Source of the DNA: Lachnospiraceae bacterium A2
Lineage (GTDB): Bacteria; Bacillota; Clostridia; Lachnospirales; Lachnospiraceae
Length of the DNA: 64,000 bases
Reading direction: 5' to 3'
NCBI GenBank assembly: GCA_000403315.2
Contig: KE159636.1
Span: 1,587,740-1,651,739, forward strand
Made by a program: the position numbers and the translations under genes
The notes under the pieces: model-generated
The model's input: only the letters and a program-made list of their open reading frames with translations
Databases searched by the model: none
What the model was told of the DNA's origin: nothing
In this document: positions 1 through 64,000 of the stretch, one piece after another
Numbering within the stretch: the stretch's first letter is position 1
How the letters are laid out: each line of letters begins with the position of its first letter

Positions 1-1965
1 GTGGAAGGATTTTTAAAATTCAGAGGGGTATGCAGTGAGGATGACAAAGAAGACGATATTGAGTGGTTAGAATATCCGCCTTATTACTATGCAATGTATT
101 ATAACCATTCACTTTTTAATGATGGATTTATTAAAAAGAAGATGAAACAGGACTTGAAATCTGCAAAAGAGAGGGCTTACGTAGGTAAAATTACAGTGAA
201 AGGGAACTACCAGACATTAACGCCGGATCTGTTTGCGCTGATGCAGCATATATTCGGGCTTCCGGTTACAGGGTTATTGAAATATAACCAGATTTATTCT
301 AATTACTGGAACCATCATTTAGAAGGTACGCCTTGGGTTGATATCATAAGATCACCGCATATTGCGCAGGAACATTCACCAGTACAAGTTGTGACGAGTG
401 GGGCAATGGAAAAATGGTTTGTATACCAGAAAACGGGTATTGTCATTGGTGTGTTTGGGAATACGGTTGCATTAAAGGCTAACAGCGCAGATTTTGATGG
501 GGATCATGTACTTACAGTGGACAGTCCGGTTATCTGCGAAGCGGCAATAAAACAGTTTTCCAATACAATCTACCATGAAAAGACGGAATATCCATATGTA
601 AAGGGAAAGAAGAAAAATAATATTGTTGTAAGTAACATGGATGAAACCATAGAGTGCGATTATAAGGGCTATAAAAACAATATCGGCAATGTAATTAACC
701 CGATCTCGGTTTTATGGTCGGTGGGAGGTTCCGGGGAAGTGCAGGATTTTATAAAGGTTATGAGCATCGTAGGATCAATTACGATTGACTACGCAAAACA
801 TGGGGAAGAAGCGGATATCCCGAAATGCATCCTTATGCTGTTAAAGAAACACCAAAAACCGTATTTTATGAAATACCTGCGTTCCGGCAAGAAGAAAAGA
901 AGCCAGGAAAAGGAACTGAAAGCAGTTGGGGAGTTGGTAGGCAGTGATATTGAAACGGAGTTGTTTGACAATACGGACTGTACAATGAACCGGATATGCC
1001 ATCATATGGAAGGGCAGATTGGCAGTATTGATATGGATATTAATATTGAAGAAGAATTCCATTGGGAGAGATTAATAGCATCCCTTCCAGATATTACAAG
1101 CTACAGATATAAGAAAGTCAGGGATAAACTAATAGAAATGCAGGAATGGCTCTATGAGATTAATAACGCAAAATATTGTAATACAGAAGACACAAATGAC
1201 AGTGTACAAGAATATAACAAAAATTATGATTTATTGTATGAATATGCAAAAGCTGAACTGCTCGCCATAGTCCGTGACGAAGCTGAATTGCTTGATATGC
1301 TCATCACAATTTATTATTCGGATAAGAAATTCATGGAGAAATACAATGATAAGACTGTTTTGTGGGGCTGTTTTGGTGAACAACTTATTGAGCGTTCTAA
1401 ATGTAATTTTTCATATCTTAGTAATTCAGATATGGACAGGCTGCTTAAAAGAGGCGGGAAGGCGAAAAAACATTTGGAAGATTTGAAAGAATATAGGGAG
1501 AAGAATTTCCAGATATGGGAATTTGAGAATGAAAAGAATGTGGACAGAGAAGTAACTTTATATAAGGAAGACATTCAATGGATCAAAAAGTCAATCCCTA
1601 CAAAAACAGAACGGTGTACGGATTGCAGGAGATTAATGCTGGTGTTGGCTTATATATGCCGGAAATGTGACATAGATGCCATTAGTATTATTCATAATAA
1701 AAATAACCGTATTACAAAATCGGCATTATGTAAACTTGCTGACATAGACAGAAGATATTTTGACGAAGATATAAAAATATTGGCGGAGTTATGTTTGCTT
1801 GATATATCAGTTGATAAATACAACCATCTGACATTAAAAAACGTACAGATGAACATGGACTGTAATGAAATACTTTTCACTGATATTCATTATAGGAAAT
1901 TAGCAGGCGTTATGAGGGATAAAATAAGAAAAAGTGAAAAATCCGTCAAAAAAGACTGTGCTTAA
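1..1965 (+). CDS. single-chain RNA polymerase of the YonO/QDE-1-like DFDGD clade (5' partial)
   Basis: The reading frame is open from the window edge, so the N-terminus is probably missing; the GTG at base 1 may be internal. Residue numbers are for the visible part. Residues 163-168 read ADFDGD, the metal-binding loop of the catalytic double-psi beta-barrel (D164, D166, D168). The surrounding motifs match the single-chain polymerases: RSPH near 117-120 before the loop, IGNVINP at 228-234, and IDYAKHG at 262-268, equivalent to the VDYxKTG motif after the barrel in eukaryotic-type RdRPs. Known of the family: YonO of Bacillus phage SPbeta is a one-polypeptide DNA-dependent RNA polymerase for late phage genes. 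The long C-terminal part contains C539-x2-C542-x10-C553-x2-C556, a possible zinc site, followed by a winged-helix-like segment (about 565-620) that could bind DNA (inference). The neighbouring tape measure and integrase place it in a prophage-like element. Confidence 0.82.
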   Translation: MEGFLKFRGVCSEDDKEDDIEWLEYPPYYYAMYYNHSLFNDGFIKKKMKQDLKSAKERAYVGKITVKGNYQTLTPDLFALMQHIFGLPVTGLLKYNQIYSNYWNHHLEGTPWVDIIRSPHIAQEHSPVQVVTSGAMEKWFVYQKTGIVIGVFGNTVALKANSADFDGDHVLTVDSPVICEAAIKQFSNTIYHEKTEYPYVKGKKKNNIVVSNMDETIECDYKGYKNNIGNVINPISVLWSVGGSGEVQDFIKVMSIVGSITIDYAKHGEEADIPKCILMLLKKHQKPYFMKYLRSGKKKRSQEKELKAVGELVGSDIETELFDNTDCTMNRICHHMEGQIGSIDMDINIEEEFHWERLIASLPDITSYRYKKVRDKLIEMQEWLYEINNAKYCNTEDTNDSVQEYNKNYDLLYEYAKAELLAIVRDEAELLDMLITIYYSDKKFMEKYNDKTVLWGCFGEQLIERSKCNFSYLSNSDMDRLLKRGGKAKKHLEDLKEYREKNFQIWEFENEKNVDREVTLYKEDIQWIKKSIPTKTERCTDCRRLMLVLAYICRKCDIDAISIIHNKNNRITKSALCKLADIDRRYFDEDIKILAELCLLDISVDKYNHLTLKNVQMNMDCNEILFTDIHYRKLAGVMRDKIRKSEKSVKKDCA

Positions 1966-2090
1966 ATGCCTGAAAGTACTGAAAAATAAGGGGTTTTTAA
2001 ACAGGTTGAAAAAGATTTGTACAAACTATACTAAGAGAAGGGAGTAGCGATAATTACAAAAATTTATACATAAAACATTGAGGAGGTAAC

Positions 2091-2288
2091 ATGAGCCAAA
2101 ACCAAAATGAATTGAGAGAAAAGCTGAATGCTACGATTACATCTGGTCTTGTTGCCAAAGCGATAGCAGCAAAAACAGGGATAACAACGGATTATCTTTC
2201 ACGGTTCAAAAACGGGCATATATGCCTGTGTGAAGATGATGCTAACAGGCTTAAGGCATACTTGGACAAGGTTGTAATACCTGATTAG
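2091..2288 (+). CDS. small helix-turn-helix protein (65 aa), first of a paralogous pair
   Basis: The start is fixed by a strong GAGGAGG site eight bases upstream of the ATG. The protein is a single short domain: a lead helix (about 5-15), then a lambda-repressor/XRE-like helix-turn-helix (about 18-45) containing TGITTDYLSRFKNG, and a final helix ending LKAYLDKVV. A second small gene at 2712-2888 has the same pattern, with DxLSxFKN and a terminal LxxYL. Likely role (inference): DNA-binding regulator of the element, Cro-like in size. It lies about 125 bp downstream of the RNA polymerase gene on the same strand and directly before a hairpin-rich non-coding segment. Confidence 0.7.
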   Translation: MSQNQNELREKLNATITSGLVAKAIAAKTGITTDYLSRFKNGHICLCEDDANRLKAYLDKVVIPD

Positions 2289-2289
2289 G

Positions 2290-2668
2290 TAATAATCTGC
2301 ATAAATGCAGTTATTATAAAAAATATTCAAGAAAGGCTTGAATATCGTACTATTACGGCGTAGGGGAAGCAGACAGCATTGTGGAAAAGGCTGTTTGCAA
2401 AATTCCCCTTGCCAAACGCAAACTGTTGCATATGGCAGTTTACATAAATCCATTCAATTAAATAATGTAATCAGGCTGGTGTGTGCCTCAAAACCACATC
2501 AGCCATTATGTGCGCTGAAACTCCACTTAGGCGTACAGAAATCATTCAAAACAAATAACAGATGTAAAAAGCCCTGCTGCATATACTCCCAATATGCATG
2601 TAGGCCGCCCAGCCGATACACGGAGCCTCTACAACTCCCAGGCTGGGTGTTAGTTTCAATTTTTTTTA
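2290..2668 (+). ncRNA. candidate structured non-coding RNA: seven consecutive hairpins ending in a T-run
   Basis: No convincing gene lies here, but strong inverted repeats follow one another: 2290-2316 (CTGCAT/ATGCAG inside TAATAA/TTATTA), 2323-2345 (nine pairs), 2362-2409 (AGGGGAA/TTCCCCT enclosing GCAGACAG/CTGTTTGC), 2420-2441 (AAACTG/CAGTTT), 2474-2504 (ten pairs, further flanked by ATAAT/ATTAT), 2578-2598 (TGCATAT/ATATGCA), and 2608-2647 (CCCAGCC/GGCTGGG with inner GGAG/CTCC). An eight-T run follows at 2660-2667, as in an intrinsic terminator. The strand is inferred from the T-run and neighbouring genes. The first hairpin could instead simply terminate the upstream HTH gene. I do not recognise the fold as a known family. 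Confidence 0.5.
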
Positions 2669-2711
2669 TAGAAAATATTATCCATGAATAAAAAGGAAGG
2701 TGAAAGAAGTT

Positions 2712-2888
2712 TTGACACAAGAAGAATTACGAACAATGTTACATCAACGTTTAGAAAGAGAAAAAGCCAGTTATATATGTAAGGTAATTGGGATGAATAA
2801 AGATACGCTTAGTAAATTCAAAAACAATAAAATTGATCTGTACCCACATTTATTCGTGAAATTGCAGGACTATCTTTTGAATAATTAA
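2712..2888 (+). CDS. small helix-turn-helix protein (about 58 aa), second of the pair
   Basis: This is a short paralogue of the gene at 2091-2288: it shares an N-terminal QEELR segment, then a helix-turn-helix containing GMNKDTLSKFKNNK, and a terminal helix with LQDYLL. The start is ambiguous. A GTG at 2700 follows the AAGGAAG purine stretch with no spacer, while a TTG at 2712 is about 11 bases from it, so TTG is preferred here. It lies immediately downstream of the hairpin-rich region. Probable DNA-binding regulator of the element (inference from size and fold). Confidence 0.6.
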   Translation: MTQEELRTMLHQRLEREKASYICKVIGMNKDTLSKFKNNKIDLYPHLFVKLQDYLLNN

Positions 2889-3335
2889 GCAGCCAATAAA
2901 CCAGGCACCCATTTCTCAGGAATCCGGATTCTGAAAATGAAATTATAATTCTGAAAATCAAATAGTAACAGGAACCCAAAAACATTAAAAATTATAGAAA
3001 ACCAAAAAAATACTCAAAAAACAGTAAAAAATCATAAAAAAACGCTAAAAATTTGAAAAAATAAGCAAAAATTTACGTTTTTTGGAAGAAGTGTAAAACA
3101 TCAACATGATACAATACAATGAAAATTTAATATGGAACTAATGATAGCACAACAGTGGGATGGTGTAAAGTTGGAAAATATGTTTGTGTTTTGGATAGTG
3201 GAGGGTAGGTAAGCTGGGATGGTAAATATATTTAATAAGGAAGAAACAGGAAACATATGATTGCATCAATGGGGTAGGGGTGGTATAATGGTAACATAAT
3301 ATATAATGGAAGAAAAAGGTTTGGGGGTGTAGGGT
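2889..3335. other. non-coding gap: A-rich then G/T-rich segment upstream of the zinc-ribbon gene
   Basis: No gene is seen. The first half is very A-rich with the direct repeat ATTCTGAAAAT (2929-2961). The second half is strikingly G/T-rich on the plus strand, with repeated TGGGATGGT (near 3157 and 3215) and GGGG runs at 3271-3280 and 3322-3326. A sigma-A-like promoter sits at 3261-3289. The skew and repeats suggest a regulatory region rather than decayed coding sequence. Confidence 0.5.
3261..3289 (+). promoter_or_regulatory. sigma-A-like promoter ahead of the zinc-ribbon gene
   Basis: TTGCAT (3261-3266), a 17-base spacer and TATAAT (3284-3289), followed about 45 bases later by the start codon at 3336. 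This suggests that at least this gene of the element can be read by host polymerase. Confidence 0.55.
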
Positions 3336-3761
3336 ATGGGCAGAACAATTCTTTGTCCGCATTGCAAATCAACCATAAATGAAGATATATTGAAACAGAA
3401 AAATAGTGAAAACATATGTCTGGTTTGTGGTGGGAGATTGGATGGTGGAAATGCAGATGGATTAAAGAAAAGTAAATGGTATTATTATAAGGAAGGTGGG
3501 GGGACATTGATGAATACAGTGTCTACTAGCTTTACACCTTTATATACATTTGAAGCAGTAGATTTGGAAGACGCAAAAGAACAATTAAAAGAAGTCATGC
3601 CTAATAGCCCCCTTTTGAGTAATAAAACTGTACCAAAAGTGCAGTGCCCATATTGTTTCAGCACAGAGGTACAATTAGTGCCAAAGAAATTTAGCTTATT
3701 GACAGGCATTATGACAAACGGATTCAACCGTGTCTGTGTCAGATGCCAGAGGAAATTTTAG
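3336..3761 (+). CDS. double zinc-ribbon protein of unknown function (141 aa)
   Basis: The sequence shows two Cys4 modules. An N-terminal one has CPHC and CLVCGG (about residues 7-34), and a C-terminal one has CPYC and CVRCQRKF (about 107-141), separated by an acidic linker. Such ribbons bind zinc and often contact nucleic acid or protein partners; the exact role is unknown. No signal peptide or membrane segment is present. The GTG/G-rich purine stretch just before the ATG serves as ribosome site. It lies between the RNA polymerase/HTH block and the tape measure gene, so a role in the element's transcription is conceivable (inference only). Confidence 0.65.
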   Translation: MGRTILCPHCKSTINEDILKQKNSENICLVCGGRLDGGNADGLKKSKWYYYKEGGGTLMNTVSTSFTPLYTFEAVDLEDAKEQLKEVMPNSPLLSNKTVPKVQCPYCFSTEVQLVPKKFSLLTGIMTNGFNRVCVRCQRKF

Positions 3762-3792
3762 GGTTTTTAACAATTGAATAATAGTGACAGCA

Positions 3793-3823
3793 AGGGAGAT
3801 TATTTCATAGTCTCTCTTTTATT
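3793..3823 (+). terminator. probable intrinsic terminator after the zinc-ribbon gene
   Basis: GGGAGA pairs with TCTCTC across an ~11-base loop (about 3793-3815), followed by TTTTATTAT. It separates the zinc-ribbon gene from the tape measure gene. Confidence 0.5.
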
Positions 3824-3853
3824 ATGCTTAAAATTAAGGAGGAAACAGGAATA

Positions 3854-6800
3854 TTGAGTAATGGAACAAATGAATTTGTATTGGACTTACTTGCCCTCTT
3901 GGATCAGCAGAAGAGCAAAACGCAGATCAACGCCCAGATTAAAGAGCTGGAGAAAAGCATACGGAAACTAAGGCTTGTTGGGATTCTGGCAAAAGGCGAC
4001 ACAAAGAATGAAGTCAATCAGATTATCCGGCAGATGGAGGGGAACCTGCGGCAGATTAAGATACAGGCGAAGATGGACAGCCGCCAGCTAAACAGGGAAA
4101 TTAACAGCGCATTGAGGAATGTGTCAGCAAGGGACATCCAGCTTAATATTAATAGCAACAGTGAAAGGCTTGGTGTACAGGTTAGGCGCGCCGTTTCCGA
4201 GGCAAGGGAGTTTGCAAGCAGGAACCCTATCAGCGTGAACATTGATTTGAAGAAGGAAAAGTTATTGAACCAATTGACGGCATTTACCAATAAGCACACC
4301 AAAATAAATGAATCGTCATACTGGCTTGGGGAAGCAGAAAGGCTGCGGAATGTAATCAGTTCCATTACAAACAGGGATGAACTCAGGAATGCGACAGACC
4401 AGCTACAAGTGTTCACTACAGGGGTAAGGGCTACCGGGTATGCAGCCTTGTCAACAACTGACAGGATCAAGGGGATGCTGGGGAACGTCATAAAGGTTGG
4501 GAATTACTTTGGGCTTGCTTTTGTTGCGGTAAATAAATTCCGGCAATCCCTAAATACGCTGAAAACCAATGACACGATACTTGTTGAAATATCTAAGACC
4601 TCAGAGATGACGAAACAGCAGCTAAGGGAATTAGGGGACGAAGCCTTTAAAGTCGCAAGCAAATTCGGCCAAGTTTCGGGGAATTACCTTACAGCGGTTC
4701 AGGAGATGGCCAGATCAGGTTATGAGATGATGTCAAGGGAACTTGGGGAGCTGTCATTATTGGCGCAAAGTGCCGGGGATATGACGGCAGAAATGGCGAA
4801 CAATTACCTGCTTGCAACAGACGCGGCATATAAATATGGCGGCAGTGTGGATAAATTAACAGCCGCCCTTGACGGGGCGAACTACATTTCAAACAAAAAT
4901 AGTGCGTCATTGACTGATATCGCCGATGGTATCCGCGTTTCTGCGTCCTTTGCGGCAAATGCGGGGGTAGCCATTGAAGAACTGACGGCGGCAGAAGCTG
5001 CCATGGTTGCAGCAACAAAAAGAAGCGGCTCTGAAATGGGGCGGTCTTTCCGTTCCATTATCCTCAACCTCCAGCAAGTTTCCGGTGAGTTTGACGGGGA
5101 AGTGATTGACGAGGAGCAGCTTAAGAAGGTGGAAGACAGATGCCATTCCCTGGGCGTGGAGCTGGAGTATATAAAAGACGGTGTTGCGACACTCCGCAAC
5201 CCGATGGACATACTGAAAGACTTGGCAGAGGTCTACAATTCCTTGCCAGATAACAGTGCAGAAAAGCAGGGGCTGATTTCAGATATAGGAGGAAAGTACC
5301 ATGCAAACGCGCTATCAGCCCTTTTAAGCCGGTGGGATTTATATGAAAAGATGGTTGGCGAGTTTTCACAGGGCACAGGCTCCGCACTGGAGGAAGCAAA
5401 TAAGACAGCAGATTCATGGGAAGGACGCTTAAATTCCCTTTCCAACAGTTTTGATTCTTTTGTAGCATCCATTACAAGTAAGGATGTGATAAAAGGTGGT
5501 GTGTCATTCCTTGACAATGCAATCCAGTCGTTTGAAAAGCTGGCTGACACAATAGGGGCAATCCCAGTCATCCTTACCGCTTTCCAGGCATCAATGACAG
5601 CCCTCAATAAAAATTACGGAATAACGCAATTGTATAATAAAGATACCCATAAGATAGACTTGCAAGGTAATATCATGGGCATAGATATCACTGGTTTTAA
5701 GACACAGCAGAAACATTTCAGGGATGCAGCAGAAGCAATACAACTTTGGAATGGTAATTTGGTTAATGGTACAGCAGATATGAGCACTTTCGCAAATGCT
5801 GTTGTAGAGAACAACGAACAGTTAAAAGCATACCTCCAGACAACATCCGTAGAAGCCCCTGCTTCTTTAGCAGGATACAGGGCATATTTGAATTCCTGTG
5901 GTGTTTCAACTGATTCACTCAGGATCAAAACAGTGCTTTTAAATTCCGCACTGACTTTGGGTTTGAGCCTTGGCATACAGGCAGTTGCAACAGCAGTTTC
6001 AAATTTCATCCGCGTATCAGGCGATGTTGCGCAGAAAGCAGATGAAGTAAGCAATACTTTCAGCAGCGCAAAGTCCGACATTGACAGCTACAAGTCCAAA
6101 GTGGAAGAGCTGCAAGCAGTGCTCAATGATTCCAGCTCCTCCATCTCCGATGTCACGGAAGCACGCAAAACCCTTATGTCAATCCAAGACGAGATGATGG
6201 AAAAATACGGCGCGGAAAAGGGCGCAATCGACTTAATCACCGAGGGGATTAACGGACAGGCAGACGCTTTTGATAAATTAGCGCAAAAGCAGTGGCAGGA
6301 AGCAAAGAATGAATTCAATGATGGCGGGTTCGCCAATAATGCTGCAAACCTCATAAACGGATACTCAGACAATATAGACCGTATGTTATCTGAATATGGC
6401 GATTATAAAGTAAAGCTGGATTTATCCGTGGCCACAACCGGATTAAGCCCAGCGGAAATAGAGGAATTCAAGAAATTATTCGAAGACAATGGGATGGAAA
6501 TCACTTATGGGACGAAAGGGACGGCCTCCAACAACCCGTTTGTGGAACTGTCCGGGAACGCAAGTGAGATGCATGAAAAACTTCTGGAACTCCAGGAAAT
6601 GTTTTCAGGCACAAACCCATTATCAACAGAAAATTTCAGGAACTATTTAACTGGCCTTGCGAATTCCGCAAAAGAGGTATCGGAACAATATAAGGATATG
6701 CATGACAGCTATATCCTATATGAAGAAATAGCAAAGAATGAGGGCTATGCCAGCGCATTTGATAATATCAAAGGTGCATACCAGAAATACAAAGACGCAA

Positions 6801-9800
6801 AAGTTTCCGGCAATGGACAGGAGCTTGCAAAAGCGGCAGAGGATTATGCGAAAATAATCACGGATGCAACTGCCAAGGCATTGGAAAACGGGAATGGGGG
6901 CGTTGCAGATTATTTTGAATCCATGTACCCGGAACTGAAGTCCATGGTGGGACAGTGGGAGTTCAAGACAAAAATAATCCCCGACTTTGACATGAGCGGG
7001 TTACAGGGGAAAACAGAGAATGACGTCCTTGGGATGCTCCAGACAGAGGGCACACAGGAAGGGGAATCTGTTTTCAACTCGATTATTGATAAAGCAAAAG
7101 AATATGGGATTATTACAGAGGACAATGCAGAGGGGATACAGGAAGTGTTGGGTCTGCTTGTGGAATGGGGCATACTGCAAAAAGACATTTCAGAAACAGA
7201 ACCGCCGGAACCGCCATCCTACAAAGACTCCCTAGACGGCGTGCAGAATGTTGCGGGCAACCTCAAAACCCTCATGGAAGTCTATGACGACGTACAGGAC
7301 GGGGATGGGTTCGACTGGTCTTCCATCTTAAACAATGATGATTTTGAAGCTGTCTTCAGCAGCGCAGGGAAAGCCTATGATGACTTTATCAAAACAGTCA
7401 CCAAGAACCCAGACGACATCACCGCGTGCCAGGACGCTTTTGACAGGCTGGCGACTTCACTCATTGACAATAGCGGCATTTGGGATGATTTAACCGCTGA
7501 AACAAAGGAAGCCACCATTGCAATGCTAGAGGAAAACGGCGTTGTAAATGCAGCAGAGTTAGTGGCGGCAAGGCTTGCTTTGCAGGAGGAATGGCTTGCG
7601 CTCACAAAAGACAATGCCGCAATGGCTGGGAAGAAACTTTCCGAGACGACTTGGGAAGAAATTGCTTCCATCTTAAGTGAAGGGAATGCATCCGACACAA
7701 CAGCGGGTTACCTTACCGCACTTGCCATCTCCAAGATGGACGTGAACAGCATCACCATTGACACCACGGACGACGTGAACCAGATTGTCGCAATCGCAAA
7801 TGCAGCAGGCGCATCCACTGCATATATCCAAGCCCTTGCAAATGCACTCCTGAATTTCAAGTCCATGCAGTTCGACACGGACACACTGGGCGGGAAAGTC
7901 GGCAACGCGGCAAGGGACATAGCGGCAAATGCCTTGGAAAACGGCCTGAAATCCACGCTTTCCGCACAGTTGGAGGGCGCAAAGCTGGATGCATCCCAGT
8001 TCTATGCAAAGTCAGGCGGCACGGGCGGCTCCGGGAAATCTGGGAAGTCTGGTTCCGGGAAGTCCGGTTCCAAGGAGAAGGAAGAAAAACAGTCCATAGA
8101 AGTGTTTGACTTCATTGAAACTGCAGTCTCCCGTGTCGAGAAGGCCATTGACAGGCTGAAGACACGCGCAGAAGAAACCTTCCGCAGCTTCACAAAGAGG
8201 GGCAGGGAATACAAGAAGGCAATCTCCAGCATTACAGAAGAAATTGACATCCAACGCAAGGGATATGACAAGTACATGGCAAGGGCGAACAGCATCGGCT
8301 TGGAGGAAACATGGGCGGCACAAGTCCGTGACGGCAGCATCAACATAGCGGACGTTGCAGATGACGGCCTGAAAGAGCGGATTAAAAATTACAAGGAGTG
8401 GTACGAAAAGGCACTCCAATGCCAAGAGAAACTGGAGGAGTTACAGAAGACACAGAAGGAATTAGCCCGTGAGAAAATCGAACTCCTAATCACCAAATAT
8501 AGCAAACTCCTTGAAAAACTGGAATCCGCAAACAAACGGATACAGGGCAATATAGACTACAAGGAAGCATGGGGCTTCTCCGCAAGCACAAAGGACTATT
8601 CCAAACTCAACAAAAACGCACAGTCCCAGATTTCCAACATCATCAAGCAGGACAAAAAGCTGAAAGAGCTGCAAAAGACTGTCACCAAGGGTTCTGAAGC
8701 ATGGCACGAATACAATGAACGGATTAACTCAAATAATGAATCCATCCAAAGCCTCACAAAGACCATGGCTGAAAACGCCACCGCATCCGCTTCCCTTGCA
8801 AAGCAGAATGCAGAAGCCAAAAACAGTGCAAAGGACACCGCAGATGAAAAGACGGATACACGCCTTTCCACCGCGTCCACTGCATCCAGAAAAAACAGCC
8901 TAATAAGCAGCAAGGCAAGGAACATTGACGCAAGGCAGAAGAACCTACAGGCAGCTTATGCAAAGACTGCCAAGAGCCGTTCCTCCTATGGGGATAAAAT
9001 CCTGAAATCCAGCAGGAAGGGCGTTTCCAAGAAAAACAGGAAGCTGTTCACACAGGCCATCGCAAAAGTGAAGGCCGGGAAATTAATACCCGCCACTGCC
9101 ATAAGCGGCATCGTGGACGCAATGAAAACCGCAACGGGCAGGGAATACAAGGCACTAAATACACTCCTCTCCTACTGCAATTACTACAATGCAAACAAAA
9201 ATGCAGAGGAGGAAAACAGGCTTAACCTAGAAATGTACGCCCTCACCGCACAGGAAGAGAAAAAGTCCTTACGGCAGGAGCAGCTAAGCAACAATCTGGA
9301 CGCAAACCAGTCCAAGGCAGACCGCAGCACAGTCTCCAACGCAGAATCCACGTCCGCAAAGAACCATAACCTCAATACGCAGACCCGCCAAAGCAGGGCA
9401 GACAGGGACGCCCAGACAAAGGCAAGGAGGACGGCATCCAAGGACAGGAAAACAGCCGCAGGGAAGGCAAAGTTCTATACGGGCAAGACATATAAGGGGC
9501 TGAAAAACAAAAAGCTGAAAAACCGCCTGAAAAAAGCGGCATCCGCTATTAAGTCCGGCAAGAAAATAAGCAATGGCGCACTGAAGGCCGTGAAGGAATA
9601 CTGCGAAAAATACCTCATGGGCGACCTGACTTATTATTACAACTGTTTAGCCTATAATGAAGCAGTGGAAAATGAGCTAAGCGCAAAGGAAAGTGAAACG
9701 CTTGCAAAGGCACAGTACTATGCGGACAGCTTACAGGCAAAGCAGGAAAAGGCGGCCAACACAGTGTCTGGCAGGGACGCGGAGAATGAACTGCACTCCG

Positions 9801-12388
9801 CAGCCGCAAAGAACCAGACCACCGCAGGGGCAAAGAACCGCTACGTGGACAGCCAGATATCCAACATAACCAAGAACGCGTCCACCTATAAGTCAGCATA
9901 TAACACTGCGAAAAAGGACTTCTCCAACGCGAAGAAGAAAATCGAAGGGAACAAAAGCAAAAATAAAGCTGTAAAGGAAATCAAGTCCAAATACGTAAGC
10001 AAAAACATCCTGATACCAGCACCCTACATTGAGAAGGCATATGCGGTATCCAACAGCTTCGGGCTTGCATGTGAGAACTACAATGAAGCATTGGGCGCAA
10101 TGGAAACCGCAAAGGAAACTTCTGCACTCTATGGACAGACCGCAAAGACAGAGAAGGCAGCCCTCGCGCTTGAGAAAATGTCCAACATTGAAACGGAGTA
10201 CTCCCACAAGGAAAGCGAATTCGCCCAGCGCGCCGCAAGGCTCAACAACGCCATGGACATTGCACAGGCGAAAGGCTACCAGACAAGCAAGGAATACTAT
10301 GGAGGGCTGCTCCAGAATGAGGAAGGCACAAGAAAAACCTTAACCGGCAAACTTGCAGAACTCACCAAATCGCTGGAAGAATCGGTTGGCAACGGCACTG
10401 TCACCAAGTTCTCGGATGAATGGTACGAGGCACAGGGCAGGATCAATGACGTGGCAAATGCAATAGACGAAGCCGCAGTCTCCATGGCAGAGTTCAAGAG
10501 CCAGATACGCCAGATTGGATGGGACAACTTCGACTACCTACAGAACCGTGTAAAAGACGTGGCATCCGAACTCAGCTTCATGGTAAACGAATTATCAAGG
10601 GAAGGCGTTACAGATGACAAGATTGGGTGGCTGACAGAAGAAGGCAAGTCCACGGCATGGCTCCATGCAAACAGCTATGAACTTTACCGGAAACAGGCGG
10701 CCGATTATAAAAAAGCAGTCGGGGAACTAAACAAGGAGCTTGCAGACGACCCATATAACAGGACGCTCCTGGACAGGCGGCAGGAACTCATAAACTCCTA
10801 CCGGGACGCAGTGGAAGGCGCACAGGATGAGAAATATGCAGTCATAGACTTATATGAACAGGGCTACAATGCACTCTCCAACAAGCTGAAGACACTAACC
10901 AGCGAATATGGGGAACTATTGGACACCCAGAAGGACGCATTTGAATACTCAGACACCATCGCAGGCAAGACAAAGGAGATAGCCGCCCTGCGCAAGCAGA
11001 TGGAGGCCTATGCGGGGGACATGTCCGAGGAAACAAGGGCAAAGGTACAGGGAATCAAGGTTTCGCTGGAAGAAGCGGAGAAAAACTTACAGGAAACCCA
11101 GTACGGCAGGTACATCTCCGACACCAAAAACATGCTCTCCGACCTGCAGGGGGACTTTGACGAAGCAGTACAGGCCATCATAGATTCATTATCTGAGAAC
11201 TTCGGGGAACTATTGGAGGGGATCAGCCAGACAGCGGGGGATTCCGTGCAGGCAATCACAGGGCACATGTCAGGGATTGGCTACACCCCGACAGACGAAT
11301 TCCGCTCGTTATTGAATGAATCCGGCATCACAAATTCCGTGTCCGCAATGCTCACAGGCCTGAACGACTACCACGCAAAGATGGAAGCCCATGCAGACAG
11401 GATAGCGTCCGGGATGGGGCTGCCAGGGGATGCTGCGGGCAATACAGGCACAAATGCCGCACAAAACGGGAATGGCACAGCAGGGAATAACAATGGCACA
11501 GGCACTGCACCAGGGGGTTCAGGCACACAAAGCAGCGGCACAGGCGGCACACCAGGCGTGAAAGGCGGGAAACAGGAACTTACTGCTGTAAATGCTGGCG
11601 CACAGAAGCCAGTGGAAACATTGGAAGAAATTACAGGCGGCAAGGGGGGCACTGGGCAGGCAAATAAAAAACTGAAAACCGACGCGCTCTCCTACCTTGA
11701 CAGGAACTTAAAGGCAACCAAGGCAAAGCGCGACAGCCTGTCTGACACCAACAAAAAATTCTATGACAAGTTCAATAAGAAGACACTGACAACCAAGCAG
11801 ATGAAGGAGCTTGCAAAGCTCCTCGGGGTAAAGTACGACAGCCAGAAATCATCCGGGAGCCTATATAAGAAGCTGAAGGAAATCGGGATAAAGGGGTTCC
11901 GCGTAGGCTCCCACAACATCCCATACGACCAGCTTGCGTTCCTTGGCGAAGGGAGGGACGAGCTGCATTTCAGCAAAAACGAGGGGACGCTCACGAAAGT
12001 CGGGCAGGGCGACATGGTATTCACCAATGAGATGGCGCAGCGGCTGTGGGAGATCTCACAGGCAAACCCAGAATTAATCCGGGAGAAGTTCGGGATACCT
12101 GCCCCCGCAGCCCATGGGTACACCGCCCAGCCGCCCGCAGGGGAGGCAGCCCAGTATGTGGGGGGAGGGAACGTAACCATGAACGTCACCTTCGGGGACA
12201 TGAACCTGCCAAACGTGACGGACGCAACAAGCGCAGGGGAAATGAAGGGCATCGTGGAGGACTGCCTGTGTGAAATCGTGTGCACGGAAAGCAGGGGGTT
12301 CAAGTGCCTGTCGGAAGGCCTATATTCCAAAATGCTCGGGCGCGGGATAGGCCATGCAAGGCTGTATGCGACAAACCACAGGCGTTAA
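3854..12388 (+). CDS. giant TP901-type phage tail tape measure protein (about 2844 aa)
   Basis: Tape measure proteins set tail length and line the tail lumen. An ATG at 3824 has no ribosome site, whereas AAGGAGG (3836-3842) lies inside the frame 11 bases before a TTG at 3854, so the TTG start is preferred. The N-terminus is alpha-helical; residues about 230-600 carry the TP901/PhageMin_Tail core (TEMTKQQLRELGDEAFKVA; MVAATKRSGSEMGRSFRSI; DSWEGRLNSLSNSF). A long coiled region follows a Gly/Ser/Lys linker. Around residues 1720, 1880 and 2035 there are three divergent copies of a ~155-residue Lys/Ala-rich helical module. A Gly/Thr/Asn-rich linker (about 2535-2575) precedes the C-terminal domain. 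Codon choice and GC content appear higher than in the flanking AT-rich element genes. No other tail gene lies between it and the integrase. Confidence 0.9.
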   Translation: MSNGTNEFVLDLLALLDQQKSKTQINAQIKELEKSIRKLRLVGILAKGDTKNEVNQIIRQMEGNLRQIKIQAKMDSRQLNREINSALRNVSARDIQLNINSNSERLGVQVRRAVSEAREFASRNPISVNIDLKKEKLLNQLTAFTNKHTKINESSYWLGEAERLRNVISSITNRDELRNATDQLQVFTTGVRATGYAALSTTDRIKGMLGNVIKVGNYFGLAFVAVNKFRQSLNTLKTNDTILVEISKTSEMTKQQLRELGDEAFKVASKFGQVSGNYLTAVQEMARSGYEMMSRELGELSLLAQSAGDMTAEMANNYLLATDAAYKYGGSVDKLTAALDGANYISNKNSASLTDIADGIRVSASFAANAGVAIEELTAAEAAMVAATKRSGSEMGRSFRSIILNLQQVSGEFDGEVIDEEQLKKVEDRCHSLGVELEYIKDGVATLRNPMDILKDLAEVYNSLPDNSAEKQGLISDIGGKYHANALSALLSRWDLYEKMVGEFSQGTGSALEEANKTADSWEGRLNSLSNSFDSFVASITSKDVIKGGVSFLDNAIQSFEKLADTIGAIPVILTAFQASMTALNKNYGITQLYNKDTHKIDLQGNIMGIDITGFKTQQKHFRDAAEAIQLWNGNLVNGTADMSTFANAVVENNEQLKAYLQTTSVEAPASLAGYRAYLNSCGVSTDSLRIKTVLLNSALTLGLSLGIQAVATAVSNFIRVSGDVAQKADEVSNTFSSAKSDIDSYKSKVEELQAVLNDSSSSISDVTEARKTLMSIQDEMMEKYGAEKGAIDLITEGINGQADAFDKLAQKQWQEAKNEFNDGGFANNAANLINGYSDNIDRMLSEYGDYKVKLDLSVATTGLSPAEIEEFKKLFEDNGMEITYGTKGTASNNPFVELSGNASEMHEKLLELQEMFSGTNPLSTENFRNYLTGLANSAKEVSEQYKDMHDSYILYEEIAKNEGYASAFDNIKGAYQKYKDAKVSGNGQELAKAAEDYAKIITDATAKALENGNGGVADYFESMYPELKSMVGQWEFKTKIIPDFDMSGLQGKTENDVLGMLQTEGTQEGESVFNSIIDKAKEYGIITEDNAEGIQEVLGLLVEWGILQKDISETEPPEPPSYKDSLDGVQNVAGNLKTLMEVYDDVQDGDGFDWSSILNNDDFEAVFSSAGKAYDDFIKTVTKNPDDITACQDAFDRLATSLIDNSGIWDDLTAETKEATIAMLEENGVVNAAELVAARLALQEEWLALTKDNAAMAGKKLSETTWEEIASILSEGNASDTTAGYLTALAISKMDVNSITIDTTDDVNQIVAIANAAGASTAYIQALANALLNFKSMQFDTDTLGGKVGNAARDIAANALENGLKSTLSAQLEGAKLDASQFYAKSGGTGGSGKSGKSGSGKSGSKEKEEKQSIEVFDFIETAVSRVEKAIDRLKTRAEETFRSFTKRGREYKKAISSITEEIDIQRKGYDKYMARANSIGLEETWAAQVRDGSINIADVADDGLKERIKNYKEWYEKALQCQEKLEELQKTQKELAREKIELLITKYSKLLEKLESANKRIQGNIDYKEAWGFSASTKDYSKLNKNAQSQISNIIKQDKKLKELQKTVTKGSEAWHEYNERINSNNESIQSLTKTMAENATASASLAKQNAEAKNSAKDTADEKTDTRLSTASTASRKNSLISSKARNIDARQKNLQAAYAKTAKSRSSYGDKILKSSRKGVSKKNRKLFTQAIAKVKAGKLIPATAISGIVDAMKTATGREYKALNTLLSYCNYYNANKNAEEENRLNLEMYALTAQEEKKSLRQEQLSNNLDANQSKADRSTVSNAESTSAKNHNLNTQTRQSRADRDAQTKARRTASKDRKTAAGKAKFYTGKTYKGLKNKKLKNRLKKAASAIKSGKKISNGALKAVKEYCEKYLMGDLTYYYNCLAYNEAVENELSAKESETLAKAQYYADSLQAKQEKAANTVSGRDAENELHSAAAKNQTTAGAKNRYVDSQISNITKNASTYKSAYNTAKKDFSNAKKKIEGNKSKNKAVKEIKSKYVSKNILIPAPYIEKAYAVSNSFGLACENYNEALGAMETAKETSALYGQTAKTEKAALALEKMSNIETEYSHKESEFAQRAARLNNAMDIAQAKGYQTSKEYYGGLLQNEEGTRKTLTGKLAELTKSLEESVGNGTVTKFSDEWYEAQGRINDVANAIDEAAVSMAEFKSQIRQIGWDNFDYLQNRVKDVASELSFMVNELSREGVTDDKIGWLTEEGKSTAWLHANSYELYRKQAADYKKAVGELNKELADDPYNRTLLDRRQELINSYRDAVEGAQDEKYAVIDLYEQGYNALSNKLKTLTSEYGELLDTQKDAFEYSDTIAGKTKEIAALRKQMEAYAGDMSEETRAKVQGIKVSLEEAEKNLQETQYGRYISDTKNMLSDLQGDFDEAVQAIIDSLSENFGELLEGISQTAGDSVQAITGHMSGIGYTPTDEFRSLLNESGITNSVSAMLTGLNDYHAKMEAHADRIASGMGLPGDAAGNTGTNAAQNGNGTAGNNNGTGTAPGGSGTQSSGTGGTPGVKGGKQELTAVNAGAQKPVETLEEITGGKGGTGQANKKLKTDALSYLDRNLKATKAKRDSLSDTNKKFYDKFNKKTLTTKQMKELAKLLGVKYDSQKSSGSLYKKLKEIGIKGFRVGSHNIPYDQLAFLGEGRDELHFSKNEGTLTKVGQGDMVFTNEMAQRLWEISQANPELIREKFGIPAPAAHGYTAQPPAGEAAQYVGGGNVTMNVTFGDMNLPNVTDATSAGEMKGIVEDCLCEIVCTESRGFKCLSEGLYSKMLGRGIGHARLYATNHRR

Positions 12389-12417
12389 TGGCAGCAATAA
12401 AATAAGACAGACAGCAA

Positions 12418-12450
12418 GGCATATGCCCACGGGCATCCTGGGCGTATGCC
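12418..12450 (+). other. strong hairpin between tape measure and next gene
   Basis: GGCATATGCCC (12418-12428) pairs with GGGCGTATGCC (12440-12450), eleven pairs with one G-U, loop of eleven. There is no T-run, so it is more likely an mRNA stability or processing element than a terminator. Confidence 0.5.
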
Positions 12451-12474
12451 GGCACAGAAAGGAAGGGTAAAAAA

Positions 12475-12792
12475 GTGGGCAATATGGAAAAGAAACTAAA
12501 AAGGGAAGACATTGACAGGATTACAAAGGAAAGCTTCATTGAAGCAGGGGGCGGCGAAATTGATTCCCAGTTCATGGGGAACCTGAAAAAGCTGGAAGCC
12601 GCATTTAAAGAGGGCGGGGTAAAAGATGAGCCAATGGCAACAATGTTCCTTTCCAGCATCATGACGGCACAGGCAAATGCAATAAATACAATGCGCGGGG
12701 TGCTTTATAAACTGTTTTGCGGAGAAACAGAAGAACCCAACACAGCAGAAAATGGAAATACAGGGGGAAATGAAGATGTACTTGGCCAATAA
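12475..12792 (+). CDS. hypothetical phage-element protein (105 aa)
   Basis: The GTG start lies eight bases after GGAAGGG; an ATG at 12484 is an alternative. The protein is mostly helical and hydrophilic with a conserved-looking core (SQFMGNLKKLEAAF; SSIMTAQANAINTM) and an acidic, Asn/Gly-rich tail. No recognised domain. It follows the tape measure gene by 86 bp and overlaps the next small gene, so the two are probably co-translated. In many siphophages small tail-assembly chaperones precede the tape measure; here the position is after it, so I do not assign that role. Confidence 0.6.
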   Translation: MGNMEKKLKREDIDRITKESFIEAGGGEIDSQFMGNLKKLEAAFKEGGVKDEPMATMFLSSIMTAQANAINTMRGVLYKLFCGETEEPNTAENGNTGGNEDVLGQ

Positions 12793-13036
12793 AGACAGGA
12801 AGATCCAGACCCAGCAAAGCATCATCCAGCGTCTGGAGGAAGAGAACAGGTGCTTAAGGGAACAGCTAGAAGCATACGGCAATAAGAACATGCAGCGGAA
12901 AATGGAACTTGCGGGACAGGCATATAAAGAATATATGGGGCTGGCCGCTGAACTGGATGAAATGAAACAGGAATACGCAGGGCTGATTGAAGACATAGTG
13001 GCAGAGAAACGGGAACTGAAAAAGAGATGCAAGTAG
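12776..13036 (+). CDS. small coiled-coil protein of the phage-like element (86 aa)
   Basis: The start is taken at the ATG eight bases after AGGGGG (12762-12767); in-frame ATGs at 12752 and 12770 are alternatives. Residues about 8-35 (IIQRLEEENRCLREQLEAYG) form a leucine-zipper-like coil, and a second helix covers 45-80. It overlaps the preceding gene by 17 bp in another frame. No function can be assigned; a small structural or scaffolding partner is possible. Confidence 0.6.
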   Translation: MYLANKDRKIQTQQSIIQRLEEENRCLREQLEAYGNKNMQRKMELAGQAYKEYMGLAAELDEMKQEYAGLIEDIVAEKRELKKRCK

Positions 13037-13368
13037 CCATAACCCATACTTAGGAACAGGAAACGAACCAAACGGGGCAGCATGCCAAAGCCGCCCCCAG
13101 TACATATGCGTATCCATACATTATATTATAGAAGGAACAGGAAACAAAATTTAATAGGAACAATACCAACACGGACAATACATAGCATGTAATAAAACAT
13201 CTGACACTTATAAAAACAAAAAATAACTTAAAATTATTTACTTATATATGTACAGTAGGGAACCCTGCTGCATTCCCCATATAAAAGAAAAAACAATTAC
13301 AGAGGTGATAAGACATAGGAACCATTACAGGAACGGAAAACCTGCAATATGGAAAAAGCACAGAAATA
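13037..13368. other. non-coding gap upstream of the integrase with repeated GGAACAGGAAAC motif
   Basis: No gene is seen. The 12-mer GGAACAGGAAAC occurs at 13053-13064 and 13134-13145, with related forms TAGGAACAATACC (13155-13167) and GGAACCATTACAGGAACGG (13318-13336). Similar AACAGGAA strings occur near 2967, 3245 and 3845 in the same element. Protein-binding sites for an integrase, excisionase or element regulator are possible (inference). Confidence 0.45.
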
Positions 13369-13422
13369 TTGCAGTTCATCATAAATAGTGGTATGCTAAA
13401 CCTAAGCGATGTGCAGGATAGC

Positions 13423-14631
13423 ATGGAGGCCATGAAGAGAGAGGAATTATTGAAGAAGCACCAATACAAAATCTGGCAGGGGAAGGACGGGAAGTGGTAC
13501 ACTTATCTGCCGGATGAATCTAAAAAGGATGGGAGGAGGTTAATCAAAAGGACTACAGAAAAAGGCATACAAGGTACATTGGAAGATTATTATAAAAAAT
13601 TTGAACAGATACAGAAGGTTACGTTTAAGTATGCATATGATAGGTGGCTTGAAGCACATTCCATTTCCTTTAACAGTGAAAATACATTGGTAAAATACCG
13701 GACAGATTATGAAAGATTTTTTAAAGGCAGTGATATTGAATTTATGGACATAAAGCTGTTTAATGAAGAAAATGTAAAAAGTTTTATCATTTCATTATGT
13801 AAAGAAAAGAAACTTGCACCTAAAGCATGTAAGACGTTGTGTGGATATATGCGGAATACATTTAAAAGCGCGAAAATTCATAAAGATATTCCAGAGAATC
13901 CATTTGAAAACTTGGAAACAAAGCAATTTTATCAATATTGTACAAGAAAAGTAAAAACACCAGAACAGAGAACGATTTCCAACCATGAGTTTAAGTTGCT
14001 CTATGAGCAATTCCATTTGGATTATGAGAAGCATCCAGATTACATTCCTACATATGCAGTGGAGTTTGCAAGCCTGACAGGGTTTCGGGTTGGGGAAATA
14101 TCCTCATTAATGTGGAAAGATATTCAAAATGGGATGATAGTTGTGAATAAATCTGAAAAGTACAACAGAGAAAAAAAGGAATACTGGATTGGCTCCACCA
14201 AAAATGGAAAGGAAAGGTATATGCCACTGACAGATGAAATCATAAATTTGCTTATGCGAATAAAGGCAGTGCAAAAGAAGTATGGTTTTGATTCAGAATA
14301 TATTTTTGCTAATGAAAACGGAAGGATACATGCGCCTGTAATTTCTTCCTGCGCAAAAAATAAATGTAAGCAAATAGGGATACCTTACAAGAGCATACAT
14401 GCATACCGGAGGACTTTTTCGTCTAAATTAAAATGCAACGGAGTATCTACAACAGTGGTAGCATCATTGTTGGGGCACACAGAAGAAGTAAATGAACAAT
14501 ACTATACTTATGACATTACAGAGATGCAAGACAAACGCCTTATGGTTGGCATGGTAACAAAAGATATCATAAATACTCAAGTCCTGAAAGAAGAAAACAG
14601 ACTTCCAATTAAAAAAGGTAATCAGAGGTAA
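13423..14631 (+). CDS. int: tyrosine-type site-specific recombinase (integrase)
   Basis: Catalyses integration and excision of the element. From the N-terminus: a short arm-binding region (KIWQGKDGKWYTYLPD), a SAM-like core-binding domain (about residues 60-160), and the catalytic domain with R in TGFRVGEISSL, an H-x-x-R box in HAYRRTF, LLGH, and the nucleophile tyrosine in YYTYDIT. The start is uncertain: the frame is open from TTG 13369; ATG 13423 and TTG 13450 (after AGAGAGG) are alternatives. The C-terminus runs to within 52 bp of tRNA-Pro, the usual arrangement of an integrase next to its own att site. Confidence 0.9.
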   Translation: MEAMKREELLKKHQYKIWQGKDGKWYTYLPDESKKDGRRLIKRTTEKGIQGTLEDYYKKFEQIQKVTFKYAYDRWLEAHSISFNSENTLVKYRTDYERFFKGSDIEFMDIKLFNEENVKSFIISLCKEKKLAPKACKTLCGYMRNTFKSAKIHKDIPENPFENLETKQFYQYCTRKVKTPEQRTISNHEFKLLYEQFHLDYEKHPDYIPTYAVEFASLTGFRVGEISSLMWKDIQNGMIVVNKSEKYNREKKEYWIGSTKNGKERYMPLTDEIINLLMRIKAVQKKYGFDSEYIFANENGRIHAPVISSCAKNKCKQIGIPYKSIHAYRRTFSSKLKCNGVSTTVVASLLGHTEEVNEQYYTYDITEMQDKRLMVGMVTKDIINTQVLKEENRLPIKKGNQR

Positions 14632-14735
14632 TCAGAATATGTATTCCCTCACCAATGAAAACCCTTGTAAAATAAAGAAAAATCGGGGTAACAGGATTCG
14701 AACCTGCGACCTCACGGCCCCCAGCCGTGCGCTCT
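14610..14735. other. probable attachment site (att) at the 3' end of tRNA-Pro
   Basis: The element's integrase ends at 14631 and the 3' end of tRNA-Pro begins at 14683. The crossover core is expected inside the tRNA 3' half (T arm and acceptor, about 14683-14735). A direct repeat GGTAATCAGA occurs twice at the integrase end (14618-14637) and may be an arm site. The matching partial tRNA copy should lie at the other end of the element, outside this window. Confidence 0.55.
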
Positions 14736-14757
14736 AGCCAAGCTGAGCCATACCCCG
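14683..14757 (-). tRNA. tRNA-Pro (anticodon GGG)
   Basis: Read on the minus strand: acceptor CGGGGTA/TACCCCG, D arm GCTC/GAGC, anticodon stem CACGG/CCGTG with loop CTGGGGG (anticodon GGG), T arm GCAGG/CCTGT with loop TTCGAAT, discriminator A. CCA is not encoded. It is intact, so the element reconstitutes the tRNA 3' end at this junction. Confidence 0.95.
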
Positions 14758-14768
14758 AATACCTATCT

Positions 14769-14797
14769 AATATACCACAAGAAAAGACAAAAGTCAA
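14769..14797 (-). promoter_or_regulatory. promoter of tRNA-Pro
   Basis: On the minus strand TTGACT (14797-14792), 17-base spacer, TATATT (14774-14769), eleven bases before the tRNA 5' end. Confidence 0.65.
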
Positions 14798-14824
14798 CTG
14801 TTAAAATTTGAATATTGAAATTGT

Positions 14825-14877
14825 TTGACTTTACGGAAAATACAACTATAATGGTACTTATACGGAAAAATTCCGTA
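14825..14877 (+). promoter_or_regulatory. promoter with palindromic operator for the L,D-transpeptidase gene
   Basis: TTGACT (14825-14830), 16-base spacer, TATAAT (14847-14852). The palindrome TACGGAAAAATTCCGTA (14861-14877) overlaps the expected start of transcription, and a half-site TTACGGAAAA lies in the spacer (14831-14840). The arrangement suggests repression by a dimeric regulator; which one is not known. Confidence 0.55.
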
Positions 14878-14942
14878 TGTTCCTAGGATTTTTAACATAA
14901 GTTAAAATGATGGAGAAACTATAGATAAGAGAGGCAGGAACT

Positions 14943-16820
14943 ATGAGTACAAAGAAACTGAGCAAAAAGAAGCAGGCATTGGTAATTGCCGGTTTTGTCC
15001 TTTTGGCCCTTGCAACAGTATATTTGGGCATTGCAGTATATTTCAGCAGCCATTTCTTTTTCCAGACCACCATCAATGGCGTAGATGCATCTGGAAAAAG
15101 CGTGCAGTCCGTTGAAAAGATGATTGCGGCGGAGATAGACCAATACCAGATATCCATAGAGCCACGGGAAGGGGAAGCGGAAACCATAGAAGGCATGGCG
15201 GTTGGGTTAAAGCCTGTGTTTGACGGGACGTTAGAGATAGAACTGAGGAAACAGAACCAGTTTATCTGGCCTGTGGCATTTTTTCAGGATTCTGTCATGG
15301 AACTGGAAACTATGGTGGACTATGATAAGGAAAAACTAAGGAAAGAAGCGAAGAAGCTGGAAATGATGGACAAAGCCCAGATGCGGAAGGCAGAAAACGC
15401 CATGGTTTCCAAATATTCAAAGAAGGAAGGCTATACCATTATTCCAGAGGAAGAAGGGACCGTGGTAGACGAAGAAAAATTTTTTGAGGTGCTAGAAGAC
15501 TCTGTAACAAACTTAAAGGGCAGCATTTCTATGGCAGAGGAGGGCTGTTATGTGAAGCCGGAATTTACGCAGGATTCCAAAGAAATCGTAAAGCTGGCTG
15601 AAACCATGAACAAATATGCAGGTACTGCCATTACGTATGATTTTGGGGATAAGCAGGAAGTATTGGACGGGAAAACCATCCATAAGTGGATTTCTGTCAA
15701 TGAAGAAGAACATAAAGCCCAGATTTCCCAGGAAAAAGTAGCAGAATATGTGGCTTATTTGGCAGATACATATAACACTGCAGGGAAATCCAAATCCCTG
15801 AAATCCTCCTACGGGACGGATATCACGGTAAGCGGCGGGGATTATGGATGGAAAATTGACCAGGAAAAAGAAACTGAAGCCTTGGCAAAAAATATCAAGA
15901 AGGGGGAAAAAATCACAAAGGAGCCGGAATATTCCCAGACAGCCAACAGCAGGGCGGGCAACGATTATGGGGATACTTATGTGGAGGTAAACCTGACTGC
16001 ACAGCACCTTTACTATTATAAAAATGGATCTCTGGTTTTGGAAACGGATTTTGTATCAGGGAATGACGCAAAGGGCTGGAGTACCCCAGTTGGGGCTTAT
16101 GGCCTGTATTACAAGCAGTTGGATAAGACGCTGCGGGGGGAAGGCTATGCTACCCCGGTGGATTTTTGGATGCCCTTTAACGGCGGGGTAGGGTTCCACG
16201 ATGCGACCTGGCGCAGGGATTTCGGCGGAAATTATTACAAAAGGAATGGTTCCCATGGCTGCGTCAACATGCCGCACAGTGCAGCCAAGACCTTGTATGA
16301 CAATATCGAAGCAGGCTGTGCCGTGCTGGTATACCAGCTTTCCGGTACAGAAAGCCCGAAAGCCAAAGCCCAAGATGCGGCTGCCGCTGTCGTGCAGCTT
16401 ATCGGCTCGCTTGGGGATGTGTCATTAGAAAACAAAGGCGCAGTGGAACATGCAAGGAACCAGTACAATGCCTTGGACGGCACAGCTAAGGGCTATGTCA
16501 GCAATTACGGCCAGTTAGAAGCAGCAGAAGCAAGGATTGGACAACTTGAGGCAGAAGCGGCTGCAGACCAGCAGGCCCAGGCAGAAGCCCAGCCAGTCAT
16601 TGATGCAATCAACCAGCTTGCAGGGCAGGAAATTACGGTAGGCATGAAAGATACTATCAATGGTATCAGGAATATGTACAATGGCCTTTCCGAAGCAGCC
16701 CGGGCTAAGGTTACCAATTATAATATTTTAACGGACGCAGAGCAGAAGGTAGCAGAGCTGGAGAAAAAAGAGAAGGAAGATAAGGAAAAAGAAGATGAGA
16801 GGCAGGAAGAAGGGGAATAG
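14943..16820 (+). CDS. membrane-anchored L,D-transpeptidase (YkuD) with C-terminal helical repeats
   Basis: Cross-links peptidoglycan by 3-3 bonds or attaches proteins to the wall, acting outside the membrane. Residues about 14-35 form one membrane segment. Two PG_binding_4-like regions (about 40-180 and 190-330) precede the YkuD catalytic domain (about 345-465) with GFHDA, SHGCVNMP and catalytic Cys440. Two helical modules follow (about 475-545 and 555-615; ARNQYNALDGTAKGYVSNY, IRNMYNGLSEAARAKVTNY), a repeat type common in gut Firmicute surface proteins, then a charged Glu/Lys tail. A promoter with a palindrome precedes it; the GH53 gene follows after 48 bp. Confidence 0.88.
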   Translation: MSTKKLSKKKQALVIAGFVLLALATVYLGIAVYFSSHFFFQTTINGVDASGKSVQSVEKMIAAEIDQYQISIEPREGEAETIEGMAVGLKPVFDGTLEIELRKQNQFIWPVAFFQDSVMELETMVDYDKEKLRKEAKKLEMMDKAQMRKAENAMVSKYSKKEGYTIIPEEEGTVVDEEKFFEVLEDSVTNLKGSISMAEEGCYVKPEFTQDSKEIVKLAETMNKYAGTAITYDFGDKQEVLDGKTIHKWISVNEEEHKAQISQEKVAEYVAYLADTYNTAGKSKSLKSSYGTDITVSGGDYGWKIDQEKETEALAKNIKKGEKITKEPEYSQTANSRAGNDYGDTYVEVNLTAQHLYYYKNGSLVLETDFVSGNDAKGWSTPVGAYGLYYKQLDKTLRGEGYATPVDFWMPFNGGVGFHDATWRRDFGGNYYKRNGSHGCVNMPHSAAKTLYDNIEAGCAVLVYQLSGTESPKAKAQDAAAAVVQLIGSLGDVSLENKGAVEHARNQYNALDGTAKGYVSNYGQLEAAEARIGQLEAEAAADQQAQAEAQPVIDAINQLAGQEITVGMKDTINGIRNMYNGLSEAARAKVTNYNILTDAEQKVAELEKKEKEDKEKEDERQEEGE

Positions 16821-16868
16821 CCTTCCGGAATTCTGCCATGCAAAAGAAGAAAAGGGAAGGAGAAGTTT

Positions 16869-17993
16869 ATGGGAGTTATTTCAGAAAAAAAGTTTATCAA
16901 GGGGATGGACATTTCTACCATGCTGGAGCTGGAGCAGCTAGGGGCAAAATTTTATGACAGCGACGGGGATGGACGGAACCTCTTGGCAATCCTTCAGGAA
17001 TACGGCACAAATGCCGTGCGCCTTCGCCTTTGGAATCACCCTTATTCCAAAGACGGGGAACCCTATGGTGCAGGGACGAATGACATGGAAACCGCCATGG
17101 AACTGGCAGGGAGGGCGAAAGACAGGGGGATGGATGTGCTGCTGGACCTCCACTACAGCGATTTCTGGGCGGATCCGGGCAAACAGATAAAGCCCAAGGC
17201 ATGGTATGACTTTACCGGAAAACGTTTGGAGTCCGCAGTCTATGATTTTACTATGGCGGTGCTCCGGGAATTTCAGCGGGAAGGTGTGCTGCCGGACATG
17301 GTGCAGGTGGGCAATGAACTGTCCAACGGCCTGCTGTGGCCAGACGGGAAACGGCCGGATTATGAGAGCATTGCCATGCTGGTAAATGCAGGGATCCATG
17401 GGGTGCGGGATATTGAGCCAGATATCCCTGTCATGCTCCATCTGGATAACGGCGGGAATAATGCATTGTACCGGGAGTGGTTTGACAGCTATTTTGCCAG
17501 CGATGGGGAGGATTTTGACGTTATCGGCCTGTCCTATTATCCGTTCTGGCATGGCTCTTTGGATGATTTGGAATATAATATGAATGACATTGCACTGCGT
17601 TACGGCAAGGAATTGGTGGTAGCGGAAGTGTCCATGGGCTTTACGATGGAGGATTATGCTTCTTACGAAAAATTAGGGCCTTCCCAGCGGAAAGGGATGG
17701 CCACTAAACCAGAGCTGGTGAAAAAAATTGATTACCCTATGACAAAACAGGGACAGGCAGAGTTTATGAAAGATTTCCTGAAACGCATTTCTAACGTGCC
17801 AAAAGGCCTGGGGAAAGGGTTTTTCTACTGGGAGCCGGCATGGATTCCTGTTCCGGGCAGCGGGTGGGCTACAGAAGCTTCTTTAAAATATATGAAGGAC
17901 CCAGGGCCTTGCGGGAATGAATGGGCGAACCAGGCGCTGTTTGACTATGAGGGACGCCCCCTGCCAGCATTGGGTGTGATTAAGGATTTTTGA
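16869..17993 (+). CDS. GH53 arabinogalactan endo-beta-1,4-galactanase, no signal peptide
   Basis: Cleaves beta-1,4-galactan side chains of plant pectin in the family. At 374 aa it is a complete (beta/alpha)8 enzyme: GMDIS near the start, RLRLWNHPY (about 56-64), LLDLHYSDFWADP (about 93-105), acid/base Glu150 in QVGNELSNG, nucleophile Glu253 in VVAEVSMG. Typical members are secreted; this one starts MGVISEKK with no leader, so it probably acts in the cytoplasm on imported oligosaccharides (inference). The start follows GGGAAGGAG. It is placed between a transpeptidase and a secreted FnIII protein with no transporter next to it. Confidence 0.87.
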   Translation: MGVISEKKFIKGMDISTMLELEQLGAKFYDSDGDGRNLLAILQEYGTNAVRLRLWNHPYSKDGEPYGAGTNDMETAMELAGRAKDRGMDVLLDLHYSDFWADPGKQIKPKAWYDFTGKRLESAVYDFTMAVLREFQREGVLPDMVQVGNELSNGLLWPDGKRPDYESIAMLVNAGIHGVRDIEPDIPVMLHLDNGGNNALYREWFDSYFASDGEDFDVIGLSYYPFWHGSLDDLEYNMNDIALRYGKELVVAEVSMGFTMEDYASYEKLGPSQRKGMATKPELVKKIDYPMTKQGQAEFMKDFLKRISNVPKGLGKGFFYWEPAWIPVPGSGWATEASLKYMKDPGPCGNEWANQALFDYEGRPLPALGVIKDF

Positions 17994-18011
17994 AAAAAGG
18001 AGAACGTTTTT

Positions 18012-19793
18012 ATGAGAGAAAAAAATTTTATCCAAAAACATGTGCGGCACATGTTTGCAGCATTTGCGCTTCTGTTCCTAATCCCATTTTTAAGTGTTGC
18101 AGCAGGGATACAGGCGCAGGCGGCAGAGGAGGGGACATTGGTTGATAATCCGACCTATACATTTACATCCACAGATGGCAGCAAGGTGTCAACGAAAGCC
18201 AATCCCGGGGAAACTACAGTATTGATATTTGGGTATAAAGGATGTGGTTACACAAGAAAAGCATTGACTGACCTAGCTTCTCCCTCAGCAGAATGGATAA
18301 AGCGACCAGATATACGGGTTATATTTGCAGACCTTTTTGATGACCAGGAAACAACGAAAGAATTTGAAGCAGGATATCAATGTCCAGATATCACGTTTTG
18401 CTATTCTGAAGAAGATGAGATAGTGAAGGCTTTGAATAATTATGTTGGGGCGGACATGTCATTTCCAACAGTTGTATTGATTGATGGGAATAACAAAATC
18501 CAAAATATTTTAGTACGCCCAGAAAATGCCAATGCCATTTTAACAGAAATTAAAAAATTTGTTGACATTGATTATGAAGGAAACATTACGCCGCCTGCTG
18601 GCTCTAGTTCAGGGTTTGATAATTTTGCATATGGCCTGAAAAGCATTGATGGAACAGATGTTTCTACAATTGTTAGGTCTGATGCGACAACTGTTCTGAT
18701 TTTTGGATATACTGCCTGTGGTAATACAAAGGCTACTTTGCAGAGTATTGCCAATAGCAGTTGGGGTGGAGCTCACCGTTCAGATATCCGAATGATTTAT
18801 GCAGATGTATATGGTGCTACTTTATCTGAAACAAAAGCATTTGCACAAAATTACCAAAATACAGATGTTGTGTTTTGCCATGATGAAGAAGGGAAGAATT
18901 TTAATTATGCGTTGTCCTACCTTGGACTCTATGGGCAAAATGGTGGAACTTTCCCCTACATCGTGTATATTGATAAAAACAATAAAGTGCAGAATATCAC
19001 ATTAGGCCCTAAAACGGCAGAGGAGATTTTAACAGAAATTAATAAGATTGCTGAAAATGCAGGAACAACACCAGATGGAAGCACGCCGGGAGGAACAACG
19101 TCGGATGGAAGCACGCCGGGAGGAACAACACCAGACGGAAACACACCGGGAGGATCGACGCCGGATGGAAACACACCGGGAGGATCAACGCCGGATGGAA
19201 CGGATCCGGGGACAACGCCGGGAACCGGCCAGTCCCTGAGTATTTCTGATGTTACCGGATTAAAAACCATTTCCTCCACTAAGAGCATAAAGCTGACATG
19301 GAAAAAGGTTTCCAAAGCAAACGGCTACATAATTTACCAATATAATAGTTCCAAGAAATCGTGGGTTAAGAAAGCAACTTTAACGAAAAATACAGCTTCT
19401 TATACTGTCAAAAAGCTGACCCCTGCCACTGGTTACCGTTTCGCAGTGAAAGCCTACCTCAAGGCAGGGGATGGCAAGCAGGTGGTAAGCAAGTCATACA
19501 AAAGCATATATACGGCAACAACGCCAAACGCCGTAAGCTTTAAGGTAACGTCTGGCAAGAAAAAAGCAGCCGTAAAATGGAGCAAGCAAAAAGGGGCTAC
19601 TGGCTATACCGTTTATTACAAGGTAAAAGCATCAGACCAATGGAAAAAATTGAAAACTACAAAAGGATCCAGCTATACCAAAACAAAGCTGAAATCCGGC
19701 AAAACTTACATATTTACAGTAAAAGCCTATAAAACATACAAAGGCAAAACGTACACCAGCAGCTTCCGCTCTAAGAAAGTAAAAATTAAATAG
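18012..19793 (+). CDS. secreted protein: two monothiol thioredoxin-like domains, Pro/Asp/Gly repeat linker, two FnIII domains
   Basis: A signal peptide (about 1-38, ending QAQAAEE) directs export. Two related thioredoxin-fold-like domains follow (about 43-185 and 198-345), each with a strand-turn-helix active-site position reading CGYT (Cys78) and CGNT (Cys236), so the second cysteine of CxxC is Thr in both, and each has a candidate cis-Pro region (FPTVVLID; FPYIVYID). A linker of nine-residue TPDGxTPGG repeats (19065-19210) leads to two fibronectin III domains (about 410-500 and 505-593). Disulfide exchange is uncertain without a resolving Cys. No sortase motif is seen. An intrinsic terminator follows. 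Confidence 0.75.
   Translation: MREKNFIQKHVRHMFAAFALLFLIPFLSVAAGIQAQAAEEGTLVDNPTYTFTSTDGSKVSTKANPGETTVLIFGYKGCGYTRKALTDLASPSAEWIKRPDIRVIFADLFDDQETTKEFEAGYQCPDITFCYSEEDEIVKALNNYVGADMSFPTVVLIDGNNKIQNILVRPENANAILTEIKKFVDIDYEGNITPPAGSSSGFDNFAYGLKSIDGTDVSTIVRSDATTVLIFGYTACGNTKATLQSIANSSWGGAHRSDIRMIYADVYGATLSETKAFAQNYQNTDVVFCHDEEGKNFNYALSYLGLYGQNGGTFPYIVYIDKNNKVQNITLGPKTAEEILTEINKIAENAGTTPDGSTPGGTTSDGSTPGGTTPDGNTPGGSTPDGNTPGGSTPDGTDPGTTPGTGQSLSISDVTGLKTISSTKSIKLTWKKVSKANGYIIYQYNSSKKSWVKKATLTKNTASYTVKKLTPATGYRFAVKAYLKAGDGKQVVSKSYKSIYTATTPNAVSFKVTSGKKKAAVKWSKQKGATGYTVYYKVKASDQWKKLKTTKGSSYTKTKLKSGKTYIFTVKAYKTYKGKTYTSSFRSKKVKIK
19065..19210 (+). repeat. in-gene tandem repeat, 27-bp unit, about five copies
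   Basis: The unit encodes TPDGSTPGG or close variants, giving a flexible linker inside the gene at 18012-19793. Copies differ at a few bases (agcacg/aacaca, aca/tcg), consistent with slippage plus drift. Confidence 0.85.
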
Positions 19794-19807
19794 CAGGAAC
19801 CGCAGAT

Positions 19808-19843
19808 TAAAAAGGGAGGGCTGTCCGCAGCCTTCTTTTTTTC
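19808..19843 (+). terminator. intrinsic terminator after the FnIII/thioredoxin-like gene
   Basis: AAAAGGGAGGGCTG and CAGCCTTCTTTTTTT form a GC-rich hairpin (GGCTG/CAGCC core) followed by a T-run. Confidence 0.7.
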
Positions 19844-19860
19844 TCTTATAGAAAAGACCG

Positions 19861-20125
19861 TGTTACTGTAAAGTGTTAAAGTCCATGACTTTCCTATAAG
19901 ATAAAAATAGAGATGCGCAGGGTCTGCCCCAGCGAAGCGAGGGTACTCGCACGAGGGGGATTATGCCGCTAAAACGGCCGCACTCGGCGCAGCAAAGGTC
20001 CTAAGCGCCAGTGGCGCTTGTTTAGGACGGACCGAAACGGAGTGTAGACACCAAGCCCCTCATGATTGAGGGGTAGGGGAGCTGGAGTGGGCTTGCCCAC
20101 TTTGTTCTTAGAAAGTGCAGGGGAA
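19861..20125. repeat. dispersed repeat (copy A) plus multi-hairpin tail
   Basis: Bases 19861-19965 are about 80% alike to 58600-58700, sharing TCCTATAAGATA, TGCCCCAGC, AAGCGAGGGTACTC and GATTATG/AATTATG. Copy A continues into a strongly structured tail: GTCCTAAGCGCC.../...TTTAGGAC (about 20000-20030), CCCCTCAtgatTGAGGGG (about 20056-20073) and GTGGGC/GCCCAC (about 20088-20101). No gene lies in this 427-bp gap; the AT aminotransferase gene starts at 20221. Confidence 0.6.
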
Positions 20126-20220
20126 TAAAAATTTATGGAAATCCCAGCCAATCTATGGTAGAATAAAAACCAGTTGCGGAATTTGAAACCTTTACAGCAG
20201 GAAAGCAGAAAGGAGAATCC

Positions 20221-21417
20221 ATGATTTCAAAACAGATGCAGCAGGAAATTGCCGGAAGCTCGGCGATCCGGGCTATGTTTTTAGAAGGGAAAGAATTAGC
20301 TAGGCAGGTAGGGGCAGGGAACGTCTATGATTTCAGCCTTGGAAACCCCATGACCCCTGTGCCGGAAGAATTTACAGGGGCTATTTTAAAAGCTGTGCAG
20401 GAAGAAGGCTCGTTGGAGCTTCACGGATATATGGACAATGCAGGTTACCCGGAAACCCGCAAGGCAGTGGCAGATAATTTGAACCAGCGGTTTGGGACGG
20501 ATTTTACAGGGAGCCATATTGTGATGACGGTAGGCGCTGCAGGCGCATTGAACGTGGTACTGAAAACCTTACTGGATCCCGGGGACGAGGTTTTGGTGTT
20601 AGCCCCTTATTTTGGGGAATACCGGGGCTATGTGGCGAACCATCAGGGTGTTTTGCGGGAAGTAAAGCCCAATATTCCTTCCTTCCAGCCAGATTTGGAG
20701 GATTTGGAAAATAAAATTACGGAACACACCAAGGCTTTGCTGATAAACAACCCGGTAAACCCAACCGGCGTTATTTACCCAGAGGAAACCATCCAGAAGA
20801 TGGCGGCAATATTACGGAAAAAGCAGGAAGAATACGGCCATGAAATTTACATGGTATCAGATGAGCCTTACCGGGAGCTTGCCTATGATGGCAGGCAGGT
20901 GCCGTTCCTGACAAAATATTATGAAAATACATTTGTCACCTATTCTTTTAGCAAGTCCCTCTCCATCCCAGGGGAACGGATTGGCTATATTGCGGTATGC
21001 CCTGGGATGGCAGGCTGTAAGGAAGCTTTGGGTGGGCTGTCGGTGGCAAACCGGATTCTGGGGTTTGTCAATGCCCCTTCCCTGATGCAGAAGGCAGTGG
21101 CATTGTCTGTGGATGCAAGGACAGATGTGGCTTACTATGACAGGAACCGCCAATTGATTTACGGGAGACTGACGGATCTGGGATTTACCTGCGTGAAGCC
21201 CCAGGGGGCATTTTACCTCTTTTTGAAATCCCCAGACCCAGAGGAGGGGAACTTTGTGAAAGCGGCGAAAAAGCACCATATCCTGCTGGTAGGGGGAAGC
21301 GCATTTTCCTGCCCAGGCTATGTGCGGCTTGCCTACTGCGTTTCCTACGAAATGATAGAACGTTCCCTGCCAGCCTTTGAAAAGCTGGCAAAAGAATATC
21401 AGGGGCAGTTAACATAA
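20221..21417 (+). CDS. class I PLP-dependent aminotransferase (aspartate aminotransferase-like)
   Basis: Transfers amino groups between amino and keto acids using pyridoxal phosphate. The 398-aa length and fold-type I motifs fit: SLGNP near 40, NNPVNPTG (about 177-184) for the PLP-contacting Asn, SDEPYREL (about 220-227), and Schiff-base Lys245 in YSFSKSLSIPGER. Substrate cannot be decided; the adjacent hisC suggests an amino-acid biosynthesis context. The start follows AGAAAGGAG. hisC begins 31 bp downstream, so the two are probably co-transcribed. Confidence 0.88.
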   Translation: MISKQMQQEIAGSSAIRAMFLEGKELARQVGAGNVYDFSLGNPMTPVPEEFTGAILKAVQEEGSLELHGYMDNAGYPETRKAVADNLNQRFGTDFTGSHIVMTVGAAGALNVVLKTLLDPGDEVLVLAPYFGEYRGYVANHQGVLREVKPNIPSFQPDLEDLENKITEHTKALLINNPVNPTGVIYPEETIQKMAAILRKKQEEYGHEIYMVSDEPYRELAYDGRQVPFLTKYYENTFVTYSFSKSLSIPGERIGYIAVCPGMAGCKEALGGLSVANRILGFVNAPSLMQKAVALSVDARTDVAYYDRNRQLIYGRLTDLGFTCVKPQGAFYLFLKSPDPEEGNFVKAAKKHHILLVGGSAFSCPGYVRLAYCVSYEMIERSLPAFEKLAKEYQGQLT

Positions 21418-21448
21418 CCGGAAAAAGAAGGAAAGGAATGTAATTAAG

Positions 21449-22507
21449 ATGAAAGCATGGGAAAAAAATGTGCGGAAGGTCGTCCCCTATACACCGGGGG
21501 AGCAGCCAAACCGCCCCAAAATGATAAAATTAAACACAAATGAAAACCCGTATCCGCCTGCCCCCGGGGTATTAAAGGCCTTGCAGGGGCTGGATGAGGA
21601 CAGTATGCGCAGATACCCGGACCCTTCAGCAGGGGTATTAGTCCGTGCGCTGGCGGAGCATTATGGCGTGCCGGAGCAGCAGGTATTTGTAGGGGTAGGG
21701 TCTGATGATGTGCTGGCTATGAGCTTCCTGACATTTTTTAATAGCGGGAAACCCATTTTGGTTCCAGATATTACATATTCATTTTATGAAGTTTGGGCAA
21801 ACCTGTTCCGGATTCCTTACGAGCTGCAGCCTTTGGATGAAAATTTCCAAATCCGCACGGAGGATTATCTCAGGGACTGCGGCGGGATTGTGTTCCCCAA
21901 CCCCAACGCCCCTACAGGCATAGTAAAAAATCTGGATGAAGTGGAAAAAATTGCAGCAGGGAACCCGGAAGTCATTGTCATTATTGATGAAGCATATATT
22001 GACTTTGGAGGTGATTCTGCGCTGGCATTGGTTCCCAAATATGATAACCTGCTGGTGGTCCAGACCTTTTCGAAATCCCGCAGCCTTGCAGGTATGCGGA
22101 TAGGCTTCGCCATTGGGAATGAAAAACTGATCCGGTATCTGGAGGATGCGAAATATTCATTTAATTCCTATACCATGGGCGCGGCGGTTTTGGCGGCAGG
22201 GACAGAAGCAGTCAGGGACGATGCATATTTTAAGGAAACCTTACAGAAAATAATCCATACAAGGGAACGCACCAAGCAGGATCTGGGGCGGCTGGGATTT
22301 TCTTTCTTGGATTCCAAGAGCAATTTTATTTTAGCAGCCCATCCAAGCTGCCCGGCAAGGGAATTGTTTGAGGCCTTGAAGCGGGAAGGCATTTACGTCC
22401 GCTATTTTGATAAGCCAAGGATAGACAATTACCTGCGGATTTCCATTGGGACAGAGGAGGAAATGGATGCACTGATCCAGTTTCTGGAAAAATATTTAGC
22501 CAATTAA
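21449..22507 (+). CDS. hisC: histidinol-phosphate aminotransferase
   Basis: Converts imidazole acetol phosphate and glutamate to histidinol phosphate in histidine synthesis, with PLP. The 352-aa length is usual. Diagnostic segments: KLNTNENPYPP (about 26-36), FPNPNAPTG (about 148-156), DEAYIDFGG (about 183-191), PLP Lys209 in TFSKSRSLAGMRIG, and a C-terminal YLRISIGT. It is detached from other his genes in this window and could also act on aromatic amino acids, as some HisC proteins do. It is 31 bp after another aminotransferase and 31 bp before popT. Confidence 0.9.
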   Translation: MKAWEKNVRKVVPYTPGEQPNRPKMIKLNTNENPYPPAPGVLKALQGLDEDSMRRYPDPSAGVLVRALAEHYGVPEQQVFVGVGSDDVLAMSFLTFFNSGKPILVPDITYSFYEVWANLFRIPYELQPLDENFQIRTEDYLRDCGGIVFPNPNAPTGIVKNLDEVEKIAAGNPEVIVIIDEAYIDFGGDSALALVPKYDNLLVVQTFSKSRSLAGMRIGFAIGNEKLIRYLEDAKYSFNSYTMGAAVLAAGTEAVRDDAYFKETLQKIIHTRERTKQDLGRLGFSFLDSKSNFILAAHPSCPARELFEALKREGIYVRYFDKPRIDNYLRISIGTEEEMDALIQFLEKYLAN

Positions 22508-22538
22508 GTTCCGGCATGTCCGGGTAAGGAGAGAGTTT

Positions 22539-23387
22539 ATGGTTCGAATGATTTTAAAAGGCGTTGTCATCGGGATTGCCAATATTATTCCCGGCGTCAG
22601 CGGGGGCACGATGGCAGTATCTATGGGCATTTATGACAAAATGATACATGCGGCCACCCATCTTTTTTCTGAATTTAAGAAAAGCATGAAAATCCTGATA
22701 CCTATTGTAATTGGGGCTGCCCTTGGTATTGTTGTGCTGGCAAGGGTGATTGAGATGATGTTTGAAAAAATCCCCTTCCAGACCAACCTTCTGTTTATCG
22801 GCCTGATTGTCGGTGGGTTACCCGCCATCACCCGGAAAGTGAAGGGCAAAAGCATACGGCTGGGGCATATATTGTCCTTCCTCCTGTTTTTTGCAGTTGT
22901 GGCAGGCCTTGCAGTAGTCGGGGAACAGGAAGGTACGGCGGCAGATTTAAGCTTCAGCATGTTAAATGTGGTAAAACTGTTTGGCGTAGGGGTCTTGGCT
23001 TCGGCTACCATGGTAATTCCCGGCGTCAGCGGATCCATGATGCTGATGCTGATTGGGTATTACAACCCCATTTTAACGGAAATTAACAAATTTATTGACA
23101 ATGGGCTTGCTTTTCACGTGCCCGGGATTTTGGAAGGCTGCCTTGTGCTGGTTCCCTTTGGGATTGGGGTAGTAGTTGGTATTTTTGCCATTGCCAAAGC
23201 CATTGAAATTATTTTTGAAAAATTCCCAGAGCATGCATACTGGGCAATTATCGGCCTGATTGTGGCATCCCCGGTTGCTATTTTGCTGTTGAACAGCTTT
23301 GGCACGCTGAATGTGGTGTCTGTCCTGACAGGTGTGGCTGCTTTGGCGGCAGGAGTTGTAATTGCACTGAAACTGGGGGAAGAATAA
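22539..23387 (+). CDS. DUF368/PopT-type undecaprenyl-phosphate translocase
   Basis: A polytopic membrane protein (282 aa, about eight membrane segments) with the repeated signature of this family: IIPGVSGGTMAVSMG near the N-terminus and VIPGVSGSMMLMLIG near 158-172, an internal inverted duplication. DUF368 proteins were shown to recycle the C55-P lipid carrier across the membrane, together with DedA proteins, for wall polymer synthesis. The function here is inferred from the family. The start follows a GGAGAG site. Confidence 0.85.
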   Translation: MVRMILKGVVIGIANIIPGVSGGTMAVSMGIYDKMIHAATHLFSEFKKSMKILIPIVIGAALGIVVLARVIEMMFEKIPFQTNLLFIGLIVGGLPAITRKVKGKSIRLGHILSFLLFFAVVAGLAVVGEQEGTAADLSFSMLNVVKLFGVGVLASATMVIPGVSGSMMLMLIGYYNPILTEINKFIDNGLAFHVPGILEGCLVLVPFGIGVVVGIFAIAKAIEIIFEKFPEHAYWAIIGLIVASPVAILLLNSFGTLNVVSVLTGVAALAAGVVIALKLGEE

Positions 23388-23413
23388 GGCTGGCAGAAGA
23401 AAGCAGGTGGCAA

Positions 23414-23692
23414 ATGCTGCAGTTAGGATACTGTATTACAATTTATTTAGCATTCATGAATTTGGCAGGTTTTTTCGCCATGGGGCTGGATAAGTGGAAA
23501 GCGAAGCATAAGAAATGGCGGATTCCAGAGAAAACCCTGTTTGGGATAGCCATTGCAGGAGGGAGCCTTGGGGCATGGGCGGGGATGTATGCATTCCGCC
23601 ATAAAACAAGGCATTGGCAGTTTGTGCTGGGGATTCCCATTATTTTAGCAGTTCAGGCGGCCGCCGCTTGGCTATTGACATTTCGGGGATAA
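23414..23692 (+). CDS. DUF1294 small membrane protein (92 aa)
   Basis: Two to three membrane segments (about 4-22, 45-62, 70-88) with the family's conserved features: MGLDKWKAKHKKWRIPEKTL, GGSLGAWAGMYAFRHKTRHWQF. Function is unknown. It lies 26 bp after popT and 63 bp before glyA. Confidence 0.8.
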   Translation: MLQLGYCITIYLAFMNLAGFFAMGLDKWKAKHKKWRIPEKTLFGIAIAGGSLGAWAGMYAFRHKTRHWQFVLGIPIILAVQAAAAWLLTFRG

Positions 23693-23755
23693 CATAATAT
23701 CATATCATTTGGCAATTAAGGATACTTACATAGAAAAAAGAAAGGAAATGAACCT

Positions 23756-24994
23756 ATGTACTCATTTGATGAAGTAAAAAAAGCAGACCCGCAGGTGGCA
23801 GATGCCATTACCGCGGAATTGGAAAGACAGAACAGCCATATTGAACTGATTGCCTCTGAAAACTGGGTGAGCAAGGCAGTGATGGCAGCTATGGGAAGCC
23901 CCATGACAAATAAGTACGCAGAGGGCTATCCGGGAAAAAGGTATTATGGCGGATGCGAGTGCGTGGACGTGGCGGAGAACCTTGCCATAGAGCGGGCGAA
24001 GGAGCTGTTTGGGTGTGAATATGCCAATGTGCAGCCACATTCCGGCGCACAGGCAAATATGGCAGTACAGTTTGCCATGTTGGAGCCCGGGGATACTGTG
24101 ATGGGGATGAACTTAGACCATGGCGGGCATTTGACCCATGGGAGCCCTGTGAATTTTTCCGGCACATATTTTAAGATTGTGCCTTACGGCGTCAATGACG
24201 AAGGGTTTATTGATTATGATAAAGTTAGGGAGCTTGCATTGGAATGTAAGCCAAAAATGATAATTGCAGGGGCAAGCGCGTATGCAAGGACGATTGATTT
24301 TAAGCGGTTCCGGGAAATCGCAGATGAAGCAGGGGCATACCTGATGGTTGATATGGCGCATATTGCAGGCCTTGTGGCTGCAGGGCTCCATCCAAGCCCT
24401 ATCCCCCATGCCCATGTGGTAACTACCACCACCCATAAGACATTGCGTGGGCCAAGGGGCGGCATGATTCTGGCAAGCCAGGAAATGGCAGAGAAATTTA
24501 ACTTTAACAAAGCTATTTTCCCAGGCATCCAGGGCGGCCCGCTGATGCATGTGATTGCTGCAAAAGCAGTGTGCTTCAAAGAAGCTTTGGAGGACAGCTT
24601 TAAGGAATACCAGCAGAATATTGTGAAAAATGCCCAAGCCCTGGCAAAAGGGCTGGCAGACAGGGGAATTAAGCTGGTTTCCGGCGGTACGGACAACCAT
24701 CTGATGCTGGTAGACTTAACCCCATATGGGCTGACTGGGAAAGCGGTGGAGAAATTGCTGGATTCCGTCAACATTACCAGCAATAAGAACACGATCCCCA
24801 ACGACCCCAAATCCCCATTTGTTACAAGCGGCATCCGGCTGGGGACCCCGGCCATTACCTCCAGAGGGTTTACGGAAGCCGATATGGACAAGGTGGCAGA
24901 GTGCATTGCAAAAATGATAAAAGAAGGGGAGGGAGCCTCCGAAGAAGTTAGGGGCATGGTAAAAGAACTGACGGATAAATATCCCCTTGGATAG
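23756..24994 (+). CDS. glyA: serine hydroxymethyltransferase
   Basis: Interconverts serine and glycine with tetrahydrofolate, supplying one-carbon units. The 412-aa length is usual. Motifs: [10 protein letters not shown] (about 28-37), [14 protein letters not shown] (about 54-67), [17 protein letters not shown] (about 123-130), and the PLP lysine Lys228 in [14 protein letters not shown]. The start is preceded by AAAGGAA. It is probably the last gene of the same-strand run from 20221; a bidirectional terminator lies at 25087-25118. Confidence 0.95.
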
Positions 24995-25049
24995 GCCAAG
25001 AGGATCTGGGCTCCGGCATAAAGGCTGGGGCAGCATTCTGGAGAAAGTG

Positions 25050-25068
25050 TTTTTCAGACACACTCTAG
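25050..25068. repeat. solo end of the MITE-like repeat family
   Basis: TTTTTCAGACACACTCTAG matches the right terminal repeat of the complete element at 39072-39237 with few changes; no partner end is seen nearby. Confidence 0.5.
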
Positions 25069-25086
25069 GAAACAGATAAGAATATG

Positions 25087-25118
25087 CAGGCAGAGAATTT
25101 TCAGGAATTCTCTGCCTG
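25087..25118. terminator. bidirectional terminator between glyA and the minus-strand ABC operon
   Basis: CAGGCAGAGAATT (25087-25099) and AATTCTCTGCCTG (25106-25118) pair perfectly over 13 bases with a six-base loop; T-rich sequence follows on the plus strand. Confidence 0.75.
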
Positions 25119-25140
25119 TATTTTGCTGTAACAGTGTTCC

Positions 25141-25317
25141 CTATTGGTATTTCTTATTATAAAGGTAGAGCAGCAGCAGGATTCCCCCAAGCCCAAGAAG
25201 CTGCAGGCCTAAGCCTGACATGGCAATGTTGCGCTGCCCGACAATCACCAGCGCAAGGCATAGAGCCACAAGGGCTGCATTTATAATTATCATAATCCAT
25301 TTCTTATTTCCTTCCAT
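25141..25317 (-). CDS. DUF6903-like small membrane protein (58 aa)
   Basis: The gene is read on the minus strand from an ATG at 25317, preceded by AGGAGGGA. It has two hydrophobic helices (about 7-25, IIINAALVALCLALVIVG, and 34-51, LGLQLLGLGGILLLLYL) and a YNKKYQ tail. It resembles the DUF6903 proteins often found after sugar ABC permeases in Lachnospiraceae (recognition from memory). It lies 15 bp after the last permease gene and probably belongs to the same operon. Function unknown. Confidence 0.7.
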   Translation of the reverse strand: MEGNKKWIMIIINAALVALCLALVIVGQRNIAMSGLGLQLLGLGGILLLLYLYNKKYQ

Positions 25318-25332
25318 GGCAATCCCTCCTAA

Positions 25333-26217
25333 TTAACCTTTCAGGCCGCCAAGGCTCATGCCCTGCGTCAGTTTTTTCTGTACCAGAATATATAAAATTA
25401 AAGTAGGCAGCATGACAATCACAAGGCCCGCATAGAGGGCTCCATAATTTGCAGCCCCCCGTTGTGCCTGCGTTAAGTTCATCAGGCCTACCGGCAGCGT
25501 TTTGGAATCCTTGGTGAGCATAGTCATTGCAATAATGTACTCATTCCAGAAGGAGAGGAAATTAAATAGGATCACAGTAATAATGCTGGGCAATGCCATA
25601 GGCATCATAATTTGGACCATTGTCCTGAAATAACCGCAGCCGTCCACATGGGCAGCTTCCTCATAATCTTTCGGGATTGTGATAAAGAACCCGGAAAGCA
25701 GGTAAATGGTAAAAGGCAGCGCCGTGGAGGCGTAGACTAAGGCCAGGACAAATATGTTGTTCAGGAAAAATCCATTTGCAAACCCCAGTTTCCGTAAGAA
25801 GGTATCTGCATCCACGAACATCAGGAAGATAGGGACTACAATGTAGTTCACATTGATAAAGAGCCCTCCCATAAACAGCGTGTTGATTAGCTTGCTTCCG
25901 AAAAAGCGGTACCTTGCAAGCACATAGGATGCAGGCAAAGCGATGACTAACAATATGGCAAGGGCAAGAGCAGTCACGATAACGGAATTTAAGAAAAACT
26001 CGCCCATATTTGCTTTTTCAAATGCATCGATAAAGTTCTGGAAATAGAAACCTTTCGGCATTGCCCACGGGCTTCCGTAAAATTCAGAATTTTCCTTGAT
26101 GGATGCCAAAAATACCCAAGCTACAGGCACAAAAATGCTGACTGCCAATGCCAGAAGCACCAGATAGACAAAAGCCCGGTATAATGTTTTCACGCTTGCT
26201 CCATTTTTCTTTTTCAT
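25333..26217 (-). CDS. CUT1 carbohydrate ABC transporter permease (MalG-type)
   Basis: Second membrane subunit of a sugar importer. 294 aa with six membrane segments, an N-terminal first segment at about 12-34, and the EAA loop for ATPase contact (YEEAAHVDGCGYFRTMVQIMMP, about 193-214). The C-terminus GMSLGGLKG is typical of MalG/NgcG-like permeases. It is 12 bp after the MalF-type gene. There is no ATPase in the cluster; the UgpC/MsmK-type protein at 57402 is a plausible shared energiser. Confidence 0.9.
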   Translation of the reverse strand: MKKKNGASVKTLYRAFVYLVLLALAVSIFVPVAWVFLASIKENSEFYGSPWAMPKGFYFQNFIDAFEKANMGEFFLNSVIVTALALAILLVIALPASYVLARYRFFGSKLINTLFMGGLFINVNYIVVPIFLMFVDADTFLRKLGFANGFFLNNIFVLALVYASTALPFTIYLLSGFFITIPKDYEEAAHVDGCGYFRTMVQIMMPMALPSIITVILFNFLSFWNEYIIAMTMLTKDSKTLPVGLMNLTQAQRGAANYGALYAGLVIVMLPTLILYILVQKKLTQGMSLGGLKG

Positions 26218-26229
26218 CTGTGCCCCTCC

Positions 26230-27120
26230 TTAAAATTCTAATGGTTCCCGCTTTGTGACAAAGCTGATGACTGCAGCAAGGCCAAAGGAAAACAGGAATA
26301 CCACAACGCCGATTGCCATGCCGTACCCGTAAGAGGAATTGGTGTATGCCTGGTTGTACATGTAGCTTAAGAATACATCCGTAGCCCCGTCCGGCCCGCC
26401 ATTGGTGAGTACTTTTACAAGCTGGAAGCTTAAGTTGATGGTACTGATGACAAAAAAGGATAAGGTAGTCCTGATATTTGTCCAAATCAAAGGCAGGGTA
26501 ATGGAAAAGAACTGCTGGATATGGTTTGCCCCCTCCAAATCGGCTGATTCATAAATGCTGGCCGGGATGCTTGCCATGCTGGCCATATACATTACCATAT
26601 AATAGCCGATTGCCTGCCAGACCAGTGCGATTACTAAACTGAAAATAACGATTTTCTGATCGCCCAGCCAGAGAATCGGGTCTTTCTCTCCCCGGAATAT
26701 ACCAAGGACGCTGTTTAACAGGCCGTTGGTAGGATCGTAAATCGCAGAAAAGATAGCCGAAATAATAACGATTGACAGTATATTTGGGATATAAAATATG
26801 ATCCTGAAAAAATTTTCCCCCTTGATTTTTTCACGGGAAATAATCGCTGCAAAAATAAGGGAAAAGGAAATCGTAATTACTGTCACACAGACCACCAGAA
26901 GGATGGAATTCTGGAAGGTGCGCAGGAATTTTGTGTCTGCCAACAGCGTTTTAAAATTATTAAGCCCGATAAATTCTTTTGAATTTGAAAAGCCACCCCA
27001 TTTGTAAAGCGACATTTTAAAGATATTGAAGGTGGGAACCAGCATAAAAATAATAAATAATATGACAGCAGGCGCCACGCATACCCCAATAAAAACGCTT
27101 CTTGCTTTACTTTTTTTCAC
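26230..27120 (-). CDS. CUT1 carbohydrate ABC transporter permease (MalF-type)
   Basis: First membrane subunit of the importer, 296 aa with six membrane segments. The EAA loop reads IYESADLEGANHIQQFFSIT (about 187-206). TNGGPDGATDVFLSYMY near 240-256 is like the permeases of N-acetylglucosamine/chitobiose-type systems, but the substrate cannot be settled from this. A hairpin between this gene and the upstream binding-protein gene probably lowers permease expression relative to the binding protein. Confidence 0.9.
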   Translation of the reverse strand: MKKSKARSVFIGVCVAPAVILFIIFMLVPTFNIFKMSLYKWGGFSNSKEFIGLNNFKTLLADTKFLRTFQNSILLVVCVTVITISFSLIFAAIISREKIKGENFFRIIFYIPNILSIVIISAIFSAIYDPTNGLLNSVLGIFRGEKDPILWLGDQKIVIFSLVIALVWQAIGYYMVMYMASMASIPASIYESADLEGANHIQQFFSITLPLIWTNIRTTLSFFVISTINLSFQLVKVLTNGGPDGATDVFLSYMYNQAYTNSSYGYGMAIGVVVFLFSFGLAAVISFVTKREPLEF

Positions 27121-27180
27121 ATTTCATACCTCCGTTCCTGTTTGCCAGCTATTTTGCTGCCAGCGTTATGTAAAAGAGAA

Positions 27181-27214
27181 GGGCGTCCCAAAGGCAGAAA
27201 CCTTCGGAACGCCC
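27181..27214 (-). terminator. intercistronic attenuator between binding protein and permease genes
   Basis: GGGCGT and ACGCCC with CAAAGG/CCTTCG form a GC-rich stem, followed on the minus strand by TTCTCTTTTA. Such hairpins keep the binding-protein transcript more abundant than the permease part. Confidence 0.6.
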
Positions 27215-27223
27215 CCTGTCTTT

Positions 27224-28669
27224 TTATTCCATTGCACCCCGTAATTGGTCGCTTACTTCCTCTACGGCTGCCTGCCATTCTGCCACTGTCTTGTCGCCGC
27301 TTACGATGCTGTTTACGGTTTCAAATAAAGTGTCTTTCATGGAAACGCCTTCTACCGGGTTAGTAGCTGCAAAGCCGCCCATAACAGCGGTTGCGCCATT
27401 GTCATAAATGCTGTAGAACAATTTGTTGTCGCCTTCTAAAGTATCGCTGATGCCAACGATTGGCTGGATTGCATTAGATTCTGCAAAAATCTTTGCTGCT
27501 TCATCAGAGTACATATAAGCGACGAATTCTTTTGCCATATCCTGGTTTGCTGCCTGTGCAGGAATCCACATCTGCTCAAAGAAGGTAAAGGAGCTTCCTT
27601 TTTCCCCTGCATTTACTGCAGGAACTGCCATAAAGCCCCATTCAAATCCATCAGCCCTGGGAGCCTCTGCCATTTCGCCAACCAGCCATGTGCCGTTGGG
27701 GCAGAAGATTGCTTTGTTGTCAAGGATTAACTGCTGGTTCTTTGTGAAGCCTTCGTCGTTTGCATTTGCAACGGTTGTGCTTTCCGTATATTCTGCCAGT
27801 TTGCCAATAAGTTCAAATACTTTTGTTGCTTCCGGGCTTTCCCAGATACCATCTTCGTAAGACATGCACTTATTGTAGAAGTCAGACCCGCCGGAGGATG
27901 CTAAAAGCGCATAGGTAAATGCGTCAAAGTACCCTGTGGTAGGATAGGTGAATAAAGCGATGCCTTCTGCTTTGGCTTTGTCGCCTAACGCCCACATTTC
28001 ATCCCATGTAGTAGGAACGTCCCAGCCTTTTTCTTTCAGCAGGCCTGCATTATAGAATAATCCGCAGGGGCTGTAGAACATGGGTGCATAATAGGTGTTG
28101 TCGTCGCCTGGGTATGGGTTCGTCCCAAGGGTATCAAGGAACCCGGGGATTACTTTTTCCTTAACGGTAACATCTTCGCCGGGAACTTTCATGTCAAGCA
28201 CGTCAGTTAAGGGAAGGAGGCCCTTTTCTTTTGTCAAGGTTTCTGTCAGGCCGGCTTCACGGCCAGTTGCAAGATGCACAACGTCCGGGTAATCCCCAGC
28301 GCGCATGTTGCCGCTGATTACGTCCTCAAGTTTTTTGTCAACGGTAAGCTCTACTTTTACGCCAGGATGGGAAGCTTCGAAAGCTTCTGCAATTTTTGTC
28401 CACATGTCAGCGCCGTAACCGCTTTCCAGCGCTGCTACCTTCAAGGTCTGGTCTGCTGCGTCGCTGGTGTCGCCGCCTTCCGCTTCGTCAGAACCTTCTG
28501 TTTCGTCAGAGCCTTCTGTATTGGCATCGTCTGCCTTGCTGTCGTCTGTGTCGTTGCTTTCTGTGCCTTTATCATCGGATGCAGCGTTGTTGTTTCCGCT
28601 TCCGCAGCCTGCAAGCAGGGTTGTGGCCATAGCGCCAGCCAGTAAAATTGAAAGTATTTTTCTTTTCAT
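27224..28669 (-). CDS. sugar-binding lipoprotein of a CUT1 ABC importer (481 aa)
   Basis: The frame is open from 28720 but the true start is the ATG at 28669: GGGAGGAAATAAA precedes it and a lipoprotein signal begins there (KRKILSILLAGAMATTLLAGCG, lipobox LLAGC). An acidic Asp/Glu/Ser/Thr linker (about 30-70) tethers the two-lobed binding domain (about 75-481) with MFYSPCGLFYNAG, PTTWDEMWALGDKAK and FTYPTTGYFDAFTYALL. These segments resemble NgcE-type GlcNAc/chitobiose binding proteins, a weak substrate hint. A promoter and a palindromic operator lie upstream. Confidence 0.9.
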   Translation of the reverse strand: MKRKILSILLAGAMATTLLAGCGSGNNNAASDDKGTESNDTDDSKADDANTEGSDETEGSDEAEGGDTSDAADQTLKVAALESGYGADMWTKIAEAFEASHPGVKVELTVDKKLEDVISGNMRAGDYPDVVHLATGREAGLTETLTKEKGLLPLTDVLDMKVPGEDVTVKEKVIPGFLDTLGTNPYPGDDNTYYAPMFYSPCGLFYNAGLLKEKGWDVPTTWDEMWALGDKAKAEGIALFTYPTTGYFDAFTYALLASSGGSDFYNKCMSYEDGIWESPEATKVFELIGKLAEYTESTTVANANDEGFTKNQQLILDNKAIFCPNGTWLVGEMAEAPRADGFEWGFMAVPAVNAGEKGSSFTFFEQMWIPAQAANQDMAKEFVAYMYSDEAAKIFAESNAIQPIVGISDTLEGDNKLFYSIYDNGATAVMGGFAATNPVEGVSMKDTLFETVNSIVSGDKTVAEWQAAVEEVSDQLRGAME

Positions 28670-29348
28670 TTTATTTCCTCCCAAAACATGTTGTTGAGTC
28701 ATAAACTGGAAACCGAACACCCATCTGGCCAGATGAAATGGTATACCACAGTATTCGTCATTCCGTTTTGTTTATTTAGGAATTATAACATAACATTTAT
28801 TAGGATTCAATAACAAAAATAAAATTTACAGAAATTTTATCGTGGAATTTGCACTAATTTTGGATAAATATTCATTTTTTTTGTGCATTTTTCTAAAAAA
28901 CAAGAAATTCTGCGATGTGTTATAGATGCAATACCAATCATATTCCCGTCAAAAAAGTGCACCAGCGTAATTTTGTTGCTGATGCAGAGCCGTAATGATA
29001 ATGCTAAAGTAGGAGAGGATGCCAGCCTTTGCGGCCATAGGTTTTGCCGAATAGAAGCATAATCGCCGTAAAGTACCGTCCTTTCTGTGGCTGGAAAATA
29101 GAAATAAATGGTAAACGGTTGCATTGAAGCAGGCGCTATGTTTTTCATATTATATTATAGTTTTAAGGAAAAATCTGTGAAAGTTCTGTGAAATAGGAAG
29201 GGCTGCTACAAAAATGGGAGCTTGCAACATATAGCAACAGTGTAACAATATTGGTGCCAGATGTTGTGTAGTTTTCCCATGTTGCAGCAGCCACTTTCAG
29301 CTCCTTATAGTCTCTATACACAGCTCATAAGGGAGCATATGGATGGGT
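28670..29348. other. 679-bp gap: ABC operon control region and structured repeats, no convincing gene
   Basis: It contains the ABC operon promoter and palindrome. A 103-codon minus-strand frame at 28837-29148 has no ribosome site and unremarkable composition; I do not call it. GGTAAACGGTTGCA near 29108 resembles a CcpA cre box with one mismatch. Inverted repeats occur at 29201-29292 (GGCTGCT/AGCAGCC and ATGGGA/TCCCAT) and 29300-29338 (GCTCCTTAT/ATAAGGGAGC), likely terminators for the gene at 29349-29966. Confidence 0.5.
28722..28810 (-). promoter_or_regulatory. promoter and palindromic operator of the sugar ABC operon
   Basis: Minus strand: TTGAAT (28810-28805), 17-base spacer, TATAAT (28787-28782). 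CATCTGGCCAGATG (28722-28735) is a perfect 14-bp palindrome in the leader, well placed for a LacI-type or other dimeric repressor (inference). Confidence 0.6.
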
Positions 29349-29966
29349 TTATGCTGTTTCTGTTGTTTCGTCTGTTGTCTTTCCAGCCCATTCGTCAAAC
29401 TTATCCATCACTGCGTCATAAGTCTGCTGGGAAATGCCTGGCAGCTTGGAGCCCCATGCCCCTGTTGCAGCCTTAAAGCCTTTTTCAAATGCAGCCCTCA
29501 TTTCTTCTGCTTTGGAAGAATCGCCGCCAGTCAGAGCCTTTGCAAATTCAACGATGCGGTCGGAGGTCTGCTTTACGCCCCAGTATCCGTCTTCTGCAAT
29601 GTCTGCCTGCGCCTGTGCCTTAACGTCTGCGCTTACGGTAAAGTTGCCTTTTGCAAGGAAGCGCCACATGTCATCGGCTTGGCCGATTTTGCTTCCCTGG
29701 CTGGTCATCATCTTCTCTACTAAGCTTTTCAGTTGGGCAGTCCTTTGTTCCGTATCCCGTTTCATACGTGCAACGATGTCGCTCTTGGAATAAATGCCCT
29801 TGCTGGAAGATGGCTTGGCAGTGCTGCCTTTTTCATATACAGCGCCGTTGCTGCTGGAAGTGTCTTTGGAAGTATTGGTGTTCTCAGCAGCTTTTGCTGT
29901 GTTTGATTTGGCAGGTGCGGTATAAGCCGCAGTACTGTTTACACTGTTCACACTGTTTACGCTCAT
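29349..29966 (-). CDS. hypothetical protein (205 aa) behind a sigma-D-like promoter
   Basis: The N-terminus MSVNSVNSVNSTAAY and a Ser/Thr/Asn/Lys-rich stretch to about residue 60 look disordered; no signal peptide is present. The remaining ~140 residues form a compact-looking domain (DIVARMKRDTEQRTAQLKSLV; DDMWRFLAKGNFTVS; EDGYWGVKQTSDRIVEFAKALTGGD; MRAAFEKGFKAATGAWG). I recognise no catalytic motif. It starts after AAGGAGGGG, and a CCGATATAAT box with an upstream TTAA suggests transcription with the motility genes. A surface or flagellum-associated role is possible, by inference from the promoter only. Confidence 0.75.
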   Translation of the reverse strand: MSVNSVNSVNSTAAYTAPAKSNTAKAAENTNTSKDTSSSNGAVYEKGSTAKPSSSKGIYSKSDIVARMKRDTEQRTAQLKSLVEKMMTSQGSKIGQADDMWRFLAKGNFTVSADVKAQAQADIAEDGYWGVKQTSDRIVEFAKALTGGDSSKAEEMRAAFEKGFKAATGAWGSKLPGISQQTYDAVMDKFDEWAGKTTDETTETA

Positions 29967-30042
29967 AATGTTGCCCCTCCTTGGCGAAACTATCTGGTTA
30001 TCCGTAACCTATGTGCTAATTTTTCAGTTACTCTCATCTATT

Positions 30043-30069
30043 ATATCGGAAAAAAAAGGGAGAAATTAA
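30043..30069 (-). promoter_or_regulatory. sigma-D (sigma-28)-like promoter
   Basis: Minus strand TTAA (30069-30066), 16-base spacer, CCGATAT (30049-30043), upstream of the gene at 29349-29966. CCGATAT is the -10 form used by Bacillus SigD; the -35 departs from TAAA by one base. Confidence 0.55.
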
Positions 30070-30137
30070 CACTTTCCCACGATTCATTTCCGCAGGCGAC
30101 AGGCCAGGCAGGCGCGGACAGTTAGTGGCTGCCTGGA

Positions 30138-31907
30138 TTAGCCCTTCTGTACCTTCCGGATAAAATCATAATTGCTGTCCTTTGCTTCCACAAAGCCGGT
30201 GACAGGGGTAGTGATGCCGGAAAAATCGTGGAAATTGACAAAGGCGTTTTTTATCTCCTGGATGCGCCCTGCATCAAGGCTTCTGCGAAAGGCGATGGCG
30301 TCTTTCTGGATATTCCCAGTGGTGGAAATGATGGAAAGGCAGGACATGTCCGTGCCGGATTCCTGCATTTTCTCATAGGCTTCGTTGTAGGTTGCCCCAG
30401 CGTCAAATTCCCCGTTGATGACGCCATAGAGTACCTGGTCGTGGCTGCCTGCAAAGGAAACCTTGGAAAATATATTTTCTGGGTCAAGGCCGGCTTCTTT
30501 TATGCTGTGCCTTGCATACAGGTAGCCGGATGCACTGTTTTTGTCTACATAGGCAAATGACTTGCCGGATAAGTCCTGCAGGGATGCAATGCCGGAGTCC
30601 TTCCGGGCTATAATGTAGCCGTTGTAATAATCCTTTCCGTTAATCAGCGGGGTAGCCACCGGATCCAGCGGCGTCATTTCAGCCGCAGTGATATAGGCGA
30701 AGGGGGAGAACCAGCCGCCATCTATGTTGCCTTTTTTGATCTGCTCCCCAAGGGAGAGGTAATCTTTTACAATCATCAGCCTTACTTTCAGGCCAAGGGA
30801 ACTAAAAATACGGGCCAGCAGGGGCTGGTACATTTTCTTAATCTCGTCCGGCGAGGTAAAAGGGTTGATGCCGATGACGATTTCATTGCTGCCTTTGATG
30901 GAGCACATGCTGTACTGGATGTTTTCGCACATGGAACTGATATTGTCACAGCAGGTGAGCAGCGTGTCCGTCTGCTTCTGGTGCTGGGTAATCAGCGCAA
31001 TGGAGTCATAGGACTGCCCTGCAGAGGAAGAAATAATGTCCGTCAGCTTGTCCAAAGCTTTCTTTACATCCGCAGATACATCCAAATTTGTCTGGGAAAC
31101 GGCTGTCAGGTTTTCCATATTCCGCTTGATGTCTGTCAGGGAGTCATGGGCTCCTGTCAGGATGCCCACCGTGCCTTCCACAAACCCGTTGAGCTTCTGG
31201 ATGGACTCCTCGGAATGTTTGGCGGAAGTATGGCTGCTTTGGATATTTTCTTCCAGATCCTTTACAATTTCCTCAATTTCGTTGATAAAGGAATCCGTTT
31301 CCTCAGAAAGCTTCCCCACTTCCCCGGCTACAATGGCGAATGCTTTCCCCGCTTCCCCAGCGTGGGCGGCGGTGATGGATGCATTTAGGGACAGCAGGGT
31401 GGTTTCCTCGGAAATGTTTTTGATATATTCCACGATTTTGTGGATGCTTTGTGAGGATTCCAGCAATTTCAGGTTGGTTTCCTGGGTAGTATGCAGGGCT
31501 TCCGTCAAATCCCGGAGCATACGGTATGTGTCTTCGATGGTTTCCCTTTTTTCTGTAATATTTTTTAAAACAGTGTCGGCTTTTTCTTCCACAAGCTGGA
31601 TGTGCCCGTTCATGGTTTCACTGTTCTGGTTGACTTGCTGGAGTTTTTCTTCCACGAATGTGGCCTGCTCTAAATTTTCCACAGAGCAGTTTGCAATTTT
31701 CTGGTTGTTGTCCACAAGGGTGGAAAAGGCTTCTTTGTTCTGCTTGGCAATCCAAAGGAGGTGTTCCGTATCAAAGCCCATGTTTTCTAACATATCGCTG
31801 ATTTCAGCAATGGCCTGCCCCTGTTCCCCGTCGGGGCCGGCGTGTGCAGGGGATTGCTGCGGTTTTGGCTGTGGTTTTGAAAAAATATTTTTAAACAAGT
31901 GATTCAA
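30138..31907 (-). CDS. soluble chemoreceptor fused to a C-terminal PhnD-like substrate-binding domain
   Basis: 589 aa without a signal peptide or membrane segment. Residues about 30-335 form a long helical methyl-accepting signalling domain with the conserved hairpin tip (NISEETTLLSLNASITAAHA...AFAIVAGEVGKLSEET, about 163-205), which contacts CheA/CheW. From about 343 (IVIGINPFTSPDEIKKMYQP) to the end is a PhnD/SsuA-type periplasmic-binding fold with GGWFSPFAYI, SGKSFAYVDKNSASGYLYA and DAGATYNEAY. In most systems that domain is extracytoplasmic and separate; here it would sit in the cytosol. It is transcribed from a good sigma-A promoter. Confidence 0.88.
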   Translation of the reverse strand: MNHLFKNIFSKPQPKPQQSPAHAGPDGEQGQAIAEISDMLENMGFDTEHLLWIAKQNKEAFSTLVDNNQKIANCSVENLEQATFVEEKLQQVNQNSETMNGHIQLVEEKADTVLKNITEKRETIEDTYRMLRDLTEALHTTQETNLKLLESSQSIHKIVEYIKNISEETTLLSLNASITAAHAGEAGKAFAIVAGEVGKLSEETDSFINEIEEIVKDLEENIQSSHTSAKHSEESIQKLNGFVEGTVGILTGAHDSLTDIKRNMENLTAVSQTNLDVSADVKKALDKLTDIISSSAGQSYDSIALITQHQKQTDTLLTCCDNISSMCENIQYSMCSIKGSNEIVIGINPFTSPDEIKKMYQPLLARIFSSLGLKVRLMIVKDYLSLGEQIKKGNIDGGWFSPFAYITAAEMTPLDPVATPLINGKDYYNGYIIARKDSGIASLQDLSGKSFAYVDKNSASGYLYARHSIKEAGLDPENIFSKVSFAGSHDQVLYGVINGEFDAGATYNEAYEKMQESGTDMSCLSIISTTGNIQKDAIAFRRSLDAGRIQEIKNAFVNFHDFSGITTPVTGFVEAKDSNYDFIRKVQKG

Positions 31908-32257
31908 TCCTTTCTTTCAAGCTATGCCTGTCAGGCAATATGGCAATTTTTACTAAAAATAGTATAACATCTAAAAGATTTTTATGCAAGGCGCACAGGT
32001 GAAATTTATTTCCGCCAGCAATGGGCCAGGCAGCCGCGCTCGCGCGGATATTTGGCTGTTTTTTGCATAATTGGAGGCTGTTCTGTATTTTTCAGGCAGG
32101 CTTTGGAAAGCCAGTGGGAATAAAATAAGAATTAATAATGAATCAGATTAAATATATTAATTATACTAATCAAAAATCACATGCTATACTATAGGAAAAT
32201 TACGCAAGATATTGTAACCTTATACTACAACAACAAACCAAACGCAGGAGGGAACAA
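31908..32257. other. 350-bp divergent intergenic region between the chemoreceptor and purL
   Basis: It holds the minus-strand chemoreceptor promoter (TTGCAT 31989-31984, 17-base spacer, TATACT 31966-31961), a degenerate dispersed repeat (32008-32057), and for purL an extended -10 TGCTATACT (32182-32190) without a clear -35. The purL leader is short and I see no purine riboswitch. Confidence 0.55.
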
Positions 32258-35200
32258 ATGAGCAATGTCAGACGAATTTTTGTAGAAAAGAAACTGGATT
32301 TTGCAGTCCAGGCAAAGGAGATGCTTTCGGAAATTAAAAGTTACCTGGGCATTCAGTCAGTGACTGGCGTGCGGGTGCTCATCCGCTACGATGTGGAGCA
32401 TATTTCTGAGGAAACTTACCAGAAAGCGTTGGCTGCGGTGTTTTCCGAGCCTCCCGTAGACAATGTTTACCAAGAGGAATTTGAAGCCGGGGACGCGCAG
32501 GTATTCAGCGTGGAATATTTGCCGGGGCAGTACGACCAGCGGGCGGATTCTGCGGAACAGTGCGTGAAGCTGCTCAATGAAAATGAAACACCCATCATCC
32601 GTTCCGCCACCACCTATGTGATTGAGGGGGAAGTCAGCAGCAGCCAGCTTGACGCCATCAAAAAACACTGCATCAACCCTGTGGATTCCCGGGAAACTGG
32701 CCTGGAAAAGCCGGAAACGCTGCTGGATGAGTTTGAGGAGCCAGAAGACGTGAAAATAATGGATGGGTTTACCGCCATGCCGGAGCAGGAACTTAAGGGA
32801 CTTTACGGTTCCCTTGGGCTTGCCATGACTTTTCAGGATTTCCTGCACATCCAGAATTATTTTAAAGGGGAGGAAAAACGTGACCCTTCCATGACGGAAC
32901 TCCGGGTGCTGGACACTTATTGGTCCGACCACTGCCGCCACACCACTTTTTCCACGGAATTAAAGGAAGTGTCCTTTGGGGAAGGGTTTTACCAGAAACC
33001 CATGAAAGACACGTATGAGGACTACCTGAATACCCATAAAGAACTGTACCAGGGCTGTGAGGACAAGTTTGTCTGCCTGATGGACCTTGCCTTGATGGCT
33101 ATGAAGCGGCTGAAAAAAGAAGGGAAGCTGGAAGACCAGGAGGAATCGGAGGAGATCAATGCCTGCTCTATTGTAGTCCCTGTAGAAGTGGATGGGAAGA
33201 CAGAAGAATGGCTGGTAAATTTCAAAAATGAAACCCATAACCACCCCACGGAAATTGAGCCGTTCGGCGGTGCGGCAACCTGCCTGGGCGGCGCTATCCG
33301 CGACCCCCTTTCCGGGCGGACTTATGTATACCAGGCCATGCGGGTGACTGGTGCAGCAGACCCAACGGCATCGGTAAAAGATACCCTGGAGGGTAAGCTT
33401 CCCCAGAAAAAACTGGTGCGGGGGGCAGCCCATGGCTACAGCTCCTATGGCAACCAGATTGGGCTGGCTACCGGGTATGTAAAAGAAATTTACCATCCCA
33501 ACTATGTGGCAAAACGCATGGAAATCGGGGCAGTGATGGGGGCAGCCCCAAGGCGTGCCGTGCAGCGGCTGACTTCCGACCCCGGGGACATAATTATCCT
33601 TCTGGGGGGCCGTACCGGGCGTGACGGGATTGGGGGCGCGACAGGGTCTTCCAAAGCCCACAACACAGAATCCACCGCAGTGTGCGGGGCAGAGGTGCAG
33701 AAGGGGAACCCTCCTACGGAGCGGAAAATCCAGCGCCTGTTCCGCCGGGAAGAAGTAGCCCACCTTATCAAGAAATGCAATGATTTCGGGGCTGGCGGCG
33801 TATCGGTGGCAATTGGCGAGCTGGCGGCAGGCCTGCGGGTCCAGTTGGATAAGGTGCCCAAAAAATATGCCGGCCTTGACGGGACGGAGCTTGCCATTTC
33901 AGAGTCCCAGGAGCGGATGGCCGTGGTGATTTCCCCGGAGGATAAGGAACAGTTCCTTTCCTATGCCAAAGAGGAAAACCTGGAAGCCGTGGAAGTGGCT
34001 GTTGTCACCGAGGAGCCAAGGCTGGTGCTGGAATGGCGCGGAAAAGAAATCGTAAATATTGCAAGGGCATTCCTGGACACCAACGGCGCCCATCAGGAAA
34101 CTTCCGTGGCTGTAGAGATCCCTTCCCAAGAAGAAAATTTCTTTGGGAAAAAGGAAATCCCAGAGGTAGCAGAGGCGCTGAAACGGGGGGACGTGAAGGA
34201 TGCATGGCTTAAAACCCTTGCTGACTTAAATGTCTGCTCCCAGAAAGGCCTGGTGGAAATGTTTGACGGATCCATTGGCGCAGGCAGCGTTTATATGCCG
34301 TATGGCGGGAAATACCAGCTCACGGAAACCCAGAGCATGGCAGCAAAGCTTCCGGTGGCGGAAGGGGACTGCGACGCCGTTACTATGATGGCGTATGGCT
34401 TTGACCCGGAGCTTTCTGCCTGGAGCCCATACCATGGGGCAGCCTATGCAGTGCTGGAATCTGTGGCAAGGATTGTGGCAGCAGGGGGGGATTACCGGAA
34501 GATACGTTTTACCTTTCAGGAGTATTTCCGCAGGATGAATGAGGAACCCAGCCGCTGGAGCCAGCCCTTTGCAGCCCTTTTGGGAGCTTACAGCGCGCAG
34601 ATAGGGTTTGGCCTGCCTTCCATTGGGGGAAAGGATTCCATGTCTGGGACATTTAATGAAATTGACGTGCCCCCTACTTTGGTTTCCTTTGCCGTGGATG
34701 TGGCAAAGGAGCAGGATATCATTACCCCAGAGTTAAAACAGCCCGGTAATAAGCTGATGATCTTTAAAGTTGCATCGGACGAATATGATTTGCCTGTATA
34801 TGGGCAGGTAATGGCCCTGTACCGCGCCATCCATACATTAATCCAGCAGAAAGCCATTGTGTCTGCCTATGCTTTGGATGGGAAAGGGATTGCGGCGGCA
34901 GTAAGCAAAATGGCTTTTGGGAATAAGCTGGGCGTCACCATGGAGCCGGATGTATGCGAGGACTGCATGTTTTCCCCGCATTTTGGGAAAATTATCGGGG
35001 AAGTTCCGGCAGGGAAAACCGATTTTGTAAAAGAAACTATTGCGAAAGCCATGGAAGGGTATGGAAAAGAGCTTGCAGAGGACAGTGGCACAACAGCCTG
35101 TGAAGGAATGGCAGAAACCGCCGGCTGTGGCCATGTATCTTATTGCAGGGTGATCGGCGAGGTGACGGATTTGCAGAAATTTGTCTATGGGGATACTGTA

Positions 35201-36139
35201 ATTTCTATGGACGAAGCAATCAAAGCTTGGACAGGCACACTGGAAAATGTGTTCCCAACCGTTGCGGCAGAAGGGAAAGAAGAAATCAAGACAGATGTAT
35301 TTTCCACAGAACACGTGTATGTCTGCAAGCATAAGGTGGCAAGGCCTACCGTATTTATCCCGGTATTTCCGGGGACTAACTGTGAAGATGACAGCGCAAA
35401 AGCTTTTGAGCGGGCTGGGGCAGATACCATTGTGAAGGTATTCCGGAATTTGAGTGCGGAAGATATCCGCGAATCAGTGGATGTGTTTGTGGAAGCCATC
35501 GGCAGGTCCCAGATGATTATGTTCCCGGGCGGGTTTTCTGCAGGGGATGAGCCGGAAGGGAGTGCAAAATTCTTTGCAACCGCATTCCGGAACCAGAAAA
35601 TGGCAGAAGCAGTCAATAAGCTGCTGCAGGAGAGGGATGGCCTGATGCTGGGTATCTGCAATGGCTTCCAGGCTCTGGTGAAGCTTGGGCTTGTGCCTTA
35701 TGGTGAAATCTGCCAGCAGGGGCAGGATTCCCCCACCCTGACATATAATACCATTGGGCGCCATATTTCTAAAATGGTATACACTAAAGTTGTTACAAAT
35801 AAATCCCCATGGCTGGCGCAGGCGGAACTGGGCAAGACCTACTGTAACCCGGCATCCCATGGGGAAGGACGCTTCGTTGCGCCGAAGGAATGGCTGGATA
35901 AGCTGTTTGCCAACGGGCAGGTAGCCACCCAGTATGTCAATGAAGCAGGGATTCCTACCATGGACGAGGAATGGAACATCAATGGCTCTTACATGGCAAT
36001 TGAAGGCATTACCAGCCCGGACGGCAGGGTGCTGGGCAAGATGGCCCACTCTGAACGCAGGGGCAGGGGCGTGGCTGTCAATATTTATGGGGAGCAGGAT
36101 ATGCGGCTGTTTGAGAGCGGCGTGGCTTATTTCCAGTAA
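32258..36139 (+). CDS. purL: phosphoribosylformylglycinamidine synthase, single-chain form
   Basis: Makes FGAM from FGAR, glutamine and ATP in purine synthesis. At 1293 aa it is the large fused form: N-terminal PurS-like part (to about 150), linker with LDTYWSDHCRHTTF (about 224-237), ATP-binding synthase halves (FKNETHNHPTEIEPFGGAA near 323-341; GLPSIGGKDSMSGT near 786-799), and a C-terminal glutaminase (from about 1025) with PGTNCEDD, nucleophile Cys1134 in LGICNGFQAL and ASHGEGRF. Most Bacilli use the split PurSLQ; the fused form is common in Clostridia and Proteobacteria. GCAGGAGGG precedes the start. It stands alone here, with no other pur gene in the window. Confidence 0.95.
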   Translation: MSNVRRIFVEKKLDFAVQAKEMLSEIKSYLGIQSVTGVRVLIRYDVEHISEETYQKALAAVFSEPPVDNVYQEEFEAGDAQVFSVEYLPGQYDQRADSAEQCVKLLNENETPIIRSATTYVIEGEVSSSQLDAIKKHCINPVDSRETGLEKPETLLDEFEEPEDVKIMDGFTAMPEQELKGLYGSLGLAMTFQDFLHIQNYFKGEEKRDPSMTELRVLDTYWSDHCRHTTFSTELKEVSFGEGFYQKPMKDTYEDYLNTHKELYQGCEDKFVCLMDLALMAMKRLKKEGKLEDQEESEEINACSIVVPVEVDGKTEEWLVNFKNETHNHPTEIEPFGGAATCLGGAIRDPLSGRTYVYQAMRVTGAADPTASVKDTLEGKLPQKKLVRGAAHGYSSYGNQIGLATGYVKEIYHPNYVAKRMEIGAVMGAAPRRAVQRLTSDPGDIIILLGGRTGRDGIGGATGSSKAHNTESTAVCGAEVQKGNPPTERKIQRLFRREEVAHLIKKCNDFGAGGVSVAIGELAAGLRVQLDKVPKKYAGLDGTELAISESQERMAVVISPEDKEQFLSYAKEENLEAVEVAVVTEEPRLVLEWRGKEIVNIARAFLDTNGAHQETSVAVEIPSQEENFFGKKEIPEVAEALKRGDVKDAWLKTLADLNVCSQKGLVEMFDGSIGAGSVYMPYGGKYQLTETQSMAAKLPVAEGDCDAVTMMAYGFDPELSAWSPYHGAAYAVLESVARIVAAGGDYRKIRFTFQEYFRRMNEEPSRWSQPFAALLGAYSAQIGFGLPSIGGKDSMSGTFNEIDVPPTLVSFAVDVAKEQDIITPELKQPGNKLMIFKVASDEYDLPVYGQVMALYRAIHTLIQQKAIVSAYALDGKGIAAAVSKMAFGNKLGVTMEPDVCEDCMFSPHFGKIIGEVPAGKTDFVKETIAKAMEGYGKELAEDSGTTACEGMAETAGCGHVSYCRVIGEVTDLQKFVYGDTVISMDEAIKAWTGTLENVFPTVAAEGKEEIKTDVFSTEHVYVCKHKVARPTVFIPVFPGTNCEDDSAKAFERAGADTIVKVFRNLSAEDIRESVDVFVEAIGRSQMIMFPGGFSAGDEPEGSAKFFATAFRNQKMAEAVNKLLQERDGLMLGICNGFQALVKLGLVPYGEICQQGQDSPTLTYNTIGRHISKMVYTKVVTNKSPWLAQAELGKTYCNPASHGEGRFVAPKEWLDKLFANGQVATQYVNEAGIPTMDEEWNINGSYMAIEGITSPDGRVLGKMAHSERRGRGVAVNIYGEQDMRLFESGVAYFQ

Positions 36140-36193
36140 TCCCATGAAGTCTTGAAATCAGTTTGCCCCATATCATATACTAGAAAAAAAGAT

Positions 36194-36224
36194 AGGAACC
36201 CGGCGGAAAAAGTGACGGGTTCCT
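36194..36224 (+). terminator. hairpin after purL
   Basis: AGGAACCCG/CGGGTTCCT, nine pairs, loop of thirteen; no T-run, so a weak or Rho-assisted terminator at best. Confidence 0.4.
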
Positions 36225-36231
36225 GTCCGAA

Positions 36232-36558
36232 ATGAAAAAGGCAGGCAGGCCCGTCCCTGTCGTCACGGCAGTGGTATACTATGGGGAACAGCCCTGGGAT
36301 GGTGTGACGAATACGAAGATAGACTATAGTGCTTTTGAGAAAGGGGATGGGACGATGTGCACCTTATTTGAAGAAATTGCAAGGGAAAGCCAGAATAAGG
36401 GAAGGGAAGAAGGAAGGGCAGAGGAGATTATCAGCATGGGGCTTGAAAGCAATTTTTCAGAGAACAGCATTTTGGAGATTTTGCAGAACAGGCTAGACAT
36501 TACCCTGCAGAAAGCAACAGAGTATTTCAAAAGGTTTGCAGGGCAGGTTCATACATGA
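36232..36558 (+). pseudogene. remnant of an Rpn/PD-(D/E)XK-family recombination-promoting nuclease
   Basis: The visible 108 codons start inside the conserved KKAGRPVPVVTAVVYYGEQPWDG segment of this large Lachnospiraceae family and then jump to its C-terminal tail (MCTLFEEIARESQNKGREEGRAEEI). The N-terminal ~100 residues with the nuclease core and a middle section are missing. I read this as a truncated and internally deleted copy. There is no ribosome site for a functional start. Confidence 0.7.
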
Positions 36559-36578
36559 TTTTTGATGTAAATGGCAAA

Positions 36579-36610
36579 GAAAAGCAGCAGAGGGAAATCT
36601 GCTGCTTTTC
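36579..36610. terminator. bidirectional terminator between the Rpn remnant and the FnIII protein gene
   Basis: GAAAAGCAGCAGA (36579-36591) and TCTGCTGCTTTTC (36598-36610): thirteen perfect pairs, six-base loop, T-rich on one side and A-rich on the other. Confidence 0.8.
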
Positions 36611-36671
36611 TTGCTGCAACGTGGCTGAGGGGAACCCTCAAGCACTATGGCTGCCTTGCATAAGGCACTGC

Positions 36672-38006
36672 TTAGTACCAGCTATACTCTGTTTTGATGG
36701 TGAAACCATTGAACCCTTTCCAGGAAGTATCGCTCTTGTAGGTTTTCTTCCCAACTTTTTTATTTGCTACTACATAATAGTAGTAAGTTCCATTTGTAAG
36801 TTCGGAACCGCCAACAGAGTTAAAAGAATACTTTGTAGCAGAAGTATTCCCAAGTTTCGTATATTTGCCATAACGGTTGCCCCTGGAAACGTAAACTGTG
36901 TAATCTTTCGCGCCTGCTACCTTAGACCAGGAAATAATAACGCCGTCCCTGCTGGTGCCAGGGGTAACAAATTTTGCTTTTAACTTGGTAGGATATTTTG
37001 CAAACCAGATGGAATCAGACCAGCTTCCATACGTTTTTGTTTTTCCATTCACTAATACATAAGGGCGGATTCTGATTTTCATAAATTGGTTGTTCTTAAT
37101 TTTATTGTTTTTAATGTTAAAGAGTAGCTTTCCGCTGGTTGTTTTAGCAATGATATCAGAGTATTTTGCAGCCTTTTTCACAAGTTTTTTGTTATTGCTG
37201 CCATAAATCTCATATTCATAGCCGTCTACTATGGTACTGATATTCCCGGAGAAAGCTGCAATTGCAGCTGTTGGGCTGCTGTTGCTGCCAGTGTCATAAA
37301 GCTTCAGGTTTTTAACCTTTTTAGGGGTTGTAAACATATCTAACTCTGCTTTAGTTGAAGTATTTCCCGATGCAATATATCCGCTGGCGCTTTTTCTCAT
37401 GGGATATACGCAGATAGCATAGCAGCTATATTTGGAAGCTTTCATGCTGTAACTGGTTTTAGTTGCAGGTTTGGATGCAAATTTATATTCCGTTGGGGTT
37501 GTGCCATATTTATAAGTGCCAATGTCATAGCAGTTAGCCCCGTCAACTGCTTTCCAGGAAAATGTAATTTTATTGGAAACCAGTTTACCCTGCTTTAAGT
37601 TTGTCACTTTTCCAACAGGAGCAGTTACAACTTCAAATGGAGCGGAGGGCGTCCCGGTAGTCCCAGCGCTGTCCATAGCTGCAACGCGCACATAATAAGA
37701 TTTGCCGGCTGCGAGTTCGGGTATAACTACTGACGGGTTGGCGGATGGTGTATAGCCTTTGTCATATGTAGAACCGCTGAAGGTTGTATTTTCACAGTAC
37801 TCTACTTGATATTTGGTAGGTGAACCGATAGCAGGGTTCCATTCCAATGCAACTGTGTTAGTAGGGCTGCTGGAGCCTTTAAGGTCGACTTGCTTCAGCC
37901 CTGAAACAGTGCCCGGCGCAGCTTCTGCTTTTATTCCAACACCGAGAAATAATGCACATAACAATGTAAGCATCCATACTTTTGAAAATTTCACAATATT
38001 TTTCAC
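36672..38006 (-). CDS. secreted fibronectin type III repeat protein (444 aa)
   Basis: The start is taken at a GTG at 38006 because AAAGGAGAG lies seven bases upstream and a signal peptide follows (KNIVKFSKVWMLTLLCALFLGVGIKAEA). An upstream in-frame ATG at 38069 has no such site. Three to four FnIII-like beta domains follow: about 32-130 (AGKSYYVRVAAMDSAG), 132-225 (KITFSWKAVDGANCYDI), 228-335 and 340-440 (GVIISWSKVAGAKDYTVYV). No sortase motif or other anchor is seen. Likely extracellular adhesion or matrix role (inference). Confidence 0.8.
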   Translation of the reverse strand: MKNIVKFSKVWMLTLLCALFLGVGIKAEAAPGTVSGLKQVDLKGSSSPTNTVALEWNPAIGSPTKYQVEYCENTTFSGSTYDKGYTPSANPSVVIPELAAGKSYYVRVAAMDSAGTTGTPSAPFEVVTAPVGKVTNLKQGKLVSNKITFSWKAVDGANCYDIGTYKYGTTPTEYKFASKPATKTSYSMKASKYSCYAICVYPMRKSASGYIASGNTSTKAELDMFTTPKKVKNLKLYDTGSNSSPTAAIAAFSGNISTIVDGYEYEIYGSNNKKLVKKAAKYSDIIAKTTSGKLLFNIKNNKIKNNQFMKIRIRPYVLVNGKTKTYGSWSDSIWFAKYPTKLKAKFVTPGTSRDGVIISWSKVAGAKDYTVYVSRGNRYGKYTKLGNTSATKYSFNSVGGSELTNGTYYYYVVANKKVGKKTYKSDTSWKGFNGFTIKTEYSWY

Positions 38007-38425
38007 TTTTTTCTCTCCTTTACTTATGTATCTGCCGCCAGCCATACGGCGCAGTGTGGGCAGCATCACATATTTTTCTCATAAATTTTTGCGGCAACGG
38101 CATGAAGGGTTTTTCCAACATAACCATATAGCAATACGGAAACCATCATGTCTGCCAGATCAGGCCTACGATTTCATAAAAAATCTGGTTCTTTGTACCT
38201 CCTTTCAGTCCATGTTTCCTTCCTAATCATTTCATTGGTAAAAATGCCCTTGCCATCATAATCCTGATACCTTATAATTTACCACATAGCTTTTCCAAAT
38301 GTCAACATTTTGTGAAAAATATACGTAGGAAATGTGAAAAATCCATGAAATCATGTGAAAAAAGTACCATAAAATGCCAAAATCCGGCTTGCAGAAAAAA
38401 ATAGAAAAAAATTTGGAAAAAAGTA
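38007..38425. other. intergenic region upstream of the FnIII gene, no gene seen
   Basis: A minus-strand leader of about 200 nt precedes the FnIII gene. It includes an AAAGGAGG near 38200 that serves only very short frames (27 codons or fewer). I do not recognise a riboswitch. The right part is A/T-rich and leads into the tRNA promoter. Confidence 0.45.
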
Positions 38426-38487
38426 TTGACAAGTAGCTGGAAATAATAGTATAATGGGCAAGCAGTCGAGGGAAACACTACTGACTG
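38426..38487 (+). promoter_or_regulatory. tRNA operon promoter with leader hairpin
   Basis: TTGACA (38426-38431), 18-base spacer, TATAAT (38450-38455). The leader has CAGTC (38463-38467) pairing with GACTG (38483-38487) around GAGGGAAACA, a loop also found ahead of tRNA-Thr at 48.77 kb. Confidence 0.7.
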
Positions 38488-38495
38488 TAAGCCAT

Positions 38496-38568
38496 GGGAT
38501 CTTAGCTCAGCTGGGAGAGCATCTGCCTTACAAGCAGAGGGTCACAGGTTCGAGCCCTGTAGGTCCCA
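38496..38568 (+). tRNA. tRNA-Val (anticodon TAC)
   Basis: Acceptor GGGATCT/AGGTCCC, anticodon stem TCTGC/GCAGA with loop CTTACAA (anticodon TAC), T arm ACAGG/CCTGT with loop TTCGAGC. Discriminator A; CCA not encoded. It is the first gene of a two-tRNA transcript. Confidence 0.95.
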
Positions 38569-38601
38569 TTTTTGCGGAAACCGCAAAGTATTTCAGAAGA
38601 C

Positions 38602-38675
38602 GGCGGAATAGCTCAGTTGGCGAGAGCACACGGTTCATACCCGTGGTGTCGGGGGTTCAAATCCCTCTTCCGCTA
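38602..38675 (+). tRNA. tRNA-Met (anticodon CAT), elongator type
   Basis: Acceptor GGCGGAA/TTCCGCT with a G1-U72 pair, anticodon stem CACGG/CCGTG with loop TTCATAC, T arm GGGGG/CCCTC with TTCAAAT. The stem lacks the three G-C pairs of the initiator. It follows tRNA-Val by 33 bp. Confidence 0.93.
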
Positions 38676-38888
38676 TTTGGAATCCCATAAATCATAGTTT
38701 TCAGAGAATGGGTATCCCCAAGATAAGAAGTATTCTTATAATCGTACAGTTGAATCGTTTAAATATATGGACATTTAAGGGAGTTCATTGCCAATTTAGT
38801 GACAGATTGGTAATGGGCTTGTTTTATTCCCGCGAGCAATGAGGAAAATAGCCATGCTTGCATGGATATTTGACGAATGCCGCGAGGG

Positions 38889-38922
38889 TCAAATACCCCG
38901 CCCCTTGGGGCGGGGTATTTGA
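38889..38922. terminator. 34-bp perfect palindrome, possible strong terminator
   Basis: TCAAATACCCCGCCCC and its exact complement face each other across a TT centre. The extreme GC core could act as a terminator in either direction, although no long T-run follows. Confidence 0.5.
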
Positions 38923-39071
38923 TTTTACAGGAAAGACCTTGTCATGCTGACGCATGAAAGTATCTTTCCTAATTAATTTGTTATAACGGATTTCGTGTGG
39001 GGTGCAAAGCTTGTTGGGTTTTTGAATTTCCTTATTTTGTGATTCATAGTACCAAAAGGGTTCCGTCACAA

Positions 39072-39237
39072 CTAGAGCGTGTCTGAAAATTGCTTTCTGA
39101 CAGATGTATTCTACAATTTGTGGGAGATTTTTGCCAAATGAAGGAGGCGTAGCGGGCTACGTTGACTGAATTTGGCAGAAATATGCCGCAAATTAGGGGA
39201 TGCAGATGGCGGGAATGAATTTTCAGACACGCTCTAG
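39072..39237. mobile_element. MITE-like element, 166 bp, perfect 20-nt terminal inverted repeats
   Basis: Left end CTAGAGCGTGTCTGAAAATT (39072-39091), right end its exact complement (39218-39237). Inside is a nested inverted repeat (GCCAAAT/ATTTGGC around GTAGCgggCTAC). It has no coding capacity. The ends overlap TA (or CTAG) on both sides, as expected of TA-target (IS630/mariner) or CTAR-target (IS5) transposases; the transposase is not in this window. Confidence 0.75.
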
Positions 39238-39345
39238 TTTTCCAAAAATCCAGGCATAAAATGCAGGTTCCCAGTGCATACTATAGTCAGGCTATGCCTA
39301 AAAATGCCCAGCAAGAACCCAGAAACAGGCAGGAGGGAAGTTCCA

Positions 39346-39570
39346 ATGGTAACAATCGAAACAGGATATTTAAAAGAGAAGATAGAACACAAGCTGCAGG
39401 AAGGCGGCCAGAACCGGAACAGGCGGGAAGATTTATATGGGTTAGACCAGCAAATCCGCGGGCTGCACAGCACATTTGCCTTAATCAGCAGTGCACAGGA
39501 GCAGGAACTGCGCCGCCCCGTTATGGAAGCCATGGCAGAATTGGACAGTTGCGTGACAATTAAGGATTAG
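39346..39570 (+). CDS. small hypothetical protein (74 aa)
   Basis: The start ATG follows AGGAGGG by eight bases. Hydrophilic, helical (ETGYLKEKIEHKLQEG; LYGLDQQIRGLHSTFALISSAQEQELRRPVMEAMAELD); no membrane segment and no recognised family. The stop at 39570 overlaps a partial MITE-like end (TAGAGCGTGTTTG). Probably real because of the ribosome site and codon pattern, but without further support. Confidence 0.5.
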   Translation: MVTIETGYLKEKIEHKLQEGGQNRNRREDLYGLDQQIRGLHSTFALISSAQEQELRRPVMEAMAELDSCVTIKD

Positions 39571-39715
39571 AGCGTGTTTGGGATATGATTTCAGCAGGGG
39601 GCACAGGAACTGTGCCCCCATACTGCAGGAACTGTTTTGGATTTTCCACGTCAGTGCATTTTAGAAATCATACCAGAACTGCATCAGCCCTGTTTCTGAA
39701 ATACTGGGGCAAAGC

Positions 39716-39868
39716 CTAGCCTTCCCCTTCCCGGACAATTTCTTCCAGAACCCGTATCAGGTCTGGAAGGGTATTGAGCTTCACGTTCCGGGCAAGGATG
39801 CAGTCTTTCAGTTCCGTTGACAAAGATTCAAATTTGTCCCGTAAGCCGGGAGCTACATAAGAAGCCAT
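39716..39868 (-). CDS. small hypothetical protein (50 aa) divergent from the NYN gene
   Basis: Minus strand, start ATG at 39868 with GAGGTGAT just upstream. The product is acidic and helical: VAPGLRDKFESLSTELKDCI then NTLPDLIRVLEEIVREGEG. Short proteins with the same RDKFESL...TLPDLI pattern seem common in Lachnospiraceae (from memory), function unknown. Its upstream region faces the NYN-LOTUS gene 124 bp away. Confidence 0.6.
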   Translation of the reverse strand: MASYVAPGLRDKFESLSTELKDCILARNVKLNTLPDLIRVLEEIVREGEG

Positions 39869-39992
39869 ATCATCACCTCGGTAACAGTATGGGGCAAAAA
39901 GCGAAAAGTTATTCTTTCTTTGCAGGCATGGTTGTTTCTGCCAGCAGAAAGTATTATAATGGAGAGCGGAAAGCAAAGAGAGGAGAGGAAAC

Positions 39993-40802
39993 ATGGACAA
40001 TGAAAAGAAGTTTGCTTTGCTGATTGATGCAGATAATGTATCATCCAAATATATAGAAATTGTCACAAAAGAAGCGCAGACTTTAGGGAATGTCACCATA
40101 AGGCGGATTTACGGGGACTGGACTTCCAGTTCGAAGAACTCCTGGAAGGACTCGCTCCTTGAAAATTCCCTGACCCCAATCCAGCAGTACAATTATACGG
40201 TAGGGAAGAATTCTTCCGACTCCGCCATGATAATTGACGCTATGGATGTGCTGTATACCTGTGATGTGGATGGGTTTATTATTGTATCTTCCGACAGTGA
40301 TTTTACCAAGCTGGCAGTGCGGCTCCGGGAGTCCGGCAAGCGGGTGATTGGGATGGGGGAAAGCAAGACGCCGACCCCGTTTGTAAGGGCCTGTGAACAG
40401 TTCAAGACACTGGACGTCCTGTACAAGAACAATAATCAAAGCCCAAAGCATAACAGCCAGGAGCACAGGAATACGCAGCCGGAGCGGGGCAGGCGGCAGA
40501 GCCAGAAGAACCAGGAACCGGAAAAGGCGCCGGTAAAGGACGCGGAGCCTATCACCAATTTAAAGTCTGTCAAAGCCACTATTATATCCCTTTTGGATGA
40601 AAATTCTGACGAAGACGGCTGGATGTACCTGTCAGAATTGGGGAATATGATACAGAAAATGTATTCTGATTTTGACTGCCGGAATTATGGCTACCATAAA
40701 TTTGGCAAGCTGATAGAATCTTTCCCGGAATTGCAGACAAGGAAGGATGATTCCAGCAATGGGATTACAAAGATTGTATTAGTGAAAAAACGGGATGACT
40801 GA
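39993..40802 (+). CDS. NYN-domain ribonuclease with C-terminal OST-HTH/LOTUS domain
   Basis: 269 aa, cytoplasmic. Residues about 5-140 form a LabA/DUF88-type NYN (PIN-like) domain with acidic metal-binding positions in LLIDADN, DSAMIIDAMDVLY and VSSDSDFTKLA. A basic Gln/Asn-rich linker (about 148-185) connects to a winged-helix OST-HTH/LOTUS domain (about 190-268; ISLLDENSDEDGWMYLSELGNMI, YHKFGKLIESFP). The same pairing occurs in eukaryotic MARF1/Limkain-type RNA-silencing proteins, and LOTUS domains bind RNA. The RNA target here is unknown. Start after GAGAGGAG. Confidence 0.88.
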   Translation: MDNEKKFALLIDADNVSSKYIEIVTKEAQTLGNVTIRRIYGDWTSSSKNSWKDSLLENSLTPIQQYNYTVGKNSSDSAMIIDAMDVLYTCDVDGFIIVSSDSDFTKLAVRLRESGKRVIGMGESKTPTPFVRACEQFKTLDVLYKNNNQSPKHNSQEHRNTQPERGRRQSQKNQEPEKAPVKDAEPITNLKSVKATIISLLDENSDEDGWMYLSELGNMIQKMYSDFDCRNYGYHKFGKLIESFPELQTRKDDSSNGITKIVLVKKRDD

Positions 40803-40865
40803 TTTGCAGAAAGAATTACTCCCGCCTATATGCCGTTGGTTTTAGCAGAAGGCGGGAGCAGGGGG

Positions 40866-41033
40866 TTAGCGTTCCGTACGTTGTGTGCGGACCAGACGCC
40901 AAATCATGTCATGCATCCAGCCCACGGTATCGTTTAGTTTTTTATTTTCTTCCATTAGAAGCCGGTTTTCGATTTGTAACTTTTCCAACAGTTTCACATT
41001 ATCTGATGAGTTGAGCATGTTAGTAACTGCCAT
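40866..41033 (-). CDS. small coiled-coil protein (55 aa) convergent with the NYN gene
   Basis: Minus strand, ATG at 41033 preceded by GAGGTGATTAAA, the same ribosome site as the small gene at 39716-39868. The sequence VKLLEKLQIENRLLMEENKKLND is a clear leucine-zipper-like coil, followed by a Trp-rich basic end (GWMHDMIWRLVRTQRTER). No family recognised. Confidence 0.6.
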   Translation of the reverse strand: MAVTNMLNSSDNVKLLEKLQIENRLLMEENKKLNDTVGWMHDMIWRLVRTQRTER

Positions 41034-41134
41034 TTTAATCACCTCGACGCTATTATAACAGAAAATAGACGTCCTGTGTGTTAAAATTTTGGAAAGAAAT
41101 GGAAGAATTTCCGGTTATTTTGCAGAAAAATACC

Positions 41135-41163
41135 TTGTAGAAACCAATTGATTATACTATACT
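41135..41163 (+). promoter_or_regulatory. promoter of glf
   Basis: TTGTAG (41135-41140), 17-base spacer, TATACT (41158-41163), then AAAAAAAAGGAG and the start of glf at 41186. Confidence 0.55.
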
Positions 41164-41185
41164 GTTATAAAAAAAAGGAGTTTTT

Positions 41186-42286
41186 ATGGGAAAATACGAT
41201 TTTTTAATTGTAGGTGCAGGGCTGTTTGGCGCAGTATTTGCGCAGGAAGCAGGGAAGGCGGGGAAAAGCTGCCTTGTGGTTGACAGGCGCAGCCATATTG
41301 CAGGGAATATTTATACAAAAGAAATGGAAGGGATCCAAGTCCATGCTTATGGGGCGCATATTTTCCATACTTCCAACAAGGAGGTCTGGGACTATGTGAA
41401 CCAGTTTGCAGAATTTAACCGGTATACCAACGCCCCGGTGGCAAATTACAAGGGCGAGATTTACAACATGCCTTTTAATATGAATACGTTCCATAAACTG
41501 TGGGGGGTTGTCACCCCCAGGGAGGCACGGGAAAAGATTGAGGAGCAAAAGCGTTCCTGTGCAGTAGAACATCCAAAAAACCTGGAGGAACAGGCCATCA
41601 GCCTTGTGGGGCCGGATGTATATCACAAGCTGGTAAAGGGCTATACGGAAAAGCAGTGGGGCAAGCGGGCTACGGAGCTCCCATCTTTTATTATCAAGCG
41701 GCTCCCAGTGCGGTTTACCTATGACAACAACTATTTTGACGATAGTTTCCAGGGGATTCCCATAGGCGGCTATACCAAAATGGTGGAACGGATGCTGGAA
41801 GGGGTCGAAGTCAGGCTGAATGAGAATTTTCTGGAAAAACGCAGCCAATATGAAGGGCTGGCAGATACCATTGTGTATACTGGCATGGTTGACGAGTATT
41901 TTGGCTATTGCTTTGGGGAATTGGAGTACCGTTCCCTGCGCTTTGAAACAGAGGTGCTGGACGAGGTGAATTATCAGGGGAACGCTGTGGTAAATTACAC
42001 AGAATATGAGGTGCCTTACACCCGGGTGATTGAGCATAAGCATTTTGAGTATGGGACCCAGCCCAAAACCGTAGTGACAAGGGAATACCCTCAGGTTTGG
42101 AACAAAGGGGACGAACCATACTATCCCATGAATGATGGGAAAAATACAGAGCTTTACAAAAAGTACCAGGGGCTCGCAGAGAAGGAAGGGAACGTGGTGT
42201 TTGGCGGAAGGCTTGGGCAGTACAGGTACTTTGATATGGACGATACCATTGAAGCCGCGCTGGCATGTGCAAGGGAGAACATTTAG
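41186..42286 (+). CDS. glf: UDP-galactopyranose mutase
   Basis: Converts UDP-galactopyranose to UDP-galactofuranose with reduced FAD for galactofuranose-containing surface glycans. 366 aa, usual length. FAD-binding GAGLFGAVFAQEA (about 9-21), RRSHIAGN, the active-site HxFHT-like AYGAHIFHTSN (about 54-64), MPFNMNTFHKLWG (about 95-107), and the C-terminal GGRLGQYRYFDMDD (about 341-354). It heads a run of same-strand genes but no other galactofuran gene is in the window; the GT2/DUF2298 pair at 51-54 kb is not adjacent. Confidence 0.95.
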   Translation: MGKYDFLIVGAGLFGAVFAQEAGKAGKSCLVVDRRSHIAGNIYTKEMEGIQVHAYGAHIFHTSNKEVWDYVNQFAEFNRYTNAPVANYKGEIYNMPFNMNTFHKLWGVVTPREAREKIEEQKRSCAVEHPKNLEEQAISLVGPDVYHKLVKGYTEKQWGKRATELPSFIIKRLPVRFTYDNNYFDDSFQGIPIGGYTKMVERMLEGVEVRLNENFLEKRSQYEGLADTIVYTGMVDEYFGYCFGELEYRSLRFETEVLDEVNYQGNAVVNYTEYEVPYTRVIEHKHFEYGTQPKTVVTREYPQVWNKGDEPYYPMNDGKNTELYKKYQGLAEKEGNVVFGGRLGQYRYFDMDDTIEAALACARENI

Positions 42287-42349
42287 GCAGGGATCCGGCA
42301 GGCTGCTGCGGTATGGGAACAGCAAAAGAGAATCTTTAGGAGGATGATT

Positions 42350-42874
42350 ATGAAAAAATTAGATGATTATGTAAGAAGCATCCCGGATTTTCCGGAACCT
42401 GGGATTATATTCCGGGACGTAACAAGTATTTTGCAGGATGCGGATGGGCTGCACCTTGCCATTGACAGCCTGATGGAATCGTTAAAAGGCGTAGATTACG
42501 ACGTAGTCGTAGGGCCTGAGTCCAGAGGGTTTATTTTTGGCGTGCCGGTGGCTTATGAGGCCCACAAAAGCTTTGTCCCCGTCCGCAAAAAAGGCAAGCT
42601 GCCCTGCGAAACCATTTCCGCAGAATACGATTTGGAATATGGCAGCGCCGTAATTGAAATTCACAAAGACGCTATCCAGCCGGGGCAGAAGGTGGTAATT
42701 ATTGACGATTTGATTGCAACCGGCGGGACCATTGAAGCCATTACCGGGCTGATAGAAAAGTTAGGCGGGGAAGTCGTGAAAATCTGCTTTGTCATGGAAC
42801 TGGCAGGCCTGAAAGGCAGGGAAAAATTGTCCGGCTATGAGGTGGAGAGCATTATTACATACGAGGGGAAATAA
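42350..42874 (+). CDS. apt: adenine phosphoribosyltransferase
   Basis: Salvages adenine to AMP with PRPP. The start is placed at the ATG at 42350 because AGGAGG (42338-42343) directly abuts an ATG at 42344, six bases earlier. 174 aa with IPDFPEPGIIFRDVT (about 12-26), GPESRGFIFG (about 57-66) and the PRPP loop VVIIDDLIATGGT (about 118-130). In many Firmicutes apt precedes rel; here ispF follows after 21 bp. Confidence 0.95.
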   Translation: MKKLDDYVRSIPDFPEPGIIFRDVTSILQDADGLHLAIDSLMESLKGVDYDVVVGPESRGFIFGVPVAYEAHKSFVPVRKKGKLPCETISAEYDLEYGSAVIEIHKDAIQPGQKVVIIDDLIATGGTIEAITGLIEKLGGEVVKICFVMELAGLKGREKLSGYEVESIITYEGK

Positions 42875-42895
42875 AAAGGAAACAGAGGGAACCAG

Positions 42896-43444
42896 ATGAG
42901 GATTGGAACAGGTTATGATGTGCACAGGCTTACAGAGGGCAGGAAACTGATATTAGGCGGGGTGGAGGTTCCCCATAGCATGGGGCTTATGGGTCATTCG
43001 GATGCAGACGTTTTGGTCCATGCCATTATGGACGCTTTGTTGGGGGCGGCAGCCCTTGGGGATATCGGGAAGCATTTCCCTGATACGGATGAAGCGTACA
43101 AGGGGATTTCCAGCTTAAAGCTCCTGTCCCATGTAGGGAAATTGCTGGAGCAGGAAGGGTATGTAGTGGAAAATATTGACGCAACGGTAATTGCCCAGAA
43201 ACCGAAGCTGCGGCCATTTATCGGGCAGATGGAGGAGCATGTGGCACAGGCACTGCACCTTGCCAAGCATCAGGTTAATATTAAGGCCACCACGGAAGAA
43301 GGGCTGGGGTTTACCGGGAATCAGGAGGGAATTGCAGCCCAGGCGGCATGCCTGCTGACTGGGTTTTATGAAGGCAGTGCGGCGGTGTATGGCGGCGGGA
43401 AAGACTGCCAGGGCTGCGGCGGGTGCAGCAAAGCCCCGTCTTAG
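42896..43444 (+). CDS. ispF: 2-C-methyl-D-erythritol 2,4-cyclodiphosphate synthase with Cys-rich tail
   Basis: Cyclises the MEP-pathway intermediate during isoprenoid synthesis. The family core is complete: GTGYDVHRL (zinc ligands), [36 protein letters not shown] (about 32-67), [13 protein letters not shown] (about 131-143). The usual protein ends near 158; this one extends about 20 residues to a Gly/Cys-rich tail, [17 protein letters not shown], with three Cys spaced C-x2-C-x2-C. Function of the tail unknown. Confidence 0.93.
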
Positions 43445-43526
43445 GCTTCCGGCGGCAGGCGTTGGGTAATCCCTGGAACGCTGCAGTTTTTCAGGGTGCT
43501 TATATCAGAAATGACAGAGGGAATTT

Positions 43527-44618
43527 ATGGAAACAATTCGCTATTTAGCGCCGCAGGAGAAGCAGGGAACCCGGGCCATGTATGAAGAAATCTTTCCCGA
43601 GGATTCTGTTTCCTTTGTGGACTATTATTACGAGTGGAAAACAAAGGAAAATAAAATACTTGCCATGGTGGAGGATGGGGTAACCCAGGTGATGCTCCAC
43701 TTAAACCCCTATCCTGTGTGGATCCATGGGCATTGCAGGGAAGTCCCATATATTGTAGCTGTGGCAACCCGCCCGGGCTGCCGCAGGAAAGGGAAAATGG
43801 GGCGCGTGATGGAACGGGCGTTACAGGATTTGGAGCGGCAGCAGGCGCCCTTTGCTTTCCTCCTGCCGGCAGACCCTGCCTATTACCTGGGGCAGGGGTT
43901 TGTGTTTTTCCCAAGCCAGGAGGGGATAGGGCCTGGGGAAACCCAGGAAGCCAGCAGCCCTAAGGGAGCCCTTTATTGGAACAATGCAGGGGAAGGGGAC
44001 AGCCAGGATCTTGCAGCCTTTTCTAATAATATTTTGCAAAGGGATTATCATATATTTATAAAGAGGGACGCCCAGTATTTCCACCGCCTTCTGGCAGAAA
44101 CAAAGGCGGAGCACGGGGGCGTCCTGCTGCTGAAATCATCGGCGGCCACAGAACCCCCTGGGTTTCAGGAAAAGAATAGATGTGGAAGGGACGCGCTGGA
44201 GGGCATTCTGGTTTATGGGACCAGCCCGCAGGAAAACCAGGTGGAAATCCGGGAGCTGCTATTGGCAGAGGATATAACAGGAAACCCGGCAGATGGCGCC
44301 AATATGCCAAAATCCCTGTGGGAAAGCGCATTTCCCGGAATGGGCATTTCATTCAGTACATTCCATATGATGCTTCGGATTGCAAGCCTGAAAGAGTTTG
44401 TTTCCGTTTTAAAAAGGGAGGTTCCCTGCTGTTTCCATGTGAAAGTGACAGACAGCATAATCCCGGGGAACTGCGGGTGTTACCGGATAGAGCTTGGCAG
44501 GGACGGCGGCAGGATACAGGAAATCCCGGAGGAAGATGCAGAACTGGAGCTGGAAATCGGGGAACTGGCACAATTGCTGCTGGAAGGCGTCCGGGTTTCC
44601 CTTTCTGAATGGGTATAG
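43527..44618 (+). CDS. GNAT-family N-acetyltransferase, Eis-like two-domain protein
   Basis: 363 aa. The N-terminal GNAT fold (about 1-135) shows the acetyl-CoA loop as VAVATRPGCRRKGKMGRVM (about 75-93) and FLLPADPAYYLGQGF (about 110-125). A second, degenerate acetyltransferase-like region and a C-terminal SCP2-like sterol-carrier segment (about 275-363; ELGRDGGRI, LEIGELAQLLLEGV) complete an Eis-like layout. Substrate unknown. It is part of the housekeeping run between ispF and cysE. Confidence 0.75.
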   Translation: METIRYLAPQEKQGTRAMYEEIFPEDSVSFVDYYYEWKTKENKILAMVEDGVTQVMLHLNPYPVWIHGHCREVPYIVAVATRPGCRRKGKMGRVMERALQDLERQQAPFAFLLPADPAYYLGQGFVFFPSQEGIGPGETQEASSPKGALYWNNAGEGDSQDLAAFSNNILQRDYHIFIKRDAQYFHRLLAETKAEHGGVLLLKSSAATEPPGFQEKNRCGRDALEGILVYGTSPQENQVEIRELLLAEDITGNPADGANMPKSLWESAFPGMGISFSTFHMMLRIASLKEFVSVLKREVPCCFHVKVTDSIIPGNCGCYRIELGRDGGRIQEIPEEDAELELEIGELAQLLLEGVRVSLSEWV

Positions 44619-44692
44619 GATTGCCCGCATAGGGAAATTCTTTCTGCGGCGCGCCCTTTTGGCATCCTGATTTTGGAAAGGAAATTGCGGCA

Positions 44693-45361
44693 ATGGGATT
44701 TTGGAACCATATAAAAGAAGAATTTGAAGTGATAAGGGAGCGTGACCCAGCCATTAAGTCCCCGCTGGAGGTGCTGCTGTACCCCAGCTTCCGTGTGATG
44801 CTCAGTTACCGGAAGGCCCATAAACAGTATTTAAAGGGCCATTATTTCCGGGCAAGGCGGATTTCCCAGAAGGCAGCCCGGAAAACCGGAATTGAAATCC
44901 ATCCGGGGGCGGTGATTGGGAAAGGGTTTTTCATTGACCACGGGAGCGGCGTCATTATCGGTGAAACTACCATTATCGGCGACAATGTGACGCTGTACCA
45001 GGGGGTGACGCTGGGCGGGACAGGGAAGGAAACAGGCAAACGCCACCCAACCCTGTGCGACAATGTGATGGTAAGCGCGGGGGCTAAGGTAATTGGCTCC
45101 TTTACCATAGGGGAAAACAGCAAAATCGGCGCCGGGAGCGTGGTCCTTGAGGAGGTCCCGCCCAACTGTACTGTAGTGGGGGTCCCGGGCAGGATTGTAA
45201 AACGCGGCAACATTAAGGTGCCAAGGAGCGACATGGACCAAGTGCACCTGCCGGACCCTGTGATGGAGGACATTACCCTTTTGCAGCGTGAGAATTCCGC
45301 CCTCTGCAACCGGGTGATTGATTTGGAAAAAGAATTGCGGGAATTGAAAAATAAGGGGTAA
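44693..45361 (+). CDS. cysE: serine O-acetyltransferase
   Basis: Acetylates serine as the first step of cysteine synthesis. 222 aa: an N-terminal helical part ([21 protein letters not shown]) and a left-handed beta-helix of hexapeptide repeats ([26 protein letters not shown] from about 65), with the active-site DHGSGVVIGET-like segment and [13 protein letters not shown] loop. A coiled C-terminal extension (about 195-222) follows. cysE precedes cysS as in Bacillus; I find no T-box before either. Confidence 0.93.
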
Positions 45362-45416
45362 GGCAGGGCCATGCGGCAGCCAGGGTCCCATAAAGGAACA
45401 GAGAGCAGGAGGGCTT

Positions 45417-46823
45417 ATGAAAGTTTACAATACATTAAGCAGGCAGAAAGAGGAATTTGTCCCTTTGGAGGAAGGGAAAGTAAAAATGTATGTGTGCGGG
45501 CCGACCGTATACAATTTTATCCATATTGGGAATGCAAGGCCCATGATTGTCTTTGACACGGTAAGGCGTTACATGGAATACAAAGGCTATGAAGTGAATT
45601 TTGTGTCGAATTTCACCGATGTAGATGATAAAATCATCAAAAAAGCCATGGAAGAAGGGGTTACTGCCCAGGAAATTTCCCAGCGTTATATTGCGGAGTG
45701 CAAGAAAGACATGGCTGCCATGAACGTAAAGCCGGCCACTTCCCATCCCCTGGCAACGGAGGAGATTGGCGGGATGCTGGAAATGATTTCCACCCTGATT
45801 GAAAAGGGTTACGCTTACCCGGCGGCAGATGGGACCGTGTATTTCCGCACAAGGAAATTTGAGGAATACGGCAAGCTGTCCCACAAAAATCTGGACGACC
45901 TGCAGGCAGGGCACCGGGAAATTAAGGTGGCAGGGGAGGAAAAGGAGGATCCATTGGACTTCGTCCTTTGGAAGCCTAAAAAAGAAGGGGAGCCTTATTG
46001 GGAATCCCCATGGTGCCAGGGACGCCCGGGGTGGCATATTGAGTGTTCCGTTATGTCCAAAAAATACCTTGGGGAAGAAATTGACATCCATGCCGGGGGC
46101 GAGGACCTGATTTTCCCCCACCATGAAAATGAAATTGCCCAGAGCGAGTCCTGCAACGGGAAGATATTTGCAAAATACTGGCTCCACAACGGCTTTTTAA
46201 ATATTGACAATAAGAAAATGTCAAAGTCCTTGGGGAACTTTTTTACCGTCCGGGAAATCAGTGAAAAATATGATTTGCAGGTACTGCGGTTTTTCATGCT
46301 GGGCGCCCATTACCGCAGCCCCTTGAATTTCAGCGGGGAATTGATGGAAGCAGCCAAAAGCGGGCTGGAGCGGATCCGCAACGGGGCGGAGAACTTAAAG
46401 CATCTGTCGAAAAATGCCAGGGAAGGGCAGATAGATCCGAAGGAGCAGGGGATTTGGGAAGAAAGCCAGGGCTTTGTTGCGAAATTTGAAGCTGCTATGG
46501 ATGATGATTTTAATACGGCAGACGGCATTTCAGCTATTTTTGAGCTGGTAAAATTCATCAATACCAATGTGGATGGGGATTCCTCCAAAGAACTTTTGGG
46601 GAACCTGCGCGAAAGGCTTTGCCAGCTCTGCGGTATTTTAGGGATTATTGCGGAAGGGAAAGAGGAAATCCTGGATGTGGAAATTGAAAAGCTGATTGCA
46701 GAACGCCAGGCGGCAAGGAAAGAGAAAAATTTTGCCCGGGCGGACGAAATCCGGGGGCTTCTTTTGGAACAGGGAATTATTTTAGAAGACACCAGAGAAG
46801 GGGTAAAATGGAAAAGGGCATAA
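45417..46823 (+). CDS. cysS: cysteinyl-tRNA synthetase
   Basis: Charges tRNA-Cys. 468 aa. [18 protein letters not shown] (about 25-42) includes the zinc-binding Cys and the HIGH-like [12 protein letters not shown] and [15 protein letters not shown] (about 226-240) provide further zinc ligands, and KMSKSLGNF (about 267-275) is the KMSKS loop. The last codons overlap the start of mrnC by 16 bp, indicating coupled translation. Confidence 0.96.
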
Positions 46824-47311
46824 ACAGTTATATTTTAGGGAAATTCGGCACAGGGCAGGGGGATATCCGGCGGTATTCCCCGCTGGTGCTTGCTTATATC
46901 GGCGATGGGATTTATGATTTAGTCATCCGTTCCATGCTGGTGGGGAAAGGCAATGCCCATGTGAACGACCTCCACAAAAAAGCTGCCTGCCTGGTAAAAG
47001 CCCATGCCCAGTCAGAAATGATAAAGGCGCTGCAGCCAGAGCTGACCGAGGAGGAGCTTGCAGTTTACCGGCGGGGCAGGAATACGAAGTCATTTACCAT
47101 GGCAAAAAATGCAACCGTTGCAGACTACCACCGGGCTACCGGCTTTGAGGCGGTGATGGGCTACCTGTACCTTAAGGATGAGATGGACAGGATGATGGAA
47201 TTAATCCAGAAAGGCCTGGAAGCGCTTGGGAACCCCAGCCAGAAAAGCCATCCTGTGGGGATGGGGGAAACAGAAAGGAATAGGGATGAGATACGAGGAA
47301 TTGACGATTGA
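46808..47311 (+). CDS. mrnC: mini-ribonuclease III
   Basis: Processes 23S rRNA precursor ends; an RNase III catalytic domain without the dsRNA-binding domain. 167 aa with [22 protein letters not shown] (about 18-39), where the acidic metal ligand lies in GDGIYD, and [35 protein letters not shown] (about 88-122) with the second acidic site. It overlaps cysS upstream and rlmB downstream (26 bp). Confidence 0.93.
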
Positions 47312-48029
47312 GGGAAGGAACGCCGTACTGGAAGCGTTCCGTTCCGGAAAAACCATAGATAAGCTGTTTGTGCTGGACGGCTGCCAGGACGGGCCGGTAC
47401 GGACAATTGTCCGGGAAGCCAAGAAGCACGATACCATTTTAAACTTTGTTGCAAAAGAAAGGCTGGACCAGATTTCTGAAACAAAGAAGCACCAAGGCGT
47501 CATTGCCTTTGCCGCAGCCTATGAATATGCAGAGGTGGAGGACATGCTAAGGCTTGCGGAACAGAAAGGGGAACCGCCCTTTTTGCTGCTGCTGGACAAT
47601 ATCGTAGACCCACATAACCTGGGGGCAATTATCCGTACTGCTAATTTGGCCGGGGCGCATGGGGTGGTTATCCCCAAACGGCGTGCCGCAGGGCTTACCG
47701 CCACCGTGGCAAAGGCTTCTGCCGGGGCGGTGAACTATACTCCGGTGGCAAAAGTCACAAACCTGTCCAATACTATCCGGGAATTAAAGGAAAGGGGCAT
47801 GTGGTTTGTCTGCGCCGACATGGGTGGCACATTGATGTACCAGTTGGATTTGAAAGGCTCTATTGGGCTGGTGATTGGCAGCGAAGGGGATGGGGTTGGA
47901 AAGCGGGTGAAGGAAAGCTGTGATTTTTCAGCGTCAATCCCCATGGCTGGGGAGATAGGTTCCCTGAATGCTTCTGTGGCAGCGGGGGTGCTGTCCTATG
48001 AAATTGTAAGGCAGCGGCTGCAGGGCTAA
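47286..48029 (+). CDS. rlmB: 23S rRNA (guanosine-2'-O)-methyltransferase, RlmB/TrmH family
   Basis: SPOUT-family 2'-O-methyltransferase acting on 23S rRNA. The start is placed at the ATG at 47286, after AAAGGAATA, inside the end of mrnC; an in-frame upstream ATG (47226) lacks a site. The N-terminal L30e-like substrate domain (about 1-78; [16 protein letters not shown]) precedes the knotted SPOUT domain with LDNIVDPHNLGAIIRTANLAG (about 104-124), LVIGSEGDGV (about 197-206) and IPMAGEIGSLNASVAAGV (about 218-235). Confidence 0.92.
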   Translation: MRYEELTIEGRNAVLEAFRSGKTIDKLFVLDGCQDGPVRTIVREAKKHDTILNFVAKERLDQISETKKHQGVIAFAAAYEYAEVEDMLRLAEQKGEPPFLLLLDNIVDPHNLGAIIRTANLAGAHGVVIPKRRAAGLTATVAKASAGAVNYTPVAKVTNLSNTIRELKERGMWFVCADMGGTLMYQLDLKGSIGLVIGSEGDGVGKRVKESCDFSASIPMAGEIGSLNASVAAGVLSYEIVRQRLQG

Positions 48030-48118
48030 GGCTGCCCTGAATTACCGTCCGGTTCCAAAGGCGTTACAGTTTCGCTGCCTGCAGCGGGGGCAGCCATTTG
48101 ATTTTAGAGGGAAAATAA

Positions 48119-48727
48119 GTGCAGAATAATAAGGAATACCAAGGCCAGCCAGATGAAATGCTGATTGAGATTTTGCGCAGCGGCCAGCCGGAACTGATGG
48201 ATTTCATTCTGGAAAAATACAAATTTCTGGTGCGCAAGCGCGCCAAAGCCATGTTCCTCATTGGCGGGGACACAGACGATTTGATCCAGGAAGGGATGAT
48301 TGGGCTGTTTAAGGCAATCCGGGATTACCAGAAGGAAAAGGACGCTTCTTTTTTCCATTTTGCAGACCTTTGCATTACCAGGCAGATTTACCATGCCGTG
48401 GAAGCGTCCCAGCGGAAAAAGCACCAGCCTTTAAACAGCTATGTTTCCCTGAGCGCGGAACTGGGGGAGGAGGGCGGCGGCGCCCTTTTGGGAGCGTCCG
48501 GCGCCTTTGGGAGCGCCAACCCGGAGCAGCTTCTGATTGACAGGGAAAACGTGGCGGCAATCCAGGAAAAGATGAAGCACAGCCTAAGCGCCATGGAGCA
48601 GCAGGTGCTGGGGCTTTATCTGGGCGGGATGAATTACCGCCAGATTGCCGAGGTGACAGAGAAGGAACCCAAGGCAATTGACAATGCCCTGCAGCGGATC
48701 CGGGGAAAATTTGCAAAAATTTTGTAA
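48119..48727 (+). CDS. sigH: RNA polymerase sporulation sigma factor SigH
   Basis: Directs early stationary-phase and sporulation transcription. 202 aa, GTG start after AGAGGGAAAATAA. Region 2 (FLVRKRAKAMFLIGGDTDDLIQEGMIGLFKAIRDY, about 38-72, core and -10 binding) and region 4 (SAMEQQVLGLYLGGMNYRQIAEVTEKEPKAIDNALQRIRGK, about 159-198). The middle has a Gly/Ala-rich insertion (EEGGGALLGASGAFG) between them. Gene order matches the Bacillus rlmB-sigH neighbourhood, but the intervening rae1 (yacP) is absent. Confidence 0.92.
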   Translation: MQNNKEYQGQPDEMLIEILRSGQPELMDFILEKYKFLVRKRAKAMFLIGGDTDDLIQEGMIGLFKAIRDYQKEKDASFFHFADLCITRQIYHAVEASQRKKHQPLNSYVSLSAELGEEGGGALLGASGAFGSANPEQLLIDRENVAAIQEKMKHSLSAMEQQVLGLYLGGMNYRQIAEVTEKEPKAIDNALQRIRGKFAKIL

Positions 48728-48733
48728 AAAATC

Positions 48734-48790
48734 TTGACAAGTTCTGGAGAATATAGTATATTAGACAAGTCGGTTGGGGAAACAGCCGAC
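48734..48790 (+). promoter_or_regulatory. tRNA-Thr promoter with leader hairpin
   Basis: TTGACA (48734-48739), 17-base spacer, TATATT (48757-48762). Leader stem GTCGGTT/AGCCGAC (48769-48790) closes the loop GGGGAAAC, like the leader of the tRNA-Val/Met transcript. Confidence 0.7.
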
Positions 48791-48802
48791 AGAGATAAAG
48801 TT

Positions 48803-48875
48803 GCTGCTGTGGCTCAGTCGGTAGAGCGTCGCATTGGTAGTGCGGAGGTCACGGGTTCGATTCCCGTCAGCAGCT
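48803..48875 (+). tRNA. tRNA-Thr (anticodon GGT)
   Basis: Acceptor GCTGCTG/CAGCAGC, anticodon stem TCGCA/TGCGG (one U-G) with loop TTGGTAG (anticodon GGT), T arm ACGGG/CCCGT with TTCGATT. CCA not encoded. Confidence 0.95.
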
Positions 48876-48879
48876 TTGA

Positions 48880-48908
48880 AGAACTTTGAGAAATCAAGGT
48901 TCTTTTTT
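48880..48908 (+). terminator. terminator of tRNA-Thr
   Basis: AGAACTTTGA and TCAAGGTTCT form ten pairs around a GAAA tetraloop, followed by six Ts. Confidence 0.8.
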
Positions 48909-49034
48909 GTTTTGGTAGATTGCCTAAAATTTCCTTGAAAATATGCCAGATGCTGGGTATAATGGACATATGCACGTGAATTTCCGTGGATATCCAAAGA
49001 CAAGCATTGCATTAACATCAGAGAGGAAAATATC

Positions 49035-50912
49035 ATGAAAAAAATTTTCACCAAACGGTTATTTATCTACATGCTGGCAGCGTTCCTTATCACAATCGCG
49101 GCAATTTTCACTTTGCAGACTTTTACAAACCAGAGGGAAAATATTTCTGCCAGCAAGGCAAAGCTGGCGGATGTAAAAGAAAAGCTGGCAGGCAATGAGG
49201 AAAACATCAGGAACCTGAAAGAAAACCTTAGTGAAGAAAATTTGGCAAAAGCGCGGGCGTTTGCAGATATGCTTGCCATGGACAGTTCCATTTTCGGCAA
49301 TGCGGAGCGGCTCGATGAGGTACAGGAACGGCTGAATGTAACGGAACTGCACATAATTGACGAGGACGGCATTATTATAAGCAGCAGCGTGAAAGAAAAT
49401 ATTGGGTTTGACATGAAAAGCGGCGAGCAGTCCTCAGCGTTTATGCCGATTGCGGACGATCCGTCCCTTGAAATTGTACAGGAGCCGCAGGTCAATGCTT
49501 CAAGGGGCGTTGTCATGCAGTACATTGGCGTAGCCCGGAAAGACGCCAAAGGGTTTGTGCAGGTGGGCGTGCACCCGGAGGTTTTGGAACGGATGCTTGC
49601 CGGGACCGGGATCGACGTAGTACTAAAGGGAATTGAATTTGGCAATAAAGGGTATGTTTATGCAATTGACAGTGCGGAAGGGCTGGTACTGGCGCACCAG
49701 AACCCGGATTTGGTTGGCGCCCCTGCGGCAGACGCCGGGTTCCCGGAGAATTTTACCGGGAGGGGAAAAGCAACCATTGACGGGGTTAAGGGCTACTATC
49801 AGGCCGAGGAATACGGGGGGCAGGTTATTGGGACTTTTATGCCGGCAAATGAGTATTACCAGGAACGGCGGAACCAGACCCTTGTAGTGTCCTTGAGCAT
49901 GCTGGTGATTTTCGGGCTGCTGCTTTTGATGATTAACCAGCTGGTGGACCAAAAGGTTGTCCAGGGGCTGGCCCGGATTACAAATTCCATGAAAGAAATT
50001 GCAGACGGGAATTTTGGGACTGTTGTGGATGAGCAGGGGAACCCGGAATTTGCCCTGCTTTCCGGCAGCATTAATAAAATGGTGGAAAATATCTGCAGCC
50101 ACATGGATGAAAATGCAAGGCTGCTGGAACGGCAGAATGCGGACGTGGAGCAGAACCGGACACTGATCCAGAATGTGAAGGACGCCTGCATGGACTTAAA
50201 CAGCGTATCCGGGGAAACCTTGGAACATGCCGACAGCATCCACCATGGTACAGGGGAACAGGAAAAAGCGGTGGAGGACTTAAAGCAGACCCTGGAAACC
50301 CTGATGCAGGAATTAAGCAGCAGCGTAGCCGTTTCTGCCAATGTGACAGCGGAAACAGAGGGAACTGCAGAGCGGATTGTGCAGACACAGTCCCGGATGG
50401 AGCAGCTAAAAGGCTCCATGCAGAATATCAGCGAAATGTCCATGGCTATTGAAAAAATTATTGATGAAATCAATTCCATTGCACACCAGACAAATATGCT
50501 GTCCTTAAATGCGTCCATTGAAGCCGCCCGGGCAGGGGAAATGGGGAAAGGTTTTGCGGTGGTAGCAACCCAAGTGGGGGAACTTGCAGCCAGAAGCGCC
50601 CAGGCAGCAAGGGAAACCAACGAACTGATTACCAATTCCATTTTAGCCGTGGAAGACGGGCAGGCAATTACCGACCAGACGGTGGAAGCCTTTGGCATTG
50701 TGGTGGAAGCCATTGAAAAAGCCAACCGGGATGTGGAAAAAATCACTGAAATGGTAACGCACAATGTGGACACAGTAGCCCACGCCGTTACCCAGATTGG
50801 CAGGATTTCCAGCGTGGTGGAGGAGAATGTGCAGATTTCTGAAAATACCAAGCAGGTTTCTTCCAATATGGCGGATATTACTGGGAAACTGCTGGAATTG
50901 GTGGAATCCTAA
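49035..50912 (+). CDS. methyl-accepting chemotaxis protein with dCache-type sensor
   Basis: 625 aa transmembrane receptor. TM1 about 10-29; extracellular sensor about 30-280 with Cache features ([54 protein letters not shown]); TM2 about 284-304; HAMP about 305-357 ([13 protein letters not shown]); signalling domain to the end, with the CheA/CheW-contacting tip [22 protein letters not shown] (about 478-499). Ligand unknown; Cache sensors often bind amino acids or other small organics. A sigma-A-like -10 (TATAAT near 48958) lies upstream. Confidence 0.93.
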
Positions 50913-50934
50913 AGCGTGTCTGAAAATTCATTCC
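50912..50934. repeat. solo end of the MITE-like repeat family
   Basis: AGCGTGTCTGAAAATTCATTCC, the complement of the right end of the complete element, overlaps the stop region of the chemoreceptor gene. Confidence 0.6.
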
Positions 50935-50977
50935 TATAATTTTCCGCCCCAATTTCTTTAGGTACATATCAGAGTAA

Positions 50978-51021
50978 AAGGGGCTGTCGCACAAATATAG
51001 TTACTTGTGCGACAGCCCCTT
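50978..51021. terminator. long hairpin between convergent genes
   Basis: AAGGGGCTGTCGCACAA (50978-50994) and TTGTGCGACAGCCCCTT (51005-51021) pair perfectly over 17 bases, ten-base loop. It probably terminates both the chemoreceptor and the DUF2298 operon, though the T-runs are short. Confidence 0.65.
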
Positions 51022-51028
51022 GGACACT

Positions 51029-53521
51029 TTATTCTCTTATAGGATTTGGGTGTCCCATCACCTGTATCACCACTGTCCCGTTATCGAACACCACATCACC
51101 AAAGCTTTTCAGCATCCCCAGGTTTAATGCAGGGTAGCTTTCCCATTCCATTTGCCCAACAAAAATATATTCTACATGGTATTTCGCCAAAAGCCCCCAG
51201 ACTTCTTCTTCGTCCTCCGAAGTGTATATTGTTTCAATCTCTGCTTTTTTCTCATTGAGGTCTTCCGTGTCCCCACGCCAAAGCCATTCGTGGACATACC
51301 AGCCTTCCACCGTAGGCAGGCCAGTCATGGCGGATACCCGGCAGTATTTGCTGTAGCTGTCCCCGGGGGCTTCTAACAGGACGGGGGAGCCGCTTACATT
51401 TTCCTGCAGCCAGCGGATGGCTGGGGCGTCTGCCGGGTATTCTGTTTCCAGGAACAGAGTGGCGTTCAGCCCCTGGTAGCCGCTCCGGTCCCATAGCTCC
51501 CCGTACCACTGTTTTGCGGCGGTGGCAGTGTAGCCGGAGGTCAAAAACAGGCAGCAAAGGCCCAGCACCCCTGTAAGCTGTGCCCATTTGCAGGCATTGT
51601 CTGAAAGGAACCGCACCAGCAGGAACCCCATGAAGATGCCAAAGAGGATAAATGCCTGATAGGTCAGCTTGAACATGGTATTGGAGCGGGCGGAGGTTTC
51701 CTCATAAATATCCCGCAGGTAAATAAGTTCCGGTACCAGCACCAGCCCCATGGCGCATAAGCTTAAAACTGCCATGTAAAGATCCGGGAATTGGATATGC
51801 GCCAGCCATCTTAAGGGGGCGGGACGGCTGTTTTTGGGGTGCGGCTGCCCTTGCCCGGCCGGCTGTGCAGCGCACACTTTTGCTCTGTGCCTTTTGGTTT
51901 CAAGGGCTAATTTCAGCAGGTAAGCCATAGCCAGCGAAACAGGAAGCCCCCAGAGGATGCAGAGCTGGTAAAAGGCGGAGTGGTTTTGTGCAAGGCAGAT
52001 TCCCTGCGCCATGCCGCTGTCAAACTGGGAGGTAAAGGGCAGCGCCACAAGAAGGCTGAGGGCAAGCGTCCAGAGCCATTGCGCAAGGCTGGCGGAAATG
52101 CCTTTTTTCCAGCTTTGCAGGCGGGACAGGTTGCAAAAGAGGCAGGTGCCGCAAAGTATCACATAATAAATGGCAAAATCCCATGCATTGCTCCACTGGA
52201 AAATGCCAAGGAACACGCTGCAGGCAATCAGGGGCAGTTTGGAAGGGGGATTTTGGGCATGGTGTTCCCTCTGGCCGTTTCTTTCCTGTTTCACCCAGGC
52301 ATACAAAAGCCCCAGCACCGTCAGCACAAAGAAAACATTTACCACGTGCGCATGGAGGTCCCCTTGCAGGAAGGAATAGGCTGGGAACTCATGGATGGTT
52401 TCATCCGCGGTAGGCGGGTTATGGCCAATATAGCGGGTGGAATCCGGGAACCAATAGCTCTGCCCGGTAAGGAGGGGCAGGATAATCCCATAAATCACGT
52501 AATGCATATTTCCAGCCAGCGAAACGGCAATGCCAGAAAGCAGCCCGGAGCAGAGAGCAAGGAAGTTTTGTTTTTTCCAGGCAGGGAAGGCCTTGCCCTT
52601 GGGTGGCGCCTGGGCCGGAGGCTGTTCTTGTGGGTAGCCGTCAGGAACTGTGGCGGCAGTGCAGCCGGAGCCATCAGGAATTTTGGCATGTTGGGCAGTG
52701 CTGCCAGCGCCAAAAGGGGATTGGGCGGCATTATGGTGGGCATTTTTTTTGCTTACGCTGCAAAAACGGCTTTTCCGAAAGTAGTCCTGCGCCACTTGGC
52801 GGACAAGGGAAAAGGGCAGGGCAAATGCCATGCCTGCTACCAGCGTGCGCATAAGGTGGTAAGTAGCGGAAATCTGCGTCCCCGTCAGTTTTGTCAGGAA
52901 TACCGCATAGTACTGCCCGCCATAGTAGTAGTTGATAGGGGCAAGGCTGTACCAGATATCAGTGGCGGGCAGGGTATCGCTGCGCATCATGGCAGCCATA
53001 AAGCCAAAGTCCATAAATTTTTCTTCCCCAAAGGCCTGTGGCCGGAACCCGGCGGCATAGGTCCACAGCAGGAAAGCCAGGAACAGGAGGGCTTCTTCCC
53101 AGAACACCAGCCTGCCTTCGCTGCTGGGGAATACGCTGCGGCCGGTGCGCTTCTGCCAGTAAGCCAAGGCAAAATTTGCCGCAATGCACAGGAAGGAAAT
53201 TGCAAAACAGGAAGAAGGGGTGAAGGGCAGAAGCCCTAAGGACACCAGCAGCCAGGTCAGGTAGCCGGTGCAGGCAATGGCAATTGCTTTAGAAAACATC
53301 CATCCCTTGTCCCGGAACCCGGAAAACAGCATCCCTGTCAGGGGCAGGAAGGAGCAGCCCAGAATCCAGATTGCAGCCCACCATGCCAGGAAAGGCCTGC
53401 TGTCTTCCCCCAGCAGGCAGATGGAAAGGAGGGCTAAGAGAAGGGCTGCTGCTATTTTTTCTTTTTGTTTCAAAAATGCTGCAGCGCAGGAAGTTTTTTG
53501 GGTATATTCTGTTTGGTTCAT
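51029..53521 (-). CDS. DUF2298 (YYY-type) polytopic membrane protein
   Basis: 830 aa with many membrane segments, beginning about 23-41 and spread through to about 690. Characteristic parts are FGEEKFMDFGFMAAMMRSDTLPATDIW (about 173-199), the INYYYGGQYYAVFLTKLTG YYY stretch (about 205-223), and the conserved C-terminal soluble region (AIRWLQENVSGSPVLLEAPGDSYSKYCRVS). A hydrophilic Ala/Pro/Gln-rich insertion (about 255-325) interrupts the membrane part. Function unknown; the fold resembles polyprenol-dependent glycosyltransferases and it is translationally coupled to a GT2 (ATGA overlap), so a lipid-linked glycan role is likely (inference). Confidence 0.8.
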   Translation of the reverse strand: MNQTEYTQKTSCAAAFLKQKEKIAAALLLALLSICLLGEDSRPFLAWWAAIWILGCSFLPLTGMLFSGFRDKGWMFSKAIAIACTGYLTWLLVSLGLLPFTPSSCFAISFLCIAANFALAYWQKRTGRSVFPSSEGRLVFWEEALLFLAFLLWTYAAGFRPQAFGEEKFMDFGFMAAMMRSDTLPATDIWYSLAPINYYYGGQYYAVFLTKLTGTQISATYHLMRTLVAGMAFALPFSLVRQVAQDYFRKSRFCSVSKKNAHHNAAQSPFGAGSTAQHAKIPDGSGCTAATVPDGYPQEQPPAQAPPKGKAFPAWKKQNFLALCSGLLSGIAVSLAGNMHYVIYGIILPLLTGQSYWFPDSTRYIGHNPPTADETIHEFPAYSFLQGDLHAHVVNVFFVLTVLGLLYAWVKQERNGQREHHAQNPPSKLPLIACSVFLGIFQWSNAWDFAIYYVILCGTCLFCNLSRLQSWKKGISASLAQWLWTLALSLLVALPFTSQFDSGMAQGICLAQNHSAFYQLCILWGLPVSLAMAYLLKLALETKRHRAKVCAAQPAGQGQPHPKNSRPAPLRWLAHIQFPDLYMAVLSLCAMGLVLVPELIYLRDIYEETSARSNTMFKLTYQAFILFGIFMGFLLVRFLSDNACKWAQLTGVLGLCCLFLTSGYTATAAKQWYGELWDRSGYQGLNATLFLETEYPADAPAIRWLQENVSGSPVLLEAPGDSYSKYCRVSAMTGLPTVEGWYVHEWLWRGDTEDLNEKKAEIETIYTSEDEEEVWGLLAKYHVEYIFVGQMEWESYPALNLGMLKSFGDVVFDNGTVVIQVMGHPNPIRE

Positions 53522-54333
53522 AGGGGGACCCTTTCTTTTTTCATGTTCTTATGTAACTGTTTACAGGGAGCAGCCTGTAATTCCCGGCTGTCGGTATCCC
53601 TGCCTGTGCCCATAGAATAACCGTGGCGCTCCCAAATTTTTTGGAGGGCAAAAAACTGCCGGAGGGACGTCAGCCCTATTTTGAAAATCTTCCTTATACT
53701 AATAGAATTTTTCCCGCCTTGGCGGGGCAAAAAAGAAATGGGGTAATAGGAAACGCCCAGATTTTTTTTGGAATAAAGCACGCTGATTAACACATTGGAC
53801 AGGAAGAAATTTTTCGGCACATTTCTTAAAACATCCTGCAATTGGCCGCAGCCCATCAGCCGGTAAGGGGAGTTGGCGTCTTTCAGCCAGACATGGAAGG
53901 CAGCCAGCAGGACCAGGCGGAGGGTTTTGGTGACGAAAATCCGGGAAAGTCCGTCCTGCCGGTAAGTGCGGCAGCCGATAAGAAGGCCGCCGTCCTTCCG
54001 GTGTGCCCAAAAAACTGGAAATTCGCTTGGCAGCGTCTGCCCGTCGGAGTCGGTCTGGAACACGTAATCTGCCCCTTTGCGGATTGCATATTTGTACCCA
54101 TAGAGCACAGCCGCTCCGTGGCCCTGGTTTTCCTTGGTGAGCACAGTGAGCCTTGGGTACTTTTTTTTCAGCCCGGATGCAATCTTAAGGGTGCGGTCCC
54201 TGCTTCCGTCGTCTATGATAACAAGGCGGCTGCCTGCCCCAGCCTGTTCCGCTATGGGATGCCATTGGGCGATAGCGGCTGCAACCGTTTCTTCTTCATT
54301 GTATGCAGGGATGATAATGTAAAGCTTATCCAT
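53518..54333 (-). CDS. family 2 glycosyltransferase (polyprenyl-phosphate sugar transferase-like)
   Basis: 271 aa, no clear membrane segment. GT-A fold motifs: IIPAYNEEETV (about 7-17), VIIDDGSRDRTL (about 39-50), ENQGHGAAVLYGYKYAI (about 67-83), FQTDSDGQ with the DxD metal site (about 92-99). Resembles dolichyl/undecaprenyl-phosphate mannose or glucose synthases. The last four bases overlap the DUF2298 start, so the pair likely makes and uses a lipid-linked sugar (inference). Confidence 0.85.
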   Translation of the reverse strand: MDKLYIIIPAYNEEETVAAAIAQWHPIAEQAGAGSRLVIIDDGSRDRTLKIASGLKKKYPRLTVLTKENQGHGAAVLYGYKYAIRKGADYVFQTDSDGQTLPSEFPVFWAHRKDGGLLIGCRTYRQDGLSRIFVTKTLRLVLLAAFHVWLKDANSPYRLMGCGQLQDVLRNVPKNFFLSNVLISVLYSKKNLGVSYYPISFLPRQGGKNSISIRKIFKIGLTSLRQFFALQKIWERHGYSMGTGRDTDSRELQAAPCKQLHKNMKKERVPL

Positions 54334-54707
54334 AAATTTCTCCTAAGTGGTGTGTAGTCCTGTTGGTACAGACGGTGAAGCGCATTTGGCAGAAAGCAAT
54401 TTTCAAACATGCTCTAGGGAAATCATAACATAACAGGGCTTCCTATTGCAATGGAAGGCATGTGTGAATAAACAGCGCTTGGTTCATAAAAATCAGAAAA
54501 TTTTAGGGATTTGCAAAAATTTTCATATTCTATCTATAAATTGAACCTTTTTTACATGGACTAAGGGGAGAAGGGAAAGGGATGGGGAATGGTAAAAATA
54601 ATCAGGCAGAAAATGCAATATTTTTCTGGTATTTTCCACTTGTTTCTGGTAAAATAAAAGTAATTATGTAATGCATCGCCAATCTATGGTAAAAAGGAGT
54701 GTTGATT
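54334..54707. other. 374-bp intergenic region upstream of the S1-domain gene
   Basis: It contains a degraded right end of the MITE-like family (54384-54417; ATTTGGCAGAAAGCAATTTTC then ATGCTCTAG) and an A/T-rich promoter region. The string GCCAATCTATGGTA just before the ribosome site recurs upstream of the aminotransferase at 20221 (20147-20160). No gene seen. Confidence 0.5.
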
Positions 54708-55610
54708 ATGGCAGAAACAATGGAAGACTACAAGGAAGAACTGGAAGCATCCTTCCGTAAAATTAATGAAGGGGATATTATTTCCGGTACCGTCATTGGG
54801 GTAAGCGAAGAAGAAGTGACGCTGGACTTAAAATATTATGCACAGGGGATCATTAAGAAAGAAGATTTGAGCAACGACCCGGGATTCGAGATCCTGAGAG
54901 AAGTACACCCAGGGGACGTGATAGAAGCGACTGTGGTAAAGACAGACGATGGGGAAGGGAATATTAAGCTTTCCAAGAAAGAAGCGAACGACATCCTTGC
55001 ATGGGAGAAGCTGAATACTTATATGGAGGAAGGGACAGCCCTTTCCGTAAAAGTAGCAGGGATTGTGCCAAGCGGCGTTGTAGCTTATGTGGAAGGTATC
55101 CGCGGGTTTATCCCGGCGTCACAGCTTGCCCTTTCTTACGTAGAAGCTACAGAGGAGTGGCTGGGCAGGGAAGTACGGGTCCGCGCCATCACTGTAGATG
55201 AATCCAGGAAGAAGCTGGTGCTCTCCGCCAAGGTGATTTTGAAGGAGGAGGAGCAGGAGGAACATAACCGCAGGATTGCAGGGATGGTTCCGGGGACTGT
55301 GATGGAAGGCACGGTGGAATCCTTAATGCCTTACGGCGCATTTGTGGATTTGGGCGACGGGATCAGCGGGCTGGTGCATATTTCCCAGATTTCCCAGCGT
55401 CGGATTGGCAAGCCTTCCGAAGTGCTGAGCGTGGGGCAGAAGGTGAAAGTGAAGGTGCTCAATACCAATGACAATAAAGTTAGCCTTAGCATGAAAGCAC
55501 TGGAAGAAGAAATGGTGGACGTGGACAGGCCGAGGCAGGCAGAAGAATATGTTTCCCATGAAAATGCATCTACAAATTTAGGGGATTTGCTGGCTAAGAT
55601 AAAACTGTAA
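54708..55610 (+). CDS. S1 RNA-binding protein with three S1 domains (RpsA-like)
   Basis: 300 aa. The start is the ATG at 54708, nine bases after AAGGAG; a GTG within that site is discarded. Three OB-fold S1 domains: about 17-86 (GDIISGTVIGVSEEEVTLDL), 99-166 (GTALSVKVAGIVPSGVVAYVEGIRGFIPASQLA) and 188-257 (GTVMEGTVESLMPYGAFVDLGDGISGLVHISQIS). The S1 of Proteobacteria has six domains; short Firmicute forms bind RNA or ribosomes with less certain roles. The stop is followed by a shortened MITE-like hairpin. Confidence 0.88.
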   Translation: MAETMEDYKEELEASFRKINEGDIISGTVIGVSEEEVTLDLKYYAQGIIKKEDLSNDPGFEILREVHPGDVIEATVVKTDDGEGNIKLSKKEANDILAWEKLNTYMEEGTALSVKVAGIVPSGVVAYVEGIRGFIPASQLALSYVEATEEWLGREVRVRAITVDESRKKLVLSAKVILKEEEQEEHNRRIAGMVPGTVMEGTVESLMPYGAFVDLGDGISGLVHISQISQRRIGKPSEVLSVGQKVKVKVLNTNDNKVSLSMKALEEEMVDVDRPRQAEEYVSHENASTNLGDLLAKIKL

Positions 55611-55613
55611 GGG

Positions 55614-55652
55614 CTAGAGCGTGTCAGAAAGCAATTTTCAGACACGCTCTAG
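55614..55652. mobile_element. shortened MITE-like element (39 bp)
   Basis: CTAGAGCGTGTCAGAAAGC faces AATTTTCAGACACGCTCTAG, leaving only the two ends of the element seen complete at 39072-39237. As RNA it would form a hairpin directly after the S1 gene. Confidence 0.65.
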
Positions 55653-55766
55653 GGTGTCAAAAGGGTGCGCTGCACCCGCTCTAGGCATACAGCTTGCGGA
55701 AAGCAGGAAAAAGGAAGCAAAAATGGTATCAGCAATACAGATTATATAGAAGGGAGCCAATGCTAC

Positions 55767-56534
55767 ATGAAAGTAAATGGGATACAGGGTACAGACAGTA
55801 CTGGGACACAGCAGGTTGCAGCCACAGCAGCGCAGGGGGAAGACTTTTCCTCTTATCTGCAGACGACGGCATCCTTGGAAAAAATTTTTGAAGAAGCAGC
55901 CCAGAAATATAATGTGCCTAAGAACCTGATTAAAGCAATTGCTAAGGCGGAATCTGATTTCAGGCCTGACGCTACCTCCAAGGCTGGGGCGCAGGGCATT
56001 ATGCAGCTTATGCCTGCTACTGCAAGGGAACTTGGGGTATCGGATTCCTACGACCCCTACCAGAATATTATGGGCGGGACTAAGTACATCAGCCAAATGC
56101 TCCAAAAGTATGACGGCGACATCAGCCTTGCGCTGGCGGCATACAATGCAGGGAGCAATAATGTTGCAAAATACGGCGGCATCCCCCCATTCAAAGAAAC
56201 CCAGAATTATGTGGTAAAAGTGACCCAATATATGAATGAGGGCGTGGCAGTGCCAAATGCATCCTATACTGTTGGCAGCGTTTCCCAGGGCGATATCCAT
56301 GCAGCTACTGTGGAAGAAGCAACGGAAAAGTATTACCAGAGTATATTAGAGCAGCTCTTTTCCTATGAGGATTACCTGAAATTTATTGACATGTATACAA
56401 AGATACAGGAGTCCCAGCAGGAAAAGGAGAAGGAAGAAGCCCAGAAGCAGGAGGAGCAGTCTGATTCTTACCGGGCATATCAGGATTTCAGCTACAGCCC
56501 AATCGCCATGAACCTGTTAGGGGGCATTATCTGA
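55767..56534 (+). CDS. lytic transglycosylase (SLT domain), leaderless
   Basis: Cleaves peptidoglycan glycan strands to form anhydro-muramic ends. The start is the ATG at 55767 after AGAAGGGAG; earlier in-frame codons have no site. 255 aa: a disordered N-terminus (1-30), SLT domain about 34-150 with catalytic Glu62 in AKAESDFRPDA, GIMQLMPATARELGV, LALAAYNAGSNNV, and a Glu/Lys/Gln-rich C-terminus. No signal peptide, which in motile Firmicutes suggests export by the flagellar apparatus or another route (inference). Confidence 0.87.
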   Translation: MKVNGIQGTDSTGTQQVAATAAQGEDFSSYLQTTASLEKIFEEAAQKYNVPKNLIKAIAKAESDFRPDATSKAGAQGIMQLMPATARELGVSDSYDPYQNIMGGTKYISQMLQKYDGDISLALAAYNAGSNNVAKYGGIPPFKETQNYVVKVTQYMNEGVAVPNASYTVGSVSQGDIHAATVEEATEKYYQSILEQLFSYEDYLKFIDMYTKIQESQQEKEKEEAQKQEEQSDSYRAYQDFSYSPIAMNLLGGII

Positions 56535-56666
56535 CAGCAGTTCCTGGAGTGGAAGTGCAGACGGTACTGGCAAAAGGCTTGGCAGCAAATACAGGCAGCA
56601 CCTGACAAAGGATGAAACTGGAAGTACAGTCAGTATCTGGAACAAGAGGGATAATGGAGGCATCAG

Positions 56667-57101
56667 ATGGAAACCATTAAAATTAAATATTTTGGGCAGG
56701 ATTTGGAGAAGCTGGAGTACATAGGCGGGAAATCTGACTGGATTGATCTGCGCGCCAGTGAAACCGTAGAACTGAAAGCCGGGGACTTCAAATTAATTCC
56801 CCTTGGGGTTGCCATGGAGCTTCCCCCTGGCTATGAGGCCCATGTGGTGCCCCGGAGCTCTACGTTTAAAACATACGGCATTCTGCAGACCAATAGCTGC
56901 GGCGTCATTGACGGCAGCTACTGTGGGGACCAGGACATGTGGAAAATGCCGGTGTACGCCACAAGGGACACCACAATCCAGAAAGGGGACAGGATTTGCC
57001 AGTTCCGTATTATGGAGAACCAGCCGGAAATTGTTTTTCAGGAAACAGAATTTTTGGAAAATAAGGACAGGGGCGGCTTCGGCACCACCGGGGTACGGTA
57101 G
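56667..57101 (+). CDS. dut: dUTP diphosphatase
   Basis: Hydrolyses dUTP to dUMP. 144 aa trimeric dUTPase with the motifs in order: [17 protein letters not shown] (motif 1 position), [12 protein letters not shown] (motif 2, about 62-73), [20 protein letters not shown] (motif 3), [10 protein letters not shown] (motif 4) and RGGFGTTG (motif 5, P-loop-like, about 136-143). Chromosomal dut is not usually beside ABC genes; a phage origin cannot be excluded but nothing else here supports it. Confidence 0.93.
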
Positions 57102-57107
57102 CGCCTG

Positions 57108-57156
57108 CTAGAGCGTGTCTGAAAATTGCAGGAATGAATTTTCAGACACGCTCTAG
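57108..57156. mobile_element. internally deleted MITE-like element (49 bp)
   Basis: Both 20-nt terminal inverted repeats of the 39072-39237 element are intact (57108-57127 and 57137-57156) with only nine bases between, of which GGAATG matches the full element's right side. Confidence 0.75.
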
Positions 57157-57261
57157 GAAGCGGCGTCTGGCCGGCATGGCGGGGCATTGCACAGATGAAA
57201 TTCGTCAAGTTGTATATAAAATATAAAAAATTTCGTTACTATGACGAAGGGATAGGGAAAG

Positions 57262-57307
57262 GATACTCTTTCTTGGCAGATTAGACAGGAAAGGGTATCT
57301 CTTTTTG
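57262..57307 (+). terminator. intrinsic terminator or attenuator upstream of the ABC ATPase gene
   Basis: GATACTCTTTC pairs with GAAAGGGTATC (eleven pairs, one G-U) and a five-T run follows. TTCGTCA/TGACGAA (57201-57248) lies just before it. It could end the dut transcript or attenuate an RNA reading into ugpC; a second -10-like TATAAT at 57347-57352 could serve ugpC directly. Confidence 0.6.
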
Positions 57308-57401
57308 TATAGTTGGCAGGTGGTAATTTGCCCGGAAGTCTGGTAGTATAATCCCATAAAGAATTCTGCTTGGGCAGGAAAATACAGGAGGAAATTGAAA
57401 A

Positions 57402-58514
57402 ATGGCAAGTTTATCATTAAAGAACATTTGTAAGAAATATCCAAACGGATTTGAAGCTGTTAAGGATTTTAACCTTGAAATTGAAGACAAAGAATTCATT
57501 ATTTTCGTAGGCCCTTCCGGGTGCGGTAAATCCACGACGCTGCGTATGGTAGCAGGCTTGGAAGAAATTTCCTCCGGCGAACTTTCCATTGACGGCAGGT
57601 TAGTGAACGATGTAGAGCCCAAGGACAGGGATATTGCAATGGTATTCCAGAACTACGCTCTGTATCCCCATATGACAGTATTTGACAATATGGCATTCGG
57701 CTTGAAGTTAAGAAAAGTACCGAAGGAAGAAATCAAGCAGAAGGTAGAAGAAGCAGCAAGGATCCTTGACCTGGAGAAATTATTAGACCGTAAGCCGAAG
57801 GCTTTATCCGGTGGGCAAAGGCAGCGTGTTGCTATGGGACGTGCAATTGTCCGTGAGCCTAAGGTATTCCTGATGGACGAACCGCTGTCCAACCTGGACG
57901 CAAAGCTCCGTGTGCAGATGCGTGCTGAGATTGCTTCCCTGCATCAAAGGCTTGGCGCAACCATTATCTATGTAACACATGACCAGACAGAGGCTATGAC
58001 GCTGGGGACAAGGATTGTTGTATTGAAAGACGGGATTATCATGCAGGTAGACTCCCCGCAGAAATTATACAATGAGCCGAACAACCTGTTCGTAGCAGGG
58101 TTTATTGGTTCTCCGCAGATGAACTTCTTAGACGCTGTCTGCAAGGTAGAAGGCGACAAAGTATCCTTGAAGATTGGCGACGCTTCAATCGCCCTTCCGC
58201 CGGCAAAAGGAAAGAAACTGATTGACGGCCGCTACAATGGCAAGACTGTCGTAATCGGTATCCGCCCAGAGGATGTTGACGATTCTAAGGCAGCTCTTGA
58301 AGCGCATAAAGAAAGCACTTTCAACACAAAGGTAACTGGATACGAATTGCTTGGTTCCGAAGTATTGCTGTACTACACCATCAACGGCACAAGCATGACT
58401 GCAAAAGTAGATTCCAGCACACCGGCACGCCTTGGCGACCCGATTACCCTGGCAATGGATGTTGATAAATTGCATGTATTTGACAAAGAAACGGAATTGA
58501 CAATTACCCACTAA
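57402..58514 (+). CDS. ugpC: CUT1 sugar ABC transporter ATP-binding protein (UgpC/MsmK type)
   Basis: Energises sugar importers. 370 aa: Walker A GPSGCGKST (37-45), Q-loop FQNYALYPHMTVFDN, signature LSGGQRQRVAMGRAIV (about 135-150), Walker B VFLMDEPLSNLDAKL, switch His in YVTHDQTEA, and a C-terminal TOBE/MalK-like regulatory domain (about 240-370). No permeases are next to it; Gram-positives often use one MsmK-type ATPase for several importers, including probably the system at 25-29 kb (inference). Followed by a terminator. Confidence 0.92.
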   Translation: MASLSLKNICKKYPNGFEAVKDFNLEIEDKEFIIFVGPSGCGKSTTLRMVAGLEEISSGELSIDGRLVNDVEPKDRDIAMVFQNYALYPHMTVFDNMAFGLKLRKVPKEEIKQKVEEAARILDLEKLLDRKPKALSGGQRQRVAMGRAIVREPKVFLMDEPLSNLDAKLRVQMRAEIASLHQRLGATIIYVTHDQTEAMTLGTRIVVLKDGIIMQVDSPQKLYNEPNNLFVAGFIGSPQMNFLDAVCKVEGDKVSLKIGDASIALPPAKGKKLIDGRYNGKTVVIGIRPEDVDDSKAALEAHKESTFNTKVTGYELLGSEVLLYYTINGTSMTAKVDSSTPARLGDPITLAMDVDKLHVFDKETELTITH

Positions 58515-58545
58515 TTCGGTAATATAATTTCATAACACAAATGTT

Positions 58546-58580
58546 CGGAAGCGATGCAGAGATGTGTTGCTTCCGTTTTT
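58546..58580 (+). terminator. terminator of ugpC
   Basis: CGGAAGC/GCTTCCG stem (58546-58552, 58569-58575) followed by five Ts. Confidence 0.7.
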
Positions 58581-58599
58581 AATTCTTCGGGCAATACTT

Positions 58600-58700
58600 T
58601 GTTACGATAAAGTGAAAAAGTATTTTTCCTATAAGATAGGAATATGGATGCACAGAGCCTGCCCCAGCCAAGCGAGGGTACTCACACGAAGGGAATTATG
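58600..58700. repeat. dispersed repeat (copy B)
   Basis: Matches 19861-19965: GTTAC-GTAAAGTG-like start, TCCTATAAGATA, GATGCrCAG, TGCCCCAGCcAAGCGAGGGTACTC, ACACGAaGGGAATTATG. Copy B lacks the hairpin-rich tail of copy A. Confidence 0.6.
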
Positions 58701-58769
58701 TTCCCGCGGCCCTGCAGCACGGTAAGTTTCATAAAGGGTTCCACGAGAAAAAGATAGGAGAGAGAAATT

Positions 58770-59876
58770 ATGCTGTCAAACCATAAATTACAGGTTACAT
58801 TAGAAGAAATTAAAGAGATCTCCCGGATCGACCTTGCCCTGTACAGTGACAAGGGGAAGCTGCTGGCTTCCACATACCAGACGGAGGAGGACCTGGAGGA
58901 TGCAATCAGGCTATTTGCAGATTCCATGGCGGAGAGCCAGATGCTTTCGGGCTGCCATTTTTTTAAGATTGTTATTGAGCACGAACTGGAATATATCCTG
59001 CTTGCAAGGGCCAGCAGCGAGGAAGCTTATATGATTGGCCGCCTTGCTGCCTGCCAGGTGCGGAATATGGTAAGCGCATTCCGGGAACAGTTTGACCGGA
59101 ACAGCTTTATGCAGAATGTAGTGCTGGGCAACATGCTGGTGGTGGATATGTACAATAAGGCCAAAAAGCTCCATATTGAGCCAGCCCAGCGCGTGGTATT
59201 TATTATTGAAGTGTCCGGGAAAAAGGACGGGGCTGTGATAGAAACCGTGAAAAACCTTTTTGCCTCCACTACCCGGGATTTCATCACAGAGGTAGATGAA
59301 AAATCCGTGATTTTGGTAAAAGACGTCCGGGACATGGGTTCAGAAAAGGAACTGGAAAGCCTTGCGGAAATGATTGTGGACAACCTCCAGACAGAAGCCA
59401 TGGTAAGGGTCCGGGTAAGCTACGGAAACCGGGTGGATTTGCTGCAGGATATTGCCCGGTCTTACCAGGAAGCAAAAATGGCATTGGAGGTAGGCAATAT
59501 TTTCTATGTGGAGGAGCATACCATTTCTTATGCAAAGCTGGGGATTGGGCGGCTGATTTACCAGATTCCCATTAGCCTGTGCGAAATGTTTTTAAGGGAA
59601 GTGTTTGGGGACAAGATACCGGATATTTTTGATGAAGAAACCACTATTACCATCAATAAATTTTTTGAAAACAATTTAAATATTTCGGAAACGGCAAGGC
59701 AGCTTTACGTGCACAGGAATACGCTGGTTTACCGTCTGGAACGGATTGAAAAAGCTTTGGGCCTTGACATCCGTACCTTTGAGGACGCCATGCTGTTTAA
59801 GATTGCCCTGATGGTAATTTCCCATATGAATTACCAGAAACGCTTGCTGCAGCGGGATAAAGAAGAAAAGGAATGA
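58770..59876 (+). CDS. CdaR/PucR-type transcriptional regulator
   Basis: 368 aa. The N-terminus (about 1-130) resembles a diacid/small-molecule sensor domain (LEEIKEISRIDLALYSDKGKLLAST). The middle (about 135-285) resembles the degenerate GGDEF-like domain of CdaR proteins (VRVRVSYGNRVDLLQDIARSYQEAKMALEVG). The C-terminal PucR-type helix-turn-helix (about 297-355) reads FFENNLNISETARQLYVHRNTLVYRLERIEKALG. It may control the adjacent ugpC or sugar uptake (inference from position). The Rrf2 gene follows after 7 bp. Confidence 0.85.
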   Translation: MLSNHKLQVTLEEIKEISRIDLALYSDKGKLLASTYQTEEDLEDAIRLFADSMAESQMLSGCHFFKIVIEHELEYILLARASSEEAYMIGRLAACQVRNMVSAFREQFDRNSFMQNVVLGNMLVVDMYNKAKKLHIEPAQRVVFIIEVSGKKDGAVIETVKNLFASTTRDFITEVDEKSVILVKDVRDMGSEKELESLAEMIVDNLQTEAMVRVRVSYGNRVDLLQDIARSYQEAKMALEVGNIFYVEEHTISYAKLGIGRLIYQIPISLCEMFLREVFGDKIPDIFDEETTITINKFFENNLNISETARQLYVHRNTLVYRLERIEKALGLDIRTFEDAMLFKIALMVISHMNYQKRLLQRDKEEKE

Positions 59877-59883
59877 TGGGGCT

Positions 59884-60321
59884 ATGAAAATTTCTACAAA
59901 AGGCCGTTATGCCCTGCGCCTGATGCTGGACCTGGCATTGGCGGAGCCGCAGGTTGTCAGGTTAAAGGATGTAGCCGGACGGCAGGAAATTTCCACAAAA
60001 TATCTGGAACAGATTATTTCCATCCTGCAAAAATGCGGCTATGTGAAAAGCGTGCGGGGGCCGGGCGGCGGCTACACGCTGGCAAAGCAGCCGGAGGAAT
60101 ATACGGCTGGCATGATACTGCGCCAGATTGAAGGGAGCCTTGCCCCGGTTTCCTGCTTAGGGGAAGAAGAAAATCCCTGCAGCCGGAGCGGATCCTGCGT
60201 GACCTTGCGCCTGTGGCAGATGGTTTATGACGCCGTCAATGGGGTCGTAGACAGTGTGACGCTGGCAGATTTGGTGGAGTGGGAACGGGAACTGGGGGGA
60301 AATATGGATTATGTGATTTAA
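59884..60321 (+). CDS. Rrf2-family transcriptional regulator with candidate Fe-S cysteines
   Basis: 145 aa. Winged helix (about 1-65; MKISTKGRYALRLMLDLAL, STKYLEQIISILQKCGYVKSVRGPGGGY), then a dimerisation helix and three Cys in SCLGEEENPCSRSGSC (C-x7-C-x5-C), like the cluster ligands of IscR-type members. Family members sense Fe-S status, redox or cysteine. No isc/suf or cysteine genes are adjacent in the window, so the target is unknown. Confidence 0.87.
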   Translation: MKISTKGRYALRLMLDLALAEPQVVRLKDVAGRQEISTKYLEQIISILQKCGYVKSVRGPGGGYTLAKQPEEYTAGMILRQIEGSLAPVSCLGEEENPCSRSGSCVTLRLWQMVYDAVNGVVDSVTLADLVEWERELGGNMDYVI

Positions 60322-60375
60322 GGCGTCAGTTTGCACCATAAAAAGGTCTTTTCATACCAATTTAAGTGGGAAAAT

Positions 60376-60402
60376 TAAGGAAATTCCGGAACAATCCGAT
60401 AT
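60376..60402 (+). promoter_or_regulatory. sigma-D (sigma-28)-like promoter
   Basis: TAAG (60376-60379), 16-base spacer, CCGATAT (60396-60402) followed by AAT, 70 bp upstream of the coiled-coil gene. The same CCGATATAAT is found ahead of the gene at 29349-29966. Confidence 0.6.
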
Positions 60403-60471
60403 AATTTACAGAGCGAAAGTTAATACAGGCGCCTTCCATATGTGGATTGTGCAGCAGAAAGGGGAAGAAAA

Positions 60472-61380
60472 ATGAGAATTGGAAACGCAGACGAGTCAAT
60501 GGTAAAGGCCAATTATGGGAAAGAGCGCGTGGAGAAAGAAGCTGGGAAAGAGCAGCAGGAAAATGGGAAAAACAGCGCGAGCATCCAGGCATCAGAGCTG
60601 AACCTGTTCCAGGACGGGATTGCAGATAAGAAGAAAAAGGCAATGCAGGACGCTATGGATTTTGTAAAAAAGCAGTTTGAGTCTGATTCTGAGGTGGATG
60701 CAGTGATGGACGAGTGCAGGGACGAGATTGCAAAAGGCAAGGAGCAGTCATTGGAAGCGTCCCGGGAGCTAAAAAGCATTCAGGAGCAGAAGGAACAGCT
60801 TAAGGAAGAATTTCCGGATGGCGGCGAAGAATATGACGCTTACATGAAGGACTTGAAAGAAATGGAAGGCCATTGGAAGGGGGAACTGGAAAATGGCAAG
60901 CTGATGGTTTCAGATTCCACCGCGGCAATCCGGTCGATTAAACAGGAATCCTTAAAGCATCACGGCATGGTGGATGCTACCAAGGCCGCTGAGGAAACCA
61001 TGAAAAACGCCAGCAAGGAAATTGTCGGGATGCTGATGAACGAATCCAAAGAAAATGTAGATGAAAAAATAGAAGAAACGGTAGAAAAAGCCGAAGAAGC
61101 CAAAGAGGAAAAAACCGAACAGGAAGAAGAAATGAAGGAATCCCAGCTTGAGCGCGAGAAAGAGGTGCAGGAGGTTGAGGAGAGGTTAGAGGAACTTCGG
61201 AAGCAGCGGGAACGGCGGGCAGCCGGCCAGGCGGCCTTAAATGCCATCAAGAATCGGCCGTTTGTGGAGGAGATGTCAAAAAAACAGATGGAAATCCTTG
61301 AAAATACCCAGCAGATTTTAGAAACGCAGAGCTTGCTGCCAGAGGAGATTAAGGGGATTGTGGTAGACTGTAATCTTTAA
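60472..61380 (+). CDS. hypothetical coiled-coil protein (302 aa) behind a sigma-D-like promoter
   Basis: The start is the ATG at 60472 after AAAGGGGAAG. There is no signal peptide or membrane segment. The N-terminus (MRIGNADESMVKANYGK) is followed by an almost continuous highly charged helix: Glu/Lys-rich segments at about 30-60, 75-140 and 195-262, consistent with long coiled coils. The end (EILENTQQILETQSLLPEEIKGIVVDCNL) looks structured. No family recognised. The promoter suggests membership of the motility or late-flagellar regulon (inference). Confidence 0.75.
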   Translation: MRIGNADESMVKANYGKERVEKEAGKEQQENGKNSASIQASELNLFQDGIADKKKKAMQDAMDFVKKQFESDSEVDAVMDECRDEIAKGKEQSLEASRELKSIQEQKEQLKEEFPDGGEEYDAYMKDLKEMEGHWKGELENGKLMVSDSTAAIRSIKQESLKHHGMVDATKAAEETMKNASKEIVGMLMNESKENVDEKIEETVEKAEEAKEEKTEQEEEMKESQLEREKEVQEVEERLEELRKQRERRAAGQAALNAIKNRPFVEEMSKKQMEILENTQQILETQSLLPEEIKGIVVDCNL

Positions 61381-61650
61381 TTTGCGCTGCAGCCACCCTT
61401 TTGGCGCCCTAATCCTATGTAAAGTAAGCAGGGACTGTTGTAAAATTGCTATTATATACAGAATATGGTATTCGGAAATCAAGAATGCATCCATATATTG
61501 ATTAGGATGCCAAAAGCACCTTTGGTGCTACGCTCATACCATATATTGTATATAAGCTGCATTTTGCAATGGTTCCTTTTTTATTTCCATGCACAGATTG
61601 CCATTTGGGGAATATAGATATAGAAGGAACAAAAAAAGGGGGACTATGCC
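61381..61650. other. 270-bp intergenic region, no gene seen
   Basis: It contains a small hairpin AGCACCtttGGTGCT (61515-61529) and CCTAATCC/GGATTAGG-type complementarity between 61410 and 61505; nothing else is recognised. Confidence 0.4.
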
Positions 61651-62475
61651 ATGACAGTCCATAAAGAGTATATTTCAAAAGAAAATACATATGGAGGGCA
61701 GAACAGCCCGAAATATATTGTAATCCACGAAACAGATAATTTCTCCATAGGGGCGGATGCCGAACGCCATGCATCGGCGCAGGCTGCAGGGCATTTAGAA
61801 ACCTCCGTCCACTATTACGTAGGCTCTGACGGAATCTGGCAGGCGGCAGAGCATGGGGACGGCGTGTATGCCATTGGGAAAGAATATGGCGAACACAGCA
61901 TCCAGGATGCAGGAAACCGGAATACCATCAATGTTGAGATTTGCGTTAACGAGGATGGGGATTACCAGAAGGCGTGGGAGTATGCCAGGGAATTGGTAAC
62001 ATATCTGGTTGGGGAAACAGGCATCCCGGCGGGGCGTGTCATCCGCCACTTTGACGCTACAGGGAAATACTGCCCCCGGCGGATGATGGACGACCCGGGG
62101 CTGTGGGACAGTTTCCAAAGCCAGATTGGGCAGCAGGAGGGATATACCCAAAAGCAGTTTATCCGCGACGTACAGAAAACCACTGGCTCCAACCCGGATG
62201 GGATTGCAGGGCCGGAAACCATTGGGAATACTATTACAGTTTCCCGGAACAGCAATAAATTCCACGCAGTGGTAACGCCTTTGGAGCGGCGGCTGAAAGC
62301 ATTGGGGTACTATAATGGGGAAATCGAGGAGGACGCCGGAAGCAGCGCCCATTTTGGGAAAGGGATGGAAGCGGCGGTGAACGCCTACCAGAAGCAGGTG
62401 CTGGAGTATAAGAATACAGATGGGGAAATAACAGCAAAGAAAAATATGTGGAAATCCCTGCTGGGGGTGAAGTAG
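61651..62475 (+). CDS. N-acetylmuramoyl-L-alanine amidase (Amidase_2) with C-terminal binding region
   Basis: Cleaves the bond between muramic acid and stem peptide. 274 aa, no signal peptide, as in phage endolysins. The zinc amidase fold (about 5-150) has KYIVIHETDN (first zinc His), SVHYYVGSDGIWQ, NTINVEICVN, and VIRHFDATGKYCPRRM with the second His and Cys ligands. The C-terminal part (about 165-274) has a repeated pattern (FIRDVQKTTG...GIAGPETI; LERRLKALGYYNGEIEED) suggesting peptidoglycan-binding modules. No holin or tail genes are adjacent, so a lone prophage relic or a household enzyme are both possible. Confidence 0.85.
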   Translation: MTVHKEYISKENTYGGQNSPKYIVIHETDNFSIGADAERHASAQAAGHLETSVHYYVGSDGIWQAAEHGDGVYAIGKEYGEHSIQDAGNRNTINVEICVNEDGDYQKAWEYARELVTYLVGETGIPAGRVIRHFDATGKYCPRRMMDDPGLWDSFQSQIGQQEGYTQKQFIRDVQKTTGSNPDGIAGPETIGNTITVSRNSNKFHAVVTPLERRLKALGYYNGEIEEDAGSSAHFGKGMEAAVNAYQKQVLEYKNTDGEITAKKNMWKSLLGVK

Positions 62476-62572
62476 GCACAGTTAAAAAGGTGGCTGGGGT
62501 AAAGAAAGGGCAGCAGTACAGCTCTTATCGGCTGGGGAATTTAACGGATATATGTTTTGGACGATGCTCTGT

Positions 62573-62625
62573 CCATAACGTTTTGTGAAGTATGTGGCAT
62601 AACGTTATGGGCAGATTTTTTTGTT
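62573..62625 (+). terminator. inverted repeat with T-run
   Basis: CCATAACGTT (62573-62582) and AACGTTATGG (62601-62610) pair over ten bases; GCAGATTTTTTT follows. Likely terminator of the amidase transcript. Confidence 0.55.
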
Positions 62626-62771
62626 GTGGAAGACGGTGCAAAAAATTTCCAATATTTCCCGTGAAAGATATTGACAGGGCGAAAACTAAATTATTGAATT
62701 AATATCATTTGATATTATAGGCTGTATCCAAGCCTATGGTAAAACAAACCATAAGGGGGAAAGGAGAAAAC

Positions 62772-64000
62772 ATGAAAAGTTTCAAACAAAGAAAACGGTA
62801 ACAATGTACAGCGGGGATACCAAAACCCTGAAAGTAACCATTTCACCGAAAAGTGCGAAGGAAAAGGTTTCTTATAGCACTACCAAAAAAAGTGTTGCAA
62901 CGGTCAGCAAGAAAGGGGTAATAACGGCCAAAAAAGCAGGTGCCGCCAAGATTAAAGTGACGGTCACAGACAAGAGGAACAAAAAGAAAACCGCGTATGT
63001 AAATGTGAAGGTAAAGTACGTTTCCCTGTCACTTAACAAAAAGTCTGCATCCATTAAGGCAGGGCAGAGCCTTGCCCTGCGCGCAAAGGTAGCCCCCAAG
63101 AAAAAAGTGAAATGGAGCACCTCAAACAGCAAGGTAGTGACGGTAAATTCCAAAGGAGTTGTCAAGGGCAGGAAAAAGGGCACTGCGAAAGTGACAGCCC
63201 GTGTTGGCAATAAGAGCGCAACCTGCAAAATTACTGTGAAAGGCTCTGGTTCTGCAGATGTTAATGTAAACAATGAAATCAAAGTAAAAGAACTCCATGC
63301 TTCAATCCAAGGCGGGATACAGTATACGTAGGGCATTCCAAACCAATTGCCACGACTTTTGTTCCGGCAAACGCCACCAATAAAACGTTGTCCTACAGTT
63401 CCAGCAATACAGGCGTAGCACAGGTAAATAGCCAAGGCGCAATCCTTGGGATTTCGGCAGGTACAGCCAAAATCACGATTAAGGCAGCCGGGAATGTCAG
63501 CACAACTTTAAATGTAAAGGTTGTGGAAGTACCTGTAGAATCTGTTACGGTAACGCCGGGGGAGATTACGCTGGGAATTACCAGTACAACAAATTTGACA
63601 GCAACGGTATTGCCAGCGGAGGCATCCAAGAAATTGATAAACTGGAGCAGCGACAATATGGGAATGGCTTCTGTAGATGCAAATGGCAAGATAACGGGAA
63701 GGGCAAAAGGGACGACGGAAATTAAGGCGCAGGTAGCTGGAAGCGACCGCTTTGGCGTCTGCAAGGTTACTGTAATTGAGGAATCTGCAGTTGCGGATGG
63801 AATCACGATGGAAGTGCCAAATCCTTATAAAGATAATGTAGGAAATGTGTATGAGAATACTGCATTGTTTGGCAGGGATATGGAATTACGGGTACGGTTA
63901 CAGCGCAATGGACAGCCTGTTAAGCACTACCGGAAACAGCACGACGATATCAGTTATTGTTGACAGAGATCACGGCTTACAGGGGAGCATAACAATTACA
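62772..64000 (+). pseudogene. frameshifted BIG2-domain surface protein gene (runs off the window)
   Basis: A normal ribosome site (AAGGGGGAAAGGAG) and ATG at 62772 give only nine codons before a stop. The BIG2 coding resumes in another frame at about 62787 without any signal peptide. One frame carries two BIG2 repeats to 63331; the domain then continues in a different frame from about 63312 (VYVGHSKPIATTFVPANATN), and shifts again near 63920 where STTGNSTTISVIVD continues in yet another frame to the window end. At least three disruptions make it a probable pseudogene, unless the assembly has indel errors. BIG2 domains are bacterial immunoglobulin-like adhesion modules. Confidence 0.7.

Follow-up and report, generated by a model that had tools for sequence, protein, structure and literature searches.

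The window analysed here, a stretch of 64,000 nucleotides from the gut bacterium Lachnospiraceae bacterium A2 (contig KE159636.1, forward strand), opens within the gene of a predicted YonO-like single-chain RNA polymerase and then crosses the right-hand part of an integrated element, in which the polymerase is followed by two small ORFs, a cysteine-rich ORF, a tape-measure gene and an integrase. The features are as follows, in window coordinates.

About -21566 to -19736 (left of the window): sigma-70 region 2/GmrSD_N pair, also present at L026:820-2788
1..1965, + strand: YonO-like single-chain RNA polymerase, C-terminal part (654 of 1,071 residues); ORF cut by the window edge
490..504, + strand: DFDGD catalytic motif, full-length residues 581-585, assigned from sequence, D581/D583/D585 invariant
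1606..1851, + strand: winged helix at the C-terminus (residues 953-1034 of the full-length protein), with homology to a companion ORF (homology and predicted structure)
2091..2288, + strand: small ORF, 65 aa, HTH-like by eye; a similar-sized ORF lies behind the polymerase in other elements
2338..2690, + strand: candidate small RNA, conserved but with no gene that convinces; by eye its end looks like a terminator (hairpin, then T run)
2700..2888, + strand: second small ORF, 62 aa, weak CII-like PHROG match (E 4e-4)
2978..3125, + strand: phased A-tracts and, after them, the conserved TAAAA..CAACATGATACAATA block; the tape-measure unit may have its promoter or origin here
3336..3761, + strand: cysteine-rich (zinc-ribbon-like) small ORF directly 5' of the tape-measure gene, weak matches only
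3824..12388, + strand: tape-measure-like protein, 2,854 aa (PhageMin_Tail PF10145, E 1e-15; phrog_4211, E 7e-59)
13432..14631, + strand: tyrosine integrase (PF00589, E 5e-20)
14671..14717, no strand: attR, 47-bp exact repeat of attL (G000:C1:1546825-1546871)
14682..14758, - strand: tRNA-Pro (GGG), integration site

The polymerase frame runs on upstream of the window edge without a stop (1,080 codons open), and a likely ATG at window coordinate -1250 (G000:C1:1586489) gives a protein of 1,071 residues. The motifs singled out by the first-pass annotation are all where it had put them: ADFDGD at visible residues 163-168 (580-585 of the full-length protein), and RSPH, IGNVINP and IDYAKHG at full-length residues 534-537, 645-651 and 679-685, respectively. 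D581, D583, D585, R534, P536, G646, N650, D680 and K683 are invariant in an alignment of 46 sequences from elements and phage enzymes that leaves out YonO, and the same residues are invariant in a nine-row alignment that includes it. K296 and K341 are likewise invariant in both alignments; they presumably correspond to the basic residues that the chain carries in its other barrel, with the role that they have in QDE-1 and YonO.

The further proposal of that annotation, a single-chain polymerase of the YonO/QDE-1 type, is borne out by several comparisons. Pfam RdRP (PF05183) matches the protein with E 4e-15, and tblastn finds matches in 35 of 50,697 phage records, SPbeta among them, with a best E of 1e-55. 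The predicted fold of the full-length protein aligns with RDR2 and QDE-1 over residues 14-893, the two-barrel superfamily fold being taken whole, and these two are the solved structures closest to the model, with 12-16% identity in the structural alignments. A phmmer search of the PDB with the single protein returned nothing real, while the A3 polymerase profile, unlike profile A1, gave weak RDR2/QDE-1 matches (E 0.01-0.1). By sequence and predicted structure, the ORF is assigned to the YonO-like family of two-barrel, single-chain RNA polymerases.

At the C-terminus, the winged-helix part of the earlier reading stood and its zinc motif did not. The winged helix is homologous to a separate, uncharacterised companion ORF that lies directly behind the polymerase in many YonO-type phages and in some tail clusters, and that is fused in the window polymerase. 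The CxxC-x10-CxxC motif (about 956/959 and 970/973), considered as a zinc ribbon, is not kept in four more distant polymerases (L158, L159, L160, L161) and overlaps a predicted helix at 955-972. No companion is adjacent in 58 of 136 loci, SPbeta-like loci among them; 12 of the 58 are of the window's class and carry the companion as a fusion or were not examined individually for the domain. In the G027/G043 group, the proteins encoded after the polymerase match companions (83%, E 9e-6), and alignment A6 gave no match to them. We infer that the winged helix, or the companion, is a candidate promoter-recognition factor, which would help the enzyme to find or open its promoter.

The element spans 55.6 kb between the two copies of the 47-bp exact repeat, which reaches into tRNA-Pro and whose copies lie 55,585 bp apart, as expected for the tRNA-integrated phage-like element that had been proposed; its GC content is 38.4%, against 48% outside. 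Its left-hand part encodes, among others, HU-like, ParB-like, ArdC, Lar-like, HNH and GmrSD_N proteins, a protein that shares 42% identity with one from SPbeta-type phages such as phi3T and, by eye, transposases. Among 20 element proteins scanned against Pfam and PHROGs, none is a terminase, portal or capsid protein, and one gives a weak head-and-packaging match (phrog_7299, E 0.006); since the scan covered only these 20, a divergent head gene could be missed. TerL and portal profiles derived from YonO-type phages, which detect 58 and 38 of 84 phage loci, respectively, and miss other terminases, are silent in the element, and the matches to the terminase families PF03354/PF03237 in this genome are on a different contig or no nearer than 364 kb. 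The terminase, portal and capsid genes that follow the polymerase in an SPbeta-like prophage were not found behind this one, nor were tail tube and tip genes, the tape measure being the only tail gene found. Judged from its sequence, the element is phage-derived and mobile, without a recognised terminase, portal or capsid gene. To its right, about 14800-64000, the window holds what are by eye ordinary chromosomal genes (transporters, cysS-like, purL-like), together with tRNA-Val, tRNA-Met and tRNA-Thr.

Between polymerase and tape measure, the 65-aa ORF (2091..2288) has no Pfam or PHROG match at E 0.01. The candidate RNA stretch at 2338-2690 is 78.5% and 82% identical in two other elements; an Rfam assignment for it was rejected, tRNAs alone reaching the gathering score, and the sole weak Rfam match in positions 1-4000 (E 0.53) lies outside it, at 2021-2135. 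An unannotated RNA near the YonO start site is mentioned for SPbeta (PMC5467207). The strongest phased A-tract of the whole window (2981-3090) falls in the gap that separates the second small ORF from the tape-measure unit, in a region (2978-3125) with 94% identity to the related G023 element over 213 bp, and the same gap holds the strongest phased A-tract in the stretches read of G023, G022, L035 and L037. Phased A-tracts were discarded as a general mark of YonO promoters, the gap being weak in L034, L158-L161, SPbeta, BUCT082 and PMBT24; in L036 the contig's A-tract maximum lies within the gap, yet is weak and inside an ORF. The block 3' of the A-tracts reads TAAAA..CAACATGATAyAATA and resembles an extended -10 box, so the host enzyme may transcribe the tape-measure unit. 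A promoter motif repeated through the elements was also discarded: a degenerate pattern, loosely written and missing the true site in some elements, met 4-mismatch sites only, few per contig.

Eight genome contigs, labelled Lachnospiraceae, Eubacterium, Eubacteriaceae or bacterium, carry polymerases 74-85% identical to that of the window; one IMG/VR record carries a 100% identical polymerase and is probably the window element itself. Where the contig continues (G023, L034, L035, L036, L037), the genes behind the polymerase include a small HTH-like ORF and a tape measure, with a tyrosine integrase downstream in the window, L035 and L037 and a serine recombinase in G023; this core recurs across several species, and the integrases that go with it are of two unrelated types. 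In the more distant L158-L161, a polymerase is combined with a tape measure; an integrase or recombinase follows in L159 and L161. In a tree of 50 polymerase sequences, the nine of the window's class form a single clade with support 1.0. A sigma-70 region 2 protein (E 1e-7 for the G023 copy) is paired with a GmrSD_N (DUF262) protein in the window element, G023 and L035, and 8 of 18 tail clusters have homologues of one or both no more than 4 kb in front of their polymerase. The tape measures of window and G023 diverge strongly in their N-terminal third. Over 1,016 residues, part of the window tape measure shares 57% identity with its counterpart in a chromosomal tail locus (G015, contig C15), which suggests exchange between mobile and fixed loci. 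By eye only, the L037:172-1236 protein has an FtsZ/tubulin-like start.

The distribution of YonO-like polymerases extends well past these elements: a nine-row profile detects them in 36 of 298 Lachnospiraceae genomes, the window's included, at 44 places. Of the 43 places outside the window, 25 were inspected, mostly better-scoring ones, and in 18 of them (L148-L156, L163-L167, L186, L187, G041, G043) the polymerase precedes tail genes without TerL or portal by profile; the contigs of L152, L163 and L186 end 4.5-7.1 kb from the polymerase. Four further inspected loci are of the polymerase/tape-measure type (L158-L161) and three are phage-like, L162 and L185 by TerL and portal, L157 by yonJ/HU homologues only. 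Four loci from the window's genus, obtained in an earlier search (G003, G015 twice, G027), are also tail-type. All 18 tail-type loci have a conserved 'chap' ORF behind the polymerase, 17 also have a tube and 16 a tape measure; because the tape-measure profile is poor (22 matches), tape measures were called by profile or blastp. The headless tailocin gene set of tube, tape measure and tip/hub is complete in L148, L150, L156, L187, G043, G027 and G041, and was not seen complete in the remaining tail-type clusters.

Head genes were sought around these polymerases in several ways. Ten clusters of 51-100 kb each have no TerL or portal profile match. Across 24 genomes with such loci or elements, two Pfam terminase families only (PF03354 and PF03237) were searched: the sole match near any polymerase belongs to the SPbeta-like copy in G346, which served as positive control, and the remaining matches lie at least 150 kb off on the same contig or, most genomes being drafts, on other contigs at no known distance; G260, G287, G167, G148, G207 and G041 have no match to either family. 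In the G346 tail cluster, which has host genes on both sides by eye, PHROGs on ten proteins gave tail and unknown families and one head-labelled family (phrog_2729, a 242-aa protein). That protein was dismissed as a head protein and resolved as the tube, as an alignment of six members led by it matches a solved tail tube (E 9e-9).

Some of these clusters appear to be fixed in the chromosome. In G003, G013 and G015, of the window's genus, the polymerase and next gene lie beside homologues of gpsA, plsY and der (named by eye), G013 having been compared at the polymerase, next gene and flanks; by sequence comparison, such a polymerase is retained at a single chromosomal site in three species of the genus. 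The nearest flanking genes of this site recur in G027, whose cluster encodes a predicted holin and M15 peptidase, suggesting particle release. The tail-cluster polymerases fall in several places among phage ones in the tree, some nodes being weak, and the headless state thus probably arose repeatedly, or polymerases were exchanged. Beyond the Lachnospiraceae, 23 of 393 class-sample genomes are positive; among 17 loci fetched, five are phage-like by profile (L168, L170, L171, L177, and L183 by yonJ/HU only), four appear by eye to be complete prophages though unflagged by the TerL/portal profiles (L173, L179, L181, L184), and the remaining eight were assigned to neither type.

YonO-like polymerases are already known as a family. 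YonO of SPbeta is, like the window enzyme, a single chain with DxDGD encoded ahead of late structural genes and in the same direction, and the two share 27% identity over half the protein. YonO is shorter (839 aa by coordinates), its match stops before the winged helix of the window enzyme, and SPbeta has terminase, portal and tail genes, whereas the window element has the tape measure only. The polymerases of Enterocloster phage PMBT24 and Bacillus phage BUCT082 belong to the same family (25-28% identity), but have the winged-helix factor unfused, encoded by its own ORF immediately after the polymerase; in PMBT24 the polymerase stands ahead of a complete head and tail module (terminase, portal, capsid, tail genes). 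F-type tailocins (monocin, F-pyocin, rhizoviticin) consist of headless tail genes, like the related chromosomal clusters and unlike the window element with its lone tape measure. We know of no YonO-like polymerase at F-type tailocin loci; clostridial tailocins are reportedly the subject of one review (PMC10538166). A limited literature search, mostly of open-access texts, found no description of headless tail clusters with their own YonO-like polymerase; as far as that search reached, neither these clusters nor the fused factor nor the mobile class seem to have been described.

Most likely, we infer, the enzyme serves a phage-derived tail module as its dedicated late polymerase. Position and homology point to the role that YonO has on the SPbeta late operon (PMC5467207): the enzyme would transcribe the late unit downstream of it, of which only the tape-measure gene is left here, and the window element would be one form of a pattern in which YonO-like polymerases precede tail clusters without recognised heads. 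We consider it probable that this whole description holds, that is, a YonO-like enzyme with a candidate winged-helix factor in a headless phage-derived element, serving a tape-measure unit, as one form of a Lachnospiraceae-wide pattern. The polymerase might transcribe other element genes, or act on RNA. An RNA-dependent RNA polymerase activity, as in QDE-1 or RDR2, is suggested by the closest solved structures and by the Pfam name RdRP, but all these enzymes belong to one superfamily whose characterised phage member, YonO, is a DNA-dependent RNA polymerase (PMC5467207), and the gene precedes a phage structural unit, as YonO does; such an activity is highly improbable. QDE-1 and plant RDR2 are eukaryotic RNA-silencing enzymes.

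Two other explanations concern the element as a whole. It could be a decaying prophage whose head genes were lost and whose polymerase and tape measure are functionless leftovers, as the unrecognised terminase, portal and capsid, the transposases on the left, the interruption of the G023 tape-measure gene in its record and the short L036 polymerase frame in the ORF calls might indicate. Against this stand a polymerase omega of 0.06-0.14, the gene appearing from sequence comparison to be intact and under purifying selection, a tape-measure dN well below dS between window and G023 over residues about 1045-2814 (dS near saturation), the core common to several species with unrelated integrases, and the well-supported clade of window-class polymerases, so that we regard decay as very unlikely. 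The element could instead be a satellite of a tailed phage, its polymerase producing a tape measure that retunes or captures the tails of a helper, which would supply head and packaging. An integrase and tape measure without head genes would fit such a life, as would the similarity to a chromosomal tape measure and the presence of ArdC and a Lar-like gene, while no packaging signal or helper was identified and 55 kb is large for a satellite; we hold this unlikely, and it is the boldest reading of the lone tape measure.

The preferred interpretation, a dedicated late polymerase, bears on two questions left open by Forrest et al. 2017: what chromosomal YonO-like enzymes transcribe, and whether YonO needs other factors for promoter recognition (PMC5467207). 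A testable answer to the former would be tail gene clusters without recognised heads, and to the latter the winged-helix protein, fused here and encoded directly behind the polymerase in many relatives. The frequent position of the polymerases before headless-looking tail genes hints at the purpose of these enzymes. Carried further, and only tentatively, Lachnospiraceae could hold an undescribed kind of system, headless tail machines with their own polymerase and a dedicated winged-helix initiation factor, comprising chromosomal clusters, some fixed across species and arisen several times from YonO-type phages, and a mobile polymerase/tape-measure class, including the window element, that acts on the tails of others. 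If true, this would define a class of tail machines running on their own polymerase, and would offer a one-chain relative of cellular RNA polymerase with a defined promoter system for study.

Among the tail clusters, several (L154, L064/L065, L151, L166) encode the tape measure in two ORFs, one for the N-terminal and one for the C-terminal part, separated by zinc-ribbon-like ORFs that run on the other strand; N-terminal pieces are repeated in L151 and L166, and the L150 tape measure is one long, unsplit ORF.
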